Positions 1 to 64,000 of a stretch of DNA of 64,000 nt are shown piece after piece. A model generated the notes under the pieces. It was not told the DNA's origin and ran no database searches. It saw only the letters and a program-made list of their open reading frames with translations. The position numbers and the translations under genes are program-made. Each line of letters starts with the position of its first letter. The first letter of the stretch is position 1. The stretch is from Alloyangia mangrovi (lineage in GTDB: Bacteria > Pseudomonadota > Alphaproteobacteria > Rhodobacterales > Rhodobacteraceae), in NCBI RefSeq assembly GCF_002300555.2, contig NZ_NTHN02000029.1, positions 1 to 64,000 on the forward strand. Reading direction: 5' to 3'.

Positions 1-937
<937 letters not shown>

Positions 938-1049
938 TTACGTTGCGCCTGCGGCGGTCGGCCGCGGGCGCATATATATATTTACGATGTAACAAATTGA
1001 GCACAGAGCGAGCGACGGACCTGTCCGGGCACTCGCCCGTGCGGAGCGG

Positions 1050-2042
1050 TCAGACCCTTGCGATCGCCTCGGCAATGGCCTGCATCCGCCCTGCCCCTTC
1101 GGGCAGCAGCGGCAGCAGCGCGGCAAGCAGCAGGCGGGCCTTGGCGGCGCTGAGATCGCCGGAGAGGATCGCCCCCGCCTCGACCATGGTCACGCCGCCG
1201 CTGTCGGCGCCATAGATGGCACGGGTCCGCCCCTCGGGGCAGCGGGTGGCAAGGATCACCGGGATGCCCGCGGCGACGAGCTTGCGGGTGGCCTCGGCGA
1301 AGCCCTTGGGCGCGTTGCCGCGACCGAAGGCCTCGATCACCACGCCCGAGACGCCGCTTGAGGCACACCACTCCATGTAGCGCGGCGTGCTGCCGAGCCC
1401 GAGCGCCATGAGCTCGACGTTCGGATCCAGAGACGGCGTTTCGATCACATGACGCGGGCGCGCCGGGCGGGTGTAGAGATGCACCTCGCCCTCGTCGACC
1501 TCGCCGAGCTTGCCGTGGCCGTTCGACCGGAAGGTGTCCACGCGCGAGCTGTGCACCTTGCTGACGTAGCGCGCACCGTGGATCTCGCCCTCGAAGACGA
1601 TGACCGCGCCGACGCCGGTCAGCTCGGGGCTTGCGGCGCAGAGCAGCGCGTCGCTCATGTTGCGCGGCCCGTCGGTGTCGGCCTGACCCGCGTGGCGCTG
1701 CGCGCCGGTGAAGACCACCGGCTTATCAGACCCGACGAGGAGCCGCGCGAGGAAAGCGCTCTCCTCCATGGTATCGGTACCATGGGTGACGACCACGCCA
1801 TCAACGCCGGCCTCGGCGAGCCGCGCATCGATGTGGCGGCAGAGCTTGTGGATGGTCTCGAGCGTCAGCGCGTTGCTGCCCGCGGCCTCGATATTGTCGA
1901 CTTCGACGGTGATCCCCGGCAGCGGCGCGTGCAGACTCTTCAGGAGCGCATCGCCGTTGAGCCCGGCGGTCACGGCGCCGCCCTCGGTCTTTGCGTAGGA
2001 GGCGATTGTGCCGCCGGTGGCGACGAGAACGATATGGGGCAT
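1050..2042 (-). CDS. L-asparaginase (type I/II asparaginase family)
   Basis: Predicted to hydrolyse L-asparagine to aspartate and ammonia. The 330-residue protein has the family motifs TGGTIAS (Thr12) and THGTDTMEE (Thr89, Asp90), plus Lys162 in ARYVSKVHSS. These match the catalytic residues of E. coli AnsB (mature numbering) at the same positions. No signal peptide is seen, so a cytoplasmic enzyme is likely. The ATG at 2042 was chosen because AGGAGG lies 5 nt upstream; longer readings to 2276 would run into a structured RNA. The gene lies about 120 nt downstream of, and on the same strand as, a predicted cuckoo-type RNA, so that RNA could be its 5' leader. Glutaminase side activity cannot be judged. 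Confidence 0.93.
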   Translation of the reverse strand: MPHIVLVATGGTIASYAKTEGGAVTAGLNGDALLKSLHAPLPGITVEVDNIEAAGSNALTLETIHKLCRHIDARLAEAGVDGVVVTHGTDTMEESAFLARLLVGSDKPVVFTGAQRHAGQADTDGPRNMSDALLCAASPELTGVGAVIVFEGEIHGARYVSKVHSSRVDTFRSNGHGKLGEVDEGEVHLYTRPARPRHVIETPSLDPNVELMALGLGSTPRYMEWCASSGVSGVVIEAFGRGNAPKGFAEATRKLVAAGIPVILATRCPEGRTRAIYGADSGGVTMVEAGAILSGDLSAAKARLLLAALLPLLPEGAGRMQAIAEAIARV

Positions 2043-2149
2043 GCGGACCTCCTGCGGGGCGGAACTGACGGTGCGTGACGCCTGCATAGGCGCGCGAGCG
2101 CGCGAAAGCCAGATGGCTTGGCGGCGGGTGCCTGTCCGGGGGTTTGCGG

Positions 2150-2267
2150 AGGGAGGGAGGATGCGGCGGCCCCAAGGGAGGAGGAGAAGGGCCGCCGCCG
2201 ATTTCCGGGGCTGAGGGAGGAGGAGAAAAACCCCGAAAAAATCCTTGGACGCGTTGCCGCGTCGACA
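2150..2267 (-). ncRNA. Cuckoo/CcsR-type small RNA, copy 1
   Basis: Read on the minus strand, the RNA would begin near 2266. A 6-bp hairpin with a GCAA loop (2248-2263) comes first. Then hairpin 1 (2206-2235) and hairpin 2 (2163-2198, 10-bp stem) each show CUCCUCCUCCC in the loop. A further pyrimidine run, CCUCCCUCCCUCC, follows hairpin 2. Loops with CCUCCUCCC are the hallmark of the CcsR/cuckoo RNAs of Rhodobacterales, which are stress-induced in Rhodobacter sphaeroides and complementary to Shine-Dalgarno sequences. The layout recurs at 20930-21058 with compensatory changes. The 3' end is not clear: the RNA may stop here or continue into the asparaginase mRNA. Family placement rests on motif and structure seen by eye. 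Confidence 0.75.
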
Positions 2268-2273
2268 GGAGCA

Positions 2274-2302
2274 CATTTAGGCGCCTGCCCCGGGCCGGAC
2301 AA
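2274..2302 (-). promoter_or_regulatory. Predicted promoter of cuckoo RNA copy 1
   Basis: On the minus strand TTGTCC (2297-2302) and TAAATG (2274-2279) are separated by exactly 17 nt. This places the start about 7 nt later, just before the GNRA hairpin. The second copy has the same layout with TTGTTC and TAATTT and 17 nt. A block reading CTGCA, four variable bases, TGTGCATTGT is shared around the upstream hexamer. The sigma factor is unknown. Confidence 0.6.
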
Positions 2303-2450
2303 TGCACATTCCTGCAGGGCCGACTTGTCGAGAGTGCATGGCGCGTGGAACCCCCTGAAAATACCCGGTCCGTGGCAGCCAACCGTGGCCGACTTGCTGC
2401 ACTCGCGGCCGACACGAATTTTTTTGAAGTCGGGCTCGCACAACAGCATA

Positions 2451-2480
2451 TTGACGCATCAGCGGCATCCTGTTCTAGAT
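2451..2480 (+). promoter_or_regulatory. Possible promoter of the nrdHIEF leader
   Basis: TTGACG (2451-2456) and CTAGAT (2475-2480) are 18 nt apart and would start transcription near 2487, where the cobalamin riboswitch begins. It faces away from the cuckoo RNA promoter at 2274-2302. The 10-type element is a poor match, so this is tentative. Confidence 0.4.
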
Positions 2481-2484
2481 ATAG

Positions 2485-2675
2485 TTGCTTTTCGGTTCAT
2501 CGAGTCGGGCGACGGCCCGGCGCGGCGCTAAGAGGGAAATCGGTGTAACACCGGTGCTGCCCCCGCAACTGTAAGCGGCGAGTGAAGGCCCAATGAGCCA
2601 CTGGGGACCCCCCCCGGGAAGGCGCGGCCGGACCCACGACCCGCCAAGCCAGGAGACCTGCCGAAGGCCTGACTG
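2485..2675 (+). promoter_or_regulatory. Cobalamin (B12) riboswitch upstream of nrdHIEF
   Basis: The conserved core of the cobalamin aptamer is plain. AGAGGGAA lies at 2531-2538, then GGTGTAACACCGG, GCTGCCCCCGCAACTGTAAG (near 2556-2575), GAGCCACTGGGG (from about 2595), GGGAAGGCGC (from about 2626) and GCCAAGCCAGGAGACCTGCC (2643-2662). A hairpin at 2711-2738, between the aptamer and nrdH, may be part of the expression platform. By the known behaviour of this class, adenosylcobalamin binding should lower expression of the genes downstream. Here those genes make a ribonucleotide reductase that does not need B12. Confidence 0.95.
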
Positions 2676-2775
2676 AATGACCACGAACGGAGGGTTCGGG
2701 GCGTGCGAGGACCGCGGCAGGCGCCAGGCCTGTGCGGTGACGCGTCCCCGCCTTCGCAGCTGAGGACGCAAGAGC

Positions 2776-2997
2776 ATGATCACCGTCTACTCGAAACCCG
2801 CCTGCGTGCAGTGCACCGCCACCACCCGCGCGCTCGACGCCAAGGGGCTGGACTACAACGTGATCGACCTCACCGAGGACGACGCGGCCATGTCGCTGGT
2901 CACCGAGCTCGGCTACCGCCAGGCGCCCGTCGTGACCTTCGGCGAAGACCACTGGTCGGGCTTCCGCCCGGACCTGATCGCCCGCCTCGCGAGCTGA
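2776..2997 (+). CDS. nrdH: Glutaredoxin-like protein NrdH
   Basis: Small redoxin of 73 residues that passes electrons to the class Ib ribonucleotide reductase NrdEF, normally taken from thioredoxin reductase. The active site CVQC lies at residues 11-14 after a short first strand (MITVYSKPA), and the family WSGFRPD motif sits near residue 60. It is the first gene of nrdHIEF, about 100 nt after the riboswitch aptamer. The start follows GAGGA in the leader. Length and order match other nrdH genes. Confidence 0.96.
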
Positions 2998-3028
2998 TCG
3001 CGGCGGGATCGGCAACAAGGGATCGGCC

Positions 3029-3442
3029 ATGTCGGGGCTCGTCTATTTCTCCTCTGCCAGCGGCAACACCGCGCGTTTCGTCGCCAGCCTCGGCCGGGCG
3101 GCGCTGCGCATCCCGGTGTCGCCCAAGGAGCTGACGCCCGAGCCCGGTGATCCCTTCGTGCTGATCTGCCCGACTTATGCCGATGGCGAAGGCCGGGGCG
3201 CGGTGCCCAAGCAGGTCATCCGCTTTCTCAACGACCCGTCCCGCCGCGCGCTGCTGCGCGGCGTGATTGCCGGCGGCAACCGCAACTTCGGCGAGACCTT
3301 CGCCCTTGCCGGCCGCGTCATCGCGCAAAAATGCAACGTCCCCCTGCTCTATTCCTTCGAGCTGGCGGGAACGACCAAGGATTTCGCCCGCGTCAACGAC
3401 GGGCTCGACGCTTTCTGGGGGACCCCATGCTTGACCGCCTGA
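3029..3442 (+). CDS. nrdI: Flavodoxin-like protein NrdI
   Basis: Flavoprotein of 137 residues that supplies the oxidant needed to assemble the Mn(III)2-tyrosyl radical cofactor of NrdF. The N-terminal FMN phosphate loop [11 protein letters not shown] (residues 7-17) and the later GGNRNFGE stretch are typical of NrdI. Its end overlaps the nrdE start by 16 nt, which points to translational coupling. Its presence supports a manganese form of the reductase. Confidence 0.96.
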
Positions 3443-5550
3443 ACGAGACGCTGGATTACCACGCGCTCAACGCCATGCTGAACCTCTACGATGCGGAGGG
3501 CAACATCCGCTTCGAGGCCGACCGGATGGCGGCGCGGCAATACTTCCTGCAGCACGTGAACCAGAACACCGTGTTCTTCCACTCGCTGACGGAAAAGCTC
3601 GGCTACCTCGTCGAGGAAGGCTACTACGAGGCCGAGGTGCTGGAGCAGTACCAGCCCGCCTTCCTGCAGAAGATCTGGGATGCTGCCTTTGCCAAGAAGT
3701 TCCGCTTCCCGACCTTCCTCGGCGCGTTCAAGTATTACACCTCCTACACGCTGAAGACCCGCGACGGGAAACGCTTCCTCGAGCGCTACGAGGACCGCGT
3801 GGTCATGGTCGCGCTGGCACTGGCGCGCGGCGACGAGGGACTGGCGATGTCCTTCATGGAAGAGATCCTCTCGGGGCGGTTCCAGCCCGCCACGCCGACC
3901 TTCCTCAACGCCGGCAAGAAGAGCCGGGGTGAGCTGATCTCCTGCTTCCTGCTGCGCATCGAAGACAACATGGAAAGCATCGGCCGGGCGATCAACTCGT
4001 CACTGCAGCTGTCGAAGCGCGGCGGCGGCGTCGCCCTGATGCTGACCAACATCCGCGAGGCCGGCGCCCCGATCAAGGGCATCGAGAACCAGTCCTCGGG
4101 CGTCATCCCGGTGATGAAGCTGCTCGAGGACAGCTTCTCCTATGCCAACCAGCTCGGTGCACGTCAGGGCGCGGGCGCGGTGTATCTCAACGCGCACCAC
4201 CCCGATATCCTCAAGTTCCTCGACACCAAGCGCGAGAACGCCGACGAGAAGATCCGCATCAAGACCCTCAGCCTTGGCGTGGTGATCCCCGACGTGACCT
4301 TCGAGCTCGCCAAGCGCAACGAGCCGATGTACCTCTTCTCGCCGCATGACGTGCAGAAGGTCTACGGCGTGCCCTTCTCCGAGATCTCGGTCACCGAGAA
4401 ATACGAGGAGATGGTCGAGGACAAGCGCATCCGCAAGACCAAGATCAACGCCCGCGCCTTCTTCCAGACGCTGGCCGAGATCCAGTTCGAGAGCGGCTAT
4501 CCCTACATCATGTTCGAGGACACGGTGAACCAGATGAACCCGGTGGACGGGCGCATCACCATGTCGAACCTCTGCTCCGAGATCCTGCAGGTGTCCGAGG
4601 CGTCGGAGTTCAACGACGACCTGAGCTATTCCAAGCTCGGCACCGACATCTCGTGCAACCTCGGCTCGATGAACATCGCCAAGACGATGGACGGCCCGGA
4701 TTTCGGCGCCTCGATCGAGACCGCGATCCGCGCGCTGACCGCCGTGTCGGAGATGTCGGCGATCGACTCCGTGCCCTCGATCCGCCGCGGCAATGACGAG
4801 AGCCGCGCGATTGGCCTTGGTCAGATGAACCTGCATGGCTACCTCGCCCGCGAGCACGTGCACTACGGCTCGGACGAGGGGGTCGAGTTCACCTCGGTCT
4901 ATTTCGCCGCCGTTGCCTATCACGCGCTGCGTGCCTCCTGCGCCATGGCGCGGGAAAAGGGCATGACCTTCAAGGGGTTCGAGAAGTCGAAATATGCCGA
5001 CGGCAGCTTCTTCGACAAATACGTCACCCGCGACTGGCTCCCCGAGAGCGAGACCGTCAGCAAGCTCTTCGACGGCATTGCCCTGCCGACCCGAACGGAT
5101 TGGGAAGCGCTGAAATCGGACGTCATGGAGTATGGGCTCTACAACCGGAACCTGCAGGCGGTGCCGCCGACCGGCTCGATCAGCTACATCAACAACTCGA
5201 CCTCCTCGATCCACCCGATCGTGTCGAAGATCGAGATCCGCAAGGAAGGCAAGATCGGCCGCGTCTACTACCCGGCCGCCTTCATGAACAACGAGAACCT
5301 CGAGTATTACCGCGATGCCTACGAGATCGGCCCCGAGAAGCTCATCGACACCTATGCGGCGGCGACCGAGCACGTCGACCAGGGCCTGTCGTTGACGCTG
5401 TTCTTCCCCGCCGAGGCGACCACGCGGGACATCAACCGCGCGCAGATCTACGCGTGGAAGAAGGGGATCAAGACGATCTACTACGTGCGCCTGCGTCAGA
5501 CCGCGCTGGAAGGCACCGAGGTGCAGGGCTGCGTTTCCTGCACGCTCTGA
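3427..5550 (+). CDS. nrdE: Class Ib ribonucleoside-diphosphate reductase, alpha subunit NrdE
   Basis: Catalytic subunit that reduces ribonucleoside diphosphates to deoxyribonucleotides in the cytoplasm. The 707-residue length is normal for NrdE. The redox pair is Cys173 (ELISCFLLR) and Cys410 (DISCNLGS). The thiyl-radical Cys383 sits with Asn381 and Glu385 in SNLCSEI. The C-terminal CVSC (702-705) relays electrons from NrdH. The start at 3427 was preferred over a longer reading from 3331 because it gives the standard N-terminus and the usual overlap with nrdI. Confidence 0.98.
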
Positions 5551-5569
5551 GCTGACTTGTGGAACATGA

Positions 5570-5589
5570 GGCGCGCGTGCGCGCGCGCC
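5570..5589 (+). other. GC hairpin between nrdE and nrdF
   Basis: GGCGCGCG and CGCGCGCC form a perfect 8-bp stem with a TGCG loop in the 83-nt gap. No U run follows, so a classical terminator is unlikely. It could stabilise the nrdHIE part of the message or set the ratio of NrdE to NrdF. Confidence 0.45.
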
Positions 5590-5627
5590 GAACGAGACAA
5601 GGACCGCAGGGTCCACGAAAGGGATGA

Positions 5628-6608
<981 letters not shown>

Positions 6609-6628
6609 TCCCCGCCTCATTCGTTGCT

Positions 6629-6663
6629 AGCCGCGGGCGGTTTCTCCGCTCGCGGCTTTTTTT
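6629..6663 (+). terminator. Intrinsic terminator of nrdHIEF
   Basis: AGCCGCGGGCGG pairs with CCGCTCGCGGCT around a short loop, with one internal mismatch, and is followed by a run of T. It lies 20 nt after the nrdF stop. Confidence 0.9.
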
Positions 6664-6699
6664 GTGCCTGGCGCAGACCTGGCACCTAAGACAACATGA

Positions 6700-6735
6700 A
6701 GCGCCGCCCGCAAGATTCGGGCGACGCTTTGTTTT
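6700..6735 (+). terminator. Second terminator-like hairpin between nrdF and the TonB receptor
   Basis: AGCGCCGCCCG pairs with CGGGCGACGCT (one G-T pair) around CAAGATT, and TTTGTTTTT-like sequence follows on the plus strand. It separates two convergent genes, so it may also stop minus-strand transcripts from the receptor gene, though no T run follows on that side. Confidence 0.6.
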
Positions 6736-6755
6736 TCCATTTCGAAGTTCGGCGA

Positions 6756-9056
6756 TCAGAAGGTCTTGGTCAGACCGAAGTAATAGGCTCGGCCCGGCTC
6801 GTTATAGGTGTTCGCCCCGTCGCCCGAGCGCAGGATCTCGGTGTCGAAGACGTTGGTCACCCCGGCCTTGAGGTCGAAGCCGTTGTCGAACTGGTAAGTC
6901 ATCCCGAGGTTGACCAGCGTATAGGGGTCGCGGTCCTCGACGTCGTCCTGAGCATAGCCGGTGGACGCGCTGTATTCGGTCGCCTCGATTGCGCCGTAGT
7001 GGGTCAGCGAGGGAATGAGACTGAACTTGTCGTTCACGTTCCAGGTCACCGCGGCATTGATCGTGTAGTCGGGAACCAGCGACAGCGGCACGTCGACCTC
7101 GATGTCGTCAAAGCTTTCGCCATCCGAGTTGGTGCCGCCCTTGATCTTCAGCTTCTGGCTCGACTCGATCATGTAGGTCCCGTTGACCGCCAGCGAAACC
7201 CGATCGCCGAAGGGCATGGAGAAGCTGCCCTCGAGCCCTTCGACCGTCGACTCGGGGATGTTTTCCCACTGGTAGAGCCGCGCCGTGCTCGAGCCCACAA
7301 GCGTTGTCCCGACCTGTTCGGTGCCCGCCTGAATCTTGTTGCGGTAGTCATTGTGGAAATAGGTCAGCGTCGCGTTGATGCCGTTCAGGCCGGCATAGGC
7401 CACGCCGATTTCCGAATTGATCGAGGTTTCGGGATCCAGATCGTCGTTGCCCAGCACGTAGCAGGGTCCGTCGCCGACATAGGGGTAGGGGCAGCCATTG
7501 CCGCGGGTCGTATAGACGTAGGTGTCCGAGAGCTGGTAGAGCGTCGGCGCCTTGAACGCCCGGGCGACGCCGCCCTTGACCGTCCACTCCGAGTTGACCG
7601 CGTAGGAGGCATTCAGCCCGCCCGACCAGTTGTAGCCAAAGCTGTCGGCCCAGTCGACGCGCACCGAGGGGGTCAGCGTCAGCCGGTCGGTCCACTCGAT
7701 GTTGTCCTCGAGATAGAGGCCGAGGGTCAGCTGCTCGGTGATCTCGTCGCCCGAGGCGGAGTCGATGCTCCCGTCATCGGTGGTGAGCGACGAGAAGGAG
7801 CTGTAGTCGCCGAGGTCGAGCCGCTCGTAGCGCGCTTCCGCGCCGAGTGTCAGCGCCGAGGGGCGGCCGAGGAAGCTGCGGTCGATGTAGGTCTCGGACT
7901 TCGCCGCGATAGCGTCGAGCAGCGCTGTATCCCACTCGTCGGTCGCGTTGATCATACCCTCGGAGCCGCCGGCCGGACCCTCGGTCAGGCGGGTGTTGTC
8001 GGTGTGCTCGTACTGCAGGTAGCTGCGCGTCTCGCCCCATCCGTAGCTGCCGTTGTGGGTGATCGCGGCGGTGTAGCGCTCCATGACGTTGGTCTCGTCG
8101 CCGTCCTCGGCGAGATCATCGACAATCGTGCCGCCGCTCTCGGTCAGACCGCTGCCGAGCAGCTTGTCGCCAGCGTAGATGTTGCCCTGCCGCGACCAGC
8201 CGAGATCGAAATCAAAGCTGTTGCGGTCACTCGGCGTCCAGCGCAGCAGCAGCGAGGCATCCTTGTTCACCACGCCCTCGCTGCCCGCATCGTACCCACA
8301 TTCGGTTTCAGCGCCGGTGCGGTCGGTGCAGGTCTCGCCCTCGATGGTCTCGGCGTTGAGCTCGGGGTCATCTGCGTCGGTCTTGTTGTAACTGCCCGAG
8401 AAGCGCAGCGAGAAGTCGTTGTTCAGCTTCTTGGCCCAAAGCAGGTTGTAGCGCTGGGTCGCACCCTCGAGGCTGCTTTCGGGCACGTCGAAGAAGGTGC
8501 CGAGCTGCAACAGGTCCTCCTCCGGGGCCTTGGTGATGATGTTCACCACGCCGCCCGCTGCGCCCGAGCCATAGCGCGCCGCCGCCGGGCCGCGGATGAC
8601 CTCGATGCGATCCACCATCTCTGCGGGGACCCAGTTGGTGTCGCCGCGGGTGTCGCGCTCGCCCGAGCGGCCCATCTTGACCGAGGTGCGCGACAGCACC
8701 GGCTTTCCATCGATCAGGATCAGCACGTTCTCCGGACCCATGCCGCGGATGTCGACCTGGCGCTGGTTGCCGCGCTGGCCCGAGGGTGAGGTGCCACTGA
8801 GATTCACGCCGGGCATCTTGCGGATGATCTCGGCCACATCGTTGACCACGGGCTGCTTCTCGATGTCCGCAGCGGTGATCGTCGACGTGCCGAGCGCCTG
8901 CTTGATCTGCTCCTCGGCGGTCAGAACGATGGTGCCGAGTTCGTAGCCGCTGTCGTCGTCAAGGATGAGGTCCTGCGCCAGTGCCGGGGTCAGCGGGGCG
9001 GCGGACAGGAGAAATACGGCTGTGCCAGAGGCAAGCCGTGCACGTACGGATGCCAT
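6756..9056 (-). CDS. TonB-dependent siderophore receptor, FepA-like
   Basis: Outer-membrane receptor of 766 residues, predicted to bind a ferric siderophore and import it with energy from TonB-ExbBD. A signal peptide ends near residue 27 (TPALAQ). A TonB-box-like stretch (GTIVLTAEE) follows, then the plug domain (about 50-170) with IRGMGPENVLILIDG, GERDTRGDTNW and RGPAAARYGSGAAGGV. These motifs are typical of the FepA/PfeA catecholate-siderophore branch. The beta-barrel ends in a terminal Phe (YYFGLTKTF). The gene stands alone, with no siderophore ABC genes beside it. No convincing Fur, Irr or RirA site was recognised upstream. The exact ligand is inferred only from family resemblance. Confidence 0.92.
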   Translation of the reverse strand: MASVRARLASGTAVFLLSAAPLTPALAQDLILDDDSGYELGTIVLTAEEQIKQALGTSTITAADIEKQPVVNDVAEIIRKMPGVNLSGTSPSGQRGNQRQVDIRGMGPENVLILIDGKPVLSRTSVKMGRSGERDTRGDTNWVPAEMVDRIEVIRGPAAARYGSGAAGGVVNIITKAPEEDLLQLGTFFDVPESSLEGATQRYNLLWAKKLNNDFSLRFSGSYNKTDADDPELNAETIEGETCTDRTGAETECGYDAGSEGVVNKDASLLLRWTPSDRNSFDFDLGWSRQGNIYAGDKLLGSGLTESGGTIVDDLAEDGDETNVMERYTAAITHNGSYGWGETRSYLQYEHTDNTRLTEGPAGGSEGMINATDEWDTALLDAIAAKSETYIDRSFLGRPSALTLGAEARYERLDLGDYSSFSSLTTDDGSIDSASGDEITEQLTLGLYLEDNIEWTDRLTLTPSVRVDWADSFGYNWSGGLNASYAVNSEWTVKGGVARAFKAPTLYQLSDTYVYTTRGNGCPYPYVGDGPCYVLGNDDLDPETSINSEIGVAYAGLNGINATLTYFHNDYRNKIQAGTEQVGTTLVGSSTARLYQWENIPESTVEGLEGSFSMPFGDRVSLAVNGTYMIESSQKLKIKGGTNSDGESFDDIEVDVPLSLVPDYTINAAVTWNVNDKFSLIPSLTHYGAIEATEYSASTGYAQDDVEDRDPYTLVNLGMTYQFDNGFDLKAGVTNVFDTEILRSGDGANTYNEPGRAYYFGLTKTF

Positions 9057-9497
9057 GAGCGATCCTCTCTACGCTGAAGGTTTCACGATGTCTTGAGGGT
9101 CGCTGGCGGAAGCTGGCGCGGCGAAGCAGAACCATCTTCGCTCCGCTACCGCAATATTCCAGACAAAATCACTCAGTTTAGTGTCGCATTTCTACAACAA
9201 GGCGCGATCCTTCGTGCAGCCCCCGCGCTTATGGCCGTGGTTGTGGCCGCCTTGGGTGGTTCCGCCTGCGGTTGCGTCTCTGCACGGTCCGGACACTGCC
9301 TTTGCGTCAGCCTTCAGGGTCATGGCGCATCCGCGACGCAAAGGGCGATCACCCATCCGCGTGCCGCCGATGCAATTTCGCCCGTTCCATTGCCGCGCAA
9401 CTTCTGCAAACGTGATTGCAAAATCTTTCCGCCGGGGCCCACATAGACCGGATCGGGAACGGATAACAAAACCCGAAAAACCACAGAGAGGTACATC
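9057..9497. other. Divergent intergenic region between TonB receptor and TRAP operon
   Basis: These 441 bp must hold promoters for both flanking genes. Reading frames here look like chance frames and lack ribosome sites. Near 9410-9422 there is a short direct repeat of TGCAAA. No riboswitch or clear operator was recognised. Confidence 0.5.
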
Positions 9498-10466
9498 ATG
9501 AAACTCACCGCAGCCGCGTTCCTGACGCTGACCACCGCGCTGGCCGGCGCCGCCTCGGCCGAGACCTGGGACATGCCGATGGCATACCCCGCCAACAACT
9601 ACCACACCGAGAACGCGCAGATCTTCGCGGATGCGGTCAAGGAATGCACCGGCGGCGAGCTCGAGATCGTCATCCATGCCGGCGGCTCGCTGTTCAAGGG
9701 CGACGAGATCAAGCGCGCCGTGCAGCTTGGCGAAGCGCAGATCGGCGAGCGGCTGCTCTCGGCCCATGCCAACGAGAACGCGGTCTTTGCCTACGATTCC
9801 ATCCCCTTCCTCGCGACCTCCTTCGAGGCCTCCGAGAAGCTGCGCGCCGCCGCAGAACCGGTACTCGCCAAGGTGCTCGAGGCGCAGAACATCGTGCCGC
9901 TCTACTCGGTGCCCTGGCCGCCGCAGGGCCTGTATTTCTCCAAGCCCGTTGACAGCCCCGAGGCGATGGAAGGCACCAAGTTCCGTGCCTACAACTCGAT
10001 CACTGCGCGCGTGGCAGAGCTCGCCGGCATGGTGCCGACGCAGGTCGAGGCGGCGGATCTCAAGCAGGCTCTGGCCACCGGCGTCGTCTCGGCGATGATC
10101 TCCTCGGGCGCCACCGGGGTGGATGAAAGTGTCTGGGAAGACATGACCAACTTCTACGACGTGAAGGCCTGGCTGCCGCGCAACACCGTCTTCGTCAACA
10201 AGGACGCGCTCGACGGCCTGTCGGACGCGGCACGCACCTGCGTGCTCGACGAGGCGGCTGCCGCCCAGACCCGCGGCGCCGATAAGGCCGCTGAACTGGC
10301 GGGCGGCTTCGTCAAGACGCTGGCCGACAACGGCATGGACGTGAACCCGCCGAGCGAGGCAATCACCGCCAAGCTGCAGGAGATCGGCGAGACCATGACC
10401 GCCGAATGGCTGGAGAACGCGGGCGAAGAGGGCAAGGCCATCGTCGACGCCTACGAAGCCCAGTAA
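9498..10466 (+). CDS. TRAP transporter substrate-binding protein (DctP family)
   Basis: Periplasmic binding protein of 322 residues for a tripartite (TRAP) transporter, which imports organic acids with sodium or proton gradients. It has a clear signal peptide (MKLTAAAFL to AASAE). The DctP fold is visible in the pattern around FRAYNSITARVAEL and the later VSAMISSGATG region. The ligand is not evident. It heads an operon with a fused dctQM gene and an Asp/Glu-racemase-like gene, so a chiral carboxylate or amino-acid-like substrate is possible, but this is inference. The start follows a GAGAGG ribosome site. Confidence 0.93.
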   Translation: MKLTAAAFLTLTTALAGAASAETWDMPMAYPANNYHTENAQIFADAVKECTGGELEIVIHAGGSLFKGDEIKRAVQLGEAQIGERLLSAHANENAVFAYDSIPFLATSFEASEKLRAAAEPVLAKVLEAQNIVPLYSVPWPPQGLYFSKPVDSPEAMEGTKFRAYNSITARVAELAGMVPTQVEAADLKQALATGVVSAMISSGATGVDESVWEDMTNFYDVKAWLPRNTVFVNKDALDGLSDAARTCVLDEAAAAQTRGADKAAELAGGFVKTLADNGMDVNPPSEAITAKLQEIGETMTAEWLENAGEEGKAIVDAYEAQ

Positions 10467-10483
10467 GCACGGTCGATGCAGAC

Positions 10484-10520
10484 GCGGGGCGCCCCGGCAG
10501 GTCCGGGGCGCCGACCCCGC
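10484..10520 (+). other. GC-rich hairpin after dctP (operon-internal)
   Basis: GGCGCCCCGG (10488-10497) and CCGGGGCGCC (10503-10512) form a perfect 10-bp stem around CAGGT. No T run follows. Hairpins in this place commonly protect or over-produce the binding-protein message relative to the membrane genes; that role is inferred here. Confidence 0.65.
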
Positions 10521-10598
10521 CGCCCGAGCCGCGGAGCGCGTCCGCGCAGTGCTGACAAAGCCATGACGTCACATACAGACATGGGAGGCCGCGACGCG

Positions 10599-12524
10599 AT
10601 GACTGCCGGCTCCACCTTGCGCCGCCTCACCGACGGGCTCTACACACTCTCCGGCTTCGGGGCAGCGTTGGCGCTGGTCTCGATCCTCTGCCTTGTCGTC
10701 GCCCAGATGGTCACCCGCTGGACCGGCGTGCTGTTCCCCGGCGGCGCGAACTATGCCGGCTATGCCATGGCCACGGCATCCTTCCTGGCGCTGGCCGACA
10801 CGTTCCGGCGCAACGAGCACATCCGCGTCGGCATGCTGGTCGAACGCGGTGGCGCCTGGCGCCGCGGCATCGAGATCTGGTGCTACACCGCAGGCGCGGC
10901 GGTCGCGCTCTTCTTCGCCTGGTACGCGGTGAAGGCGCCGATCCTGAGCCACAAGATCAACGACATCAGCCAGGGCCAGGATGGCACCCCGCTGTGGATC
11001 CCGCAGATCGCCATGGCGGTCGGCGCGGTGCTGCTGGCCATCGCGGTGATCGACAGCCTGCTGGGGCTGCTCTTCACCGAGAAGATGGGCGTCGATGCCC
11101 CGCGCAAGCCGATGCTGCGCGATGCGCTGGGATCGACGAAGGCCCGTCTGGCCATGCTCGCGGCAAGCGCGCTGGTGCTCTACGCCGCCGTGCACCTAAT
11201 GACCGGCTTCGACCGCGACGCGGTGGGGCTGAAGATCGGCATCTTCCTCTTCGTGCTCTTCTTCCTGCTGGGTTCCGGCCTCTGGGTCGGGCTGGCGCTG
11301 ATGGGCGTGGCCTACATGGGGATGATCGGCTTCACCCCGCGCAACCCCGGCAGCTCGATGAGCATCACCGTTTGGTCCTCTTCCTCGAGCTGGACGCTGA
11401 CCTCGCTGCCGCTATTCATCTGGATGGGCGAAATCCTCTATCGTACAAAGCTTTCCGAGGACATGTTCAAGGGGCTTGCGCCCTGGCTCTCGCGCTTCCC
11501 CGGAGGGCTGCTGCATTCCAACGTGGTGGGCTGCACGGTCTTCGCGGCGGTCTCGGGCTCCTCGGCGGCGACGCTGACGACCGTGGGCAAGATGTCGATC
11601 CCCGAGCTACGCAAGCGCGGCTACCCCGAGTTCATGATCATCGGCACGCTCGCGGGTGCCGCGACACTCGGGCTGATGATTCCACCCTCGCTGACGCTCA
11701 TCGTCTATGGCGTCACGGTGCAGCAGAGCATCACCGGGCTCTTCATGGCGGGCGTCATTCCCGGCATCGTGCTGGCGACGATGTTCATGGCGTACATCGC
11801 GATCTGGTCGGTGGTGCGCAAGGACCAGGCTCCCGAACCCGAGCCGCACACCACCTTCGCCGAGAAGCTGCGCGCCTCGACGCTGCTGATCCCGGTGATC
11901 GTGCTGATCCTCGTGGTCATCGGCTCGATGTATCTCGGCATCGCCACGGCGACCGAGGCCGCGGCCTTCGGCGTCATCGGCGCGCTGGTGCTGGCGGCGC
12001 TGCAGGGCTCGCTGAGCTGGGAGGCCTTCCGCCAGAGCCTGATGGGGGCCACCCGCACCTCGGCGATGATCGCGCTGATCCTGATGGGGGCGAGCTTCCT
12101 GACGCTGGCCATGGGCTTCACCGGCGTGCCGCGCGCGCTGGCCGGGGTGATCGCCGCATGGGAGCTCTCGCCGGTCGCGCTGATCGCGGCGCTGACGGTC
12201 TTCTACATCATCATCGGCATGTTCCTCGACGGCATCTCGGCGGTGGTGCTGACCATGGCGATCATCGAGCCGATGATCCGCGCGGCGGGGATCGACCTCA
12301 TCTGGTTCGGCATCTTCATCGTCGTGGTGGTCGAAATGGCGCAGATCACCCCACCGGTCGGCTTCAACCTCTTCGTGCTGCAGGGGATGACCCGCCACGA
12401 CATGAGCTACATCGCCCGCACGGCGCTGCCGATGTTCCTGATCATGGTGCTGATGGTGGGCGTGCTGGTGGCCTTCCCCGGCCTCGCCACCTGGCTGCCG
12501 GACATGGTGCAGGCCAAGCAATGA
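10599..12524 (+). CDS. TRAP transporter fused membrane subunits DctQM
   Basis: Single 641-residue membrane protein that joins the small DctQ subunit (about residues 1-165, four membrane segments) to the large DctM permease (about 190-641, many membrane segments). DctM hallmarks include SGSSAATLTTVGKMSIPEL and the later ITPPVGFNLFVLQG. The start at 10599 was chosen because GGGAGG lies 10 nt upstream; ATGs at 10563 and 10581 lie in the same frame but have weaker sites. It works with the binding protein encoded just upstream. Confidence 0.93.
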   Translation: MTAGSTLRRLTDGLYTLSGFGAALALVSILCLVVAQMVTRWTGVLFPGGANYAGYAMATASFLALADTFRRNEHIRVGMLVERGGAWRRGIEIWCYTAGAAVALFFAWYAVKAPILSHKINDISQGQDGTPLWIPQIAMAVGAVLLAIAVIDSLLGLLFTEKMGVDAPRKPMLRDALGSTKARLAMLAASALVLYAAVHLMTGFDRDAVGLKIGIFLFVLFFLLGSGLWVGLALMGVAYMGMIGFTPRNPGSSMSITVWSSSSSWTLTSLPLFIWMGEILYRTKLSEDMFKGLAPWLSRFPGGLLHSNVVGCTVFAAVSGSSAATLTTVGKMSIPELRKRGYPEFMIIGTLAGAATLGLMIPPSLTLIVYGVTVQQSITGLFMAGVIPGIVLATMFMAYIAIWSVVRKDQAPEPEPHTTFAEKLRASTLLIPVIVLILVVIGSMYLGIATATEAAAFGVIGALVLAALQGSLSWEAFRQSLMGATRTSAMIALILMGASFLTLAMGFTGVPRALAGVIAAWELSPVALIAALTVFYIIIGMFLDGISAVVLTMAIIEPMIRAAGIDLIWFGIFIVVVVEMAQITPPVGFNLFVLQGMTRHDMSYIARTALPMFLIMVLMVGVLVAFPGLATWLPDMVQAKQ

Positions 12525-12578
12525 TCCTCTCCGGGGGCACGCCCCCCGCGTGCCCCCCGGACTATCCCGAGGTGACGC

Positions 12579-13262
12579 ATGTCCCCCTTCATCGGCATCC
12601 TCAGCCTCGACACGCGCTTTCCGCGCATCCCGGGTGATGCGGGCAATCCCGAAAGCTACCACCTGCCCGCCCGTGTCCGCGTGGTGCCCGGCGCGGGCAG
12701 CCCCGACATCGTCAAGGATGGCCGACCTGCGCCTGCTTTGGTCGAGGGGTTCCGCAGCGCCGCCGAAGAGCTGGTGTCACAGGGTGCCTGCCTGATCACC
12801 TCGACCTGCGGCTTCCTGATCACCGTGCAGCGCGAGATCGCCGCGGCCCTGCCCGTCCCGGTGCTGCTGTCGGGTCTTTGCCTCTTGCCCACTGTGCGGC
12901 AGATGGTCGGAGGGCGCCCGGTGGGCGTGCTCACCGCCTCGGCCCCGGCCTTGGGGGATGCGGCGATCCGTGCCGCCGGGGCCGCGCCGGAAGACGTGCG
13001 GATCGGCGGACTGCAGGACTGCCCCCTTTTCGCCGAGACCTTCCTCGCCCCCAAGGACCGCCAGCACGGTGCCTTCGATCCGGCGCAGATGCAGGCCGAA
13101 GTCTGCCGCGCCGCCGAGGCGCTCGTCGCCCGCTCGCCCGAGATCGCCGCCATCGTGCTCGAATGCGGCAACCTGCCGCCCTATGCCGCGGCGCTTCGGC
13201 GGGTCACCGGCAGGCCGGTCTTCTCGATCCTCGATGCCGCGCGGCTGGTGCCCGGGCCTTAG
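12579..13262 (+). CDS. Asp/Glu/hydantoin racemase superfamily protein
   Basis: Protein of 227 residues with the two cysteines expected for cofactor-independent racemases of this superfamily: Cys77 in TSTCGFL and Cys196 in LECGNLPPY. Related proteins racemise aspartate, glutamate or hydantoins, or split maleate-like acids, and the exact reaction cannot be told. It is the last gene of the TRAP operon, which suggests it acts on the imported compound. Its stop overlaps that of the convergent tetR gene by 4 nt. The start has GAGGTG upstream. Confidence 0.85.
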   Translation: MSPFIGILSLDTRFPRIPGDAGNPESYHLPARVRVVPGAGSPDIVKDGRPAPALVEGFRSAAEELVSQGACLITSTCGFLITVQREIAAALPVPVLLSGLCLLPTVRQMVGGRPVGVLTASAPALGDAAIRAAGAAPEDVRIGGLQDCPLFAETFLAPKDRQHGAFDPAQMQAEVCRAAEALVARSPEIAAIVLECGNLPPYAAALRRVTGRPVFSILDAARLVPGP

Positions 13263-13960
13263 GCCAGCGCGGGATCCGCCGGACACAGCGCGTCGAGCTG
13301 ACTCACGTCTTTCAGTACCGAGGCAAGGATGCCGCGCACCGCCGTGCGCCGCAGCAGCGCCTGCCCCGCCTCGTCGAACAGCTCCGGCCCGAAGTTGGTG
13401 GAGAAGGTCGCTCGGTTGGCGACGTTGAAGAAGCTCACCGCACTGATCTGCCAGTGCAGCGCGACCGGCGAGATGTCCGGGCGGAAGAGCCCCGCCTCGC
13501 AGCCCGCGCGGCAGATCCGCTCGACCACGCCGATGGCGCGCTCGTTCTTCGCCGCCAGCGCGTGCATCTTTTTCATGTGCCGCGCATCGTGGATGTTCTC
13601 GATCATCACGAGGCGGATGAACTCGGGGTTGCGGCGGTGGTGGTCGAAGGTGAACTCCAGCAGCGCCCGCAATGCCACGTCGGGCCGCAGCCCCTCAAGA
13701 TCGAGCTCCGACTCCCCACCCCGCACCTCGGCGTAGCAATCCTCGAGCACCGCCTCGTAGAGCGACTGCTTGTCTTGGAAATAATAGAAGATCATCCGCT
13801 TCGAGGTCTTCGTACCCGCCGCGATGTCCTCGATTCGCGTCCCCGAGAGGCCCGTCCGCGCAAACTCGGCCCGTGCCACCCGCAGGATGTCGGCTTTCAC
13901 CGCCTCGGGGTTCTGCTTCCATTTCCGCGACTTCTCGGGACCTTCCATTGGCTTTCTCAT
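13259..13960 (-). CDS. TetR-family repressor of the quinate/shikimate operon
   Basis: DNA-binding regulator of 233 residues. The N-terminal helix-turn-helix reads ...GTRIEDIAAGTKTSKRMIFYYFQDKQSLYEAV, and the C-terminal ligand domain resembles the TetR_C-type domain of aromatic-acid regulators. It is divergent from the dehydrogenase gene at 14126, and three near-identical palindromes fill the gap between them. It is therefore a good candidate to repress both itself and the catabolic operon until an aromatic or hydroaromatic inducer binds. The ATG at 13960 has GGAGG close upstream; ATG 13948 and TTG 13975 are alternatives. Confidence 0.9.
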   Translation of the reverse strand: MRKPMEGPEKSRKWKQNPEAVKADILRVARAEFARTGLSGTRIEDIAAGTKTSKRMIFYYFQDKQSLYEAVLEDCYAEVRGGESELDLEGLRPDVALRALLEFTFDHHRRNPEFIRLVMIENIHDARHMKKMHALAAKNERAIGVVERICRAGCEAGLFRPDISPVALHWQISAVSFFNVANRATFSTNFGPELFDEAGQALLRRTAVRGILASVLKDVSQLDALCPADPALA

Positions 13961-13990
13961 GCTCCTCCGCCTCAAGGCAATCCTACAGTC

Positions 13991-14066
13991 CTAACCGGTA
14001 GGTTCAATTCTCTTGACAATTTAACCCGCGGGTTCAATGTTGCAACAAATTAACCCGGCAGTTCAA
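13991..14066. promoter_or_regulatory. Three tandem operators in the tetR / quinate operon gap
   Basis: Three 17-bp copies lie at 13991-14007 (CTAACCGGTAGGTTCAA), 14021-14037 (TTAACCCGCGGGTTCAA) and 14050-14066 (TTAACCCGGCAGTTCAA). They are about 29-30 bp apart, near three helical turns, so they face the same side of the DNA. Each holds an inverted AACC/GGTT-type core. TTGACA at 14013-14018, with AATGTT 17 nt later, would make a plus-strand promoter running straight through the middle operator. Confidence 0.8.
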
Positions 14067-14125
14067 AGCTCCGGGGCCCGGCCGCAGCGACGCGGCCCAT
14101 CACGGCGAAGGGGGGAGAGGCCGCT

Positions 14126-15028
14126 TTGGAAAATGTGCTGACACGGGAAGACTGCCTGCTGGCCGGCCTGATCGGTCAGGGTATCGCGCTGTCGCGCACA
14201 CCTCTGATGCAGATGCAGGAAGCCCGGGCGCAGGGGCTCTTCTCCAGCTACAAGAAACTCGACATGGATGCGCCCGAGCGCGCTGGCATGACGCTGGCGC
14301 AAATGGTGCAATCGGCCGAAGCCGCGGGCTTCGACGGGCTGAACATCACCTACCCCTACAAGATCGAGGTCATCGCCCTGCTCGACGAGCTGAGCGAAAA
14401 CGCCCGCGCCGTGGGCGCGGTGAACACCGTGGTGTTCCGGGGCGGAAAACGCATCGGTCACAACACCGACATGTGGGGCTTTGGCGAGAGCTTCCGCCGC
14501 GGGCTCGACGGCGCGCGCACAGGCCACGCGCTGCTTCTGGGCGCCGGCGGCGCGGGCGTCGCGGTGGCCAATGCGCTGGCGGAATGCGGCGTGCAAAAGC
14601 TGTCGATCTTCGACACCGACCCGGCGCGGGCCGAAGCGCTGGCGGCGCAGGTCGCCTCGAACTTCCCCGCAACCCGCACCCAACCCGTCAGCGACATCGC
14701 CGCGCTCTTTGCCGAGGACAAGCCGAACGGCGTGGTCAATGCGACTCCGATGGGCATGGCCAAGCTGCCGGGGATGGCGATCGACGCAGCGTTGATCGAT
14801 GGCGATCTCTGGGTCGCCGACATCGTCTACTTCCCGCTTGAAACCCAGCTCATCGCCACCGCGCGCGCCAAGGGGTGCCGGGTGCTGCCGGGCTCGGGCA
14901 TGGCGGTCTTCCAGGCGGTCCGCGCCTTCGAACTCTTCACCGGGCGGCCCGCCGATCCGGTTCGCATGAAGGCGACCTTTGACGCCTTCGATCTGCCCGC
15001 GCAGGACGCGGGCACACAGAAACGCTAA
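14126..15028 (+). CDS. Quinate/shikimate dehydrogenase (catabolic AroE-type)
   Basis: Predicted to oxidise shikimate and/or quinate to 3-dehydroshikimate/3-dehydroquinate. The catalytic Lys79 is in NITYPYK and Asp115 in GHNTDMWG. The Rossmann loop is GAGGAG (139-144). After the second strand it has FDTDPARA instead of the NRT-type motif of biosynthetic AroE, which favours NAD over NADP and a catabolic role. The operon partners (TRAP transporter and dehydroshikimate dehydratase) agree. The start is TTG at 14126, chosen because GGGGGAGAGG lies just upstream; the next in-frame start, GTG 14135, is too far from it. The enzyme is 300 residues long. Confidence 0.9.
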   Translation: MENVLTREDCLLAGLIGQGIALSRTPLMQMQEARAQGLFSSYKKLDMDAPERAGMTLAQMVQSAEAAGFDGLNITYPYKIEVIALLDELSENARAVGAVNTVVFRGGKRIGHNTDMWGFGESFRRGLDGARTGHALLLGAGGAGVAVANALAECGVQKLSIFDTDPARAEALAAQVASNFPATRTQPVSDIAALFAEDKPNGVVNATPMGMAKLPGMAIDAALIDGDLWVADIVYFPLETQLIATARAKGCRVLPGSGMAVFQAVRAFELFTGRPADPVRMKATFDAFDLPAQDAGTQKR

Positions 15029-15039
15029 GGGAGGAACTC

Positions 15040-16050
15040 ATGCGTTCGATCACCAAAACCCTTCTCGCCGCCACCGCGCTCTGCGGCGGCCTCGTTGCCA
15101 GCACCGCCGGAGCGCAGACCCTGCGCGTCGCCCACGTCGACCCCGACGACTGGACCGGCTCGAAGAAAGGCGCCGCGGCGCAGATCTTCAAGAACATCGT
15201 CGAGAGCGAATCCGACATGACCGTGGAGATCTTCCCGGCGGGCGCACTCGGCAACGAGGACGAGCTCGTCGCGCAGGTGCAGGACAACCTGACCCAGGTC
15301 GCGCTGATCTCGGGCGCCATGTCCAAGGTCTGCCCGGCGGCCTCGGTGCTCGACATTCCCTACACCTTCTCCTCGGCGACCGTCGCCTGGGACGTGCTCG
15401 ACGGCCCCTTCGGTGACGAGCTGGCGCAGCACTGCCTCGAAGAGACCGGCCTGCGCACCCTCGCTTACGGCGAGACCGGCTTCCGCAACTTCACCAACAA
15501 CTCCCGCGAGATCAAATCGCCCGACGACATGGCCGGGCTGAAGTTCCGCGTGCAGCCGATCCCGCTCTACGTGGAAATGGTCAAGGGCCTCGGCGGCGAG
15601 CCGACCCCGATCGCCTGGACCGAACTGCCGAACGCGCTCTCGACCGGCGTGGTCGACGGCCAGGAAAACCCGGTCGGCGTGATCTACAACAACGGCCTGC
15701 ACAAGCTGCAGAAGTACATGACGCTCGACGGCCACGTCTATGCGGCGGACTTCATCGTGATCTCGGACGAGTTCTATGACATGCTCGAGCCGGCGCAGCA
15801 GGAAGTGATCCGCAAGGCCGCACGCGTCGCCGGCACCATGGGCCGCGCGATCCAGCAGTGGAACACCGCCGAGGGCGTAGGCAAGGCACAGGCAGAGGGC
15901 ATGCAGGTCTATGCACCGACCTCGGACGAGATTGCAGCCTTCGCCGAAAAAGCTCAGCCCGCGGTGGTCGACTACCTGCGCGGCGAGCTCGGCGATGACG
16001 CCGAGTGGATCGACCGACTGCAATCGGCCGTTGCAGACGCGACCCAGTAA
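15040..16050 (+). CDS. TRAP transporter substrate-binding protein (DctP), quinate/shikimate operon
   Basis: Periplasmic binding protein of 336 residues with a signal peptide ending near residue 26 (STAGAQ). DctP-family features include MAGLKFRVQPIPLYVEM and the VDGQENPVGVIYN loop. From its operon it likely binds a hydroaromatic acid such as quinate, shikimate or dehydroshikimate; this is inference from context. GGAGGAA precedes the start, 11 nt after the dehydrogenase stop. Confidence 0.94.
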   Translation: MRSITKTLLAATALCGGLVASTAGAQTLRVAHVDPDDWTGSKKGAAAQIFKNIVESESDMTVEIFPAGALGNEDELVAQVQDNLTQVALISGAMSKVCPAASVLDIPYTFSSATVAWDVLDGPFGDELAQHCLEETGLRTLAYGETGFRNFTNNSREIKSPDDMAGLKFRVQPIPLYVEMVKGLGGEPTPIAWTELPNALSTGVVDGQENPVGVIYNNGLHKLQKYMTLDGHVYAADFIVISDEFYDMLEPAQQEVIRKAARVAGTMGRAIQQWNTAEGVGKAQAEGMQVYAPTSDEIAAFAEKAQPAVVDYLRGELGDDAEWIDRLQSAVADATQ

Positions 16051-16065
16051 CACGGCATGACATCC

Positions 16066-16099
16066 GGCCGGGCCCGCCCTGCGCGGCCCGGCCTTTCCT
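16066..16099 (+). other. Hairpin after dctP with T-rich tail (attenuator-like)
   Basis: GGCCGGGCC (16066-16074) and GGCCCGGCC (16085-16093) form a 9-bp stem followed by TTTCCTTT. It lies between dctP and dctQ, so partial termination or 3' end protection could raise the binding protein over the membrane subunits. Confidence 0.7.
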
Positions 16100-16113
16100 T
16101 TGGAGGAGCCAAG

Positions 16114-16644
16114 ATGGATCGTCTCATCCGCGGCGCAAGGGGGGTCTTCGCCTTCGGCGCAGGTCTCAGCATGGCGCTGGTCTTCATCATCATCTTCGTC
16201 AACTCGCTGCGGCGTTACGCCGTGGGGCGCTCCGTCCCGTGGGGCGAGGAGTTGCCGATCTACCTGACGATCTACGGGGTGATGTTCGGCCTGGCGCTGG
16301 CCTATCTTGGCGACAACCACATCCGCTTCACCGTGGTGTCGGACATGCTCCCGAAGCGCGTCCGCCACTGGTTCTTCGTTGCCGCAGACGCTGTCGGCGT
16401 CGCAACGGGCATCGCGCTTGGCTACGCCGGACACGTCTTCGCCCTGCGCCGCGGCGACGTCGCCTCCTCCGGGCTCAAGAGCACTGCCGATGCGCTGGCG
16501 CAGAGCACCGGCATCGAGGCGCTCACCTGGCTCGGCAAGGTCGGCCCCTATCAATATGCCATCGCCTTCGGCGGCGCGCTGCTCGCGATCGCGGCGGCGC
16601 TGAAACTCATGCAGCGGCTGTCGGGCCGCGCCGCGGAGGTCTGA
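16114..16644 (+). CDS. TRAP transporter small membrane subunit (DctQ)
   Basis: Membrane protein of 176 residues with about four hydrophobic segments and the DctQ pattern WGEELPIYLTIYGVMFG. It pairs with the DctM subunit encoded 4 nt downstream. The start at 16114 was chosen over 16057 because GGAGGA sits 6 nt before it and the earlier reading crosses the hairpin. Confidence 0.93.
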   Translation: MDRLIRGARGVFAFGAGLSMALVFIIIFVNSLRRYAVGRSVPWGEELPIYLTIYGVMFGLALAYLGDNHIRFTVVSDMLPKRVRHWFFVAADAVGVATGIALGYAGHVFALRRGDVASSGLKSTADALAQSTGIEALTWLGKVGPYQYAIAFGGALLAIAAALKLMQRLSGRAAEV

Positions 16645-16648
16645 TCCC

Positions 16649-17923
16649 ATGGTCTACATCATCCTGATCGGTGGCCTGCTGGCCGGGGCCCCCATCGCGG
16701 TGGCCATCCTCGCGGCGCTGCTCTTCTTCATGGGCACCGGCGAGGCGCCCTACACGCTGCGCATCGTGCCGACCGAGATCTTCAAGGGTCTCAACTCCTT
16801 CCCGCTTCTGGCCATCCCGCTTTTCGTGTTGGCCGGCGAGCTGATGAACGAGAGCGGCATCACCGGGCGGATCATCGCCTTTGCCAACGTGCTGGTGGGC
16901 CGCATGCGCGCCGGTCTCGCGCTGGTCAACATCTGGGCCTCGGTGATCTTCGCGGGCCTCTCGGGCTCGGCCGTGGCCGACACCTCGGCGATCGGCCGGG
17001 TGTTCATCCCCGAGATGGAAAAGCATGGCTATGACCGTGCCTATGCCGCCGCGCTAACCGCAGCCTCCTCGGTGATCGGCCCGATCATCCCGCCGTCGAT
17101 CCCGGTGATCATCTACGCGCTGATCGTCTCGGGCGTGTCGGTCCCGGCGCTCTTCCTTGCGGGCGTGGTGCCCGGCATCCTGCTCGCGATCTTCCTGTCG
17201 GGCTACGTCATGATGACCGTCAAGATCGACAAAGGTCACGAGGCCGCTGGACTTGGTGGGCCGTCGAACGGCCAGGCGCTGCTGCAGGGCATCCTGCCGC
17301 TCCTGATGCCGGTGCTGGTGGTGGGCTCGATCCTGCTCGGCATCGTGACCCCGACCGAGGCCGCGAGCTTCGCGGTGGGCTATGCGCTGATCCTCGGACT
17401 CTTCGTCTACCGCAACATCCGCCTCTCGGCCTTGCCGCGGATCTTCTCGGGCGCGATGCGCGACAGCGCGGTGATCCTGATCATCATCGCTGCGGTCTCG
17501 GCGGCGAACTGGCTGCTGACCTACAACCGCGTGCCGAACATGTTGACCGACTGGGTTCTTGCCAACGTCGACAGCAAGACCACCTTCCTACTGGCGGTGA
17601 TCGTGCTCTTCCTCTTCGTGGGCCTCTTCCTCGAAGGCATCGCCGCGATGCTGGTGCTGGTGCCGATCCTGCACCCGATCGCCGTGTCGATGGGCGTCGA
17701 TCCCACGCACTTCGGCATCCTGGTCATCTTCAACCTGATGATCGGCCTGATCACCCCGCCACTGGGCCTGTGCCTTTTCGTCGCCGAAGGCGTGGCGAAC
17801 GTGGGCATGGCCAAGCTGATCCGCGCGATCATGCCGTTCTTCTTCGTCGAGGTGCTGGTCCTGTTCATCCTGACCTTTGTGCCCCAGACTGTCATCTGGC
17901 TGCCGCGCGTGCTCGGCTACTGA
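16649..17923 (+). CDS. TRAP transporter large permease subunit (DctM)
   Basis: Polytopic membrane protein of 424 residues that forms the ion-coupled transport path. DctM motifs are clear: NSFPLLAIPLFVLAGELMN, GLSGSAVADTSAIG, ASSVIGPIIPPSIPVIIY and LITPPLGLCLFV. It belongs to the quinate/shikimate operon, downstream of dctP and dctQ. The stop is 13 nt before the next start. Confidence 0.95.
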   Translation: MVYIILIGGLLAGAPIAVAILAALLFFMGTGEAPYTLRIVPTEIFKGLNSFPLLAIPLFVLAGELMNESGITGRIIAFANVLVGRMRAGLALVNIWASVIFAGLSGSAVADTSAIGRVFIPEMEKHGYDRAYAAALTAASSVIGPIIPPSIPVIIYALIVSGVSVPALFLAGVVPGILLAIFLSGYVMMTVKIDKGHEAAGLGGPSNGQALLQGILPLLMPVLVVGSILLGIVTPTEAASFAVGYALILGLFVYRNIRLSALPRIFSGAMRDSAVILIIIAAVSAANWLLTYNRVPNMLTDWVLANVDSKTTFLLAVIVLFLFVGLFLEGIAAMLVLVPILHPIAVSMGVDPTHFGILVIFNLMIGLITPPLGLCLFVAEGVANVGMAKLIRAIMPFFFVEVLVLFILTFVPQTVIWLPRVLGY

Positions 17924-17936
17924 GGAGGCAAACCCC

Positions 17937-19826
17937 ATGAAAACCGCGATCGCCACCGTCTCGATCTCGGGCACCCTGCCCGAGAAGCTCGAGGCCATCG
18001 CCGCCGCAGGCTTCGACGGCGTGGAAATCTTCGAGCAGGATTTCATTGCCCATGATGGCGGCGCGCGGGACGTGGGGCGGATGATCCGCGACCACGGGCT
18101 GGAGATCCCGCTGTTCCAGCCCTTCCGCGACTTCGAATGCCTGCCCGAGCCGCTGCGCTCCAAGGCCTTCGACCGCGCCAAGCGCAAGTTCGACGTGATG
18201 CAAGAGCTGGGGACGGATCTCATCCTCATCTGCTCGTCGGTGCACCCGCGCTCGCTGGGCGGCATCAAGCGGGCCGCGGGCGATCTTGCGGAACTGGGCG
18301 AGATCGCCAAGGAGCGCGGCATCCGCCTCGGCTACGAGGCGCTGGCCTGGGGCCGTCACATCAACGACCACCGCGATGCCTGGGAAATCGTGCGCCAGGC
18401 CGATCATCCCAATGTCGGGATCATCCTCGACAGCTTCCACACGCTCGGCCGCAAGGTCGACCGGGAGTCGATCCGCGCTATCCCCGGCGAGAAGATCTTC
18501 TTCGTGCAACTCGCCGACGCTCCGGCGATCGACATGGACCTGCTCTACTGGTCGCGCCACTTCCGCAACATGCCCGGCGAAGGCGATCTCGAGGTGCAGC
18601 GCTTCATGCAGGCGGTCATGGCGGCGGGCTACAGCGGGCCGATCAGCCTCGAGATCTTCAACGACCAGTTCCGCGGCAGCAACGCCCGCGCCACCGCGCA
18701 GGACGGCTACCGCTCGCTGATCGCGCTGATGGACGACGTGCGGCGCGCCGAACCCGAGACCAAGATCGACATGCCCGCCATCCCTCCCCGCGTGCGCGCC
18801 GAGGACGTGAGCTTCGTCGAGTTCGCCGCCCGCGGTTCCGAGGTCGAGACGCTGACCGCCATGCTGCGCACGCTGGGGTTCCGCAACGCCGCGAAGCACC
18901 GCAACAAGGCGATCACCCTCTGGCAGCAAGGTGACGTGCGCATCGTGGTGAACTCCGAGACCGAGGGCCATGCCGCCCACGTCTGGAATACGCGGGGGCT
19001 GTCTGTCTGCGACATTGGCCTGCAGGTGTCCTCGGCGCATGACACCGTAACCCGCGCCAATGCGCTCGGCTCGCCGACCTTCTCGCAGCCCACCGGCCCG
19101 GGCGAGCTCGCCATCCCGGCGATCCGCGGTCTCGGCGGTTCGGTGCTACATTTCATCGACGGCACCAGCGGTCTTGGCGAGGTCTGGGACGTGGAGTTCG
19201 AGGCACTGCCGAACGGAAAGGACGAAGGCGCGGGCATCACCCATGTCGACCATCTCGCGCAGACCATGTCCTACGAGGACATGCTGAGCTGGACGCTGTT
19301 CTACAGCTCGCTTTTCGACATGCGCAAATCGCCCATGGTCGACGTGATCGACCCCGACGGCCTGGTGCGCAGCCAGGTGGTTGAAAGCGCCGCGGGCCGC
19401 CTGAAGATCACCCTTAACGGTGCCGAGACCCACCGCACGCTGGCGGGCCGCTTCCTCGCCTCCACTTTTGGCGCCTCGGTGCAGCATATCGCACTCTCGA
19501 CCGAAGACATCTTCGACACCGTGGCTCGGATGGGTGGCCTCGGCTTCCAGCCCCTGCCGATCCCGGGCAACTATTACGACGATCTGGCCGCGCGCTTCGA
19601 CATGCCCGACGGGCTGCTCGACAAGCTGCGGGCCGGGAACATCCTCTATGATCGCGAGGGCGAGGCCGAGTTTTTCCAGGTCTACAGCCGCGCCTTCGCG
19701 GGCGGCATGTTCTTCGAGATCATCCAGCGCGGCCCGGGCTACAAGGGATTCGGCGGGCCGAACGCGCCCTTCCGCATCGCGGCGCAGAAACGCCTCGGGC
19801 CGCCGAAGGGAATTCCGCAGGCCTGA
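17937..19826 (+). CDS. quiC: 3-Dehydroshikimate dehydratase fused to HPPD-like domain (QuiC1 type)
   Basis: Predicted to convert 3-dehydroshikimate to protocatechuate, the entry to the beta-ketoadipate pathway. The N-terminal TIM barrel (about 1-275) carries metal ligands Glu134, Asp165, Gln191 and Glu239, as in the dehydratase family. The C-terminal half (about 290-629) is a VOC/HPPD-like domain that keeps the dioxygenase triad His439 (HVDHL), His517 (QHIAL) and Glu594 (FEIIQR). The role of the second domain in this fusion family is not settled. The start at 17937 has GAGGAGG 9 nt upstream. No pca genes for protocatechuate breakdown are in the window. A terminator follows. Confidence 0.93.
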   Translation: MKTAIATVSISGTLPEKLEAIAAAGFDGVEIFEQDFIAHDGGARDVGRMIRDHGLEIPLFQPFRDFECLPEPLRSKAFDRAKRKFDVMQELGTDLILICSSVHPRSLGGIKRAAGDLAELGEIAKERGIRLGYEALAWGRHINDHRDAWEIVRQADHPNVGIILDSFHTLGRKVDRESIRAIPGEKIFFVQLADAPAIDMDLLYWSRHFRNMPGEGDLEVQRFMQAVMAAGYSGPISLEIFNDQFRGSNARATAQDGYRSLIALMDDVRRAEPETKIDMPAIPPRVRAEDVSFVEFAARGSEVETLTAMLRTLGFRNAAKHRNKAITLWQQGDVRIVVNSETEGHAAHVWNTRGLSVCDIGLQVSSAHDTVTRANALGSPTFSQPTGPGELAIPAIRGLGGSVLHFIDGTSGLGEVWDVEFEALPNGKDEGAGITHVDHLAQTMSYEDMLSWTLFYSSLFDMRKSPMVDVIDPDGLVRSQVVESAAGRLKITLNGAETHRTLAGRFLASTFGASVQHIALSTEDIFDTVARMGGLGFQPLPIPGNYYDDLAARFDMPDGLLDKLRAGNILYDREGEAEFFQVYSRAFAGGMFFEIIQRGPGYKGFGGPNAPFRIAAQKRLGPPKGIPQA

Positions 19827-19848
19827 TCCCGGCAGTCGCGCAAATGCA

Positions 19849-19879
19849 AACCGCCGGTCCAGCAATGGTCCGGCGGTTC
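19849..19879. terminator. Bidirectional hairpin between quiC and nucleoside hydrolase
   Basis: AACCGCCGG (19849-19857) pairs perfectly with CCGGCGGTT (19871-19879). It lies between two convergent genes. The following sequence is only weakly T-rich on either strand. Confidence 0.65.
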
Positions 19880-19894
19880 TGCTTTGCGAAGGGT

Positions 19895-20797
19895 TCAGCC
19901 GCCGAAGCTCTCGATGAAGCGGCGCTTGATGTCGGCCCCGTCGCAGTTCAGCGCAACGCCGATGTCAGGGCGGCCGGTGGCGCGACGGGTGCGGCCGATC
20001 TCGGGCCCCTCCAGCACCACGTCCAGCGGCGTGTGCTCGAGCCCCACCAGTTCGGGCATGACGCAGGCCATCACCGCCAGAGGATCGTGCAGCCCGCAGC
20101 CCTCGGCACCAACGGTGCGGTAGAACTCGAGGTAGAAATGGCTCATCTCGCGCAGGAAGGCGCCGTGCTCGGGATCGCGCCGCTCCAGTTCCTCGAAGTC
20201 CTCGGCAGTGAGCAGCACTTCCATGGTCACGTCGAGCCCGATCATGCGGATATTCGCCCCGCTCTGCAGCACGATGTCGAGCGCATGCGGGTCGTGGTAG
20301 GTGTTGGCCTCGGCATAGGGGGTGATGTTGCCGCGCGCGTCGAGCGCCCCGCCCATGAAGACGATTTCGCGCAGGTTGGTGGCGAATTCGGGATCGAGCG
20401 CGATGGCGTCGGCGACATTGGTGATCGGCCCGATCGGGCAGAGCACCAGCTCGCCCTTGTGCTCGCGCGCCATGCGCACAAGGAACGCGGCGGCGCTTTC
20501 ATCGATCTTGCTGCCTTTCGGGCTCATCTCGGGCAGATGGCCGAAACCCTCGGGCCCGTGCACGTGGTGGCTCGGGGTGAAGGGCGGCAGCTGCATCGGC
20601 TTGCCCGCGCCCTCGGCCACCGGGATGTCGAGCCCGGCGCGCTCGACCAGGTAGAGCGCGTTGCGGGTGGCCTGCTTCACGGTGACATTGCCGAAGACGG
20701 TGGTCAGCCCCAGCAGCTCGATCTGCGGGTGCGCGGCGGCGTAGAGAATTGCCAGCGCGTCGTCGACCCCGGGGTCGGTATCGATGATGAGTTTCAT
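19895..20797 (-). CDS. Nucleoside hydrolase (IUNH family)
   Basis: Calcium-dependent enzyme of 300 residues that splits ribonucleosides into base and ribose in the cytoplasm. The N-terminal DTDPGVDDA (residues 6-14) is the metal-binding signature, and GLHDPLAV near residue 240 supplies the C-terminal Asp. The preferred nucleoside cannot be read from sequence. The ribosome site GAGG, 8 nt before the start, is also part of an inverted repeat (GCCTCGG with CCGAGGC, about 20801-20824), which could limit translation. A cuckoo-type RNA lies upstream on the same strand. The stand-alone position leaves regulation open. Confidence 0.94.
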   Translation of the reverse strand: MKLIIDTDPGVDDALAILYAAAHPQIELLGLTTVFGNVTVKQATRNALYLVERAGLDIPVAEGAGKPMQLPPFTPSHHVHGPEGFGHLPEMSPKGSKIDESAAAFLVRMAREHKGELVLCPIGPITNVADAIALDPEFATNLREIVFMGGALDARGNITPYAEANTYHDPHALDIVLQSGANIRMIGLDVTMEVLLTAEDFEELERRDPEHGAFLREMSHFYLEFYRTVGAEGCGLHDPLAVMACVMPELVGLEHTPLDVVLEGPEIGRTRRATGRPDIGVALNCDGADIKRRFIESFGG

Positions 20798-20929
20798 GTC
20801 TGCCTCGGTCTCGTACGGCCGAGGCGGCGCCCCGGCAGGATATCGGACAGGCTTACCCTTCCGCGGCGGACAAGGAAACCGCCGAGATGCAGAGGATCGG
20901 ATCAGTTATCGACTGACAGTGCAGACTGG

Positions 20930-21058
20930 GATCGGGGGCTGGGAGAAGGCGGGAGGTGCGGCGATCCCAGGGAGGAGGAGAGGGATCGCCGCCAATTTCC
21001 GGAACTCAGGGAGGAGGAGAGAGTTCCAGGAAACCCGTTGACGCATCGCTGCGTCGTG
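20930..21058 (-). ncRNA. Cuckoo/CcsR-type small RNA, copy 2
   Basis: On the minus strand the RNA would start near 21057. First comes GACGCA-GCGA-UGCGUC (21040-21055), a 6-bp hairpin with a GNRA loop. Hairpin 1 (21001-21027) has the stem GGAACUC/GAGUUCC, and hairpin 2 (20958-20992) has an 11-bp stem; both loops read CUCCUCCUCCC. Copy 1 shows the same order with different stem sequences that still pair (CGCG/CGCG against CGCA/UGCG, CGGGG against GGAACUC). Only the loops and the linker GGAAAUYGGCGGC stay fixed. A pyrimidine-rich tail (CACCUCCCGCCUUCUCCC) follows. The 3' end is not evident and may reach the nucleoside hydrolase mRNA. Confidence 0.78.
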
Positions 21059-21063
21059 AAGTG

Positions 21064-21092
21064 AAATTAGCCATTTTCACCGTCGCGAACAA
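21064..21092 (-). promoter_or_regulatory. Predicted promoter of cuckoo RNA copy 2
   Basis: TTGTTC (21087-21092) and TAATTT (21064-21069) on the minus strand lie 17 nt apart, exactly as in copy 1. The shared upstream block TGTGCATTGT overlaps the first hexamer. The spacers differ between the two copies, which suggests selection on the hexamers and spacing. Confidence 0.62.
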
Positions 21093-21253
21093 TGCACAGG
21101 ATTGCAGACCCGCTCTGAGCTGAGCGCATGGCGGGCCTGACGGCGCGCGCAATGAACAGCGATGCTCACCGAAGCGCTTCGGGTCCTTATTCGCGGCCGT
21201 TTCCGAATCTTCCAGCTGCTCGGCGTGGCAGGCGTATCTGCGACCGGAAATAA

Positions 21254-21272
21254 TTGCTCACGAAATGAGCAA
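21254..21272. promoter_or_regulatory. Perfect palindrome TTGCTCA-N5-TGAGCAA
   Basis: A 7-bp inverted repeat with a CGAAA spacer lies between the cuckoo RNA copy 2 promoter and the copy 3 RNA. It could be an operator or a small hairpin; no T run follows. No matching site was noticed elsewhere in the window. Confidence 0.4.
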
Positions 21273-21360
21273 CTGCCCCTGAGAACACTGCGACAAATGC
21301 GTCGGCACCGCCATTTTGCGAGGACGCCGCTTGCGTTGTCTGACAGCATATCTTGTAAGA

Positions 21361-21480
21361 AAAGTATCCGGCCGCCCCAACACCTCCCAAGGGGCGACCG
21401 GATCGCTGAAGATGGCTACTCCTCCCAAAGCGCCATCTTCCTGGTCGGCCTGCCGGACGTAGCATCCGGTTGGCCGACCC
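21361..21480 (+). ncRNA. Cuckoo-like small RNA, copy 3 (plus strand)
   Basis: Three successive hairpins lie on the plus strand. Hairpin A (21368-21401) has an 11-bp stem with one mismatch and loop AACACCUCCCAA. Hairpin B (21408-21440) has a perfect 9-bp stem GAAGAUGGC/GCCAUCUUC and loop UACUCCUCCCAAAGC. Hairpin C (21443-21479) has GGUCGGCC/GGCCGACC with an inner CCGGA/UCCGG stem and may act as the 3' end. Two adjacent loops with CCUCCC match the CcsR/cuckoo plan, although stems and spacing differ from copies 1 and 2. A weak promoter, TTGCGT-17-TGTAAG, ends near 21359. No coding frame with a ribosome site fits this stretch. Confidence 0.65.
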
Positions 21481-21685
21481 AAATTCCGTTGCCCACAACA
21501 CATGAAGATTCTGTAACTGTCCAGCGGATTTTTGCGCAGGTCTCTTGAACCGCGGGCTCCGCACTCCCATGGGCGCCGGTCGTGACGCCACCCTGCACTG
21601 GAAAAGCAAAAGGTTCAGAGGGGTTTGAAAGCGCCGGGCCGAGGCCTATACCAAGGGCGACAGACGCCACTAGGAGTGCAGGACC

Positions 21686-22411
21686 ATGGCCAACCCCACC
21701 GCTGCAATGCTGGTCATCGGGGATGAAATCCTCTCGGGCCGGACCCGTGATTCCAACATGCATTACCTCGCGCAAGCGTTCACCAAGCAGGGCATCGACC
21801 TGCGCGAGGCGCGCATGGTCTCGGATGAGAAAAAGGCGATCGTCGGCGCGGTGCAGGCGTTGAGCGCCGCCTACGACCATGTCTTCACCTCGGGCGGCAT
21901 CGGCCCGACTCATGACGACATCACCGCGGATGCTGTGGCCGCGGCGTTTGGCGCCTCCATCGGAGTGCGGCAGGACGCATATGACCTGCTCGCCGCGCAC
22001 TACCAGCGCCAGGGGGCCGAGTTCAACGAGGCCCGCCAGCGCATGGCCCGCATTCCCGAGGGCGCGACGCTGATCGACAACCCGGTCTCCATCGCCCCCG
22101 GCTTCACCATCGGCAACGTGCACGTGATGGCCGGGGTGCCCGCGGTCTTCGAGGCGATGGTTGCGAGCGTGCTGCCGACCCTGACCGGCGGCGCGCCGCT
22201 GCTGTCGCAGTCGCTCCGCATCCAGCGCGGCGAAGGCGAGATCGCCGGGCCGCTCTCGGCGCTGGCCGCCGAGTTCTCGGACCTCTCGATCGGCTCCTAC
22301 CCGTTCCAGAAAGACGGAGTCTACGGCGCGAACATCGTCATCCGCGGCTCCGAGGGCGCGCGGGTTGATGCGGCAATGACACGTCTCGCCGCGCTCTTTC
22401 CCGAGAGCTGA
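21686..22411 (+). CDS. CinA/MoaB-like molybdopterin-binding domain protein
   Basis: Stand-alone MoCF-binding-type domain of 241 residues, related to the N-terminal domain of CinA (COG1058). It opens with AAMLVIGDEILSGRTRDSN and contains the phosphate-binding stretch TSGGIGPTHDDIT (about 69-81). Full CinA has an extra C-terminal amidase domain that is missing here, which is common for this family. Proposed roles of relatives are in pyridine nucleotide or molybdopterin handling; no firm role can be given. AGGA lies before the start. Confidence 0.88.
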   Translation: MANPTAAMLVIGDEILSGRTRDSNMHYLAQAFTKQGIDLREARMVSDEKKAIVGAVQALSAAYDHVFTSGGIGPTHDDITADAVAAAFGASIGVRQDAYDLLAAHYQRQGAEFNEARQRMARIPEGATLIDNPVSIAPGFTIGNVHVMAGVPAVFEAMVASVLPTLTGGAPLLSQSLRIQRGEGEIAGPLSALAAEFSDLSIGSYPFQKDGVYGANIVIRGSEGARVDAAMTRLAALFPES

Positions 22412-22534
22412 GCCCCCGCCCCGCCGCAGCGATTGCCCTCAGGCACCGCTGCCGCCATAGATAGGGACAAAGACCGTAACCCGTTCCGGCCCGCGCGCGC
22501 CCTGCCCGCGCCGCGACCCCGGCAGAGTGCAAGA

Positions 22535-23260
22535 ATGACGCCTGACCTTCCCCGCCTTTACGCCACGCTCGACACCACCTGGCCTGCCGCTTCCACGGTG
22601 GCCGCCGGCCCCTGGCTGCTGCGCGAGGGCGGCGGCGGCGGAAAGCGGGTGTCCTGCATCACCGCCGAGGACGGCTGGAGCCCGGACGATCTGCAGGCCG
22701 CCGAGCAGGCGCAGCGAATGATGCGGCAGGAGCCGCTCTTCATGATCCGCGCCGGCGAGACGGCGCTCGACGTGGCGCTGGAGTCGCGCGGCTACGAGAT
22801 CATCGATCCGGTGAACCTCTGGGTCTGCAAGATCGGCCTGCTCACCGAGACGCCGCCACACCGGATGAGCGCCTTCGCCCTCTGGGAGCCGCTGGCGGTC
22901 ATGCGCGAAATCTGGGTGGCGGGCGGCATCGGCCCTGCCCGCGTCGGCGTGATGGAACGCGCCAGGGTGCCGAAGACCGCGCTCTTCGGACGGGTCTCGG
23001 ACAAGCCCGCGGGCGCGGGCTATTGTGCCATCCACGACGGCATCGCCATGGTTCACGCGCTCGAGGTCCTCGAGGCGCACCGCGGCAAGGGTGTTGGCAC
23101 CGCCATGATGCGCCGCGCCGCGGTCTGGGCCGAAAGCAGGGGCGCGCGCTACATGTCGCTGGCCTGCCTCACCGACAACGCCGCTGCGAACGGGCTCTAT
23201 GCTTCCCTCGGGATGGAGCTTGTGGGACAGTACCACTACCGCATCAAGCCCGGAACCTGA
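22535..23260 (+). CDS. GNAT-family N-acetyltransferase
   Basis: Protein of 241 residues with a C-terminal acetyl-CoA-binding motif, LEVLEAHRGKGVGTAMMRRAA, and the later LACLTDNAAANGLYASLGM stretch typical of GNAT enzymes. The acceptor is unknown. The start at 22535 gives the natural opening MTPDLPRLYATLD; upstream residues in the same frame are Arg/Pro-rich and probably not translated. The ribosome site is weak. It ends 4 nt before the next start, so the two genes are likely co-transcribed. Confidence 0.85.
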   Translation: MTPDLPRLYATLDTTWPAASTVAAGPWLLREGGGGGKRVSCITAEDGWSPDDLQAAEQAQRMMRQEPLFMIRAGETALDVALESRGYEIIDPVNLWVCKIGLLTETPPHRMSAFALWEPLAVMREIWVAGGIGPARVGVMERARVPKTALFGRVSDKPAGAGYCAIHDGIAMVHALEVLEAHRGKGVGTAMMRRAAVWAESRGARYMSLACLTDNAAANGLYASLGMELVGQYHYRIKPGT

Positions 23261-23264
23261 GCGC

Positions 23265-23834
23265 ATGACCAAGGACCTGCCCACAGCCCTCGACCTGCCG
23301 ATGGTCGTTCCGCTTCCCGAGCGGACACAGAAATATTTCGATGTCTGCGAGGAGAAGCTGGGTATGGTGCCGAACGTCCTGAGGGCCCATGCTTTCGACA
23401 TCGCCAAGCTCGATGCCTTCACCGGGCTCTACAACGAACTGATGCTTGCGGACTCGGGGCTGAGCAAGCTCGAGCGCGAGATGATCGCCGTGGTGGTCTC
23501 GTCGATCAACCGCTGCTTCTACTGTCTTACCGCGCATGGCGCCGCGGTGCGCGCGCTTTCGGGCGATCCGAAACTGGGCGAGATGCTGGTGATGAACTGG
23601 CGCGTCGCCGACCTTAACCACCGTCACAGGGCGATGTTGCATTTCGCCGAGAAGATGACCAAGAGCAGCGCCGAGATCGCCGAGTACGACCGCGAGGCGC
23701 TGCGCGACGCGGGCTTCTCCGAGCGCGACATCTGGGACATCGTCAACGTGGCGGCGTTCTTCAACATGACCAACCGGGTGGCCAGCGCCACCGACATGCG
23801 GCCGAATGACGACTACCACGCGCAGGCGCGCTGA
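23265..23834 (+). CDS. Peroxidase-related (AhpD-like) carboxymuconolactone decarboxylase family protein
   Basis: Protein of 189 residues with the AhpD-type redox motif CFYCLTAHG (Cys and Cys three residues apart, with the nearby His). AhpD-like proteins reduce peroxides or act as thiol relays. The length and N-terminal half (VPLPERTQKYFDVCEEKLGMVPNVLRA) match the peroxidase-related subfamily. The start at 23265 lies 4 nt after the upstream stop. Its end overlaps the ompA-like gene by 29 nt. Confidence 0.88.
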   Translation: MTKDLPTALDLPMVVPLPERTQKYFDVCEEKLGMVPNVLRAHAFDIAKLDAFTGLYNELMLADSGLSKLEREMIAVVVSSINRCFYCLTAHGAAVRALSGDPKLGEMLVMNWRVADLNHRHRAMLHFAEKMTKSSAEIAEYDREALRDAGFSERDIWDIVNVAAFFNMTNRVASATDMRPNDDYHAQAR

Positions 23835-24762
23835 GCGCCTTCTCCCCGGGGTGGTGCTGGCGCTCGTCGCCGCCCTGCCGGCGCAAGCCTTCGAGCTCGC
23901 CCTGCCCGGCTCGGCCAAGCTCGCCGAGGAGCGTATCACCGATCCCGGCAGCTACGCCGTGCCGGTGGCCCCCTGGACCGAGATGGAGGGGCTGCTCACC
24001 GACACCGTCGAGGGCCGCATCCAGCGGCAGGCCTGGCGGATCGAAGCTACGGGGCTCACCGTATTGCAGATCATGGCGCCGCTGCGCGCGCAGCTCGAGG
24101 AGGCCGGATGGGAAATCCTGCTCGATTGCGCCGCGCGCGCCTGTGGCGGCTTCGATTTCCGCTTCGCCACCGAGGTGATGCGCGGCCCGGCGATGTACGT
24201 TGACCTCAGCAGCTACCGCTACCTCTCGGCGCGCAGCCCCGAGGGCGCGTATCTGACCCTGCTGGTCAGCCGCAGCCCCGCCGCGGGCTTCGTGCAGGTG
24301 ATCCGGGCCAGCGTCGCGGCGCCTGCGGGCATCCCCTCGCCGGAAGCGGCCGGAGGCACTGAGCCGGTGATCGCCAGCAGCGCGCCGGATCTCATCCAGA
24401 CGCTCGAGGCGCAGGGCCATGCGGTACTGGGGGATCTGACCTTTGCCAGCGGCGCGGATGAGCTGGAGCCGGGCGACATCGCCTCGCTCGACGCGCTGGC
24501 CGACTACCTTGCCGCCGACCCGGCCCGGCGGGTGCTTTTTGTCGGGCACACCGATGCCACCGGCTCGGTCGCGGCCAACGTCGAGATCTCGCGCCGCCGC
24601 GCGCGGGCCGCGCGGAGTTACCTGCTGGAAAGGGGCGTGCCCGAAAGCCAGATGGAGGCGGATGGCGCGGGCTATCTCTCGCCCATCGCCAGCAACCTCA
24701 CCGATGCGGGCCGCGAGGAGAACCGCCGGGTCGAGGTCGTGTTGCTGCCCGCGGTGGAGTGA
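23806..24762 (+). CDS. OmpA-family protein with C-terminal peptidoglycan-binding domain
   Basis: Exported protein of 318 residues. A signal-like segment (LLPGVVLALVAALPAQAF) ends near residue 29. The C-terminal OmpA domain (about 205-315) has LTFASGADELEPGD and VGHTDATGSVAANVEISRRRARAA, the region that binds diaminopimelate in peptidoglycan. The middle part is not a classical beta-barrel and resembles the extra domain found in Rhodobacterales OmpA-like lipoprotein relatives. It overlaps the upstream gene end, suggesting coupling. A role in envelope anchoring is inferred. Confidence 0.9.
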   Translation: MTTTTRRRAERLLPGVVLALVAALPAQAFELALPGSAKLAEERITDPGSYAVPVAPWTEMEGLLTDTVEGRIQRQAWRIEATGLTVLQIMAPLRAQLEEAGWEILLDCAARACGGFDFRFATEVMRGPAMYVDLSSYRYLSARSPEGAYLTLLVSRSPAAGFVQVIRASVAAPAGIPSPEAAGGTEPVIASSAPDLIQTLEAQGHAVLGDLTFASGADELEPGDIASLDALADYLAADPARRVLFVGHTDATGSVAANVEISRRRARAARSYLLERGVPESQMEADGAGYLSPIASNLTDAGREENRRVEVVLLPAVE

Positions 24763-24792
24763 GCGCCGCGGTCGTCGCGGCGCAAATCTTGA

Positions 24793-25698
24793 TCAGGGGG
24801 CCAGATCGCCGGCGCGTCCGGCCAGCGGCGCGCCCTGCTCGCGCAGCGCGCTGTCGAGGTAGGACTCGAACTGCATCGCCAGCTCGCGCGCCGGACCACC
24901 GGTCTCGGTGCGCGACAGGATCACCCGGCGCGCGGAATCGTAGTCGGGCAGAATCCGGGTCAGACGACCGACGCTGAGGTCCCGCGCCACCACGAAATCG
25001 GGCAGGCAGGCGATCCCGAGCCCCGCGAGGCAAGCCTCGAGCACCGAGCGGGTGTCGGCCATCTCGATGCGCCGCTCGGCGGTCACCGGGGTGACCGCGC
25101 CGCGGCGATCGGTGAGCGTCCAGATCACGCCCTCCTGCTCGGCCGGCAGGTGCAGCAGCCGGTGACTTGCCAAATCGCTCGCGCTCTCGGGGCGGCCATG
25201 GGTGGCAAGATACAGCGAGGAGGCCACGACCACATGGGTGCTGACCGCGAGAGGCCGGCCGTCCATCGCCTCGCCGATCTCGGCGCTCAGTGTCAGATCG
25301 CACCCCTCGGAGCCCCCGGCTTCGAAGACCACCGAGCTGTCGGGGTGCGACGAGAGGAACCGGCCAAGCCGCGGCAGGATCATGTGCTCGACCAACTCGG
25401 CGGGCGCCGCGACACGCAGCGCCGCTGCCTGCGGCTCGGCCAGCGCACGGGCGCAGGTGTCGGCCCAGTCGGCCTCGGCCAGCAGCTGGCGGGTCCAGCG
25501 GTAGTAGTGGTTCCCCTCGGTGGTCGGACGCACCTGACGCGTGGTGCGTTCAAAGAGCTTGAGCCCGAGCCGGCGTTCCAGCGCCGCGACGTTCTTGGAA
25601 ACCGCCGCCTTGGACATGCCAAGCGCTTCCGCTGCTGCTGTGAAGCCGCCGTGGTCCATCACATGGGTGAAGGCGCGCAGCTCAGCAAACTTGTCCAT
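24793..25698 (-). CDS. LysR-family transcriptional regulator
   Basis: Regulator of 301 residues with an N-terminal winged helix-turn-helix (GGFTAAAEALGMSKAAVSKNVAALERRLGLKLFERTTR, about 17-50) and a C-terminal effector domain. The set resembles the CrgA/DmlR-like branch (MDKFAELRAFTHVMDHGGF). It is followed by no obvious partner on its own strand. The divergent tetR gene at 25827 shares the 128-bp gap. Target and inducer are unknown. GGAGAGA precedes the start. Confidence 0.92.
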   Translation of the reverse strand: MDKFAELRAFTHVMDHGGFTAAAEALGMSKAAVSKNVAALERRLGLKLFERTTRQVRPTTEGNHYYRWTRQLLAEADWADTCARALAEPQAAALRVAAPAELVEHMILPRLGRFLSSHPDSSVVFEAGGSEGCDLTLSAEIGEAMDGRPLAVSTHVVVASSLYLATHGRPESASDLASHRLLHLPAEQEGVIWTLTDRRGAVTPVTAERRIEMADTRSVLEACLAGLGIACLPDFVVARDLSVGRLTRILPDYDSARRVILSRTETGGPARELAMQFESYLDSALREQGAPLAGRAGDLAP

Positions 25699-25771
25699 TC
25701 ACGTCTCTCCAGATACCAAGGGCACTCGTGACCCGCCCGCGGCTTATGTCTCGTGGGCGACAGATTTTCAA

Positions 25772-25788
25772 CATTGTTAGTAACAATG
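25772..25788. promoter_or_regulatory. 17-bp palindrome CATTGTTA-G-TAACAATG
   Basis: Perfect 8+1+8 inverted repeat between the divergent lysR and tetR genes, 38 nt before the tetR start. Size and symmetry fit a TetR-type operator, so autoregulation by the adjacent TetR protein is a fair guess. Confidence 0.6.
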
Positions 25789-25826
25789 CCATAGACTTTC
25801 CTGTTTCGTGCCGTAATCTCGGGCAT

Positions 25827-26459
25827 ATGGACAGCCAAGCGACCCGCCGCCGTAGCCGTGACGAGAAGAGCGCCGCGACGCGCGCGCGACTGACCGCCGC
25901 TGCCCGCAGTCTCTTTGATGAGCACGGCTACCACAACGTTTCGGTCACGCAAATCGCCCGGATGGCCGGGGTGACACATGCGATGATCAACGTCTATTTC
26001 CATTCCAAGGCAGGTCTTCTGTACGCCCTGATCCGGGAAAACAATACATCCCAGATAGATACGCTGTCCGGGTCGGTCCCGATGCACGCCAGCTTCGAGG
26101 AAAAACTGCGCCATATCGTGACGGTTTACGTAGCGGGAGACCTCGAGGATCCGCGGCTTCTTGCTGTGATGCAGGCCTACTATTGGCAATGGCCTGCCGA
26201 AACCGAATGTGAAAACCGCCTACAATTAAGGCAGGCGCTCGCGCCGATCCTTCAGGCGCTGCGGGACTCGCCACAATTCACCCACCGGAGCGGTGAGGAA
26301 CTCGAGGAGGCGCTCGACGCCTTCTATGCGATCTACACCCATGGGTTGCGTCCGGCGGTCTACGAAGATGCCAGCGCAGCCCAGTGCATCGAGATGATTC
26401 TGCGCCGCAGCATGATGCTCTTCGACGGGCTCGCCCTGCCGGCCTCCCAGGTGACCTGA
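25827..26459 (+). CDS. TetR-family transcriptional regulator
   Basis: Regulator of 210 residues. The helix-turn-helix is VTQIARMAGVTHAMINVYFHSKAGLLYALI (about 40-69), and the C-terminal half resembles BetI-like or similar ligand-binding domains. The start at 25827 is supported by the family N-terminus after a basic stretch, but the ribosome site is poor. A perfect palindrome lies just upstream. The codon use (for example AAT ACA, AGA TAG in other frames) looks less GC-biased than that of its neighbours, a weak hint of a different history. Confidence 0.87.
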   Translation: MDSQATRRRSRDEKSAATRARLTAAARSLFDEHGYHNVSVTQIARMAGVTHAMINVYFHSKAGLLYALIRENNTSQIDTLSGSVPMHASFEEKLRHIVTVYVAGDLEDPRLLAVMQAYYWQWPAETECENRLQLRQALAPILQALRDSPQFTHRSGEELEEALDAFYAIYTHGLRPAVYEDASAAQCIEMILRRSMMLFDGLALPASQVT

Positions 26460-26489
26460 GACGTCTTTACCCTTCCCGCCCGGCCGACA

Positions 26490-26519
26490 AAAAAAACGCC
26501 CCGGTGACGAACCGGGGCG
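26490..26519 (-). terminator. Intrinsic terminator of the lysR gene at 26560
   Basis: CGCCCCGGT (26497-26505) and ACCGGGGCG (26511-26519) form a 9-bp stem. On the minus strand a run of eight T follows. It also sits after the convergent tetR stop. Confidence 0.9.
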
Positions 26520-26559
26520 CAGGTGGGCCGTTGATGATCTCAGCCCGAGGAAAACAAGG

Positions 26560-27465
26560 TCACCAGTCGTGCGGGCCCTTCTCTGCGAAGGCATGCACGA
26601 GGAAATCGATGAAGGCGCGGACCTTCGGCTGGGTAAAGCGGCCCGGCGGGTAGACGGCATAGATGCCCTGTGTTTCGACCGGCAGATCGGGGATCGCATC
26701 CTCGACCAGCCCCTGCTTCATCGCATCCGCGTAGAGGTAGGACGGCAGGTAGGCGATACCGAGCCCGGCGATGCAGGCGTTGAGCAGCGATTGCCCGTCG
26801 TTGACCGACAGCCAGCCCGCGGTGCGCACCTGCCGCTTCTCGCCCGAGGGCGCGGTCACCTTCCAGACGTTGCCCGAGGATTGGTTGGAATAATGCAGCA
26901 GCTTGTGCTCGTTCAGATCGTCGATCCGCTGCGGGCGCCCGAAGCGCTGGAAGTAGTTCGGCGAGGCGATCATGCGTTTGGTCGTGTCGGTCAGCTTGCG
27001 GGCACGGAGCGTGCTGTCCTCCAACTCCCCGATCCGCACCGCCATGTCGAAGCCTTCCGAGATCAGCTCGACGTAACGGTTGTTGAGCACCATGTTGACG
27101 GTGATGTCAGGGAACTCGGCGAGGAACTCGCCCAGCACCGGGCTAAGATGGTTCACGCCGAAATCCGTGGCGACAGAAATGCGAAGCAGCCCCGAGGGCG
27201 CGGATTGCATCGAGGTGACCAGCGCGTCGGCCTCTCCGGCGTCGTTCAGCACCCGCCGGGCACGGTCGTAATAGGCAAGGCCGATCTCGGTCGGTGACAC
27301 GCGGCGCGTCGTGCGGTTCAGCAGCCGTGCGCCGAGACGGGCCTCCAGCGAGGAGACATGTTTCGACACGGCCGATTTCGAAATCCCCATCTTCTTTGCC
27401 GCGTCGGTGAAACCACCCTGGTCCACCACGGTGGCAAAGGCCTCCATTTCGGTCAGCCGATCCAT
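26560..27465 (-). CDS. LysR-family transcriptional regulator
   Basis: Regulator of 301 residues with the winged helix-turn-helix GGFTDAAKKMGISKSAVSKHVSSLEARLGARLLNRTTR and a full effector domain ending in a short acidic tail. It belongs to the same branch as the LysR at 24793 and is clearly a paralogue. The start at 27465 was chosen because GAGGTGA lies 8 nt upstream; a longer reading to 27492 has no such site. It precedes a PfpI-type gene on the same strand, but a terminator lies between them. Confidence 0.92.
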   Translation of the reverse strand: MDRLTEMEAFATVVDQGGFTDAAKKMGISKSAVSKHVSSLEARLGARLLNRTTRRVSPTEIGLAYYDRARRVLNDAGEADALVTSMQSAPSGLLRISVATDFGVNHLSPVLGEFLAEFPDITVNMVLNNRYVELISEGFDMAVRIGELEDSTLRARKLTDTTKRMIASPNYFQRFGRPQRIDDLNEHKLLHYSNQSSGNVWKVTAPSGEKRQVRTAGWLSVNDGQSLLNACIAGLGIAYLPSYLYADAMKQGLVEDAIPDLPVETQGIYAVYPPGRFTQPKVRAFIDFLVHAFAEKGPHDW

Positions 27466-27777
27466 ACCCGTCACCTCGTAAACGTTCTTCACGATCCGGT
27501 ATCCCCCCGGATTGGGGCAGGACTTGGACAGAGCGGGGACAATATCGGGGTTTTACCGCGCACTGTACGTGACACCGAAACCGAGAGGTAAAATCTGCGG
27601 CAAGAGTGTTTCCGCCCCAGGAACGGCGGGACCGAGGTGCCCGCCCCGCCCTAGGATCCTGCACAATCGACATCAAATGGGAACAGAACGCCTTATTCTC
27701 CTTCGGTGCAGCGCATGTCACAAAAGACCGCGCCGGAAGCCCGGCGCGGCCAGTCTTCGCAAAGCCACCACGGAAGG
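27466..27777. other. Intergenic region upstream of lysR
   Basis: These 312 bp hold the lysR promoter and, at 27722-27750, the terminator of the PfpI-type gene. An inverted repeat TTTTACC (27551-27557) / GGTAAAA (27587-27593) could be part of a regulator site. No gene was seen. Confidence 0.45.
27722..27750 (-). terminator. Intrinsic terminator of the PfpI-family gene
   Basis: CCGCGCCGG (27728-27736) and CCGGCGCGG (27741-27749) form a 9-bp stem with a four-base loop. On the minus strand TCTTTTG follows. Confidence 0.85.
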
Positions 27778-28338
27778 TTACGCGGCCTTGCGGTTGTGCT
27801 GACCTTCCTCGATCTCCTCGACGATCTTCGCCACGAAGTCCTTCAGGTCGTCCGGTTTACGGCTGGTGACGATGCCCTTGTCGCAGGCCACCGGCTCATC
27901 GACCCAATGGCCACCCGCGTTCACCACGTCGGTCTTCACCGAGTGGTAAGAGGTGACCTCGCGGCCCTTCACGATGCCCGCCTCGACCAGCACCCAAGGC
28001 GCATGGCAGACGGCGGCAATGACCTTGCCCTCGTTGTGGAAATCCTTGACGAGGTTGATGACCGCGGGTTCGACCCGCAGCAGGTCGGGATTGATCTGGC
28101 CGCCCGGGATCACCAGCGCGTCGTAATCATGAGAGTTGATCTCGGAGATCTTGGCGTCGGCCTCGGCCTCGCGGCCCCAGTCGGCACCCTCCCAGCCCTT
28201 GATCCGCTGGCCGTCGAGCGTGGCCACGTGGACCTCGGCGCCCTTCATGCGCAGCTGGTCGCGGGGGAATTCCAGTTCCGACTGTTCGAAACCATTGGTG
28301 GCAATGATCAGGATTTTGGCCTTATCGATGGCAGTCAT
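27778..28338 (-). CDS. DJ-1/PfpI (YhbO/YraA-like) family protein
   Basis: Protein of 186 residues in the type 1 glutamine amidotransferase-like fold. The nucleophile cysteine is in AAVCHAPWVL, preceded by a Glu near the N-terminus (GFEQSELEFP). Relatives act as deglycases, proteases or stress proteins in the cytoplasm, and the true activity of this one is open. The start at 28338 has AAGGAGG upstream. It is a single-gene unit with its own terminator. Confidence 0.92.
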   Translation of the reverse strand: MTAIDKAKILIIATNGFEQSELEFPRDQLRMKGAEVHVATLDGQRIKGWEGADWGREAEADAKISEINSHDYDALVIPGGQINPDLLRVEPAVINLVKDFHNEGKVIAAVCHAPWVLVEAGIVKGREVTSYHSVKTDVVNAGGHWVDEPVACDKGIVTSRKPDDLKDFVAKIVEEIEEGQHNRKAA

Positions 28339-28491
28339 GGGGTGCCTCCTTCCATCTGTCTTACAATCCGGCGCCGGTTCGGCGCCTCTGGACAAGCAAC
28401 GGGAGGGCCCCGGCCTGTGTTCCAAGAAACACGGACACGGGTTTTTGACAGGCGGGCGGGAACCTGCGCGGCCCGGAAAGGCCGCGCGGTC

Positions 28492-29422
28492 TCAGCGATG
28501 GCTGCGGGTCCAGGGCTCGGCGCCCTTCACATCCACGAAGACGCGGTAGACCGAGCTGGTCGCGGTGATGTACATCCGCTGCCCATCCGTCCCGCCGAAG
28601 CAGAGGTTGGCGACCACCTCGGGCACGAGGATCTTGCCCAGCAGCGTGCCGTCCGGCGCGAAGCAATGCACCCCGTCCCCGGCCGAAGACCACAGGTTGC
28701 CCTCGATGTCGCAGCGCATCCCATCGGGCAGCCCGCAGTCGAGCGTGGCGAAATCCCCGAGCGGGGTCAGCCTGCCGCCTTCAACCGCGTACTTGCGGAT
28801 CACCGAAGGCACGCTGTCGTCATGGCTCGATCCGCTCTCGGCGACATAGAGCAGCCGCTCGTCGGACGAGAAGCAGAGCCCGTTGGGCTGCGCGAAGTCC
28901 GAGATCACCGGCACCGGCGCGCCGCCCTCGGGCGCGATGCGGAAGACATGGCGGGCGGATTGCTCGGGCTCGGCGCGGTTGCCCTCGAAGTTCGAGATGA
29001 TGCCGTAGGTCGGATCGGTGAACCACACGGCGCCGTCGGAGCTCACCACCACGTCGTTCGGCGAATTGAGCCGCCTGCCCTCGTGCTCGGAGGCCAGCAC
29101 CTTAAGCGAGCCGTCATACTCGGTCCGCACCACGTCACGCGTCCCATGCCTACAGCCCACCAGCCGCCCCCCCGGGATCGCGGGTGTTGCCGTTGTTGAA
29201 CTGGCTCTGCTCGCGGAAGACGCTGAGCCCCTGCCCCTCGGTCCATTGGTACATCGTCTGCGAGGGGATCTCGGAGAAGATCAGCGCATTCCGGTCGCCG
29301 AACCACACCGGCCCCTCGGTCCAGGTGAAGCCGGTGCAGAGCTGCTCGAGCTTGCCCATCGGGTGGACGAGCCGGCGGAAGCGCTCGTCGCGGATCTCCA
29401 GATGCTCGGGCGTGCGGATCAT
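28492..29422 (-). pseudogene. SMP-30/gluconolactonase family gene, frame broken at a G7 run
   Basis: SMP-30-type beta-propeller lactonase, predicted to hydrolyse a sugar lactone. Its N-terminal part (MIRTPEHLEIRDERF, FTWTEGPVWFGDRNALIFSEIP) is in one frame and the rest (NSPNDVVVSSDGAVWFTDPTYG, ending WTRSHR) is in the next. The break is at seven C on the plus strand (29167-29173). With six, the frame would read NTRDPGGRLVGCRHG without interruption. Everything else in the gene looks intact, including metal-site residues Glu (TEGP) and Asn/Asp (SPND, DPTYG). So this may be a sequencing error, a recent lesion or a slippage site. It overlaps the upstream permease stop by an ATGA. Confidence 0.85.
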
Positions 29423-30355
29423 CTCTGGACCCTCCTCGTGCTGGCGGCAATGACGATGCCAATGATGATGAGACCGGTCAGCACCATGCGAACCCCGGCA
29501 CCGGCGCCGTAGGAGTTGAGCATGGAGACGACGAGGAACATGAAGAGCGAGGCGCCCCAGACGCCGGGCACGTTGGAGCTGCCCCCGGCGATCGAGGTGC
29601 CGCCGATGACCACCACGGCGATCGACATCAGCAGGTACTCGGCCCCCATGTTGAGCGCCGCGCCGCCCGAGAAGCTGGCCAGCAGGTAGCCGGCGATGGC
29701 GGCAAAGACGGTGACAGCGAGGTAGGTGGCGGCGCGCACCGCCTCGACCGGCACGCCTGCAAGCCGCGCGGCGCGCAGGTTCTGCCCCGAGGCCAGCAGC
29801 CAGCGCCCCCAGACCGAGCGCTCGAGCAGCAACCATATCAGGATCGACAGGCCCAGGCCGACCAGCGCCACGTTGGGAATGCCCATGGTGCGACCGGTGG
29901 CGAACTCCGCCAACCCCGCGGGCGGCTTGATCCGCAGGCCACGGTTCGACCAGATCGCCAGCGACTGGTAGATGAGCGACGCGGCGAGCGTCGCAATGAT
30001 CGGCGGCAGCCGCAGCAGGTAAATGAGCGCGAAGTTGGCAAGCCCCGTGCCGAGGCCCACGAGCACCGCCACGCCGAGCCCCATCCACGCGGTGCCCGGA
30101 TCCGAGCCCATCGCCTTCAGCGCCAAGGTGCCCGAAAGCGTCATCGTCGCCGGAATGGACAGGTCGACGTTGCCCGGCCCCAGCGTGATCACCAGCATCT
30201 GCCCGAGCCCGACGATGGCGGCGAAGGCGCCGAAACTGAGCGCGGCATAGGCCAGCTCTCCGGCCCCGCGCCCCCCCGGTCAGCGCCACGGTCAGCGCAA
30301 AGGCGGCGGCGGCGGCGACCCAGGACCAGATCCAAGGTTTCGAGATGAGTTTCAT
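29419..30355 (-). pseudogene. Sugar ABC permease gene (RbsC-like), frame broken at a G7 run
   Basis: Membrane permease of the ribose/galactofuranose type. The first residues (MKLISKPWIWSWVAAAAAF) are in one frame. The rest, with GQMLVITLGPGNVDLSIPATMTLSG and many hydrophobic segments, is in another. The switch is at seven C on the plus strand (30271-30277); six would restore LTGGRGAGELAYAALSF. Apart from this break the sequence looks well kept. The second permease of the pair is encoded just upstream at 30366. The same kind of break occurs in the next gene, which suggests a common cause. Confidence 0.85.
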
Positions 30356-30365
30356 GCGCGCCTCT

Positions 30366-31295
30366 TCATGCCTGCGCGTCGCGGCGTGTGAAGAGCAGCC
30401 GCGCCGTCAGGACAAGGATCAGGATCGCCCCCTGCGCGCCGATCTGCCAATCGGGCGAGAGCCGCAGGAAGCTCAGGAAGGAGGCGGCGAGCGTCAGCGT
30501 CAGCGCGCCGATGACGGCGCCGACCGGGCTGACCTTGCCCCCGGTGAACTCGCCGCCGCCGAGGATCACCCCCGCGATGGACAAGAGCGTGTAGCGCAGA
30601 GCGATATTGGCATCGGCAGAGGTCGTGAGCCCGACCAGCGCCATTCCCGCGAAGACCCCGAAGAGCCCGGCCAGCCCGTAGGCCAGCGCCTTGAGCCGCA
30701 CCACCGGCCAGCCCGCGCGCTGCACCGAGCGGGCGTTGCCGCCGACGCCGCGCAGCACCGTGCCGAGGCCGGAGCGGATCACCAGCAGGTGGGTCACCAC
30801 GGCAATGATCACCGAGGCGCAGACGGCCATGGGGATGTAGGGTGGCTTGACGGTCATCAGCGTGCGCAGCCAACCAGGGCTGCTGCCTCCTGGCGACGGC
30901 AGGATGAACAGCGCCAGCCCGCCCCAGACGAAGGACATGCCCAGCGTCACCACGATGGCCGGAAGCTCGAGCGCGTGGATCACCGCGCCCAAGGCCGCGT
31001 AGCACAGCACCAGCGCCAGCAGGATCAGCGCCCCGAGCATCGGGCTGTCGTTCAGGAAGGTCGCGGTGATGCAGGCCACCAGCGACACGAAGGCCCCGAG
31101 CGACAGGTCGATGTCGTTGACCATGATGATCATCATCTGCGCGATGGTCGCCAGCGCGATCGGCACCGCGAGGTTGAAGAGCAGGTTGATGCCGAAGTAG
31201 CTCATCGCCCGCGGCTGCATGTAGAATGTGGCCGCCAGCAGCACCGCCAACGAGACCACAGGCAGCAGGATACGGTATCTTGCAAAGAAACCCAT
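30366..31295 (-). CDS. Sugar ABC transporter permease (RbsC-like)
   Basis: Polytopic membrane protein of 309 residues, with about eight to ten hydrophobic segments, that forms half of the import channel. The stretch MIIMVNDIDLSLGAFVSLVACITA is the typical RbsC/BPD_transp_2 motif, and AGVILGGGEFTGGKVSPVGAVIGAL lies near the C-terminus. It follows the ATPase gene with no gap and precedes the second permease by 10 nt. Confidence 0.93.
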   Translation of the reverse strand: MGFFARYRILLPVVSLAVLLAATFYMQPRAMSYFGINLLFNLAVPIALATIAQMMIIMVNDIDLSLGAFVSLVACITATFLNDSPMLGALILLALVLCYAALGAVIHALELPAIVVTLGMSFVWGGLALFILPSPGGSSPGWLRTLMTVKPPYIPMAVCASVIIAVVTHLLVIRSGLGTVLRGVGGNARSVQRAGWPVVRLKALAYGLAGLFGVFAGMALVGLTTSADANIALRYTLLSIAGVILGGGEFTGGKVSPVGAVIGALTLTLAASFLSFLRLSPDWQIGAQGAILILVLTARLLFTRRDAQA

Positions 31296-32726
31296 TCAGG
31301 CCCCTTCCATCTCGAAGGAGGCCTCGAGGATGCGCTCCTCGGTGATCGCCTCGCCGGTCAGCTCGGCGGAAATCTCGCTATTGCGGAACACGAAGACCCG
31401 GTCGCACTGGCAGACCTCCTCGGTCTCGGTCGAATACCACAGGAAGGTGCGGCCCTTGGCGGCCTCGGCGCGGATCATGGCATAGACGTCCTGCTTGGTG
31501 CCCACGTCGACCCCGCGCATCGGATCGTCCATCACCACCACCGGAGCGGAGGAGGCGAGCGCGCGTGCAAAGAGCACTTTCTGCTGGTTGCCGCCCGAGA
31601 GCGACAGGATGGGGTTGGTCACGTCGTCGGTGCGGATGCCGATGCGCTTTTTCCACTCGGCGGCGACGGCGGCCTCCCTGTCGCGATCGACGAGGCCGCG
31701 TTTCGCGATCTGGGGCAGGATCGAGATCGAGGTATTGCGCAGGATCGACCAGAGCGGCAGCAAGCCGTCGCGTCCCCGGTCCCCGGCGACAAAGACCATG
31801 CCCGCCTCGCGCGGACTGCGCCACGACGAGGTGGCACCGAGGTAGAGCCGGGCCAATGCCTCGGCCTGCCCGTGGCCCGCCAGCCCCGAAAGGCCGACGA
31901 TCTCGCCCTTCCGGGCGCGCAGGCCTTCCGGCGTGTGCAGAACTTCCTCGCCATGCACCCGCGCGGCCTGCGCGGCGGCGGCCTCGGTGGCGACATGGCC
32001 CATGGCATCGACCAGCCCCTGCCGGGTGAAGCCGCCGGCAGCGCGTTCGGCGACCACCTTGCCATCCTTCATCACGAGGATACGGGTCGCCACCTCGAAG
32101 ATCTCGCCCAGCATGTGAGAGATGAAGATCACCGCGCCGCCCTGTGCGCAGAACCGTTTGATGTGGGAGAGCAGCTGTTCGGCGATGCCGGCATCGAGCG
32201 ACGAGGTGGGCTCGTCGAGGATCACCAGCCGTGCCTCGGTGCCGCGCGGGGCGAAACCGATGGCAATCTCGACCATCTGCCGCTCGGCGATGCTGAGCGC
32301 GTCGACCGTCGCGTCGGCGTCGATGCCGTGGCCCGGGAAGACCTCATCCAGCGCGGCGCGGATCTCGGCCCGCGCGGGCGCGCGCCAGTTCATGCCCCTG
32401 AGGGCGGAATGCGAGATGCGCAGGTTCTCGGCCACCGTCAGGTTCGGGCAGAGCGAAAGTTCCTGGAACACCGAGCGAACCCCCGCGGCCAGCGCCGTTG
32501 TCGCCCCGGAAGCCGGAAAGTCGACGGAGCCGGCGGAGGGCGAGAGCCCGCCATTGACCACATTCACAAGCGTGGATTTCCCGGCGCCATTGTGGCCGAC
32601 GAGGCCGAGGCAATCCCCGGGAGAGATGGACAGGCTCACGCCGTCGAGCGCCCTGACCGGACCAAAGTGCTTGGCGGCCCCGGTCAGGGCGACGATCGGC
32701 GCAGCCGGTTCGGCTGCGATGGTCAT
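31296..32726 (-). CDS. Sugar ABC transporter ATP-binding protein (RbsA-like, two domains)
   Basis: Fused dual ATPase of 476 residues that drives import with the two permeases. The first domain has Walker [10 protein letters not shown] (44-52) and Walker [13 protein letters not shown]. Its signature is a weak LSIAERQM form. The second domain lacks a normal Walker A ([11 protein letters not shown]) but keeps the signature LSGGNQQK and a Walker B-like [12 protein letters not shown]. This asymmetry is usual for RbsA-type proteins. It lies between the binding-protein and permease genes. Confidence 0.93.
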
Positions 32727-32732
32727 GGGTAC

Positions 32733-33743
32733 TTACATGGCCCCGGAGATGACGCCCTTGGCGTCGTCGAGCGAGTAGACGGTGTTGGCGACCGAGCCCT
32801 CGGGGGTGGTTTCCAGCGCCTCGTCCAGCGTGTCCTGCGTCACCTTGAGGAAGGGCACAGTCAGATCCTTGGGCACCTCGGCGCCGTCGAGGATCTGCTG
32901 CGCCACCCAGAAGGCCAGCGAGGCCACGCCCGGTGCGATCGACAGCGAGAGCGTCTCGTAGCCATTGGCGTCGCGCTGGTCGGCCCACCACTGCATCTCG
33001 TCCTGGCGGTTGCCGAGCACGATCAGCGGCGTGTCGCGGCCAGCGGCCTTGAAGGCCTGCGCCGCGCCGTAGCCGTCGCCGCCCTGGGTCACCACGCCGA
33101 CCACCTCGGGCAGCGAGGGCAGCACGCCCGCGACGGCCTTCTGCGCCACATCCTGCGCCCAGTCCCCGTGCACCGAGCCGACGATCTTGAACTGCCCGTT
33201 CTCGGCGACGCCTTCCTCGATGCCCGCGTGGATCTCGTCATCCACGAAGACCCCCGCAAGGCCGCGGATCTCGAGCAGGTTGCCGCCCTCGGGCAGGCGG
33301 GTCGCAAGGTATTCGACCTGCTCCTTGCCCATCTGCTTGAAGTCCACCGCGATGCGCCAGGCGCAGGGCGCGGTGACGATGCCGTCGAAACTGACCACGG
33401 TGACACCGGCGTTGCAGGCCTCTTCCACGGCGCCGTTCAACGCCGTCGGCGAGGCGGCATTTAGTATGATCGCGTCATAGCCCTGCAGGATCATGTTCTG
33501 GATCTGCGCGGCCTGCTCCGTGGCCTGGTTCTCGGAGGTGGTATAGGCATCCGCCGCCCCGACCACGCCCTCTTCCACGGCCTTGCCGCCGACCTCCTCG
33601 AAGGTCTGCAGCATTGCCTGCCGCCAGGAGTTGCCCGCATAGTTGTTGGACAGCGCGATGCGCTTGCCCGAGGTGTCAGCTAGCGCACCGCTCGCCGCCA
33701 CGGCAAGCCCGGCCGCGCCGAGCAGCATCATTGTCTTGGTCAT
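32733..33743 (-). CDS. Sugar ABC transporter substrate-binding protein (RbsB-like)
   Basis: Periplasmic binding protein of 336 residues in the peripla_BP_4 family. The signal peptide (MTKTMMLLGAAGLAVAASGALA) is followed by KRIALSNNYAGNSWRQAML. The pattern QAAQIQNMILQGYDAIILNAASPTAL is typical of the ribose/galactose/galactofuranose group. The sugar is unknown; an SMP-30 lactonase gene in the same operon suggests an aldose that is oxidised to a lactone. The start at 33743 has GGGAGGGAG upstream. It is the first gene of the minus-strand operon and is divergent from a two-component pair. Confidence 0.93.
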   Translation of the reverse strand: MTKTMMLLGAAGLAVAASGALADTSGKRIALSNNYAGNSWRQAMLQTFEEVGGKAVEEGVVGAADAYTTSENQATEQAAQIQNMILQGYDAIILNAASPTALNGAVEEACNAGVTVVSFDGIVTAPCAWRIAVDFKQMGKEQVEYLATRLPEGGNLLEIRGLAGVFVDDEIHAGIEEGVAENGQFKIVGSVHGDWAQDVAQKAVAGVLPSLPEVVGVVTQGGDGYGAAQAFKAAGRDTPLIVLGNRQDEMQWWADQRDANGYETLSLSIAPGVASLAFWVAQQILDGAEVPKDLTVPFLKVTQDTLDEALETTPEGSVANTVYSLDDAKGVISGAM

Positions 33744-33955
33744 TCTCCCTCCCATCGCCCTATTCCGGGCGCTCACTGGATGCCCGTCCTCCACGGGCTT
33801 GGTCATGCTGCCGTGACGGAAGCCGCGCGTAAAGTGTGCACCCCGCAGATCGGCTGCGGGTTTCCGCATGTCCTCTGCGGGAAAGGGTGTTTTCTTCTTC
33901 GGCAAGACGCGTCATCTTGCGGAGACGCGCAAGAGGAGGCGCGTGGGGAGGGATC

Positions 33956-35188
33956 ATGAATTCACCGCAGATGGCCGCGGCCGTGCGCGCGCGCCGCGCG
34001 CCTTCGGGCGCGCCAATTGGCCACGCCGGGGACTCGACCGAGGTCTTCGAGCGCATGTCCGCACGGCTCTCGACCGAGGTCGAGATCGGCTCGGCGCTCA
34101 CCGCCGTCGCACCCGAGATCGCCACCTTGCTGCCCTTCAGCCATGTCGACATCTGCCTGCACGACACCCCGGGCTGGGTGGTCAGTTACGAGGCCGGGAT
34201 CGAGACCCGCTGGTCGCAGCGCCGCACCCGGGTGCAATACTCGCCGGTGCGCGACGTGCTGCAGGGGCGCAGCGCGGCAATGCTCTCGGCCAATGCCATG
34301 GAGGATCCGCAGCAGACCTTCCCCGGCGCCTGCTGCGAGCCGATCCTGAATCACCGGCTGCGGGCCCGGATCACCGTGCCGCTGCGAGTCATGGGCAAGG
34401 TCACCGGCACGCTCAATTTCTCGCATGGCACCAAGGGGTTCTACGGCCCCGAGCAGGTCCCGCTGGCGCAGGCGCTGGCCGATCTGCTCGCCCCGTGGTT
34501 CCACGCGCTGCACGGCGCGGCGAAGGCCAGCCAGGCGGCGCAGCTGCGCGCCCGGGCGCAGGAGCAGGCCGAGGGGCTGCGGCAGGGCGCGCTCGAACTC
34601 ACGCAGACCCTTGAGCAGGAGCGCCAGCGCATCGGCATGGACCTGCACGACCAGACGCTCGCCGACCTCACCCGCATCCTGCGCGAGCTGACCGGCGAGG
34701 CGCCGCTCGACCGCGACTTGCTGGCCGAGCGCGTGACCGACACGATCGACGACCTGCGCGCGCTGATCGACACCGCAGTGCCCACCCTGCTCGATCTCTT
34801 CGGCTTCGCCCACGCGGTGCGGGTGCATCTCGAGCGCGCCGTGGGTGCCGAGCCCGTGGAGGTGGATGTCGAGGACGAGACCGACGGCGCCCCCGACCGG
34901 CTCGGCACCACTGCGCGCACCGCGCTCTTTCGTATCACGCAGGAGGCGATCAACAACGCCGCCCGCCATGCCCGGGCGCACCGCATCCTTGTCACCGTCT
35001 GCTCGGAGCCGCAGGACCGCCTCCGCATCTCAATCAGCGACGACGGCATCGGCATCGGCCCCGAAGTTGGCCGCCGTTCGGGCCTGTCGCACCTGCGCAC
35101 CCGCGCCCATCTCATCGGCGCGGATCTCGAAATCGTCTCCGACGCGGGCACTCGCGTCACCGTCACCCTCCCGGAAACCCCCGCATGA
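33956..35188 (+). CDS. GAF-domain sensor histidine kinase (HisKA_3, NarL type)
   Basis: Soluble sensor kinase of 410 residues. A GAF domain spans about residues 35-185. The HisKA_3 phosphoacceptor is His231 in ERQRIGMDLHDQTLADL, and the HATPase domain has an N-box around ITQEAINNAARHA (327-339) and GDIG-like DDGIGIG. No membrane segments are seen. It overlaps nothing upstream but is coupled to the regulator gene 13 nt downstream. It is divergent from the sugar ABC operon, so it may control it; this is inference. GGGAGGGAT precedes the start at 33956. Confidence 0.93.
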   Translation: MNSPQMAAAVRARRAPSGAPIGHAGDSTEVFERMSARLSTEVEIGSALTAVAPEIATLLPFSHVDICLHDTPGWVVSYEAGIETRWSQRRTRVQYSPVRDVLQGRSAAMLSANAMEDPQQTFPGACCEPILNHRLRARITVPLRVMGKVTGTLNFSHGTKGFYGPEQVPLAQALADLLAPWFHALHGAAKASQAAQLRARAQEQAEGLRQGALELTQTLEQERQRIGMDLHDQTLADLTRILRELTGEAPLDRDLLAERVTDTIDDLRALIDTAVPTLLDLFGFAHAVRVHLERAVGAEPVEVDVEDETDGAPDRLGTTARTALFRITQEAINNAARHARAHRILVTVCSEPQDRLRISISDDGIGIGPEVGRRSGLSHLRTRAHLIGADLEIVSDAGTRVTVTLPETPA

Positions 35189-35201
35189 AAGTCCTTCCCC
35201 T

Positions 35202-35927
35202 ATGAAAGTCCTGCTTGTCGAGGATGACCAGTTCCACGCGTCCTACCTGCAGGACGCACTCGCCGAGGCCCTGCCCGAGGTGACCGAGATGCTGCACGCC
35301 ACCGACGGTGCGGCGGGCGAGGCCGAGGCCCGCTCGGCCCATATCGAGGCGGTGGTGATGGACCTGCAGATGGACGGCCGCAACGGCATCGAGGCAGCGC
35401 GCGCGATCTGGGCCGAGCGCCCGGGCACCCGCATCCTCTTCTGGTCCAACTATTCGGACGAGGCCTATCTGCGCGGCATCTCCCGCATCGTGCCCGAGGA
35501 CAGCGCCTATGGCTACGTGCTCAAGACCGCCACCCGCGAGCGGCTGAAACTGGCGCTGCGGGCGGTGCTGCTCGAGGGGCAGATCATGGTCGACCGCGAG
35601 ATCCATCGCCTGCAGCGCCGCAGCGCCTCGCCGCGCAACGCGCTCGACGACAGCGAATACGCAGTGTTGCTGGACCTGGCGCTGGGGCTGCAGGACAAGC
35701 TGATCGCCGAGCGCCGCGGCATGTCGCTGCGCACCGTGCAGAACCGGCTGCTCTCGCTCTACGACAAGCTCGGCGTGGACGGCGAGGACGTCGGCCCGGC
35801 GCTCAACAAGCGGGTGAAGGCGCTGTCGCGCGCCTTCACCACCCGCACGCTGAACGTCGAGACATTGGAAAGCGCGCAGCGCGACTACGAGCGCTGGCTG
35901 GCGGGGCGGGCAAGATCGGTGCACTAG
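35202..35927 (+). CDS. LuxR/NarL-type response regulator
   Basis: Regulator of 241 residues with an N-terminal receiver: acidic pair Glu7/Asp8-9, phosphoacceptor Asp54 in VVMDLQMDG, and Lys108. The C-terminal LuxR-like helix-turn-helix includes [34 protein letters not shown]. It is the partner of the GAF kinase. The start at 35202 repeats the 11-base ATGAAAGTCCT that also occurs at the kinase end (35185-35195) in another frame. The C-terminal tail beyond the HTH is longer than usual. Confidence 0.92.
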
Positions 35928-36039
35928 GCCGCGAGGTTCGGGGGCGCGCAAGGATCAGCCGCCCCTTACGCGCCCTCTTGGCGCAGCCGCGCGGCGGGGC
36001 TACACCGGCCTTCTCGAAGACCCAGAGGAGGCCGCCCCC

Positions 36040-38409
36040 GTGTTGACCCAGCCCGTGGACACCCAGACCCGTATCGCCAGCACCATCGCCCGGGAAATCC
36101 AGGCCAGTCCGAAACAGGTGACGGCGGCGGTCGAGCTGCTCGACGGCGGCGCCACGGTGCCCTTCGTGGCGCGCTACCGGAAGGAAGTTACCGGCGGTCT
36201 CGACGACACGCAGCTGCGCAATCTCGCCGAGCGCCTCACCTACCTGCGGGAGCTGGAAGCCCGCCGAGTCTCGATCCGCGACTCGATCAAGGAGCAGGGA
36301 AAGCTCACCGATGCGCTTGAGAAATCCATCGCCGGTGCCGAGACCAAGGCCGCGCTCGAGGACATCTACCTGCCCTACAAGCCCAAGCGCCGCACCCGCG
36401 CGATGATCGCCCGCGAGAACGGGCTCGAGCCGCTGCTTCGCGCAATCGTCTCCGACCGCGGCGCCGATCCCGCCAAGCTGGCCGAAACCTACCTCGGCGA
36501 GAGCGTCACCGACGCGAAGGCCGCGCTGGAGGGCGCCCGCGACATCCTCGGCGAAGAGCTGACCGAGAACGCGACCCTCCTTGGCAGCCTGCGCGAGTTC
36601 ATGCGCGCCGAGGCGTTCATCTCGGCCAAGGTCGCGCCGGGCAAAGAGCAGGAGGGGGCCAAGTTCTCCGACTATTTCGACCATCGCGAGAAATGGGCCG
36701 ATATTCCATCGCACCGCGCGCTGGCGATCCTGCGCGCCTCGAAGGAAGAGGTGGTGACAGTCGACATCGCGCCCGATCCCGAGGTCTCGACCCGCCGCGG
36801 CGAGGACATCGTGGCCAGCGCAATCGGCATCCACAGCGACGCCCCCGGCGACCGGTGGCTGCGCGGCGTCGCCGACTGGACATGGCGGGTGAAGCTGAGC
36901 CTTTCCATGTACGTCGACCTGATGACCGAGCTGCGCCGCCGCGCCCATGAAGAGGCGATCAACGTCTTTGCCCGCAACCTCAAGGACCTGCTGCTCGCCG
37001 CCCCCGCCGGGAGCAAAGCGACGCTGGGCCTCGACCCGGGCATCCGGACGGGCGTGAAATGCGCCGTGGTGGACGCAACCGGCAAGCTGCTAGACACCGC
37101 GACGATCTACCCCTTCCAGCCCAAGAACGACACGCGCGGCGCCACCGCCACGCTGATGGAGCTGATCTCCCGCCACAAGATCGAGCTCATCGCCATCGGC
37201 AACGGCACTGCCAGTCGCGAGACCGAGCGCCTTGTCGGCGACGTGCTGAAGCTGCTGCCCGCCGCGGTGAAGAAGCCGACCAAGGTGGTGGTCTCGGAAG
37301 CCGGCGCCTCGGTCTACTCGGCCTCGGAGACCGCGGCCAAGGAATTCCCCGATCTCGACGTCTCGCTGCGGGGTGCCGTGTCGATCGCCCGCCGCCTGCA
37401 GGACCCGCTGGCCGAGCTGGTGAAGATCGAACCGCAGAGCATCGGCGTCGGGCAATACCAGCACGACGTCGACCAGCGCAAACTGGCACAGACGCTGGAA
37501 GCGGTGGTCGAGGACGCGGTGAACGCCGTCGGCGTCGATCTCAACACCGCCTCCGCTCCGCTGCTCGCCCATGTCGCGGGCCTCGGCCCGTCGCTGGCGC
37601 AATCCATCGTCAGCCACCGCGACAGCACCGGCGCCTTCCCCTCTCGCAAGGCGCTCTTGAAGGTTGCCGGACTGGGGCCGAAGGCCTTCGAGCAATGCGC
37701 CGGCTTCCTGCGCATCCGCGACGGCATCGAGCCGCTGGATGCCTCCTCGGTGCACCCAGAAGCCTATGGCGTCGCGCGCAAGATCGTCGCCGCCTGCGGC
37801 CGTGACATTCGCCAGATCATGGGCCAGCCGCAGGCGCTCAAGGGCCTGCGCGCCGAGGCGTTCGTCGACGGCGCCTTCGGTCTTCCGACCGTGCGCGACA
37901 TCCTGTCGGAGCTGGAAAAACCCGGCCGCGACCCGCGCCCCGACTTCGTCACCGCCAGCTTCACCGATGGCGTCGAAGAGATCACCGACCTGCGCCCCGG
38001 CATGATGCTCGAGGGCACGGTGACCAATGTCGCGGCCTTTGGTGCCTTCGTCGACATCGGCGTGCATCAGGATGGGCTGGTGCACGTCAGCCAGCTTGCG
38101 GACCGCTTCGTCAAGGACCCGCATGAGGTGGTGAAGGCCGGCGACGTGGTGAAGGTGCGGGTGACCGAGGTCGACGTGCCGCGCAAGCGCATTGGTCTTT
38201 CCATGCGCAAGGACGGCGCGGGCCGCGAGGCCGCGCAGGAGCGGCGCGCTGCGCCCGACAAGGGCCCACGCGGCAAAGGCGGAACAGGCGGAGGCCGCGG
38301 CGGTAACACCCCGCGCGGGCCGATGAGCGCCGGGCCGAAAGGCGGCTCGGGCGGCGGACAGGGCGCACTCGGCGCGGCGCTTCTGGACGCGATGAAGAAG
38401 AAGCCCTGA
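36040..38409 (+). CDS. tex: Tex-family RNA-binding protein (S1 domain)
   Basis: Conserved nucleic-acid-binding protein of 789 residues, linked to transcription in other bacteria. It shows the Tex N-terminal domain ([18 protein letters not shown]), a YqgF/RuvX-like nuclease-fold domain ([17 protein letters not shown]), helix-hairpin-helix motifs ([33 protein letters not shown]) and an S1 domain (about 651-722). A glycine-rich tail follows. The start is GTG at 36040 with GAGGAG 9 nt upstream. It looks like a single-gene unit. Confidence 0.97.
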
Positions 38410-38415
38410 GCGGCA

Positions 38416-38459
38416 CCGGCGCGGAGCCGGGCCAAGCGCCCCCCCTTTCTCCGCGCCGG
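38416..38459. terminator. Perfect GC stem-loop after tex
   Basis: CCGGCGCGGAG (38416-38426) and CTCCGCGCCGG (38449-38459) form an 11-bp perfect stem with a 22-nt loop. No T run follows, so it may be a weak terminator or a 3' end stabiliser. Confidence 0.55.
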
Positions 38460-38518
38460 ACACCGCGCTATGCTCGCCCCGTTCCGCTCACAATCCGGCC
38501 AACGCCCCTATCCTCGCC

Positions 38519-38821
38519 ATGGATCACCCGCTCATCGACCTGATCAACGCTCGCATTGCCAAGGCCGAGGCCGAGGGCGCCTTCGACAACCTGCCGGGCG
38601 CAGGAAAGCCGCTGCCCGAGTGTGATGATCCCGAGAACGCGGTGCTGACTCGCATCCTCAAGGACAATGGCGCCGTGCCGCAGGCTGTGGCGCTCACCCG
38701 CGAGCTTGCCGCCCTGCGCGAGGAGCTGCGCGAGACCGCCGACCGTGACCGACGCCGGCGTCTCATAAAGGACATGGCGCTGCTCGAAACCCGGCTCGAG
38801 ATCGCCCGCAAGTCACGCTGA
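38519..38821 (+). CDS. DUF1992 (DnaJ-like C28 family) protein
   Basis: Small protein of 100 residues with the DUF1992 hallmark AFDNLPGAGKPL (residues 21-32). The family is widespread and small, and its function is unknown. The second half is Arg-rich and helical. It lies between tex and a methyltransferase gene on the same strand. The start lies after a poor ribosome site but the N-terminus matches relatives. Confidence 0.9.
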   Translation: MDHPLIDLINARIAKAEAEGAFDNLPGAGKPLPECDDPENAVLTRILKDNGAVPQAVALTRELAALREELRETADRDRRRRLIKDMALLETRLEIARKSR

Positions 38822-38876
38822 GGGTTGGCCTTTATGACCGACCGTGCCAGAACTTCCGCGAGACAGGGGAGAGCGC

Positions 38877-40070
38877 ATGGTCACGGTCAAAGAGCAATAC
38901 GAAAGCTACCCCTATCCCGAGCGTGACCCGAAGGACGAGAAGACCCGGTTGATCACGGGCTCCCCTTCGCACCCGCTGGAGATGGACCATTGGCTCTGGC
39001 GCGGCAACCGCGACTGGTCGCGGCCGCTGCGGGTGCTGGTCGCTGGCGGCGGCACCGGCGACGGTCTGATCCAGCTCGCCACCCTGCTGACCGCCGCGAA
39101 GAAGCCCTACGAGATCACCTACCTCGACCTCTCCACCGCCTCGCGCGCGGTGGCCGAGGCGCGGGCCGAGGTCCGCGGCCTCAGCGGTATCGCCTTCCAT
39201 ACCGCCAGCCTTCTGGACGCGGCGGAGTACGGCACGTTCGACTACATCGACTGCTGCGGCGTCCTGCACCACCTGCCCGAGCCCGAGGCGGGCTTTGCCG
39301 CCCTACGCGCCGCCCTCGCCCCCGGCGGGGGTCTCGGCTTCATGGTCTACGCGCCCTATGGGCGCTCCGGCGTCTACCCGCTGCAGGAGGCCTTTGGTGC
39401 GCTCTTCGAGGGGCTCCCGCCGCAGCAGCGCCTCGCCCGCGCGCAGCGTCTCGTCGCCGATTTGCCCGAAGGCCACCCCTTTGGCGCCAACCGCAACCTC
39501 GGCGATCACCACGCCTCGGATGCGGGGTTCTACGACCTGCTGCTGCACGGGCAGGATCGCAGCTACGCGGTGCCCGAGCTTCTCGAGACGCTGGAGCGGA
39601 CAGGCTGGCAGCTTGCCGGCTTCACCACCCCCGCGCTCTACGATCTGGCGCAGATCACCGAGGTGCCCGAGGGCATGGACGCGGCCACCCAGATGGCCAC
39701 GGCGGAAAAGCTGCGCGGCACCATCCGAATGCACACCGCCTACGCCGTGCCCGCCGAGGCGCAGAACACCAGGGCCGCGCCCTCGGATCGCAAGCTGGTC
39801 CCGCACCTGCGCGGCGTGCAGCGCGCCGCGCTGGCGAAGGCCGTGGCGCAGGGACGCCCGTTGCCGGTGAAGATGGGTGGCGTTCAGACCACGCTGACAC
39901 TGCCCAAGGGCACCGCCCCGCTGCTCGCCGGGATCGACGGGCACCGCAGCCTGAGCGAGATCGCGCAGGCCGCAAGGATCGACCCGATCACCTTCGGCAC
40001 CGGCTGGGCGCAGGTCCACAAGGCGCTGGAGCCCTGGGGCCTGCTGCTCTACTCCTCCCTGCTGCGCTGA
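38877..40070 (+). CDS. Class I SAM-dependent methyltransferase
   Basis: Protein of 397 residues. The N-terminal half is a Rossmann-type methyltransferase with motif I VLVAGGGTGDGLIQLA and CCGVLHHLPEPEAGFAALRAALAPGGGLGFM. The C-terminal third is a separate, winged-helix-like stretch with HRSLSEIAQAARID, as in some large bacterial methyltransferases. The methyl acceptor is unknown. The start at 38877 has AGGGGAG upstream. Confidence 0.88.
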   Translation: MVTVKEQYESYPYPERDPKDEKTRLITGSPSHPLEMDHWLWRGNRDWSRPLRVLVAGGGTGDGLIQLATLLTAAKKPYEITYLDLSTASRAVAEARAEVRGLSGIAFHTASLLDAAEYGTFDYIDCCGVLHHLPEPEAGFAALRAALAPGGGLGFMVYAPYGRSGVYPLQEAFGALFEGLPPQQRLARAQRLVADLPEGHPFGANRNLGDHHASDAGFYDLLLHGQDRSYAVPELLETLERTGWQLAGFTTPALYDLAQITEVPEGMDAATQMATAEKLRGTIRMHTAYAVPAEAQNTRAAPSDRKLVPHLRGVQRAALAKAVAQGRPLPVKMGGVQTTLTLPKGTAPLLAGIDGHRSLSEIAQAARIDPITFGTGWAQVHKALEPWGLLLYSSLLR

Positions 40071-40093
40071 ACGCAAATCCCCTCGAAGGATTT

Positions 40094-40119
40094 CGCACCT
40101 CTCTTCGGGGAAAGGTGCG
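40094..40119. terminator. Hairpin between convergent methyltransferase and CoA-ligase genes
   Basis: CGCACCT (40094-40100) and AGGTGCG (40113-40119) form a 7-bp stem. No long T run follows on either strand, so the call is tentative. Confidence 0.4.
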
Positions 40120-40125
40120 CCGCCC

Positions 40126-41358
40126 TCATTCGTAGCTCCGCGCGTCCTCGATCACCACGCCGTCGCGCGGCAGCCCGCCCGGCGCCACCAGTTCAACCTT
40201 GCCCTTGAGCTTCAGAAGCTCGGCGACGCTCGCCTCGAAGGCCCCGGCATCCGGCGCGCCGCCCTGCCCCGAGGTCTCGATCCGCACGGTCATCACATCC
40301 ATCTCGCCCTCGCGGCTGGCGACGACCCGCGCCCGGCCGATCTCGGCATGGCGCGCGACCAGCGCCGCCACCTGCTCGGGGCGCACGAACATGCCCTTGA
40401 TCTTGGTGGTCTGATCGGCGCGCCCCATCCAGCCCTTGATCCGCATGTTCGAGCGCCCGCAGGGGCTCATCCCCGGCAGCACGGCCGACATGTCGCCGGT
40501 CGCGAAGCGGATCAGCGGGTAGTCGGGGTTGAGCGTGGTGACCACGACCTCGCCGACCTCGCCTTCGGGAACCGGATCGCCCGTGCCGGGGGTGACGATC
40601 TCGACGATCACCCGCTCGTCGACGATCATCCCCTCCATGCTTGGCGTCTCATAGGCGATGAGCCCCAGATCGGCGGTGGCATAGCACTGCAGGCAGGCGA
40701 TGCCGCGCGCCGCGTAGAACTCCCGCAGCGACGGGAAGAGCGCCCCGCCCGAGACCGCGGCCTTGGTGATCCCCAGCGCGACGCCCATGGCCTCGGCCTT
40801 GTCGAGGATGATCTTCAGGTAGTCGGGCGTGCCGGCATAGGCCGTCACCCCCACGTCCGCCGCCGCCTGCACCTGCAATTCGGTCTGGCCGGTGCCAGCG
40901 GGCAGCACCGCTGCGCCGACCGCCCGCGCGCCGCTTTCGAAGATCATCCCTGCGGGCGTCAGGTGGTAGCCGAAGCAGTTCTGCACGATGTCGCCCGCAC
41001 CGATACCGGCGGCATGCAGGAAACGCCCGAGCCGCCACCAGTCGTGTTCCATTCCGCCCGGCTCGTAGATCGGCCCCGGCGACTGGAAGACATGGGCAAA
41101 ACCCGGTGCGGGCCGCGTGGTGAAACCGCCGAAGGGCGCGGCGCTCTTCTGCGCGCGGCCGAGCTCGGACTTGCGCAGCACCGGCAGGGCCGCCAGCGCG
41201 TCGCGCGTGGTGACGCTTGCCGCGTCGACCTCCGCCAACAGCTCCGCATATCCCGGCAGCGCCTGCGCCCGGGCGATCTGCTCCGGCAGCGCCTCGGCCA
41301 GCGCCGCGGCCCGCTCCGCCGCGCTGCGTGTCTCCAGATCGTCGTAGTAACCGCTCAT
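40126..41358 (-). CDS. Phenylacetate-CoA ligase-like AMP-forming enzyme
   Basis: AMP-forming acyl-CoA ligase of 410 residues related to PaaK, predicted to activate an (aryl) carboxylic acid with ATP and CoA. The N-terminal part lacks the full GTTG-type P-loop and instead has FQSPGPIYEPGG. The adenylation core shows SGGALFPSLREFYAARGI, YATADLGLIAYE and the C-terminal hinge GRADQTTKIKGMFVRPEQV. It is the last gene of the Liv-type operon, so its acid is probably what the transporter imports or makes. Gene symbol withheld because the substrate is unknown. Confidence 0.88.
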   Translation of the reverse strand: MSGYYDDLETRSAAERAAALAEALPEQIARAQALPGYAELLAEVDAASVTTRDALAALPVLRKSELGRAQKSAAPFGGFTTRPAPGFAHVFQSPGPIYEPGGMEHDWWRLGRFLHAAGIGAGDIVQNCFGYHLTPAGMIFESGARAVGAAVLPAGTGQTELQVQAAADVGVTAYAGTPDYLKIILDKAEAMGVALGITKAAVSGGALFPSLREFYAARGIACLQCYATADLGLIAYETPSMEGMIVDERVIVEIVTPGTGDPVPEGEVGEVVVTTLNPDYPLIRFATGDMSAVLPGMSPCGRSNMRIKGWMGRADQTTKIKGMFVRPEQVAALVARHAEIGRARVVASREGEMDVMTVRIETSGQGGAPDAGAFEASVAELLKLKGKVELVAPGGLPRDGVVIEDARSYE

Positions 41359-41382
41359 CCGAGCCTCCCTTCCAGCCCAGTC

Positions 41383-41958
41383 CTATCCTGCCCCGCCCCC
41401 GGCATCCCCGGACGGGAGTGGCAGCGCATAGGCCGCCAATGTCTCGTAGATCGCCCCCTCGGGGCTCAGCGTCGAGGCGACAAGCCGCAGCTCCTCGGCC
41501 GCCTCTGCCCCGGTGGCGAGCGCAACCTGCCCCGCCACCCCCCGCTCAAACCGCGCCAGCGCCTCGCCGCGCAGCCCCGCGCCGAAGCGCGTCAATGTCA
41601 CATGCGGACGGAACCGCCGCCGCTCGAGTTGGATCCCCGTCGCGCGGCAGGCCCGCACCACGCGCCCGTGCAGGGCGAGCAGCCCCGGCTCGGACGCGAT
41701 CTCCGCCGCCAGGAGCCTGGGGGCGCGCCCGCCGAAACTCTCCAGCCCGGTCACCCGCAACCGGCAGCCCGGCAGCGCCTGCCCCTCCAGCTCGAGGTGC
41801 AACTCCTGCAGCTCCGCCTCCTCCACTTCGCCGAGGAAGGCGAGCGTCACGTGCAGATTCTCCTCGGGCACCGCCCGCCCGACCGGCAGAGCCTCCTGCA
41901 CCGCCAGCAGCGGGGGGATCAGCGGCTCGGGCAGCGGCAAGGCAAGGAAGGCGCGCAT
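41383..41958 (-). CDS. thpR: RNA 2',3'-cyclic phosphodiesterase
   Basis: 2H-phosphoesterase of 191 residues that opens 2',3'-cyclic phosphate ends of RNA. Both HxTx motifs are present: HVTL at residues 36-39 and HVTL at residues 119-122. Its start overlaps the livF stop region closely, so it is read within the operon even though its role is unrelated. A glycine-rich tail ends the protein. Confidence 0.93.
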   Translation of the reverse strand: MRAFLALPLPEPLIPPLLAVQEALPVGRAVPEENLHVTLAFLGEVEEAELQELHLELEGQALPGCRLRVTGLESFGGRAPRLLAAEIASEPGLLALHGRVVRACRATGIQLERRRFRPHVTLTRFGAGLRGEALARFERGVAGQVALATGAEAAEELRLVASTLSPEGAIYETLAAYALPLPSGDAGGGAG

Positions 41959-42813
41959 TCACGCCAGCCACCGCTTGCGGCGGCGGTAGGAGCGCACGTC
42001 GCGGAACGACTTGCGCCCCTCATCCGACATGCCGAGGTAGAATTCCTTGACGTCCGGGTTCTCGCGGAGCGCCTGCGCCGGCCCGTCCATCACCACCCGG
42101 CCGTTTTCGAGGATGTAGCCGTAGTGCGCATAACGCAGCGCCACGTTGGTGTTCTGCTCGGCCAGCAGGAACGAGACCCCCTCGCCCTCGTTGACCGCCT
42201 TCACGATCTCGAAGATCTGCTCGACCAGCTGCGGCGCCAGCCCCATCGAGGGCTCGTCCAGCAGCACCATCTCCGGGCGCGACATCAGCGCGCGGCCAAT
42301 GGCGCACATCTGCTGCTCGCCGCCCGAGGTATAGCCGGCCTGCGACTTCCGCCGCTCCTTCAGCCGCGGGAAATACTCGTAGACCATCTCGAGGTCGCGC
42401 AACACCGCGGCTTTCCCGTCGCGCCGGGTGAAGGCGCCGGTCATCAGGTTCTCTTCCACGGTCAGGTGCTCGAAGCAGTGCCGCCCCTCCATCACCTGGA
42501 TCACCCCGCGCTTGACCAGCGCCGCCGGATCGAGGTCCTGCACCCGCTCGCCGCGATAGGAGATCGTACCCTTGGTCACCTCGCCGCGCTCGGACTGCAG
42601 CAGGTTCGAGATCGCCTTGAGCGTCGTTGTCTTGCCCGCACCGTTGCCACCCAAGAGCGCGGTGATCCCGCCCTGAGGCACCGAGAGCGACACGCCCTTC
42701 AGCACGAGGATCACGTGGTTGTAGATCACCTCGATGTTGTTGACCTCGAGCAGCGTCTCGCGCGCCGCGCCGTCGCGGGCCGAGGTCAAATCGCTTCGCA
42801 CTCCGTCCAGCAT
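41959..42813 (-). CDS. Branched-chain-type ABC transporter ATPase (LivF-like)
   Basis: ATP-binding subunit of 284 residues. Walker A is GGNGAGKTT, the signature is TSGGEQQMCAIGRAL, and Walker B is MVLLDEPSMGLAP, as in LivF. It works with the LivG-like ATPase and LivH/LivM permeases of the cluster. The ATG at 42813 was taken because an A/G-rich stretch lies upstream; the reading from TTG 42837 adds residues encoded by a dispersed repeat. The substrate is likely not a simple amino acid, since two acyl-CoA ligases are in the operon. Confidence 0.92.
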   Translation of the reverse strand: MLDGVRSDLTSARDGAARETLLEVNNIEVIYNHVILVLKGVSLSVPQGGITALLGGNGAGKTTTLKAISNLLQSERGEVTKGTISYRGERVQDLDPAALVKRGVIQVMEGRHCFEHLTVEENLMTGAFTRRDGKAAVLRDLEMVYEYFPRLKERRKSQAGYTSGGEQQMCAIGRALMSRPEMVLLDEPSMGLAPQLVEQIFEIVKAVNEGEGVSFLLAEQNTNVALRYAHYGYILENGRVVMDGPAQALRENPDVKEFYLGMSDEGRKSFRDVRSYRRRKRWLA

Positions 42814-42835
42814 CTTCTTCTCTTCCCAAATACGC
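42814..42835 (-). repeat. Dispersed 22-nt motif GCGTATTT-NNN-AAGAGAAGAAG
   Basis: Read on the minus strand it lies directly in front of the livF start. It differs by one base from the right arm of the palindrome at 56583-56604. It may serve as the ribosome-binding region of livF here. Confidence 0.6.
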
Positions 42836-42840
42836 AAAAT

Positions 42841-42868
42841 CCGGCGGCGACACCCGCGCCGCCGCCGG
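42841..42868 (-). other. Stem-loop after the Liv-type binding-protein gene
   Basis: CCGGCGGCG (42841-42849) and CGCCGCCGG (42860-42868) form a 9-bp stem, with ATTTTG following on the minus strand. GACACC next to the stop codon can instead pair with GGTGTC in the loop, giving an alternative fold. It separates the binding-protein gene from livF. Confidence 0.6.
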
Positions 42869-42878
42869 AGGTGTCAGC

Positions 42879-44171
42879 TCAGCCGCCGCAGCTGTCGTTC
42901 ACCGGCCAGGGTTGGTTGGCGTCGGCGTATTCCATCGCCGCCTTCTCCTCGAGCGGGGTGATCATGTCCGAATCCGGCATGATGAGATCCGAGGCCTTGA
43001 CGAATTTCTCGCCGTCCCATTCGAGGATCCAGCCGCCGGAGTGGCCGGTGTGGTTGTCACACGAGGTCGAGAAGGGCGGCACCATGCCGGTCATTCCCAG
43101 CTCGTCCAGACGCGCCTCGGTGATGTCGAGGTTCTCGAGGCCCCAGCGCAGGTCGGCCGGCGAAATCTCGGCCTTGCCCGCGTGCTCCTGCGCCACCCGG
43201 ATGCCCTCGCCGAGGATCATCGAGATGACGAGCCCGCGCGAGTAGAACACGCCCGACATTTCCTCGGCGTTGCTCTGGGTGTTGCCCGGCTCGACCACGT
43301 ATTTCTGCAGGTCGGCCATGATCGGCGCCTCGGGGTTCGGGAAGGACCAGCTGACGGACTTGTAGCCCTTGCCGGCGTCGCCGACGATTTTCAGGTCGGC
43401 ATCGTGCCCGGCCCACCAGACGCCCAACATGTTCTCCATCGGGAACTTGGTCTTGACCGCCTCGGTGATCGCCCCGGCGTTCATCGCGCCCCAGCCCCAC
43501 ATGATCACGTAATCGGGACGCTCGCGGCGGATCTGCAGCCATTGCGCCGACTGGTTCTGCATCTCCTTGAGACCCACCGGGATCGGCAGCAGCTCGAAGC
43601 CCTGCGCCTCGGCGGCGGCTTCGAGGAAGGGCAGCGGCTCCTTGCCGAACGGGTGGTCGAGGTGCAGGAAGGCAATCTTCTTGCCCTTCAGGTCGCCCTG
43701 CGCGCCGAGGTACTTGATCAGGATCGAGGCCCCGTCCCAATAGCTCAGCGGCGTGTTGAACGCCCACTGGAACACCTTGCCGTCGGCCATGGGCGAAAAG
43801 CCGTAGCCCGGCGCGAGGATCGGGATCTCGTCAACGTTGGTCTTCGGCAGCACCTGCAGGGTGATGCCCGTGGACCAGGGCTGGGTCACGATCGCCTTGC
43901 CCTTGGTCTTCTCGTAGCACTCGACCCCCTTCTCGGTGGAATAGCCGGTCTCGCACTCGTCGAAGTCGATGGCGATGCCGCCGATGCCGCCGTCGCGGGC
44001 GTTCATCAACTCCATGTAATCCTTCTGCCCGTTCATCAGCGGAATGCCGGTGGCGGCAAAGGGCCCGGTCCGGTAGGCGAGGTTCGGCGCGTAGAGCCCT
44101 TCGGCCATGGCGCCTCCGGCGAGCAGCGCGCCAAGTGCCGCGGCCCCTGCCAGTTTGGTCAACATTTTCAT
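42879..44171 (-). CDS. ABC transporter substrate-binding protein (LivK-like, aromatic/acid type)
   Basis: Periplasmic binding protein of 430 residues in the peripla_BP_6 family, with a signal peptide (MKMLTKLAGAAALGALLAGGAMA). It is longer than amino-acid LivK proteins and shows GQKDYMELMNARDGGIGG and ECYEKTKGKAIVTQPWSTG, as in binding proteins next to acyl-CoA ligase genes in other proteobacteria. An aromatic or fatty acid is the likely ligand, by context only. The start at 44171 has GGGAGGAG upstream. A stem-loop follows the gene. Confidence 0.92.
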   Translation of the reverse strand: MKMLTKLAGAAALGALLAGGAMAEGLYAPNLAYRTGPFAATGIPLMNGQKDYMELMNARDGGIGGIAIDFDECETGYSTEKGVECYEKTKGKAIVTQPWSTGITLQVLPKTNVDEIPILAPGYGFSPMADGKVFQWAFNTPLSYWDGASILIKYLGAQGDLKGKKIAFLHLDHPFGKEPLPFLEAAAEAQGFELLPIPVGLKEMQNQSAQWLQIRRERPDYVIMWGWGAMNAGAITEAVKTKFPMENMLGVWWAGHDADLKIVGDAGKGYKSVSWSFPNPEAPIMADLQKYVVEPGNTQSNAEEMSGVFYSRGLVISMILGEGIRVAQEHAGKAEISPADLRWGLENLDITEARLDELGMTGMVPPFSTSCDNHTGHSGGWILEWDGEKFVKASDLIMPDSDMITPLEEKAAMEYADANQPWPVNDSCGG

Positions 44172-44224
44172 CCTGTCTCCTCCCTGAGATCTTCGATGAT
44201 ATGGAAAGCCCGGCCCGCGTCTCC

Positions 44225-45301
44225 TCAGTGCGGGAAGGGCCAGATGATCAGCTTCTCCCGGATCAGCGCCCAGAGACGTGCGAGCCCGTGCGGCTCGATG
44301 ATCAGGAAGAAGACAATGAGCGCGCCGACGATCATGATGTTGAGATGCTCGACCATGGCCGAGCTGACCGGCAGCCCCAGCGCCTGCGGCACCGTTCCCA
44401 GCACCACCGGCAGACCGACGATGAGGATGGCGCCCAGGTAGTTGCCGAGGATCGACCCCAACCCGCCGATGATGGCGATGAACAGGATACGGAAGCTCAG
44501 CGGGATGTCGAAGAGGTTGGGCTCGGCGGCGCCGCGCCACATGAAGACGAAGAGCGCACCCGCCACGCCGACCACGTAAGACGAGACGGCAAAGGCGGTG
44601 AGCTTCGAGCGCATCAGGTTGATGCCGATGAGCTCGGCCGCGATGTCCATGTCGCGCGTCGCCTTCCAGCTCCGTCCGAGGGTGCCGCGGGTGAGGTTGA
44701 TGCAGAGCACCGTCATCAGCGTGACGACCGCCAGCACCACGTAATACTGGGTGATCGAGCTCGCCTGCGGCCCGGCGACGTAGTGCCCGAACATCTCGAG
44801 GTTCGGCACCTGGATCGCGCCAGAGGCGTTGTAGTTGTAAAGCCAGCCCCATTTCTCGAACAGCCAGACCAGGAAGAACTGCGCCGCCAGCGTGGCAATT
44901 GCGAGGTAGAACCCCTTGATCCGCAAGGAAGGAATGCCGAAGGCCACACCCACGCCCGCACTGAAGATGCCCGAGAGCAGGATCGCCACGATGGGGTTCA
45001 TCCAGGGGAACAGCGTCACCAGCTTGTAGCAGGCATAGGCGCCAACCCCCATGAATGCCGCGGTCCCGAGCGACAGCTGCCCCGCGTAGCCCGTCAGGAT
45101 GTTGAGCCCCTGCGCCGCAAGCGCGTAGATCAGGATCGGGATCAGCAATGTCTGGAAGGCGAACTCGCTCGCGGTGAGCGGGAAGACCACCCAGGCGAAA
45201 CCGAGGATCACCATCAAGAGCACCGCGTCCTGGCGGACCGGGAAAAGCGCCATGTCCGACTTGTAGCTCGTCTTGAATTGCCCCGCCGTGCGATAGAGCA
45301 T
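44225..45301 (-). CDS. Branched-chain-type ABC permease (LivM-like)
   Basis: Membrane protein of 358 residues with eight to ten hydrophobic segments. LNILTGYAGQLSLGTAAFMGVGAYA and GIPSLRIKGFYLAIATLAAQFF are LivM hallmarks. It is paired with the LivH-like permease. An N-terminal extension of about 25 polar residues precedes the first membrane segment. A small membrane protein gene lies between it and livH. Confidence 0.93.
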   Translation of the reverse strand: MLYRTAGQFKTSYKSDMALFPVRQDAVLLMVILGFAWVVFPLTASEFAFQTLLIPILIYALAAQGLNILTGYAGQLSLGTAAFMGVGAYACYKLVTLFPWMNPIVAILLSGIFSAGVGVAFGIPSLRIKGFYLAIATLAAQFFLVWLFEKWGWLYNYNASGAIQVPNLEMFGHYVAGPQASSITQYYVVLAVVTLMTVLCINLTRGTLGRSWKATRDMDIAAELIGINLMRSKLTAFAVSSYVVGVAGALFVFMWRGAAEPNLFDIPLSFRILFIAIIGGLGSILGNYLGAILIVGLPVVLGTVPQALGLPVSSAMVEHLNIMIVGALIVFFLIIEPHGLARLWALIREKLIIWPFPH

Positions 45302-45411
45302 CCGTCTCTCCCTCTCCCGGCACCCTGCGATGCCGCTCCTTCAGGTCCTGCCGCGGGCGCGGGGCTCCTCTTCCCCGATCCTGCGGTCCTCTTGTCTCTT
45401 CCGAACCGCGC

Positions 45412-45645
45412 TCAGACGGGTTCGTGCGTCTCTTCCGGATAGGCGCGCTTCGGCGGCACGGCGTAACCGATCGCCTCGGAGTGCCGCACCAGCCAGAACC
45501 AGGCCCAGAGCCCCGCTCCGCCGCCCGCCGCCGCCAGCAGCAGCGCCGGAACTACGTGCCCCTCGGTACCGGTCAGCGCGAGGTAGCCAAAGGCCCAGAA
45601 GCCCGCCCAGGCCACCACGTTCAGGATCGCCACAAGTTTCGCCAT
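45412..45645 (-). CDS. Small two-helix membrane protein in the liv operon
   Basis: Protein of 77 residues with two hydrophobic stretches (LVAILNVVAWAGFWAFGYLAL and VPALLLAAAGGGAGLWAWFWLV) and a charged tail ending EETHEPV. No family was recognised. The start at 45645 has a good GGGGGAGAA site, which argues for a real gene. It sits between livH and livM, so it may be an accessory membrane subunit, but this is inference. Confidence 0.7.
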   Translation of the reverse strand: MAKLVAILNVVAWAGFWAFGYLALTGTEGHVVPALLLAAAGGGAGLWAWFWLVRHSEAIGYAVPPKRAYPEETHEPV

Positions 45646-45677
45646 CTCGTTCTCCCCCCTTGGTTTCTTCGACAAAG

Positions 45678-45742
45678 GCCCGCCTCCTGCGGGCGCTCGT
45701 CTGCGTTGAGTTCCTCCCGGCACCGCTTCGGCACCGGGAGCC
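45678..45742 (-). other. Two hairpins between livH and the small membrane gene
   Basis: GCCCGC/GCGGGC (45678-45694) and CTCCCGG/CCGGGAG (about 45715-45741) form short stems in the 100-bp gap. They could stabilise the livGH part of the message. No T run is present. Confidence 0.4.
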
Positions 45743-45745
45743 GGT

Positions 45746-46699
45746 CTAGACCCTTTCGATGATGCGCTCTCCGAACAGTCCCTGCGGACGGAACAGCAGC
45801 ACGATCAGCGCCAGCACGAAGGCGAACCAGGTTTCGGTATTGCCGCCCATCAGCGGCTGGCCCCAGTAAATCTCGAAGAGCTTTTCCAGCATGCCGATCA
45901 TCAGCCCGCCGATGATCGCCCCGGTGATGCTTTCGAGTCCGCCTAGCATGAGAACAGGAAGCGCTTTGTAGGCAATGACTTCCAGAGCGAAGCTCACTCC
46001 GGCGCGGGCGCCCCAGGCGATGCCTGTCACCAGCGCGATGATGCCCGCGATGAACCAGACCAGCACCCAGATCGTCTGCAGCGAGATGCCGACCGAAAGC
46101 GCCGCCTGGTGGTCGTCGCCAAGCGCGCGGATGGCGCGGCCCATGCGGGTCTTGCCGAGGAAGAGCAGCAGCGCCACCACCAGCAGACCCGCGACGACGA
46201 CCGCCGTGATGTCCTTCTGCTCGAGGATCAGCAGCCCGCCCCAGGGTTCCAGCACCACCGAGTCCGTCGGGATGCCGAGTTCCTCGGTGATCATCACCTT
46301 GTTCTCGCCGCCGAAGATGATCTCGCCGAAGCCGATCAGGAACAGCGTGATGCCGATGGTGGCCATGAAGAGGATGATGTCCGGCTGACCGACCAGCGGC
46401 CGCAGCACCACCCGCTCGATGCTGACCGCGAGGACGAACATCACCGCCAGCGTCAGCGCCACGCTGATCCAGGCGGGGATCCCCATGGCATGCAGGCCGA
46501 CCAGCGTCAGCGCCGCGAAGACCACCATGATGCCCTGCGCGAAGTTGAAGATCCGACTCGAGCGGAAGATCAGCACGAAGCCGAGCGCGATCAGCGCGTA
46601 GAGGATGCCCGAGACCAGTCCCTCCCAGAGCACCTGCAGCAGGAAATCCGGCGCGCCGAACATGTCGGCAAAGGGTTGGATGAAGATGTCGTTCAGCAT
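45746..46699 (-). CDS. Branched-chain-type ABC permease (LivH-like)
   Basis: Membrane protein of 317 residues with about eight hydrophobic segments. LVSGILYALIALGFVLIFRSSRIFNFAQGIMVVFAAL is the standard LivH N-terminal region, and VLMLGGLESITGAIIGGLMIG lies toward the C-terminus. It is encoded between the livG-like ATPase gene and a small membrane protein gene. Confidence 0.93.
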   Translation of the reverse strand: MLNDIFIQPFADMFGAPDFLLQVLWEGLVSGILYALIALGFVLIFRSSRIFNFAQGIMVVFAALTLVGLHAMGIPAWISVALTLAVMFVLAVSIERVVLRPLVGQPDIILFMATIGITLFLIGFGEIIFGGENKVMITEELGIPTDSVVLEPWGGLLILEQKDITAVVVAGLLVVALLLFLGKTRMGRAIRALGDDHQAALSVGISLQTIWVLVWFIAGIIALVTGIAWGARAGVSFALEVIAYKALPVLMLGGLESITGAIIGGLMIGMLEKLFEIYWGQPLMGGNTETWFAFVLALIVLLFRPQGLFGERIIERV

Positions 46700-46712
46700 G
46701 TCGCCTGCTCCT

Positions 46713-47600
46713 TCAATGCGCCACGCCGAGATAGGCGTCGATCACGTCCTGATTGCTCCGCACCTCTTCGGGCGGGCCGTCGCCGATCTTCTTGCCGTAG
46801 TCCATGACAACCACCCGGTCCGAGAGGTCCATGACCACGCCCATGTCGTGCTCGATCAGGCAGATGGTGGTGCCGAACTCGTCGTTCACGTCGAGGATGA
46901 AGCGGCTCATGTCCTCCTTCTCCTCGACGTTCATCCCCGCCATCGGCTCGTCGAGCAACAGGAGTGACGGCTCGGCCGCGAGCGCCCTCGCCAGCTCGAC
47001 CCGCTTCTTCAGGCCATAGGGCAGCCGCCCCACCGGCGTCTTTCGGATGTTCTGGATCTCAAGAAAATCAATGACTTTCTCGACGATCTCGCGGTTGGCG
47101 ATCTCCTCGTCGCGGGCTTTGCCCCACCAGATCGCCTGGCTGGCGATGCCCGCCTTCATGTGGGTGAGCCGCCCGGTCATGACGTTGTCGAGCACCGTCA
47201 TCCCCTCGAAGAGCGCAATGTTCTGGAAGGTCCGCGCCACACCCAGCCGTGCCACCTCGTAGGGCTTCATCGGCGGGCGCTTGGCCCCCTTGTACCAGAG
47301 CTCGCCCTCGGACGGCGTGTAGAAGCCCGAGATGATGTTGAGCATCGAAGACTTGCCGGCGCCGTTCGGCCCGATGATCGCGCGGATTTCCCCCTCGCGG
47401 ATGTCAAAGGAAATGTCCTTGATCGCGACAACCCCGCCGAACTTGAGGGTGATGTTCCGCAACTCCATCAACACGCCGCCGATCTGCCGTCCGTCTTCGG
47501 TAACGTAGCCCTCGTCCTTCTCGCGGCCCTTGCTGGCATCCTTCACGGCGTCCCGCCTTTCGTCTTTCCCCAGAATTCCAAGATCCGACCCGTCCATCAT
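46713..47600 (-). CDS. Branched-chain-type ABC transporter ATPase (LivG-like)
   Basis: ATP-binding subunit of 295 residues. Walker A is GPNGAGKSS (77-85), Walker B is LLLLDEPMAGMN, and the family insert after the Q-loop (VARTFQNIALFEGMTVLDNVMTG) is present. The signature is LPYGLKKR instead of LSxGQ, a change seen in this acid-transport branch as far as I can judge. An N-terminal tail of about 44 polar residues precedes the domain. Its start overlaps the ligase stop as ATGA, implying coupled translation. Confidence 0.92.
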   Translation of the reverse strand: MMDGSDLGILGKDERRDAVKDASKGREKDEGYVTEDGRQIGGVLMELRNITLKFGGVVAIKDISFDIREGEIRAIIGPNGAGKSSMLNIISGFYTPSEGELWYKGAKRPPMKPYEVARLGVARTFQNIALFEGMTVLDNVMTGRLTHMKAGIASQAIWWGKARDEEIANREIVEKVIDFLEIQNIRKTPVGRLPYGLKKRVELARALAAEPSLLLLDEPMAGMNVEEKEDMSRFILDVNDEFGTTICLIEHDMGVVMDLSDRVVVMDYGKKIGDGPPEEVRSNQDVIDAYLGVAH

Positions 47601-49570
47601 TCCGCCGCCACCTTCATCGGCGCCACCGGCACCACTTGCGCATCGCGGATCGCCAGCGTCGCCTTGATCCGTCCCTTGCGCCCGTCTTCGTAGGTGACCT
47701 CGGTCTCGGTGTAGATGCTCTCCGAGCCGTCATAGAGCGCGGTCAGCAGGTCGGCGTATTTCTCGGCGATGATATTGCGGCGCACCTTGCGGGTGCGGGT
47801 CAGCTCGCCGTCATCCGCATCCAGCTCCTTGTGCAGCACGAGGAAACGGTGGATCTGGCAGCCCGAGAGCATCTCGTCCTGTGCGACCGAGGCATTCACT
47901 TCCTCGACATGACGCTGGATCGTGTCGAGCACCTGCGGGTGCCCCGCCAGCTCCTGGTAAGAGGCATAGGCGATGTTGTTGCGCTCGGCCCAGTTGCCGA
48001 CCGCCGTCAGGTCGATGTTGATGAAGGCGGTGCAGCGGTCGCGGCCGTTGCCGAAGACCACGGCCTCGAGGATGTTGGGGTAGAACTTCAGCTTGTTCTC
48101 GACGTACTTGGGCGCGAAGAGCGCGCCATCCGCCATCTTGCCCACGTCCTTGGCCCGGTCGATGATCCGCAGGTGGCCCGTCGCCTCCTCGATGAAACCC
48201 GCGTCGCCGGTGGCGACCCAGCCCTCGGCGTCCTTGGTGCCCGCGGTGCTCTCAGGGTTCTGGTAGTATTCCACGAAGACGCCGGGCGAGCGGTAGAAAA
48301 CCTCGCCGCTCTCGGCGATGCGGATCTCGACACCGGGTGACGGCACGCCCACGGTGTCGGGCCGCACCTCGTTGTCTGGCTGCTGGGTGATGAAGACCGA
48401 GGCCTCGGTCTGGCCGTAGAGCTGCTTGAGGTTGATCCCCAGCGCCCGGTAGAAATCGAAGATCTCCGGCCCGATCGCCTCGCCGGCGGTGTATCCGACA
48501 CGGACCCGGGAAAAACCCAGCGTGTTCTTCAGCGGCCCGTAGACCATGAACTCGCCAAGCGCGTAGCGCAGACGCTCCAGTAGACCGACCGGCTTGCCGT
48601 CGAGGATCTTCGGCCCGACCACCTTGGCGTGGTTCAGGAAGTGGTGGAAGAGCTTCCGCTTGATCGCACCAGCGTCCTCCATCCGGATCATGATCTGGGT
48701 GAGCTGCGTCTCGAAAACCCTTGGCGGGGCGAAATAATAGCTCGGCGCGATCTCGCGCAGGTCGGTCATCATCGTCTCGGCGGACTCGGGGCAGTTCACG
48801 CAGAACCCGTTCCAGTAGGCCTGCCCGATCGAGAAGATGAAATCGCCGACCCAGGCCATCGGCAGGTAGGCAAGGACCTCCTCACCGGGGGTCAGGTGAT
48901 CGAACTCCGAAGAGGACTTGGCGGTCTCGATGATGTTGCGGTTCGACAGCACCACGCCCTTGGGCTTGCCGGTGGTGCCCGAGGTGTAGAGCATCACACA
49001 GGTGTCGTCGTAGCCCAGGCCATTGCGGCGACGATCAAGCTCGCCGATCAGCTCATCCCGGGCGGCGCGGCCCTGCGCCTGAACGTGGGCGTAGTCGTGC
49101 AGCGCGCGGTGGTCGTATTTCCGCATGCCGCGCGGATCGACGTAGATCATGTGCTCGAACTGGTGCAGGTCGTCCTGGATCTCGATGACCTTGTCGACCT
49201 GCTCCTGGTCGGCGGCGATGATGAAGCGTGCGCCGCAGTGCTGCAGGACGTATTCCATCTCGTCGGCCACCGCGTCCTGGTAAAGCGGCACCGGCACTGC
49301 CCCGGCCATCTGCGCCGCGACCATGGCCCAGTAGAGCGTCGGACGGTTGCGGCCGATGACCGCCACGTGGTCGCCCGGCGCCACGCCGAGGTTCAGCAAA
49401 CCGAGCGCAAAGGCCTCGATCTCCTCCTGCGTTTCGGCCCAGCTCCAGCTCTGCCAGATGCCGAACTCCTTCTCCCGATAGGCGGGACGGCCGGCAAAGC
49501 GCGTGGCGTTGCGCTGCAACAGGGCCGGAACGGAGCGCAGACCTTCCGCGCCCTCGGACATGTAAGCCAA
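47597..49570 (-). CDS. Long-chain acyl-CoA synthetase-like AMP-forming ligase
   Basis: AMP-forming ligase of 657 residues, of the large FadD/FAA-type. The P-loop YTSGTTGKPKGV is at about 195-206, with YGQTEAS, TGDAGFIEE and the C-terminal GHLRIIDRAKD hinge. It activates a carboxylic acid with ATP and CoA. It is the first gene of the Liv-type operon; the acid is probably the imported one. The TTG at 49570 was kept because GGAGG sits about 7 nt before it; ATG 49561 is an alternative. Confidence 0.92.
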   Translation of the reverse strand: MAYMSEGAEGLRSVPALLQRNATRFAGRPAYREKEFGIWQSWSWAETQEEIEAFALGLLNLGVAPGDHVAVIGRNRPTLYWAMVAAQMAGAVPVPLYQDAVADEMEYVLQHCGARFIIAADQEQVDKVIEIQDDLHQFEHMIYVDPRGMRKYDHRALHDYAHVQAQGRAARDELIGELDRRRNGLGYDDTCVMLYTSGTTGKPKGVVLSNRNIIETAKSSSEFDHLTPGEEVLAYLPMAWVGDFIFSIGQAYWNGFCVNCPESAETMMTDLREIAPSYYFAPPRVFETQLTQIMIRMEDAGAIKRKLFHHFLNHAKVVGPKILDGKPVGLLERLRYALGEFMVYGPLKNTLGFSRVRVGYTAGEAIGPEIFDFYRALGINLKQLYGQTEASVFITQQPDNEVRPDTVGVPSPGVEIRIAESGEVFYRSPGVFVEYYQNPESTAGTKDAEGWVATGDAGFIEEATGHLRIIDRAKDVGKMADGALFAPKYVENKLKFYPNILEAVVFGNGRDRCTAFINIDLTAVGNWAERNNIAYASYQELAGHPQVLDTIQRHVEEVNASVAQDEMLSGCQIHRFLVLHKELDADDGELTRTRKVRRNIIAEKYADLLTALYDGSESIYTETEVTYEDGRKGRIKATLAIRDAQVVPVAPMKVAAE

Positions 49571-49888
49571 AGTGTCTCCTCCCTAGGCTCCCGGGATTTT
49601 GTCGTCTCCCGGACGTCTCAGGCCGCCTCCTCCGCAGTCTGGGACGCGCTATTTTGCGAGTCAGCCCCATTAAGGGGTTCGGCCAGCCTGAGCGTCAATG
49701 TTTTCGTGATCTTTGCCCGAATCTAACGAATTGTAACGCGGCAGCGATGGGGGCGCTGCCCCCGCCTGCCTGCGGCAGACTCCCCCGGGATATTTTTGCC
49801 TAGAAGAAAAGGCAGGATCCCCTGCGACGTCGCGGCGCGCTTCTCTCGGTTGCGGCAGGGTGCTAGCCCTTGGGGCGGAGGAGATTTC
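49571..49888. other. Divergent intergenic region between ligase and hybrid kinase genes
   Basis: These 318 bp hold promoters for both operons. On the minus strand TTGACG with CTTAAT 18 nt later is a possible ligase promoter. A repeat element occupies about 49749-49812. No gene was seen. Confidence 0.5.
49749..49812 (+). repeat. Intergenic repeat: two GC hairpins then GATATTTTTG-type tail
   Basis: GGGGGC-GCT-GCCCCC (49749-49763) and CTGCC-TGC-GGCAG (49766-49778) are followed by CTCCCCCGGGATATTTTTGCC and AGAAGAAAAGG. A degenerate copy lies at 58741-58798. The layout recalls the short palindromic repeats common between genes in Rhodobacterales. Confidence 0.55.
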
Positions 49889-51772
49889 ATGGACAAGGAC
49901 GCGCTCACACAGGCGGGGCTGAACCTGATCCAGCAGGCGCTTTCGATCTATGATCGCGAGCTGAAGCTGGCCGTCTGCAACCGCCCCTTCGCGCAGATGT
50001 TCGACCTGCCCGAACGGCTCACCCGGCCCGGTGCCTGCTTCGAGGAAACCATCCGCCACCTCGTGAATGCGGGCGAATATGGCACGGTGGACGATCCCGA
50101 GGACTTCATCCGTGCCCGGGTCGACCAGGCCCGCGCCTTTGCGCCGCATTACATGGAACGCACGCGCGCCAACGGCCGGACCATCTCGGTCGAGGGGGCA
50201 CCGCTGCCGCAGGGCGGCTGGGTGACCGTCTATACCGACATCACCGCCGTGAAGGCGCAGGAGGCGCTGCTGCGTACCCGCTCGGAGCTGCTGTCGGAGG
50301 AGGTGATCCGCCGCGCCGAGGCACTGGCCGCCAGCAACCGCCAGCTCGCCGCGACCAATGCCGCGCTGGAAGAGGCCCGGCGCGAGCTGACCGAGATGGA
50401 GGCGCGCACCCGCCTCACCACCGAGATGATGCCCGCGCATATCGCCCGGGTCGATGCCGCGGGGCGCTACACCTATTCCAACCGCCGCCTGTCGCAGGTG
50501 ATGCCGGGTCGCCCCTCGGAGATCATCGGGCTGCATGTCTCCGAAGCGCTGGGGCCCGCTTACACCAAGGTGCGCCCGCATCTGCAGCGCGCGCTCGAAG
50601 GCACGCAGAGCATCTTCGAATTCACCGACGACGGCTCCTCGCGGCGGATCCGCGCGGTCTTCACCCCCGATCCTTCGGAGCGCGGGGTCTATATCCTTTC
50701 GCTCGATGTGACCGAAGAGACGCAGGCCCGCGCCGCCCTGCAGCACGCCCGTCGGCGCGAGCTGGCGGCGCAGCTCACCTCGGGACTGGCGCATGACTTC
50801 TCCAACCTGCTGACCATCATCCTCGGCATGCAGTCGAAGCTGGTGCGCATGGAGCTGCCGCCCGAGGCGGCGGACCTCGCCGCGGGCACGCTGCAGGCGG
50901 CGCGGCGCGGCGGCGACCTGCTGGACCGGATCGCCGGGATCACCTCGCACCGCGCCTGGACCCCCGAGGCGGTGGCACCCGGCGATTTCCTGCGCGATCT
51001 GCAGGTGCTGACCGGCCCGACCCTGCCCGGGAACGTCATGCTGGAGATTGCCCCCGCGCCCGAGGGCGCCTTCCTGCTCGACCGCGGCCTCCTGCAGGAC
51101 GCCGCGTTGAACCTCGTGCTCAACGCGCGGGACGCCTGCAGGGCGAGAGGCGGGCACATCCGGGTCGAGATGCGCTGCGTCAAGGACACCTGGCTCGAGC
51201 TGGCGGTCAGCGACAGCGGCCCGGGGTTCTCGCCCGAGGCGCTGAAGCACGGGCTGGATCCCTTCTTCACCACCAAGGGAGGGTCCGGCTCGGGGCTGGG
51301 GCTGGCGATGGTCTATGACATGGTCAAGCTGGCGGGCGGCACGATCAAGATCGGCAACGCTGCCCCCGGCGCCCGGGTGACGCTGCGCCTGCCGCTGCGC
51401 CGCGCGCCGAGCGCGCCGGATCGTCCGCGCGGGCTGGCGCTGCTGGTCGAGGACGACACCGAGCTGCGCGCCCAGCTGCGCGACATGCTCACCGGGCTTG
51501 GCCACGCAGTTGTCGAGGCGAGCTCGGTCGCCGAGGCCCGGGCGCTGGCCGAGGGGCTTTCGCTCGACCTCGTGCTTTCGGACCTGATGCTGGAGGGGGA
51601 CGAGCCCGGCTCGGCCCTTCCCGCTGCCCTGCCCGGGCTCGACGTGCGGCTGATGACTTCGCTGCCGCCGGGCGATCCCCGCCGCGCCGCCGCCGAGGCC
51701 GCGGCCCCGGTGATCGCCAAGCCTTTCACCCAAGGCCAGCTCGCCACCTTCCTGAACGGGGTGCACGCATGA
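49889..51772 (+). CDS. Hybrid histidine kinase with PAS-7, PAS and receiver domains
   Basis: Cytosolic hybrid kinase of 627 residues. A PAS-7 type domain (about 1-120) is followed by a coiled stretch (125-175) and a second PAS (about 178-280). The HisKA phosphoacceptor is His302 in GLAHDFSNLLT. The HATPase has its N-box at LNARDA (411-416) and G-boxes at DSGPGFS and GSGLGLAM. The C-terminal receiver has Asp565 (LVLSDLMLEGD) and Lys611. No membrane segment is seen. It is divergent from the Liv-type operon and likely controls it. GGAGGAG precedes the start at 49889. Confidence 0.93.
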   Translation: MDKDALTQAGLNLIQQALSIYDRELKLAVCNRPFAQMFDLPERLTRPGACFEETIRHLVNAGEYGTVDDPEDFIRARVDQARAFAPHYMERTRANGRTISVEGAPLPQGGWVTVYTDITAVKAQEALLRTRSELLSEEVIRRAEALAASNRQLAATNAALEEARRELTEMEARTRLTTEMMPAHIARVDAAGRYTYSNRRLSQVMPGRPSEIIGLHVSEALGPAYTKVRPHLQRALEGTQSIFEFTDDGSSRRIRAVFTPDPSERGVYILSLDVTEETQARAALQHARRRELAAQLTSGLAHDFSNLLTIILGMQSKLVRMELPPEAADLAAGTLQAARRGGDLLDRIAGITSHRAWTPEAVAPGDFLRDLQVLTGPTLPGNVMLEIAPAPEGAFLLDRGLLQDAALNLVLNARDACRARGGHIRVEMRCVKDTWLELAVSDSGPGFSPEALKHGLDPFFTTKGGSGSGLGLAMVYDMVKLAGGTIKIGNAAPGARVTLRLPLRRAPSAPDRPRGLALLVEDDTELRAQLRDMLTGLGHAVVEASSVAEARALAEGLSLDLVLSDLMLEGDEPGSALPAALPGLDVRLMTSLPPGDPRRAAAEAAAPVIAKPFTQGQLATFLNGVHA

Positions 51773-52470
51773 GCGCGCCGCTGATCTCCATCCTTGACGA
51801 CGAGCCGGCGATCCGGGCGATCCTGTCGGAGGCGCTGACCGAGGCCGGCTTCCGCACCATGGCCTTCGCCCGCGCCACCGAGTTCGAGGCGGCGCTGAAG
51901 CGCGCCACGCCCGACGTCTGCCTGGTCGACCTGAGCCTGCCGGATCGCGACGGGCTGAGCCTCGTGCACCGGCTGGCGCTGGAACAGGGGGCGGTGGTGA
52001 TCATCGTCTCGGGACGGGCGCAGGTGCAGGACCGGGTAACCGGGCTCGAGCTCGGGGCCGACGACTACATCATCAAGCCCTTCGATCCGGCCGAGGTCGT
52101 GGCCCGGGTGCGTGCCCGGCTGCGCAGCCCGCGCGCTGCGCCCTCGCGGGGCGAGACCGCCAGCTTCGTCGGCTGGACCGCGCATTTCGACCGCTACGCG
52201 CTGGAAGATGCCGAGGGACAAGAGACGCCGTTTTCCCATGCCGAGGGAGAGGTGTTGCGGCTGTTTCTGGAAAGCCCGAAACGGCTGATCACCCGGGCAC
52301 ACATGCAGGAAAGCCTCGGCGGAGCGGCGGGCGAGAGTTTCGACCGGGCCATGGATGTCCGCATCTCGCGCCTGCGCACGAAGCTCCGTGAGGATCCGAA
52401 AAACCCGCGCCTGATCAAGACGATCTACGGCGCCGGGTATATCTTCCTCGGGGATGTAGAGTGGGGCTGA
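51769..52470 (+). CDS. OmpR-family response regulator
   Basis: Regulator of 233 residues with a receiver (Asp10-11, phosphoacceptor Asp54 in LVDLSLPDRDG, Lys103 in IIKPFDP) and a C-terminal winged helix ending RISRLRTKLREDPKNPRLIKTIYGAGYIF. Its start overlaps the kinase stop as ATGA, so the two are translated together. It is the probable partner of the hybrid kinase. Confidence 0.94.
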   Translation: MSAPLISILDDEPAIRAILSEALTEAGFRTMAFARATEFEAALKRATPDVCLVDLSLPDRDGLSLVHRLALEQGAVVIIVSGRAQVQDRVTGLELGADDYIIKPFDPAEVVARVRARLRSPRAAPSRGETASFVGWTAHFDRYALEDAEGQETPFSHAEGEVLRLFLESPKRLITRAHMQESLGGAAGESFDRAMDVRISRLRTKLREDPKNPRLIKTIYGAGYIFLGDVEWG

Positions 52471-52477
52471 GTGGGGC

Positions 52478-52966
52478 TCACCCTTCCTTCGGATCTTCCG
52501 GAAGCGAGCGTTCCTCGCCCTGCACCGCCTGCAGAAGGTCCTGAAGCTCGGCCTGCATCTGCACCAGCTCATCGCGGTAGCGCGAGGGCTCCATGGCCTT
52601 GATCACCTCGGTGAAGCCGGCGAGCACCTTGGCCTCGGACTCGCGGATACGGTCCATCATGTCGCCGTCGATGCCGCCGAAGACCGCGCGCACCGAGAGG
52701 CCCGCACGCTTCAGCGCGGCGCTCATGTTGTCCGAGGGGTCGGCGTCGCCGCCCACGGCGGTGATCAGAGAAGTCAGGCGCTGGACCTGCTCGACGTGCA
52801 GCCCGTGGAAGCGCACGGCGACGAAGCGGAACTCGGGGTCGGCCTTTTCGACCATCTCGTCGAACCAGCCGCGGGCGCCGATGCTGCGGGCCTGCAGGTG
52901 GTTCAGCAAATCGAGTTGCTGCGGGCTCGCGGTGATCGCTTTCGGCGCGATTGGGGCATCCTTCAT
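52478..52966 (-). CDS. Ferritin-like four-helix protein (DUF2383-like)
   Basis: Protein of 162 residues, mostly helical, with the layout LLNHLQARSIGARGWFDEMVEKADPEFR and LTSLITAVGGDADPSDNMSAALKRAG. This resembles DUF2383/PA2169-type proteins, which share the ferritin-like fold but often lack a complete metal site. No function is known for the family. It is convergent with the OmpR-family gene; the stops are only 7 nt apart. Domain assignment is by eye. Confidence 0.65.
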   Translation of the reverse strand: MKDAPIAPKAITASPQQLDLLNHLQARSIGARGWFDEMVEKADPEFRFVAVRFHGLHVEQVQRLTSLITAVGGDADPSDNMSAALKRAGLSVRAVFGGIDGDMMDRIRESEAKVLAGFTEVIKAMEPSRYRDELVQMQAELQDLLQAVQGEERSLPEDPKEG

Positions 52967-53027
52967 GGCTCGGTCCTCCGATCTGTGTCACCGAACAAAC
53001 GCCGCTGCCCCGCGCCGGTTCCCGCCG

Positions 53028-54232
<1,205 letters not shown>

Positions 54233-54292
54233 CGGTGTCTCCTTCTCTCTACCGGGATGCGGGCCGGCGCTTTTCCGGCCCAAGACCCCGTC

Positions 54293-54730
54293 TCAGCCGC
54301 GGCGCATGATCGCCTCGATCACCGGCCGGAAGCGGTCGGGGATCGGCTCGGGCCGGGTTTTGCCGTCCACCGAGACATGCACGATGAACCCCTCGGCGCA
54401 GGCCAGGTCGTCGTCGTTGCGGAAGAAACCCACCTCGAACCGCGCCGAGCTGCGCCCCAGATGCCCGCAGCGCACCCCGGCATGCAGCACGTCCGGGAAG
54501 CGTGCCTCGGCATGGTAGGTGCAGCCGTTCTGCGCCGCAAGAAAGCGAAGCCCGCCGGGCCGGTAGATCTCCATCCCCGCCTCGAGCTGCCAGAGCGTCA
54601 CCGCCGTGTCCTGGTAGGACAGGTAGGAGGCGTTATTGAGATGCCCGTAGGCGTCCATGTCCTTCCACCGCGTGGCGATGGGAAAGAAGGCGCAATAGTC
54701 GGCGCGGGTTCCGGGGGGCTGGCGGCTCAT
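54293..54730 (-). CDS. Acyl-CoA thioesterase, 4-hydroxybenzoyl-CoA thioesterase-like
   Basis: Hot-dog fold protein of 145 residues with the signature RWKDMDAYGHLNNASYLSY (about 21-39), in which Asp is the likely catalytic residue. The family cleaves short or aromatic acyl-CoA esters. Its substrate is unknown. Its start overlaps the stop of the TIGR02186 gene, suggesting a shared message. Confidence 0.9.
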   Translation of the reverse strand: MSRQPPGTRADYCAFFPIATRWKDMDAYGHLNNASYLSYQDTAVTLWQLEAGMEIYRPGGLRFLAAQNGCTYHAEARFPDVLHAGVRCGHLGRSSARFEVGFFRNDDDLACAEGFIVHVSVDGKTRPEPIPDRFRPVIEAIMRRG

Positions 54731-55488
54731 CCCGAACGGATCGCCCGGAACAGTGCCGAGGCGCCCCAGCCGGCGAGCGCCGCGATCGCCAGCGACAGCA
54801 GCCCGTAGACCAGCGGCATCTGCCGCGACAGGGTGAAGAGCCAGCGCTCCAGCCCGACCTTGCCGACCTGAATCTCGCTCTCATGCACCGAGACGACCTT
54901 GCCCGCGCGGGTCAGGAAGACCCGGGACAGGTAGCGCCCCTCCGAGATGTTGGCCGGCATCGAGATGGAGGTGTCGAACAGCGTCGACTCGCGCAGCTCG
55001 ACGCTCTCTTCCTCGACCCTGTAGAGCCCCTGCCGCTCGCGCACGCGGATCAGCGCCTCGGTGAAGGCCTCGCTGTCCATGATCTCCATCGGTGCGCCGA
55101 CCGAACGGATGGCGCGCGGGATCGAGACCTTGTGGCGCAGATCCTCCACCGCCGAGATGCTCTCGGCCCAGAGCGCCGAGGTGGCGACCGCGTAAAAGCC
55201 CGGCGCGCTGTCGACGTCGACGGCCTCGGCGTTGACCCAGATGCCGAGCTTGCGCGCCTTGCGCCAGACGGTGACCGGCTCTAGCGGCCCCTCGACGGTG
55301 ACGATCACCTGCAGTGGCGGCTCCTCTTGGATCGCCACCTCGCGCTTGACCGCGCCGAAGATGAGGATGTCGGAGCCGTCGAAGTCGGTGGTGATCGACA
55401 CGTTCGACTGGCTGAGCCCCATCACCACCTCCTCGGCCCGTGCGGGCAGCGCGGCGAGCAGGAGCAGGACAGCCGCAAGCACCCTCAT
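54727..55488 (-). CDS. TIGR02186 family membrane protein
   Basis: Protein of 253 residues with a signal peptide (MRVLAAVLLLLAALPARAEE), a long periplasmic part starting VVMGLSQSNVSITTDFDGSDILIFGAV, and one C-terminal membrane segment (LVYGLLSLAIAALAGWGASALF). This family, of unknown biochemical role, often lies next to TauE/SafE exporters in Rhodobacterales. Its start overlaps the TauE stop as ATGA, so the two are coupled. A joint role in anion export is inferred. Confidence 0.85.
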   Translation of the reverse strand: MRVLAAVLLLLAALPARAEEVVMGLSQSNVSITTDFDGSDILIFGAVKREVAIQEEPPLQVIVTVEGPLEPVTVWRKARKLGIWVNAEAVDVDSAPGFYAVATSALWAESISAVEDLRHKVSIPRAIRSVGAPMEIMDSEAFTEALIRVRERQGLYRVEEESVELRESTLFDTSISMPANISEGRYLSRVFLTRAGKVVSVHESEIQVGKVGLERWLFTLSRQMPLVYGLLSLAIAALAGWGASALFRAIRSG

Positions 55489-56390
55489 CGCGACACCAGC
55501 TCGTAGAGCTCGGAGGGGGTGATGAAGAGATCGAGCGCCAGCTTGCCGCAGACCAGCAGCACCAGCGAGGCCAGCGCGATGCGCAGCTGCTCGGCCTTCA
55601 GCCGGGTGCCGAAGGCGGTGCCGATCTGGGCGCCGATCACCCCGCCGAGGATCAGCACAAGCGCCAGCATGATGTCGACCGTGTAGTTGGTCGTGGCATG
55701 CAGCAGGGTGGTAAAGGCGCTGACAAAGATGATTTGAAAGAGCGAGGTGCCGACCACCACCTTGGTCGGCATGCCGAGCAGGTAGATCATCGCCGGCACC
55801 ATGATGAAGCCGCCGCCCACCCCCATGATCGCAGCGAGCACACCCACCGAGAGCCCCACCAGAACCGGCGGGATCGCCGAGATGTAGAGCCCCGAGGTGC
55901 GGAAGCGCATCTTGAAGGGCAGCCCGTGCACCCAGCCGTGATGGCGGCGCTTCGGCGCCGCACCCTTGCGCGACTTGAAGATGGCATTGACGCTCTCGAT
56001 GAACATCAGCCCGCCGATGATGCCGAGGAAGACCACGTAGCAGAGCCGCACCAAGAGGTCGACCTGCCCCAACTCCTTGAGCAGGTTGAAGATCCACACT
56101 CCCAGCGCCGCCCCGACGAGGCCTCCCGCGAGCAGCACGAGCCCCATCCGCAGATCCACCGTCTTGCGCTTGAAATGCGCCAGCACGCCGGAGATCGAGC
56201 TCGCCACGATCTGGTTCGCACCCGTGGCCACGGCAACCGCCGGCGGGATGCCCATGAAGAACAGCAGCGGGGTGATCAGAAAGCCTCCCCCGACCCCGAA
56301 CATGCCCGACAGGACGCCGACGATCCCGCCCAGGCCGAAGAGCAGGAAGACATTGACCGAGACCTCGGCGATGGGGAGGTAGATCTGCAT
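55485..56390 (-). CDS. TauE/SafE-type sulfite/anion exporter
   Basis: Membrane protein of 301 residues with about eight hydrophobic segments and two internal repeats of the type GGIVGVLSGMFGVGGGFLITPLL and LAAIMGVGGGFIMVPAMIYL, the TauE/SafE hallmark. Relatives export sulfite or organosulfur anions. The ligand here is open. It is translationally coupled to the TIGR02186 gene. Confidence 0.93.
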   Translation of the reverse strand: MQIYLPIAEVSVNVFLLFGLGGIVGVLSGMFGVGGGFLITPLLFFMGIPPAVAVATGANQIVASSISGVLAHFKRKTVDLRMGLVLLAGGLVGAALGVWIFNLLKELGQVDLLVRLCYVVFLGIIGGLMFIESVNAIFKSRKGAAPKRRHHGWVHGLPFKMRFRTSGLYISAIPPVLVGLSVGVLAAIMGVGGGFIMVPAMIYLLGMPTKVVVGTSLFQIIFVSAFTTLLHATTNYTVDIMLALVLILGGVIGAQIGTAFGTRLKAEQLRIALASLVLLVCGKLALDLFITPSELYELVSR

Positions 56391-56515
56391 GGCCTGACCT
56401 TGCTTGCGCGGCGATGATTTGGCAACGGGCGGCGATGTGACACGCGCCGCATTACGCTGCGCCGCGGCGGTTTTCCCACAGCCCCGGCGCGGCGCGGCCG
56501 GCGCGCGAAGGATTT

Positions 56516-56604
56516 GCGTATTTTTAAAGAGAAGAAGCGCAGGGGGGGCGCGAGGGGGAGAGGGGCGGCGCGCCGCCTCCCCCTTCTTCTCTTTCCAAAT
56601 ACGC
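56516..56604. repeat. Large palindromic element with 22-nt arms
   Basis: The left arm (56516-56537) reads GCGTATTT, TT, AAAGAGAAGAAG and the right arm (56583-56604) is its complement except for two bases. The 45-nt centre is G-rich and holds a perfect GGCGGCG/CGCCGCC palindrome (56564-56577). The arm motif recurs at 42814-42835. It lies in a 264-bp gap between two minus-strand genes and could be a terminator, a REP-like element or a protein site. Confidence 0.7.
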
Positions 56605-56654
56605 CCTTTGGGACGCTGCCGCCCCGCGGACTGCTCCGGCAGGGGCGCGCGGGG

Positions 56655-57620
56655 TCAGCGCTCCTTGACGTAGGGCTCGCCGCCCGCCCGCGGCGGGATC
56701 GCCTTTCCGACGAAACCGGCGAGGATCACCACGGTCAGGATGTAGGGCAGCGCGTCCATGACCTGCACCGGGATGATGAAACCGCCGAGATCGATGTTCT
56801 GATAGCGCAGCGCCACTGCCTGCAGCAGGCCGAAGAGCAGGCAGGCATAGAGCGCATACCAGGGCCGCCACTTGGCGAAGATCAGCGCCGCCAGCGCGAT
56901 GTAGCCGCGGCCCGCGGTCATCTCGCGCACGAAGCCCGCCTGCAGGCCGGTGGCCAGATAGGCGCCCGCAAGGCCGGTCAGCAGACCGCAGATGGCGATG
57001 GCGGCAAAGCGCAGCCCGACCACCGAGACGCCCGCGGTATCCACCGCCTCTGGGGCCTCGCCGACCGCGCGCAGGCGCAGGCCGAAACGGGTGCGGAAGA
57101 GGATCCACCAGGTCAGCGGCACCATCAGGAAGGCGACGTAGACAAGGATCGAATGCCCCGAGATCAGCTCGTAATAGAGCGGGCCGATGATCGGCACGCC
57201 ACGCAGCGCCTCGGCGAAGGGCAGCGTGATGCTCTCGAAACGCCCGCCGCCCATGAGCGAGGGTGTGCGCCCGCCCTGGCTGAACCAGTCCTGCGCGATC
57301 AGCACGGTGATCCCCGAGGCGAGAAAGTTGATCGCCACCCCCGAGATCAGCTGGTTGCCGCGGAAGGTAATCGAGGCCAGCCCGTGGATGCCCGACATGA
57401 CCAGCGCGGCGGCAATGCCCGCCAGCAGGCCGAGCCAGACCGAGCCGGTGATCGCCGCGATCGCTGCCGAGAAGAAGGCCGCGGCCAGCATCTTGCCCTC
57501 GAGCCCAATGTCGACGATGCCCGCGCGTTCCGAGAATAGGCCCGCGAGGCAGGCCAGAAGCAGCGGCGTGGCGAGGCGCACGGTCGAGTCGAGCACCTGA
57601 AGAAGCGTCGCGTAATCCAT
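56655..57620 (-). CDS. Nucleoside-type ABC permease (NupQ/YufQ-like, second subunit)
   Basis: Polytopic membrane protein of 321 residues with about nine hydrophobic segments. AGLFSERAGIVDIGLEGKMLAAAFFSA is the typical opening of the basic-membrane-protein class of permeases. It works with the partner permease, a dual ATPase and a BMP binding protein. The ATG at 57620 has GGAGGT 7 nt upstream and overlaps the previous stop as ATGA. Confidence 0.94.
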   Translation of the reverse strand: MDYATLLQVLDSTVRLATPLLLACLAGLFSERAGIVDIGLEGKMLAAAFFSAAIAAITGSVWLGLLAGIAAALVMSGIHGLASITFRGNQLISGVAINFLASGITVLIAQDWFSQGGRTPSLMGGGRFESITLPFAEALRGVPIIGPLYYELISGHSILVYVAFLMVPLTWWILFRTRFGLRLRAVGEAPEAVDTAGVSVVGLRFAAIAICGLLTGLAGAYLATGLQAGFVREMTAGRGYIALAALIFAKWRPWYALYACLLFGLLQAVALRYQNIDLGGFIIPVQVMDALPYILTVVILAGFVGKAIPPRAGGEPYVKER

Positions 57621-58714
57621 CACGAGGACCTCCGGCGCGTGGCGAGGAAGAGTTTTTCAAGCGGCAGGCGCACCATGTTGTCGAGCGCCCCGGTGAAGAG
57701 GATCACCAGCGCCTGGATCACGGTGATCAACTCGCGCGGGATATTGGTCCAGAGCGCCAGCTCCGCGCCGCCCTGATAGAGGAAGCCGAAGAGCAGCGCC
57801 GCGAGGAAGACCCCCACCGGGTGCGAGCGGCCCATCAGCGCCACGGCGATGCCGATGAAACCCGCGCCCTCTGTGGCGTTGAGCACCAGCCGTTCGGCCT
57901 CGCCCATGGTGGTGTTGAGCGCCATCATCCCGGCCAGCCCGCCGGAGATCAGCATGGCGATCACGGTGATGCGCACCGGCGAGATCCCGGCGTAGCGCGC
58001 GGCGCTCTCGGAGTGGCCGAAGGCGCGGATCTCGTAGCCCAGCTTGGTGCGCCAGATCAGCACCCAGAAGGCGACGCAGGCGGCCACGGCGAGGAAGAAG
58101 GTGACGTTGGCCGGCGAGCCGCGGAAGAGCGGGTTGCCCTCGGAGGCGAACATGTCCTGGAACGTCGGCAGGTGGGTGGCGGCGGGGAAGTTCGCCGTCG
58201 CCGGCTCCATCGCACCGACAGGGCGCAGCAGGTTGACCAGCACGTAGTTCAGAAGCGCCGCGGCGATGAAATTGAACATGATCGTGGTGATCACGATGTG
58301 GCTGCCGCGCTTCGCCTGCAGCCAAGCCGGGATGAAGGCCCAGGCCGCGCCGAAAGCGGCGGCGGCGAGCGTCGCCACGATCAGCGCCACGGACCAATGC
58401 GGGAAGGGGATGAAGAGGCAGGCCAGCGCCACGCCAAGTCCGCCGATCATCGCCTGACCCTCGCCGCCGATGTTGAACATCTTGGCGTGGAAGGCGACGG
58501 CGACGCAGAGGCCGGTGAAGATGAAGTTGGTGGTGTAATAGAGCGTGTAGCCCCAGCCGGTGCTGCGCATCAACGCGCCGTCGACCATCAGCTTGAAGGC
58601 CTCGACCGGGTTCTCGCCAATGGCAAGGATCACCAGCGCCGACAGGAACGCCGCGAGCAGGATCGAGATCAGGGGCACGAGCACCGCATCGGCCCAAGCG
58701 GGCATCTTATCCAT
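57620..58714 (-). CDS. Nucleoside-type ABC permease (YufP-like, first subunit)
   Basis: Membrane protein of 364 residues with about ten hydrophobic segments and the motif FHAKMFNIGGEGQAMIGGLGVALACLF. It forms one half of the import channel for nucleosides or related compounds. It is followed with overlap by the second permease gene. Confidence 0.94.
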   Translation of the reverse strand: MDKMPAWADAVLVPLISILLAAFLSALVILAIGENPVEAFKLMVDGALMRSTGWGYTLYYTTNFIFTGLCVAVAFHAKMFNIGGEGQAMIGGLGVALACLFIPFPHWSVALIVATLAAAAFGAAWAFIPAWLQAKRGSHIVITTIMFNFIAAALLNYVLVNLLRPVGAMEPATANFPAATHLPTFQDMFASEGNPLFRGSPANVTFFLAVAACVAFWVLIWRTKLGYEIRAFGHSESAARYAGISPVRITVIAMLISGGLAGMMALNTTMGEAERLVLNATEGAGFIGIAVALMGRSHPVGVFLAALLFGFLYQGGAELALWTNIPRELITVIQALVILFTGALDNMVRLPLEKLFLATRRRSS

Positions 58715-58740
58715 TCGGAACCTCGTTGGTCTTGCCGGTC

Positions 58741-58798
58741 CGGCGGGCGCCTTCCAGGCGCTGCTGCCTCCGGCTGGAGTATTTTTGCAATGAGGATG
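58741..58798 (+). repeat. Degenerate intergenic repeat
   Basis: The stretch GGCGCTGC ... GGAGTATTTTTGCAATGAGGATGG resembles the tail of the repeat at 49749-49812 (GATATTTTTGCC ... AGAAGAAAAGG). It lies between the ATPase and permease genes of an operon. Confidence 0.4.
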
Positions 58799-58806
58799 GC
58801 GCGCGG

Positions 58807-60408
58807 TCAGTCATGCTGGCGAGCCTCGCGCGCTTCCTTTTCCTTCAGCGAGGCGTCCACCGCGTCGATGAGCTTGCCCTCGGGTCTTTCGGTGACCCCG
58901 GCCATCAGCAGGCCGAGCTCGGTCTGGTCCGTCTCGCCCGGCATGCGCTCGCCCATGATCTGCCCGTCGAACATCACTGCGATGCGGTCCGAGAGCGAGA
59001 AGATCTCGTCGAGTTCGACTGAGACCAGCAGGATCGCCTTGCCCTTGTCGCGCAGGCGGATGATCTCCTGGTGGATGAACTCGATGGCCCCGATGTCGAC
59101 GCCGCGGGTGGGCTGGCCGATCAGCAGCACGTCGGGGTCCCGCTCGATCTCGCGCGCCAGCACGATTTTCTGCTGGTTGCCGCCCGAGAAGTTGCGCGCC
59201 GCGAGATTGGGGTTCGGCGGGCGCACGTCGTAGCGGGTCATCTTGTCCTGCGCTTCCTCCTTGATCCGCGCGTTGTTCATCAGCATGCCCGACTGGTAAT
59301 GCGGATCGCGGTGGTAGCCGAAGACGGTGTTCTCCCAGGCGGTGTAGGGCATGATCAACCCCTCTTCCTGGCGGTCTTCAGGCACGTGGCCGATGCCGGC
59401 CTTGCGCCGCGCGCTGCCATCGGCCCCAGCGCCCGAAAGCGGCAGCGAGACGCCCTTCATGGTGACCGCGCCGGAGGCATCGGCGTAGCCGCCGAGCACC
59501 TCGAGAAGCTCGGATTGGCCGTTGCCGGCGACCCCGGCGATGCCCAGCACCTCGCCGGCGCGCAACTGCAACGACACCCCCTTGAGGCGCTCGACCCCGG
59601 CGTCATCGACGTGGCGCAGGTTCTGCACGTCAAGCAGCACCTCACCCGGCTGCGCCGGCGTCTTGTCGACGCGCAGCAGCACCTTGCGCCCGACCATCAG
59701 CTCGGCGAGCTGCTCGGGCGAGGTCTCGGCGGTCTTGACGGTGGCGGTCATCTCGCCGCGGCGCATCACCGAGACCGTGTCGGTGATCTCCATGATCTCG
59801 CGCAGCTTGTGGGTGATCAGGATGACGGTCTTCCCCTCGGCCCTCAGGTGGTCGAGGATGCGGAAAAGATGGTCGGCCTCGGCCGGGGTCAGCACCCCGG
59901 TCGGCTCGTCGAGAATGAGGATGTCGGCCTGGCGATAGAGCGCCTTCAGGATCTCGACCCGCTGCTGGTGACCCACCGAAAGGTTCTCCACCAGCTCGTC
60001 GGGATCGACCGAGAGCTCGTATTCCTCGGCCAGTTGCTTGAGCACACCACGGGCGCGCGCCAGTGAGGGGCGCAGCATCGGGCCGTCCTCGGCGCCGAGG
60101 ATGATGTTTTCCAGGACGGTGAAATTCTGCACCAGCTTGAAGTGCTGGAACACCATGCCGATGCCCGCCGAGATCGCGGCCTGGCTGTCGGTGATATCCT
60201 TATGCGATCCGTTGACCCAGATCTCGCCAGCGTCGGCCTTGTAGAAGCCGTAGAGGATCGACATGAGCGTCGATTTCCCTGCGCCGTTCTCGCCGATGAT
60301 GCCGTGGATGGTGCCGGGCATCACGCGGATCGAGATGTCCTTGTTGGCCTGGACAGGGCCGAAGGCCTTGGAAATACCCTTCAGCTCGATGGCGGGGGTG
60401 TCGTTCAT
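58807..60408 (-). CDS. Nucleoside-type ABC transporter ATPase (dual domain)
   Basis: Fused ATPase of 533 residues. The first domain has Walker A GENGAGKST (39-47), signature LSVGHQQR and Walker B LILDEPTGVLTP. The second has the signature FSGGNQQK with a Walker B-like LLIGQPTRGVD. This arrangement is typical of the YufO/RbsA-like ATPases of BMP-type nucleoside importers. The start at 60408 has GAGG upstream. Confidence 0.94.
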   Translation of the reverse strand: MNDTPAIELKGISKAFGPVQANKDISIRVMPGTIHGIIGENGAGKSTLMSILYGFYKADAGEIWVNGSHKDITDSQAAISAGIGMVFQHFKLVQNFTVLENIILGAEDGPMLRPSLARARGVLKQLAEEYELSVDPDELVENLSVGHQQRVEILKALYRQADILILDEPTGVLTPAEADHLFRILDHLRAEGKTVILITHKLREIMEITDTVSVMRRGEMTATVKTAETSPEQLAELMVGRKVLLRVDKTPAQPGEVLLDVQNLRHVDDAGVERLKGVSLQLRAGEVLGIAGVAGNGQSELLEVLGGYADASGAVTMKGVSLPLSGAGADGSARRKAGIGHVPEDRQEEGLIMPYTAWENTVFGYHRDPHYQSGMLMNNARIKEEAQDKMTRYDVRPPNPNLAARNFSGGNQQKIVLAREIERDPDVLLIGQPTRGVDIGAIEFIHQEIIRLRDKGKAILLVSVELDEIFSLSDRIAVMFDGQIMGERMPGETDQTELGLLMAGVTERPEGKLIDAVDASLKEKEAREARQHD

Positions 60409-60435
60409 GCGAAGCCTCGCGGCATTGGAAAGTAC

Positions 60436-60467
60436 GGCCCGGTCTCCTGTAACCGAAGAACCGGGCC
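60436..60467 (-). other. Hairpin between BMP gene and ATPase gene
   Basis: GGCCCGG (60436-60442) and CCGGGCC (60461-60467) form a 7-bp stem in the 118-bp gap after the binding-protein gene. It probably sets the level of the membrane genes below that of the binding protein. Confidence 0.5.
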
Positions 60468-60526
60468 ACACGAAAGAGAAAACGGGGACACGGCAGCAGC
60501 CGCCCCCCCCGCTCGTCAAGTCCGGA

Positions 60527-61531
60527 TCAGAAGTTCAGCGCCGGGCAGCTGTCATCCGCCGAGTAGTCATGAACTTCGATCTCGCCCGCGACGATCTTCT
60601 CGCGCGCGGCATCCACGGCGGTCTTCATCTCGTCGGTGATCAGCTCGGCATTGTTCTCGTCGAGCGCATAGCCGACGCCGTTCTCGGCCAGGCCCAGCAC
60701 CTGAACGCCGGTCTCCAGCTCGGTGCCCGCGGTCATTGCCTCGGACACGGCCACGTCGACGCGCTTGAGCATCGAGGTCAGCACCTTGCCCGGGTGCAGG
60801 TAGTTCTGGTTGCTGTCGACGCCGACCGAGAGGATGCCCTCGTCCGCGGCGGTCTGCAGAACGCCGAGACCGGTGCCGCCTGCCGCGGCGAAGACCACGT
60901 CGGCGCCCTGGCTGATCTGCGCCTTGGTCAGCTCCGAACCCTTCACCGGGTCGTTCCAGGCGGCCGGGGTGGTGCCGGTCATGTTGGAGATGACCTTCAT
61001 GTCGGGGTTCACCGCCTTGGCGCCCTGGGCGTAGCCGCAGGCGAACTTGCGGATCAGCGGGATATCCATGCCACCGACGAAGCCGACAGTTCCGGACTTG
61101 GAGGCCATCGCCGCCAGCATGCCGACGAGGTACGACCCCTCATGCTCGGAAAAGAGGATCGACAGAACGTTCGGGTGCTCGGCCGGATCGACGAAGCCGT
61201 CGATGGTGACGAACTTGGTGTCCGGGTAGTCCGCGGCGACCGAGGCGATCGGCGAGGACATCGAGAAGCCGGTGGTCACCACCGGGTTGAACCCGGCCTC
61301 GGCGAAGCGGCGCAGGGCCTGCTCGCGCTGTGCCTCGGACTGCAGTTCGATATCCTTGTAGGAGCCGCCGGTTTCCTTGGCGAACATCTCGGCGCCATTG
61401 TAGGCCGCCTCGTTGAAGGATTTGTCGAACTTGCCGCCGAGATCGTAGATCAGCGCCGGATCCGCCAGCGCGGCGCCGGCGGTCAGGGCCAGCGTTGCGG
61501 CGGTGCCGAGGATGGATTTCATGAACGTCAT
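60527..61531 (-). CDS. BMP-family substrate-binding protein (nucleoside/purine type)
   Basis: Exported binding protein of 334 residues with a signal peptide (MTFMKSILGTAATLALTAGAALA) and the BMP motif LIYDLGGKFDKSFNEAAYNGAEMF near the N-terminus. AMASKSGTVGFVGGMDIPLIRKFACGYAQGAKA is also typical. It likely binds a nucleoside or purine-related ligand. No lipobox Cys is present, so it is periplasmic, not a lipoprotein. The start at 61531 has GGGAGC upstream; ATG 61522 is an alternative. Confidence 0.94.
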   Translation of the reverse strand: MTFMKSILGTAATLALTAGAALADPALIYDLGGKFDKSFNEAAYNGAEMFAKETGGSYKDIELQSEAQREQALRRFAEAGFNPVVTTGFSMSSPIASVAADYPDTKFVTIDGFVDPAEHPNVLSILFSEHEGSYLVGMLAAMASKSGTVGFVGGMDIPLIRKFACGYAQGAKAVNPDMKVISNMTGTTPAAWNDPVKGSELTKAQISQGADVVFAAAGGTGLGVLQTAADEGILSVGVDSNQNYLHPGKVLTSMLKRVDVAVSEAMTAGTELETGVQVLGLAENGVGYALDENNAELITDEMKTAVDAAREKIVAGEIEVHDYSADDSCPALNF

Positions 61532-61689
61532 GTCTTGCTCCCGGGTCTGGACTTGCGGGCGTCTTTGGCTTGGCCCGCGAATTGGACTGCACTGTGGCAG
61601 ATCATGCCCGATTAATCCTGTGCCCTACCGGAGGGTCAACAGGTTTTTGCAAGTCTGCGCACAGGGTTGGCGCTTCGTGACATGTAACC

Positions 61690-62139
61690 TCAGGTCAGCG
61701 CCCGGCGCATGAGCAGCGCGTCGTCGCGGCTGCCATCCGCATGACGATAATAGCCTTTCCGGCGCCCGGATAACGTGTAGCCGCAGGCGGAATAGAAGGC
61801 CTGCGCCGGAATATTTGCCGCCGCGACCTCGAGAAACACCGTTTCCGCGCCCCGTGCCTGCGCCGCGACCTCGAAGGCCTGCAGCAGGCGCCGCCCGAGC
61901 CCCTGCCGCTGCTGCGCGGGGTCGGTTGCCAGGGCGAGAATCTCGGCCTCGTCGAGCACCACGAGGCCGAGCACGAAGCCGTCCGCCTCGCTTACCAGCA
62001 GTGACGCGGGCTGCTCCAGCGTGCCCGCGAAGGCAGACGCGCTCCAGGGGTGCATGTGGATGTAGGCGCGCGCCGAAAGCGCGGCGAGTTCCTCGGCCGA
62101 GAGGCGCACCGGCTCAGTCCAGCAGGCGCGGTGCCGCAT
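61690..62139 (-). CDS. rimI: Ribosomal-protein-alanine N-acetyltransferase RimI-like
   Basis: GNAT-fold acetyltransferase of 149 residues, with the acetyl-CoA motif DPAQQRQGLGRRLLQAF and the VFLEVAAANIPAQAFYSACGY region typical of RimI. It overlaps the end of tsaB by 26 nt, and the tsaB-rimI pair is a common arrangement. The start at 62139 was chosen as the most likely; ATG 62157 would extend it by six residues, and the ribosome site is weak. Confidence 0.9.
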   Translation of the reverse strand: MRHRACWTEPVRLSAEELAALSARAYIHMHPWSASAFAGTLEQPASLLVSEADGFVLGLVVLDEAEILALATDPAQQRQGLGRRLLQAFEVAAQARGAETVFLEVAAANIPAQAFYSACGYTLSGRRKGYYRHADGSRDDALLMRRALT

Positions 62140-62677
62140 CGCGCGAAGGCGCGGCATCGGCGGGGCGGATGTAGAGCGGTGCGGGGCGCTGGCCCGGCTC
62201 CTTCAGCGCGGCGGCGCGGGCGATGCGGATCGCCAGCTCGCGCGGCTCAGGCGGCAGCAGTGCCTCGGTACCCTCAGCGGGCACCAGCTCAGGCGTGCCC
62301 CATTGGCGCTGCACGTAGATCTGCCCGCGCGGCGCCGGCACCCCGGCCAGCGCGTCGGGGGCGTCGAGGTGAATCGCCTCGAAGGTGCTGATCCCCGTCG
62401 CGGGCTTGCCCAGCCCCAGCGCCAGGCCGCGCGCGGTCGAAACGGAAATGCGGATGCCGGTGAAATTGCCCGGCCCGATGCCCACGGCGATGCGGTCGAG
62501 ATCAGCCCAGGTGACGCCGCACTCGGCGAGCACCTCCTCGAGCAGCGGCATCAGGCGTTCGGCCTGGCCGCGGCCCATCTCCTCGGCGCGGGCGGCCAGC
62601 ACCGTGTCGCCGCGCAGCAAAGCGGCCGCGCAATGCGCGGCCGATGTGTCGAACGACAGGATCAGGAGATCACTCAT
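62114..62677 (-). CDS. tsaB: tRNA t6A modification protein TsaB
   Basis: Protein of 187 residues needed with TsaD and TsaE for threonylcarbamoyladenosine at tRNA position 37. It opens with LLILSFDTSAAHCAAALL and has the ASKHA motif VGIGPGNFTGIRISVSTARGLALG. It lies upstream of rimI, with overlap, and downstream of an Nfu gene. It is shorter than E. coli TsaB but typical for alphaproteobacteria. Confidence 0.95.
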   Translation of the reverse strand: MSDLLILSFDTSAAHCAAALLRGDTVLAARAEEMGRGQAERLMPLLEEVLAECGVTWADLDRIAVGIGPGNFTGIRISVSTARGLALGLGKPATGISTFEAIHLDAPDALAGVPAPRGQIYVQRQWGTPELVPAEGTEALLPPEPRELAIRIARAAALKEPGQRPAPLYIRPADAAPSRDAAPRLLD

Positions 62678-62693
62678 GGATGCAACCGGACGC

Positions 62694-63254
62694 TCAGACG
62701 GCGACCGGGCGCACCTCGGTGACCTCGGGGATGTAGTGGCGCAGCAGGTTCTCGATGCCCATCTTCAGGGTCAACGTCGAGGACGGGCAGCCCGCGCAGG
62801 CGCCCTGCATGTGCAGGTAGACCACGCCGCGGTCGAAGCCGTGGAAGGTGATGTCGCCACCGTCCTGCGCCACGGCCGGGCGCACGCGGCTGTCGAGGAG
62901 TTCCTTGATCTGGCCGACGATCTCGGCGTCCTCGCCGGTGAATTCCTTGTGGCCCGAGGACTGCGCCTCGCCTGCCATCACGGGCTCGCCGGACTGGAAG
63001 TGCTCCATGATCGCGCCAAGGACGGCGGGCTTCACGTGATCCCAGTCAGCCGCCTCGTCCTTCGTCACGGTGACGAAGTCGTTGCCGAAGAACACGCCGG
63101 TGACGCCACTTACGCCGAACAGGCGCTTGGCGAGCGGCGAGGTTTCAGCGCCCTCTGGGCTGGGGAAATCCGCGGTGCCTGCGTCGAGCACGGTCTGGCC
63201 CGGCAGGAACTTCAGCGTCGCGGGGTTCGGGGTGGATTCGGTCTGGATGAACAT
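62694..63254 (-). CDS. NifU/Nfu-family Fe-S carrier protein
   Basis: Iron-sulfur cluster carrier of 186 residues. The N-terminal Nfu_N domain (MFIQTESTPNPATLKFLPG) is followed by the C-terminal NifU-like domain with the cluster-binding CxxC in GACAGCPSSTLTLKMGIENLLRHYIPEV. It delivers Fe-S clusters to target enzymes in the cytoplasm. Length and layout match Nfu proteins of Rhodobacterales. Confidence 0.95.
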   Translation of the reverse strand: MFIQTESTPNPATLKFLPGQTVLDAGTADFPSPEGAETSPLAKRLFGVSGVTGVFFGNDFVTVTKDEAADWDHVKPAVLGAIMEHFQSGEPVMAGEAQSSGHKEFTGEDAEIVGQIKELLDSRVRPAVAQDGGDITFHGFDRGVVYLHMQGACAGCPSSTLTLKMGIENLLRHYIPEVTEVRPVAV

Positions 63255-63360
63255 CTGCGAGATACCTTTCTCCGGGCTGCCCCCTATATGCGCCGCCGCT
63301 GCACGGACGTCAAGTTTTGGAATGGTTCTAAAATACCCGCGAGGCCCGCCCCCCCTGCCC

Positions 63361-63816
63361 TCAGGTGATCGCCTCGAGCCGTTCCTTGGACATGTCGCCC
63401 GGCACGATGGTCAACGGGATCGGCAGGCTGCCCGAGCTGCGGGTCATCGAGGTCACCAGCGGCCCCGGCCCCTTCTTGTCGGCAGCGGCGCCGAGCACCA
63501 GAACGCCGATCGAGGGGTCATCGTTCACCTGCCCGAGGATCTCGGTCACTGGGTCGCCCTCGCGGATCACCAGCTCGGGGTCGACCCCCTGCCGGTCGCG
63601 CATCCACTTGGCAAAGACCTCGTAATGCGCCTCGATCCGCTCGCGCGCCTCTTCGCGCATGATGTCACCGACCCCGATCCAGTGGTTGAATTCGTCCGGC
63701 GCGATCACCGACAGGATCGCCACCCCGCCCCCGGTCTTGGCCGCCCGCATGGCGGCGAACCGCATGGCGTTGAGGCATTCGCGGCTGTCATCCAGCACGA
63801 CGAGAAACTTGCGCAT
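63361..63816 (-). CDS. Universal stress protein (UspA family)
   Basis: Protein of 151 residues with the Usp fold: KFLVVLDDSRECLNAMRFAAMRAAKTGG at the N-terminus and VLVLGAAADKKGPGPLVTSM near the end. This second stretch differs somewhat from the GxxGxxxxS ATP loop, so nucleotide binding is uncertain. The start at 63816 has AAGGAG upstream. A single-gene unit as far as seen. Confidence 0.9.
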   Translation of the reverse strand: MRKFLVVLDDSRECLNAMRFAAMRAAKTGGGVAILSVIAPDEFNHWIGVGDIMREEARERIEAHYEVFAKWMRDRQGVDPELVIREGDPVTEILGQVNDDPSIGVLVLGAAADKKGPGPLVTSMTRSSGSLPIPLTIVPGDMSKERLEAIT

Positions 63817-63889
63817 CCCTTGGTCTCCTTCGCGGCGATCATGGCGCAGGGGCTTGGCGCAGGCAACGCCCTTTTGGAACCGCCGAAAA

Positions 63890-64000
63890 TCAGCGTTCGA
63901 GATGCGTCGCCACGCCGCGCGCCGCCGGGCGCAGCATCCGTGTTCCGAGCCAGCCGCCAAGCGCCGTCAGCGCCTGCGCGAAGGCCAGCCAGAGCAGCGC
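63890..64000 (-). CDS. C-terminal fragment of a membrane protein (runs off the window)
   Basis: The last 36 residues of a protein, reading ALLWLAFAQALTALGGWLGT and then RMLRPAARGVATHLER. One hydrophobic segment is visible. The family cannot be told from this piece. The stop is 74 nt before the universal stress protein start. Confidence 0.6.
   Translation of the reverse strand, partial: ALLWLAFAQALTALGGWLGTRMLRPAARGVATHLER

Follow-up and report, generated by a model that had tools for sequence, protein, structure and literature searches.

The window, that is, the entire 64,000-nucleotide stretch of Alloyangia mangrovi DNA analyzed here, carries close to its beginning, on the minus strand, a gene for a small RNA (sRNA) with three hairpins, two of which expose an anti-Shine-Dalgarno (aSD) loop. 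Downstream, on the same strand, lies an asparaginase gene. On the other side, divergent from the sRNA, a cobalamin riboswitch (2476-2679, plus strand, 125.4 bits) precedes nrdH-nrdI-nrdE-nrdF, the genes for the class Ib ribonucleotide reductase; this riboswitch is the only match at the Rfam gathering threshold in the whole 64 kb. Farther along, the window encodes a FepA-family TonB-dependent siderophore receptor (6756-9056, minus strand, 818 bits, above the cut-off). The features under discussion are the following, with R2 denoting a structural model that was built from 50 copies of the sRNA:

1050-2042, minus strand: asparaginase gene, downstream of and outside the RNA unit (NCBIfam asnASE_II, 8.3e-56, below the model cut-off)
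2141-2162, minus strand: C/U-rich tail without a U-run (sequence and terminator scan)
2150-2270, minus strand: sRNA gene, three hairpins and the start of the C/U tail (R2 match at 2150-2272, 109 bits, with this copy in the training set)
2163-2198, minus strand: hairpin SL2, anti-SD loop CUCCUCCUCCC at 2176-2186 (fold and 50-copy alignment)
2202-2239, minus strand: hairpin SL1, anti-SD loop CUCCUCCUCCC at 2215-2225 (fold and 50-copy alignment)
2248-2263, minus strand: 5' hairpin GACGCG-GCAA-CGCGTC with the GNRA loop GCAA (fold)
2275-2280, minus strand: -10 element CTAAAT (direct reading; spacer of 16 nt, or 17 nt if TAAATG is taken)
2297-2302, minus strand: -35 element TTGTCC (direct reading of the sequence)
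2315-2340, minus strand: VtlR/LsrB-like LysR box CATGCACTCTCGACAAGTCGGCCCTG, spanning roughly -73 to -48 relative to the predicted start, with its core at 2328-2316
20944-21064, minus strand: second sRNA copy (R2 match at 20945-21064, 128.6 bits; in the training set)
21105-21130, minus strand: VtlR/LsrB-like box preceding the second copy (top-ranked of 127,950 positions, 32.0 bits; in the training set)

Most of this layout had been anticipated by the earlier note on this DNA, which listed a promoter-like pair with 17-nt spacing, a GNRA-looped 5' hairpin and two anti-SD-looped hairpins with a pyrimidine-rich tail, ending about 120 nt before the asparaginase gene. All these elements are present: the two promoter hexamers are 16 nt apart, or 17 nt with TAAATG, the 5' hairpin occupies 2263-2248, although a GNRA loop is found in just 30 of 50 relatives, CTCCTCCTCCC is read on the minus strand at 2225-2215 in SL1 and again at 2186-2176 in SL2, and the asparaginase ATG (2042) lies 121 nt past the end of SL2. 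From the position of the promoter, the 5' end of the sRNA is predicted at 2268-2266. In an alignment of 60 promoters, the first T and the G of the TTG in the -35 element are invariant and the middle T is kept in at least 90%, and the -10 element has the consensus CTANNT with an invariant A, in support of the claim that the sRNA has its own promoter. A generic sigma-70 scan returned no promoter at the sRNA locus and a scan for intrinsic terminators returned none there either, so that read-through from the sRNA into the asparaginase gene is possible. The absence of a DUF1127 gene from the site holds as well, none of the five DUF1127 matches in the genome (E ≤ 0.01) being located on this contig (C91). 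What the earlier note had overlooked is the LysR-type box, the second copy in the window and the genus-wide family to which both copies belong.

The RNA is clearly structured. The minimum free energy of the sRNA segment is -52.5 kcal/mol compared with a mean of -38.65 for shuffled sequences (z = -4.25; none of the 200 shuffles is as good). Conservation of the fold was assessed in an alignment of 50 single copies with exact paired loops, from which L045 and L050 were omitted because their loops differ from the exact search string, L026 because it is the end of a cluster at a contig end, and L069 because it is a cluster. Both aSD loops are unpaired in all 50 predicted folds and are nearly invariant, and the 5' part, when folded alone, forms a hairpin in all 50 sequences, with a GNRA loop in 30. 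Under a structure drawn by hand from the folds and the alignment, 93.6% of the cells pair (98.4% in SL2), and 18 of the 29 pairs are changed on both sides, a number matched by only one of 500 shuffles; such paired changes are present in all three helices, including four of the six pairs of the 5' hairpin. The covariation score is 0.309; the shuffles give 0.195, with all 500 scoring lower, and the slid controls reach no more than 0.128. The count of further pair types shows no excess (37 vs 37.3 in shuffles), and the RNAalifold consensus contains SL1 and SL2 without the 5' hairpin, the columns of which align less well. The outcome that the earlier note had named as damaging to its reading, loss of the loops and stems in close relatives, is thus not what is found: both are kept, with paired changes, across the 50 sequences.

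A covariance-model search places the sRNA near two known families. The Rfam CcsR1 model matches 2158-2243 on the minus strand with 44.5 bits (E = 8.6e-10, 441 nt searched; gathering threshold 65.3), and ar14 (RF02344) matches with 41.5 bits (E = 2e-06; gathering threshold 58.8); both scores are below gathering, and therefore, the sRNA is filed in neither family. The CcsR1 threshold is, in any case, rarely reached: none of the nine strong copies in this genome attains it, not even the five located behind a DUF1127 gene, and it is passed in only seven of 150 family genomes (RF02791). Under the broad definition, cuckoo RNAs have two to four hairpins with a conserved loop motif and variable stems (as cited in PMC4504443), and the sRNA fits, with two CUCCUCCUCCC-looped hairpins and stems that vary through paired changes. 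Hence the original call of a cuckoo/CcsR-type anti-SD RNA stands for the broad family, short of Rfam gathering.

Like CcsR1-4/CIN1 of Rhodobacter sphaeroides (RF02791), the sRNA carries a CCUCCUCCC loop on each of two successive hairpins, and the same genome also contains the DUF1127-linked tandem form, the promoters of which share a similar box. Unlike CcsR, the gene at 2150-2270 is a stand-alone single copy outside any tandem cluster, with no adjoining DUF1127 gene and with an extra 5' hairpin that lacks an aSD motif. The defining traits of the CcsR/CIN1 locus also include RpoHI/RpoHII-dependent transcription and processing by RNase E/CcaF1. The second relative, alpha-r14/NfeR1 of Sinorhizobium meliloti (RF02344), resembles the sRNA in being stand-alone and multi-copy, with aSD hairpins, its own promoter and an LsrB-type box upstream of the -35 element (here predicted). 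The difference is that NfeR1/alpha-r14 is reported to carry aSD motifs in all three hairpins (PMC7143759), whereas the sRNA described here has two aSD hairpins, the loop of the first hairpin being the non-aSD GCAA.

Searching the genome with the CcsR1 model yields nine strong hits, all with E ≤ 1.7e-7, followed by a tenth at E = 0.007. Five of the nine copies follow a DUF1127 gene as a tandem array on contig C110, which is the classical layout, and the other four are single: the gene at 2150-2270, the second copy in the window (matched at 20953-21034), and one each on contigs C81 and C116. The second window copy precedes a reading frame starting with MKLIIDTDPGVDDALAILY, which we take to encode a nucleoside hydrolase-like protein. 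Of 41 genomes (this one and 40 relatives), at least 25 are matched at E ≤ 0.001, including 20 from the same genus, and 83 of the 150 family genomes have a match at E ≤ 1e-6. The three-hairpin class is much narrower. With R2 at a cut-off of E ≤ 1e-15, 57 copies were found in 17 of the 20 genus genomes, from none (three genomes) to seven per genome; six of the 57 were recovered beyond the initial candidates and L045 was not recovered. In the 150 family genomes, the matches at or above 98.7 bits number only nine (four in this genome, two each in G007 and G166 and one in G164), and the tenth-ranked match, with 84.5 bits, sits in a tandem cluster. Among 289 genomes of the class, matches at E ≤ 1e-9 are confined to this genome and one family member; a scan of named genomes added two Pseudooceanicola endophyticus records. 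With strong matches so few in the 150 family and 289 class genomes, the three-hairpin RNA appears to have expanded within a restricted lineage. In G166, two copies located on separate contigs (L224 and L225) share an identical stretch of 274 nt, sRNA included, the product of a recent duplication.

Such a distribution could also be read as that of a decayed dispersed repeat, a relic without function that was spread by duplication, and the copy number varying from zero to seven, the three of 20 genus genomes without any copy and the identical pair in G166 are in line with this explanation. It is, however, highly improbable given that every helix shows paired changes, that the loops are nearly invariant, and that the promoter box is retained in copies many of whose flanks differ.

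The proximity of the asparaginase gene calls for a different alternative. The earlier note had suggested that the RNA may also be a leader of the asparaginase mRNA; the sRNA would then be the 5' leader of this mRNA, with the aSD loops pairing in cis with the SD sequence GGAGG (2052-2048) and translation shut until the structure of the RNA changes. The sRNA and the asparaginase gene are indeed on the same strand, 121 nt apart, with no terminator found, and a close asparaginase (84-100% identity) is encoded in six of the 20 genus genomes, with the sRNA directly upstream in all six. GGAGG precedes four of these six genes and AGGAG one more, but one of the six has no GGAG before the ATG. In two further genus genomes, with a 59-61% identical asparaginase, the upstream 1.5 kb contains no paired loops. 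Moreover, the spacer diverges faster than the RNA, the identities of the RNA and of the spacer up to the ATG being, respectively, 98 and 61%, 86 and 36%, and 65 and 33% in three syntenic copies. One genome, G015, keeps the sRNA beside nrdH and has no asparaginase match at all; the frame behind its sRNA is a different one, presumably encoding a catalase-peroxidase-like protein. In the genus at large, sister copies precede different genes on either strand: among the 50 copies, 21 are followed by a frame on their own strand and 28 by one on the opposite strand, with no frame called in one case (by a codon-GC heuristic), and the flanks match those of no other copy in 30 of 50 cases downstream and 22 of 50 upstream. 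The association with the downstream gene is thus not maintained wherever the RNA is found, and the sRNA probably does not serve as a leader of the asparaginase mRNA; the cis-acting version, with the loops closing GGAGG, seems quite unlikely. A patch in the spacer, CTGGCNTTCGC...TATGCAG, is kept in three of four sequences (by eye) and is perhaps the asparaginase gene's own promoter. Like any other SD, that of the asparaginase gene may nevertheless be a target of the aSD loops. A coding interpretation was discarded: a 408-aa frame is open from 2276 through the asparaginase gene, and in the G014 orthologue only 333 aa are open, so that the extension is not conserved.

In the 50-copy alignment, a block of the form CATGC-N8-CA...G...T, about 70 nt before the predicted start, is kept where the flanks differ. 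When the window was scanned with a position weight matrix whose training left out the window copy and three syntenic copies, the box at 2315-2340 ranked second among 127,950 positions, with 23.5 bits compared with 14.5 for the next; rank 1 is the box of the second sRNA copy, itself in the training set. In a leave-one-out analysis, 48 of the 50 copies scored above 13.2, which is the 99.9th percentile for 5,000 random windows (maximum 17.0), the exceptions being L052 (3.6) and L027 (12.2). All seven untrained copies of the genus (L050 and the six found by the R2 search) also exceed this value, the lowest with 14.5, although some of them are orthologous or closely related to copies used for training. 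Other genera contributed three copies: a pair with identical sequences, at 21.2 each, and the G164 copy, at 1.1. None of 37 internal tandem copies scores above -9.1.

The box resembles published VtlR/LsrB sites, as far as sequences can be compared, without being an exact match. In S. meliloti, the AbcR1 promoter has GCAT-N3-TG-N3-T at -61 to -49 (PMC8844928), and the NfeR1 promoter has TGCA-N6-GCAT at -72 to -60, its LsrB box being reported at -72 to -57 (PMC10746234). Counting from 2267, the core of the window box is at -61 to -49 too; it reads ACAA-GTC-GG-CCC-T and has only four of the seven fixed bases of the Rhizobiales consensus; the argument for VtlR relies on better-matching boxes, those of the CcsR operon and of the region behind vtlR. 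The core in front of the DUF1127-CcsR operons is mostly GCAT-AGC-GG-CAT-T, with six of the seven fixed bases, and TGCATGGCAGCATTG (L188, a DUF1127-CcsR operon of another genus) is the same in 14 of 15 positions as CAATGCAGCCATGCA, the reversed form of the Brucella abortus VtlR site (PMC12595884).

The box is present in the DUF1127-CcsR operon promoters at all 10 loci considered (eight in this genus and two in other genera), which score 19.8-25.2 when the matrix is built solely from the single copies. The regular expression written to capture this box, which, like all such expressions used here, postdates the recognition of the motif, matches 10 of 20 loci from further genera, including six of the seven that pass the CcsR1 cut-off. 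A model of 60 promoters has six strong matches in the genome, five of which, the four single sRNAs and the CcsR operon, were in its training set. The sixth, untrained and the top match of the genome with 51.4 bits (L154, G000:C125:26487-26562), precedes a 59-aa arginine-rich frame and may mark a further VtlR target; by eye, this frame could pass for a degenerate DUF1127 protein, for which Pfam gives no match. Among 16 weaker matches, six were inspected, and five of these are likely due to chance (by eye). The remaining one, with 14.1 bits, is located just behind the vtlR orthologue and precedes a SorX-type sRNA (L159, 1054-1121, minus strand, 52.4 bits, above the Rfam SorX cut-off). The combination of the box and a SorX match behind vtlR recurs in G009, G010, G014 and G016; G003 and G022 have the box with no SorX match at gathering, and G023 has neither. 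Among three trxB-linked homologues from other families for which the following sequence was long enough (L082, L090 and L128), the box expression matched one. In Agrobacterium, abcR sRNAs sit behind vtlR (PMC7486931). Elsewhere in the genome, a DUF1127 gene (L130, 1082-1297, plus strand, contig C108, 40.3 bits) has upstream ATGCAGAGTCTGCATTGCGGGG, a palindromic variant of the box, and contig C125 carries a guanidine-II riboswitch (L160, 947-995, minus strand, 37.6 bits against a cut-off of 32).

The regulator itself was sought with a trxB-linked VtlR homologue from another family as the query. The best LysR homologue in the genome, in which the LysR domains are present, scores 301.6 bits at 50% identity, compared with 127.5 bits for the next, and thus stands clear of its paralogues as a single VtlR/LsrB orthologue; each of the 25 family members that were searched has one match, with 49-53% identity. 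The helix-turn-helix segment of the orthologue, LSQSAVSRQI, recurs unchanged in L090, one of the trxB-linked homologues. No LysR-like frame is seen (by eye) within 1.5 kb on either side of trxB in this genome, and the LysR-type regulator tree, being poorly resolved owing to very long outgroup branches, delineates no firm clade. LsrB was called unique to Rhizobiales in 2025, from a tree of few species (PMC11975290), and the occurrence of a VtlR-like protein in 25 of 25 family members would, on sequence grounds, speak against this. Among the papers listed, mainly the freely readable literature, there is no report that joins the CcsR/cuckoo RNAs of Rhodobacterales to VtlR/LsrB; of the papers listed, only PMC12501420 has both CcaF1 and LsrB, and there LsrB appears once, in the title of a reference.

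In R. sphaeroides, CcsR, SorX and SorY are reported to be under the control of RpoHI/RpoHII (PMC8307010, PMC10253847), and the RNA could be as described here but driven by an RpoHI/RpoHII-type sigma factor alone, or else the box could be bound by another LysR-type or unrelated regulator. Apart from this published control of the CcsR operon and of SorX/SorY, the four of seven fixed bases in the window box fit such an explanation. Sigma factors alone, though, leave the conserved box at about -73 to -48 unexplained, and another regulator fits less well with a box of this type right behind vtlR, before a SorX-type sRNA, or with the LSQSAVSRQI segment that the orthologue shares with L090. Either variant appears doubtful, and the VtlR and RpoH controls may act together.

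Taken together, the sRNA at 2150-2270 is likely to be an independent gene with its own VtlR/LsrB-activated promoter, the aSD loops of which block translation in trans, all within one regulon; the box conserved in front of the copies is suggestive of a single stress regulator common to them. For transcription, VtlR binding, trans-pairing and targets, we infer the following course of events. The LysR-type regulator VtlR/LsrB would bind at about -73 to -48 and activate the sRNA promoter, from which RNA polymerase would start at about 2267. The predicted transcript of about 110-130 nt would carry the 5' hairpin right at its beginning, where it probably shields the end of the RNA, while SL1 and SL2 would hold CUCCUCCUCCC single-stranded. 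By analogy with NfeR1, which is reported to repress translation via its aSD motifs (PMC10746234, PMC8844928), the loops would pair in trans with the Shine-Dalgarno sequences of mRNAs and block their translation. The dispersed copies and the DUF1127-CcsR operon would form one regulon.

This putative regulon is reminiscent of those of VtlR/LsrB in Rhizobiales (AbcR sRNAs, VrsA and three Brucella DUF1127 genes) in that a LysR-type regulator appears to have sRNA and DUF1127 targets, in the form and position of the box, and in the presence of an sRNA gene directly behind vtlR. It differs in belonging to another order, Rhodobacterales, in that the sRNA behind vtlR is of the SorX type rather than AbcR, and in that no LysR frame is seen beside trxB in this genome. 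On balance, and by a small measure, we favor the possibility that VtlR/LsrB extends beyond Rhizobiales and governs a regulon in Rhodobacterales that includes the CcsR operon, the stand-alone cuckoo RNAs, the SorX-type sRNA behind vtlR and DUF1127 proteins. If so, the circuit leading from a LysR-type redox regulator to anti-SD RNAs and DUF1127 proteins would be older than the divergence of the two orders, and the Salipiger/Alloyangia group would have spread up to seven promoter-bearing copies of the sRNA through the genome. The finding adds a stand-alone, three-hairpin, nearly genus-restricted form to the anti-SD sRNAs, offers a candidate common regulator for RNAs that in Rhodobacter have so far been ascribed to heat-shock sigma factors, and illustrates how a single sRNA gene, together with its promoter, can multiply within one genus.
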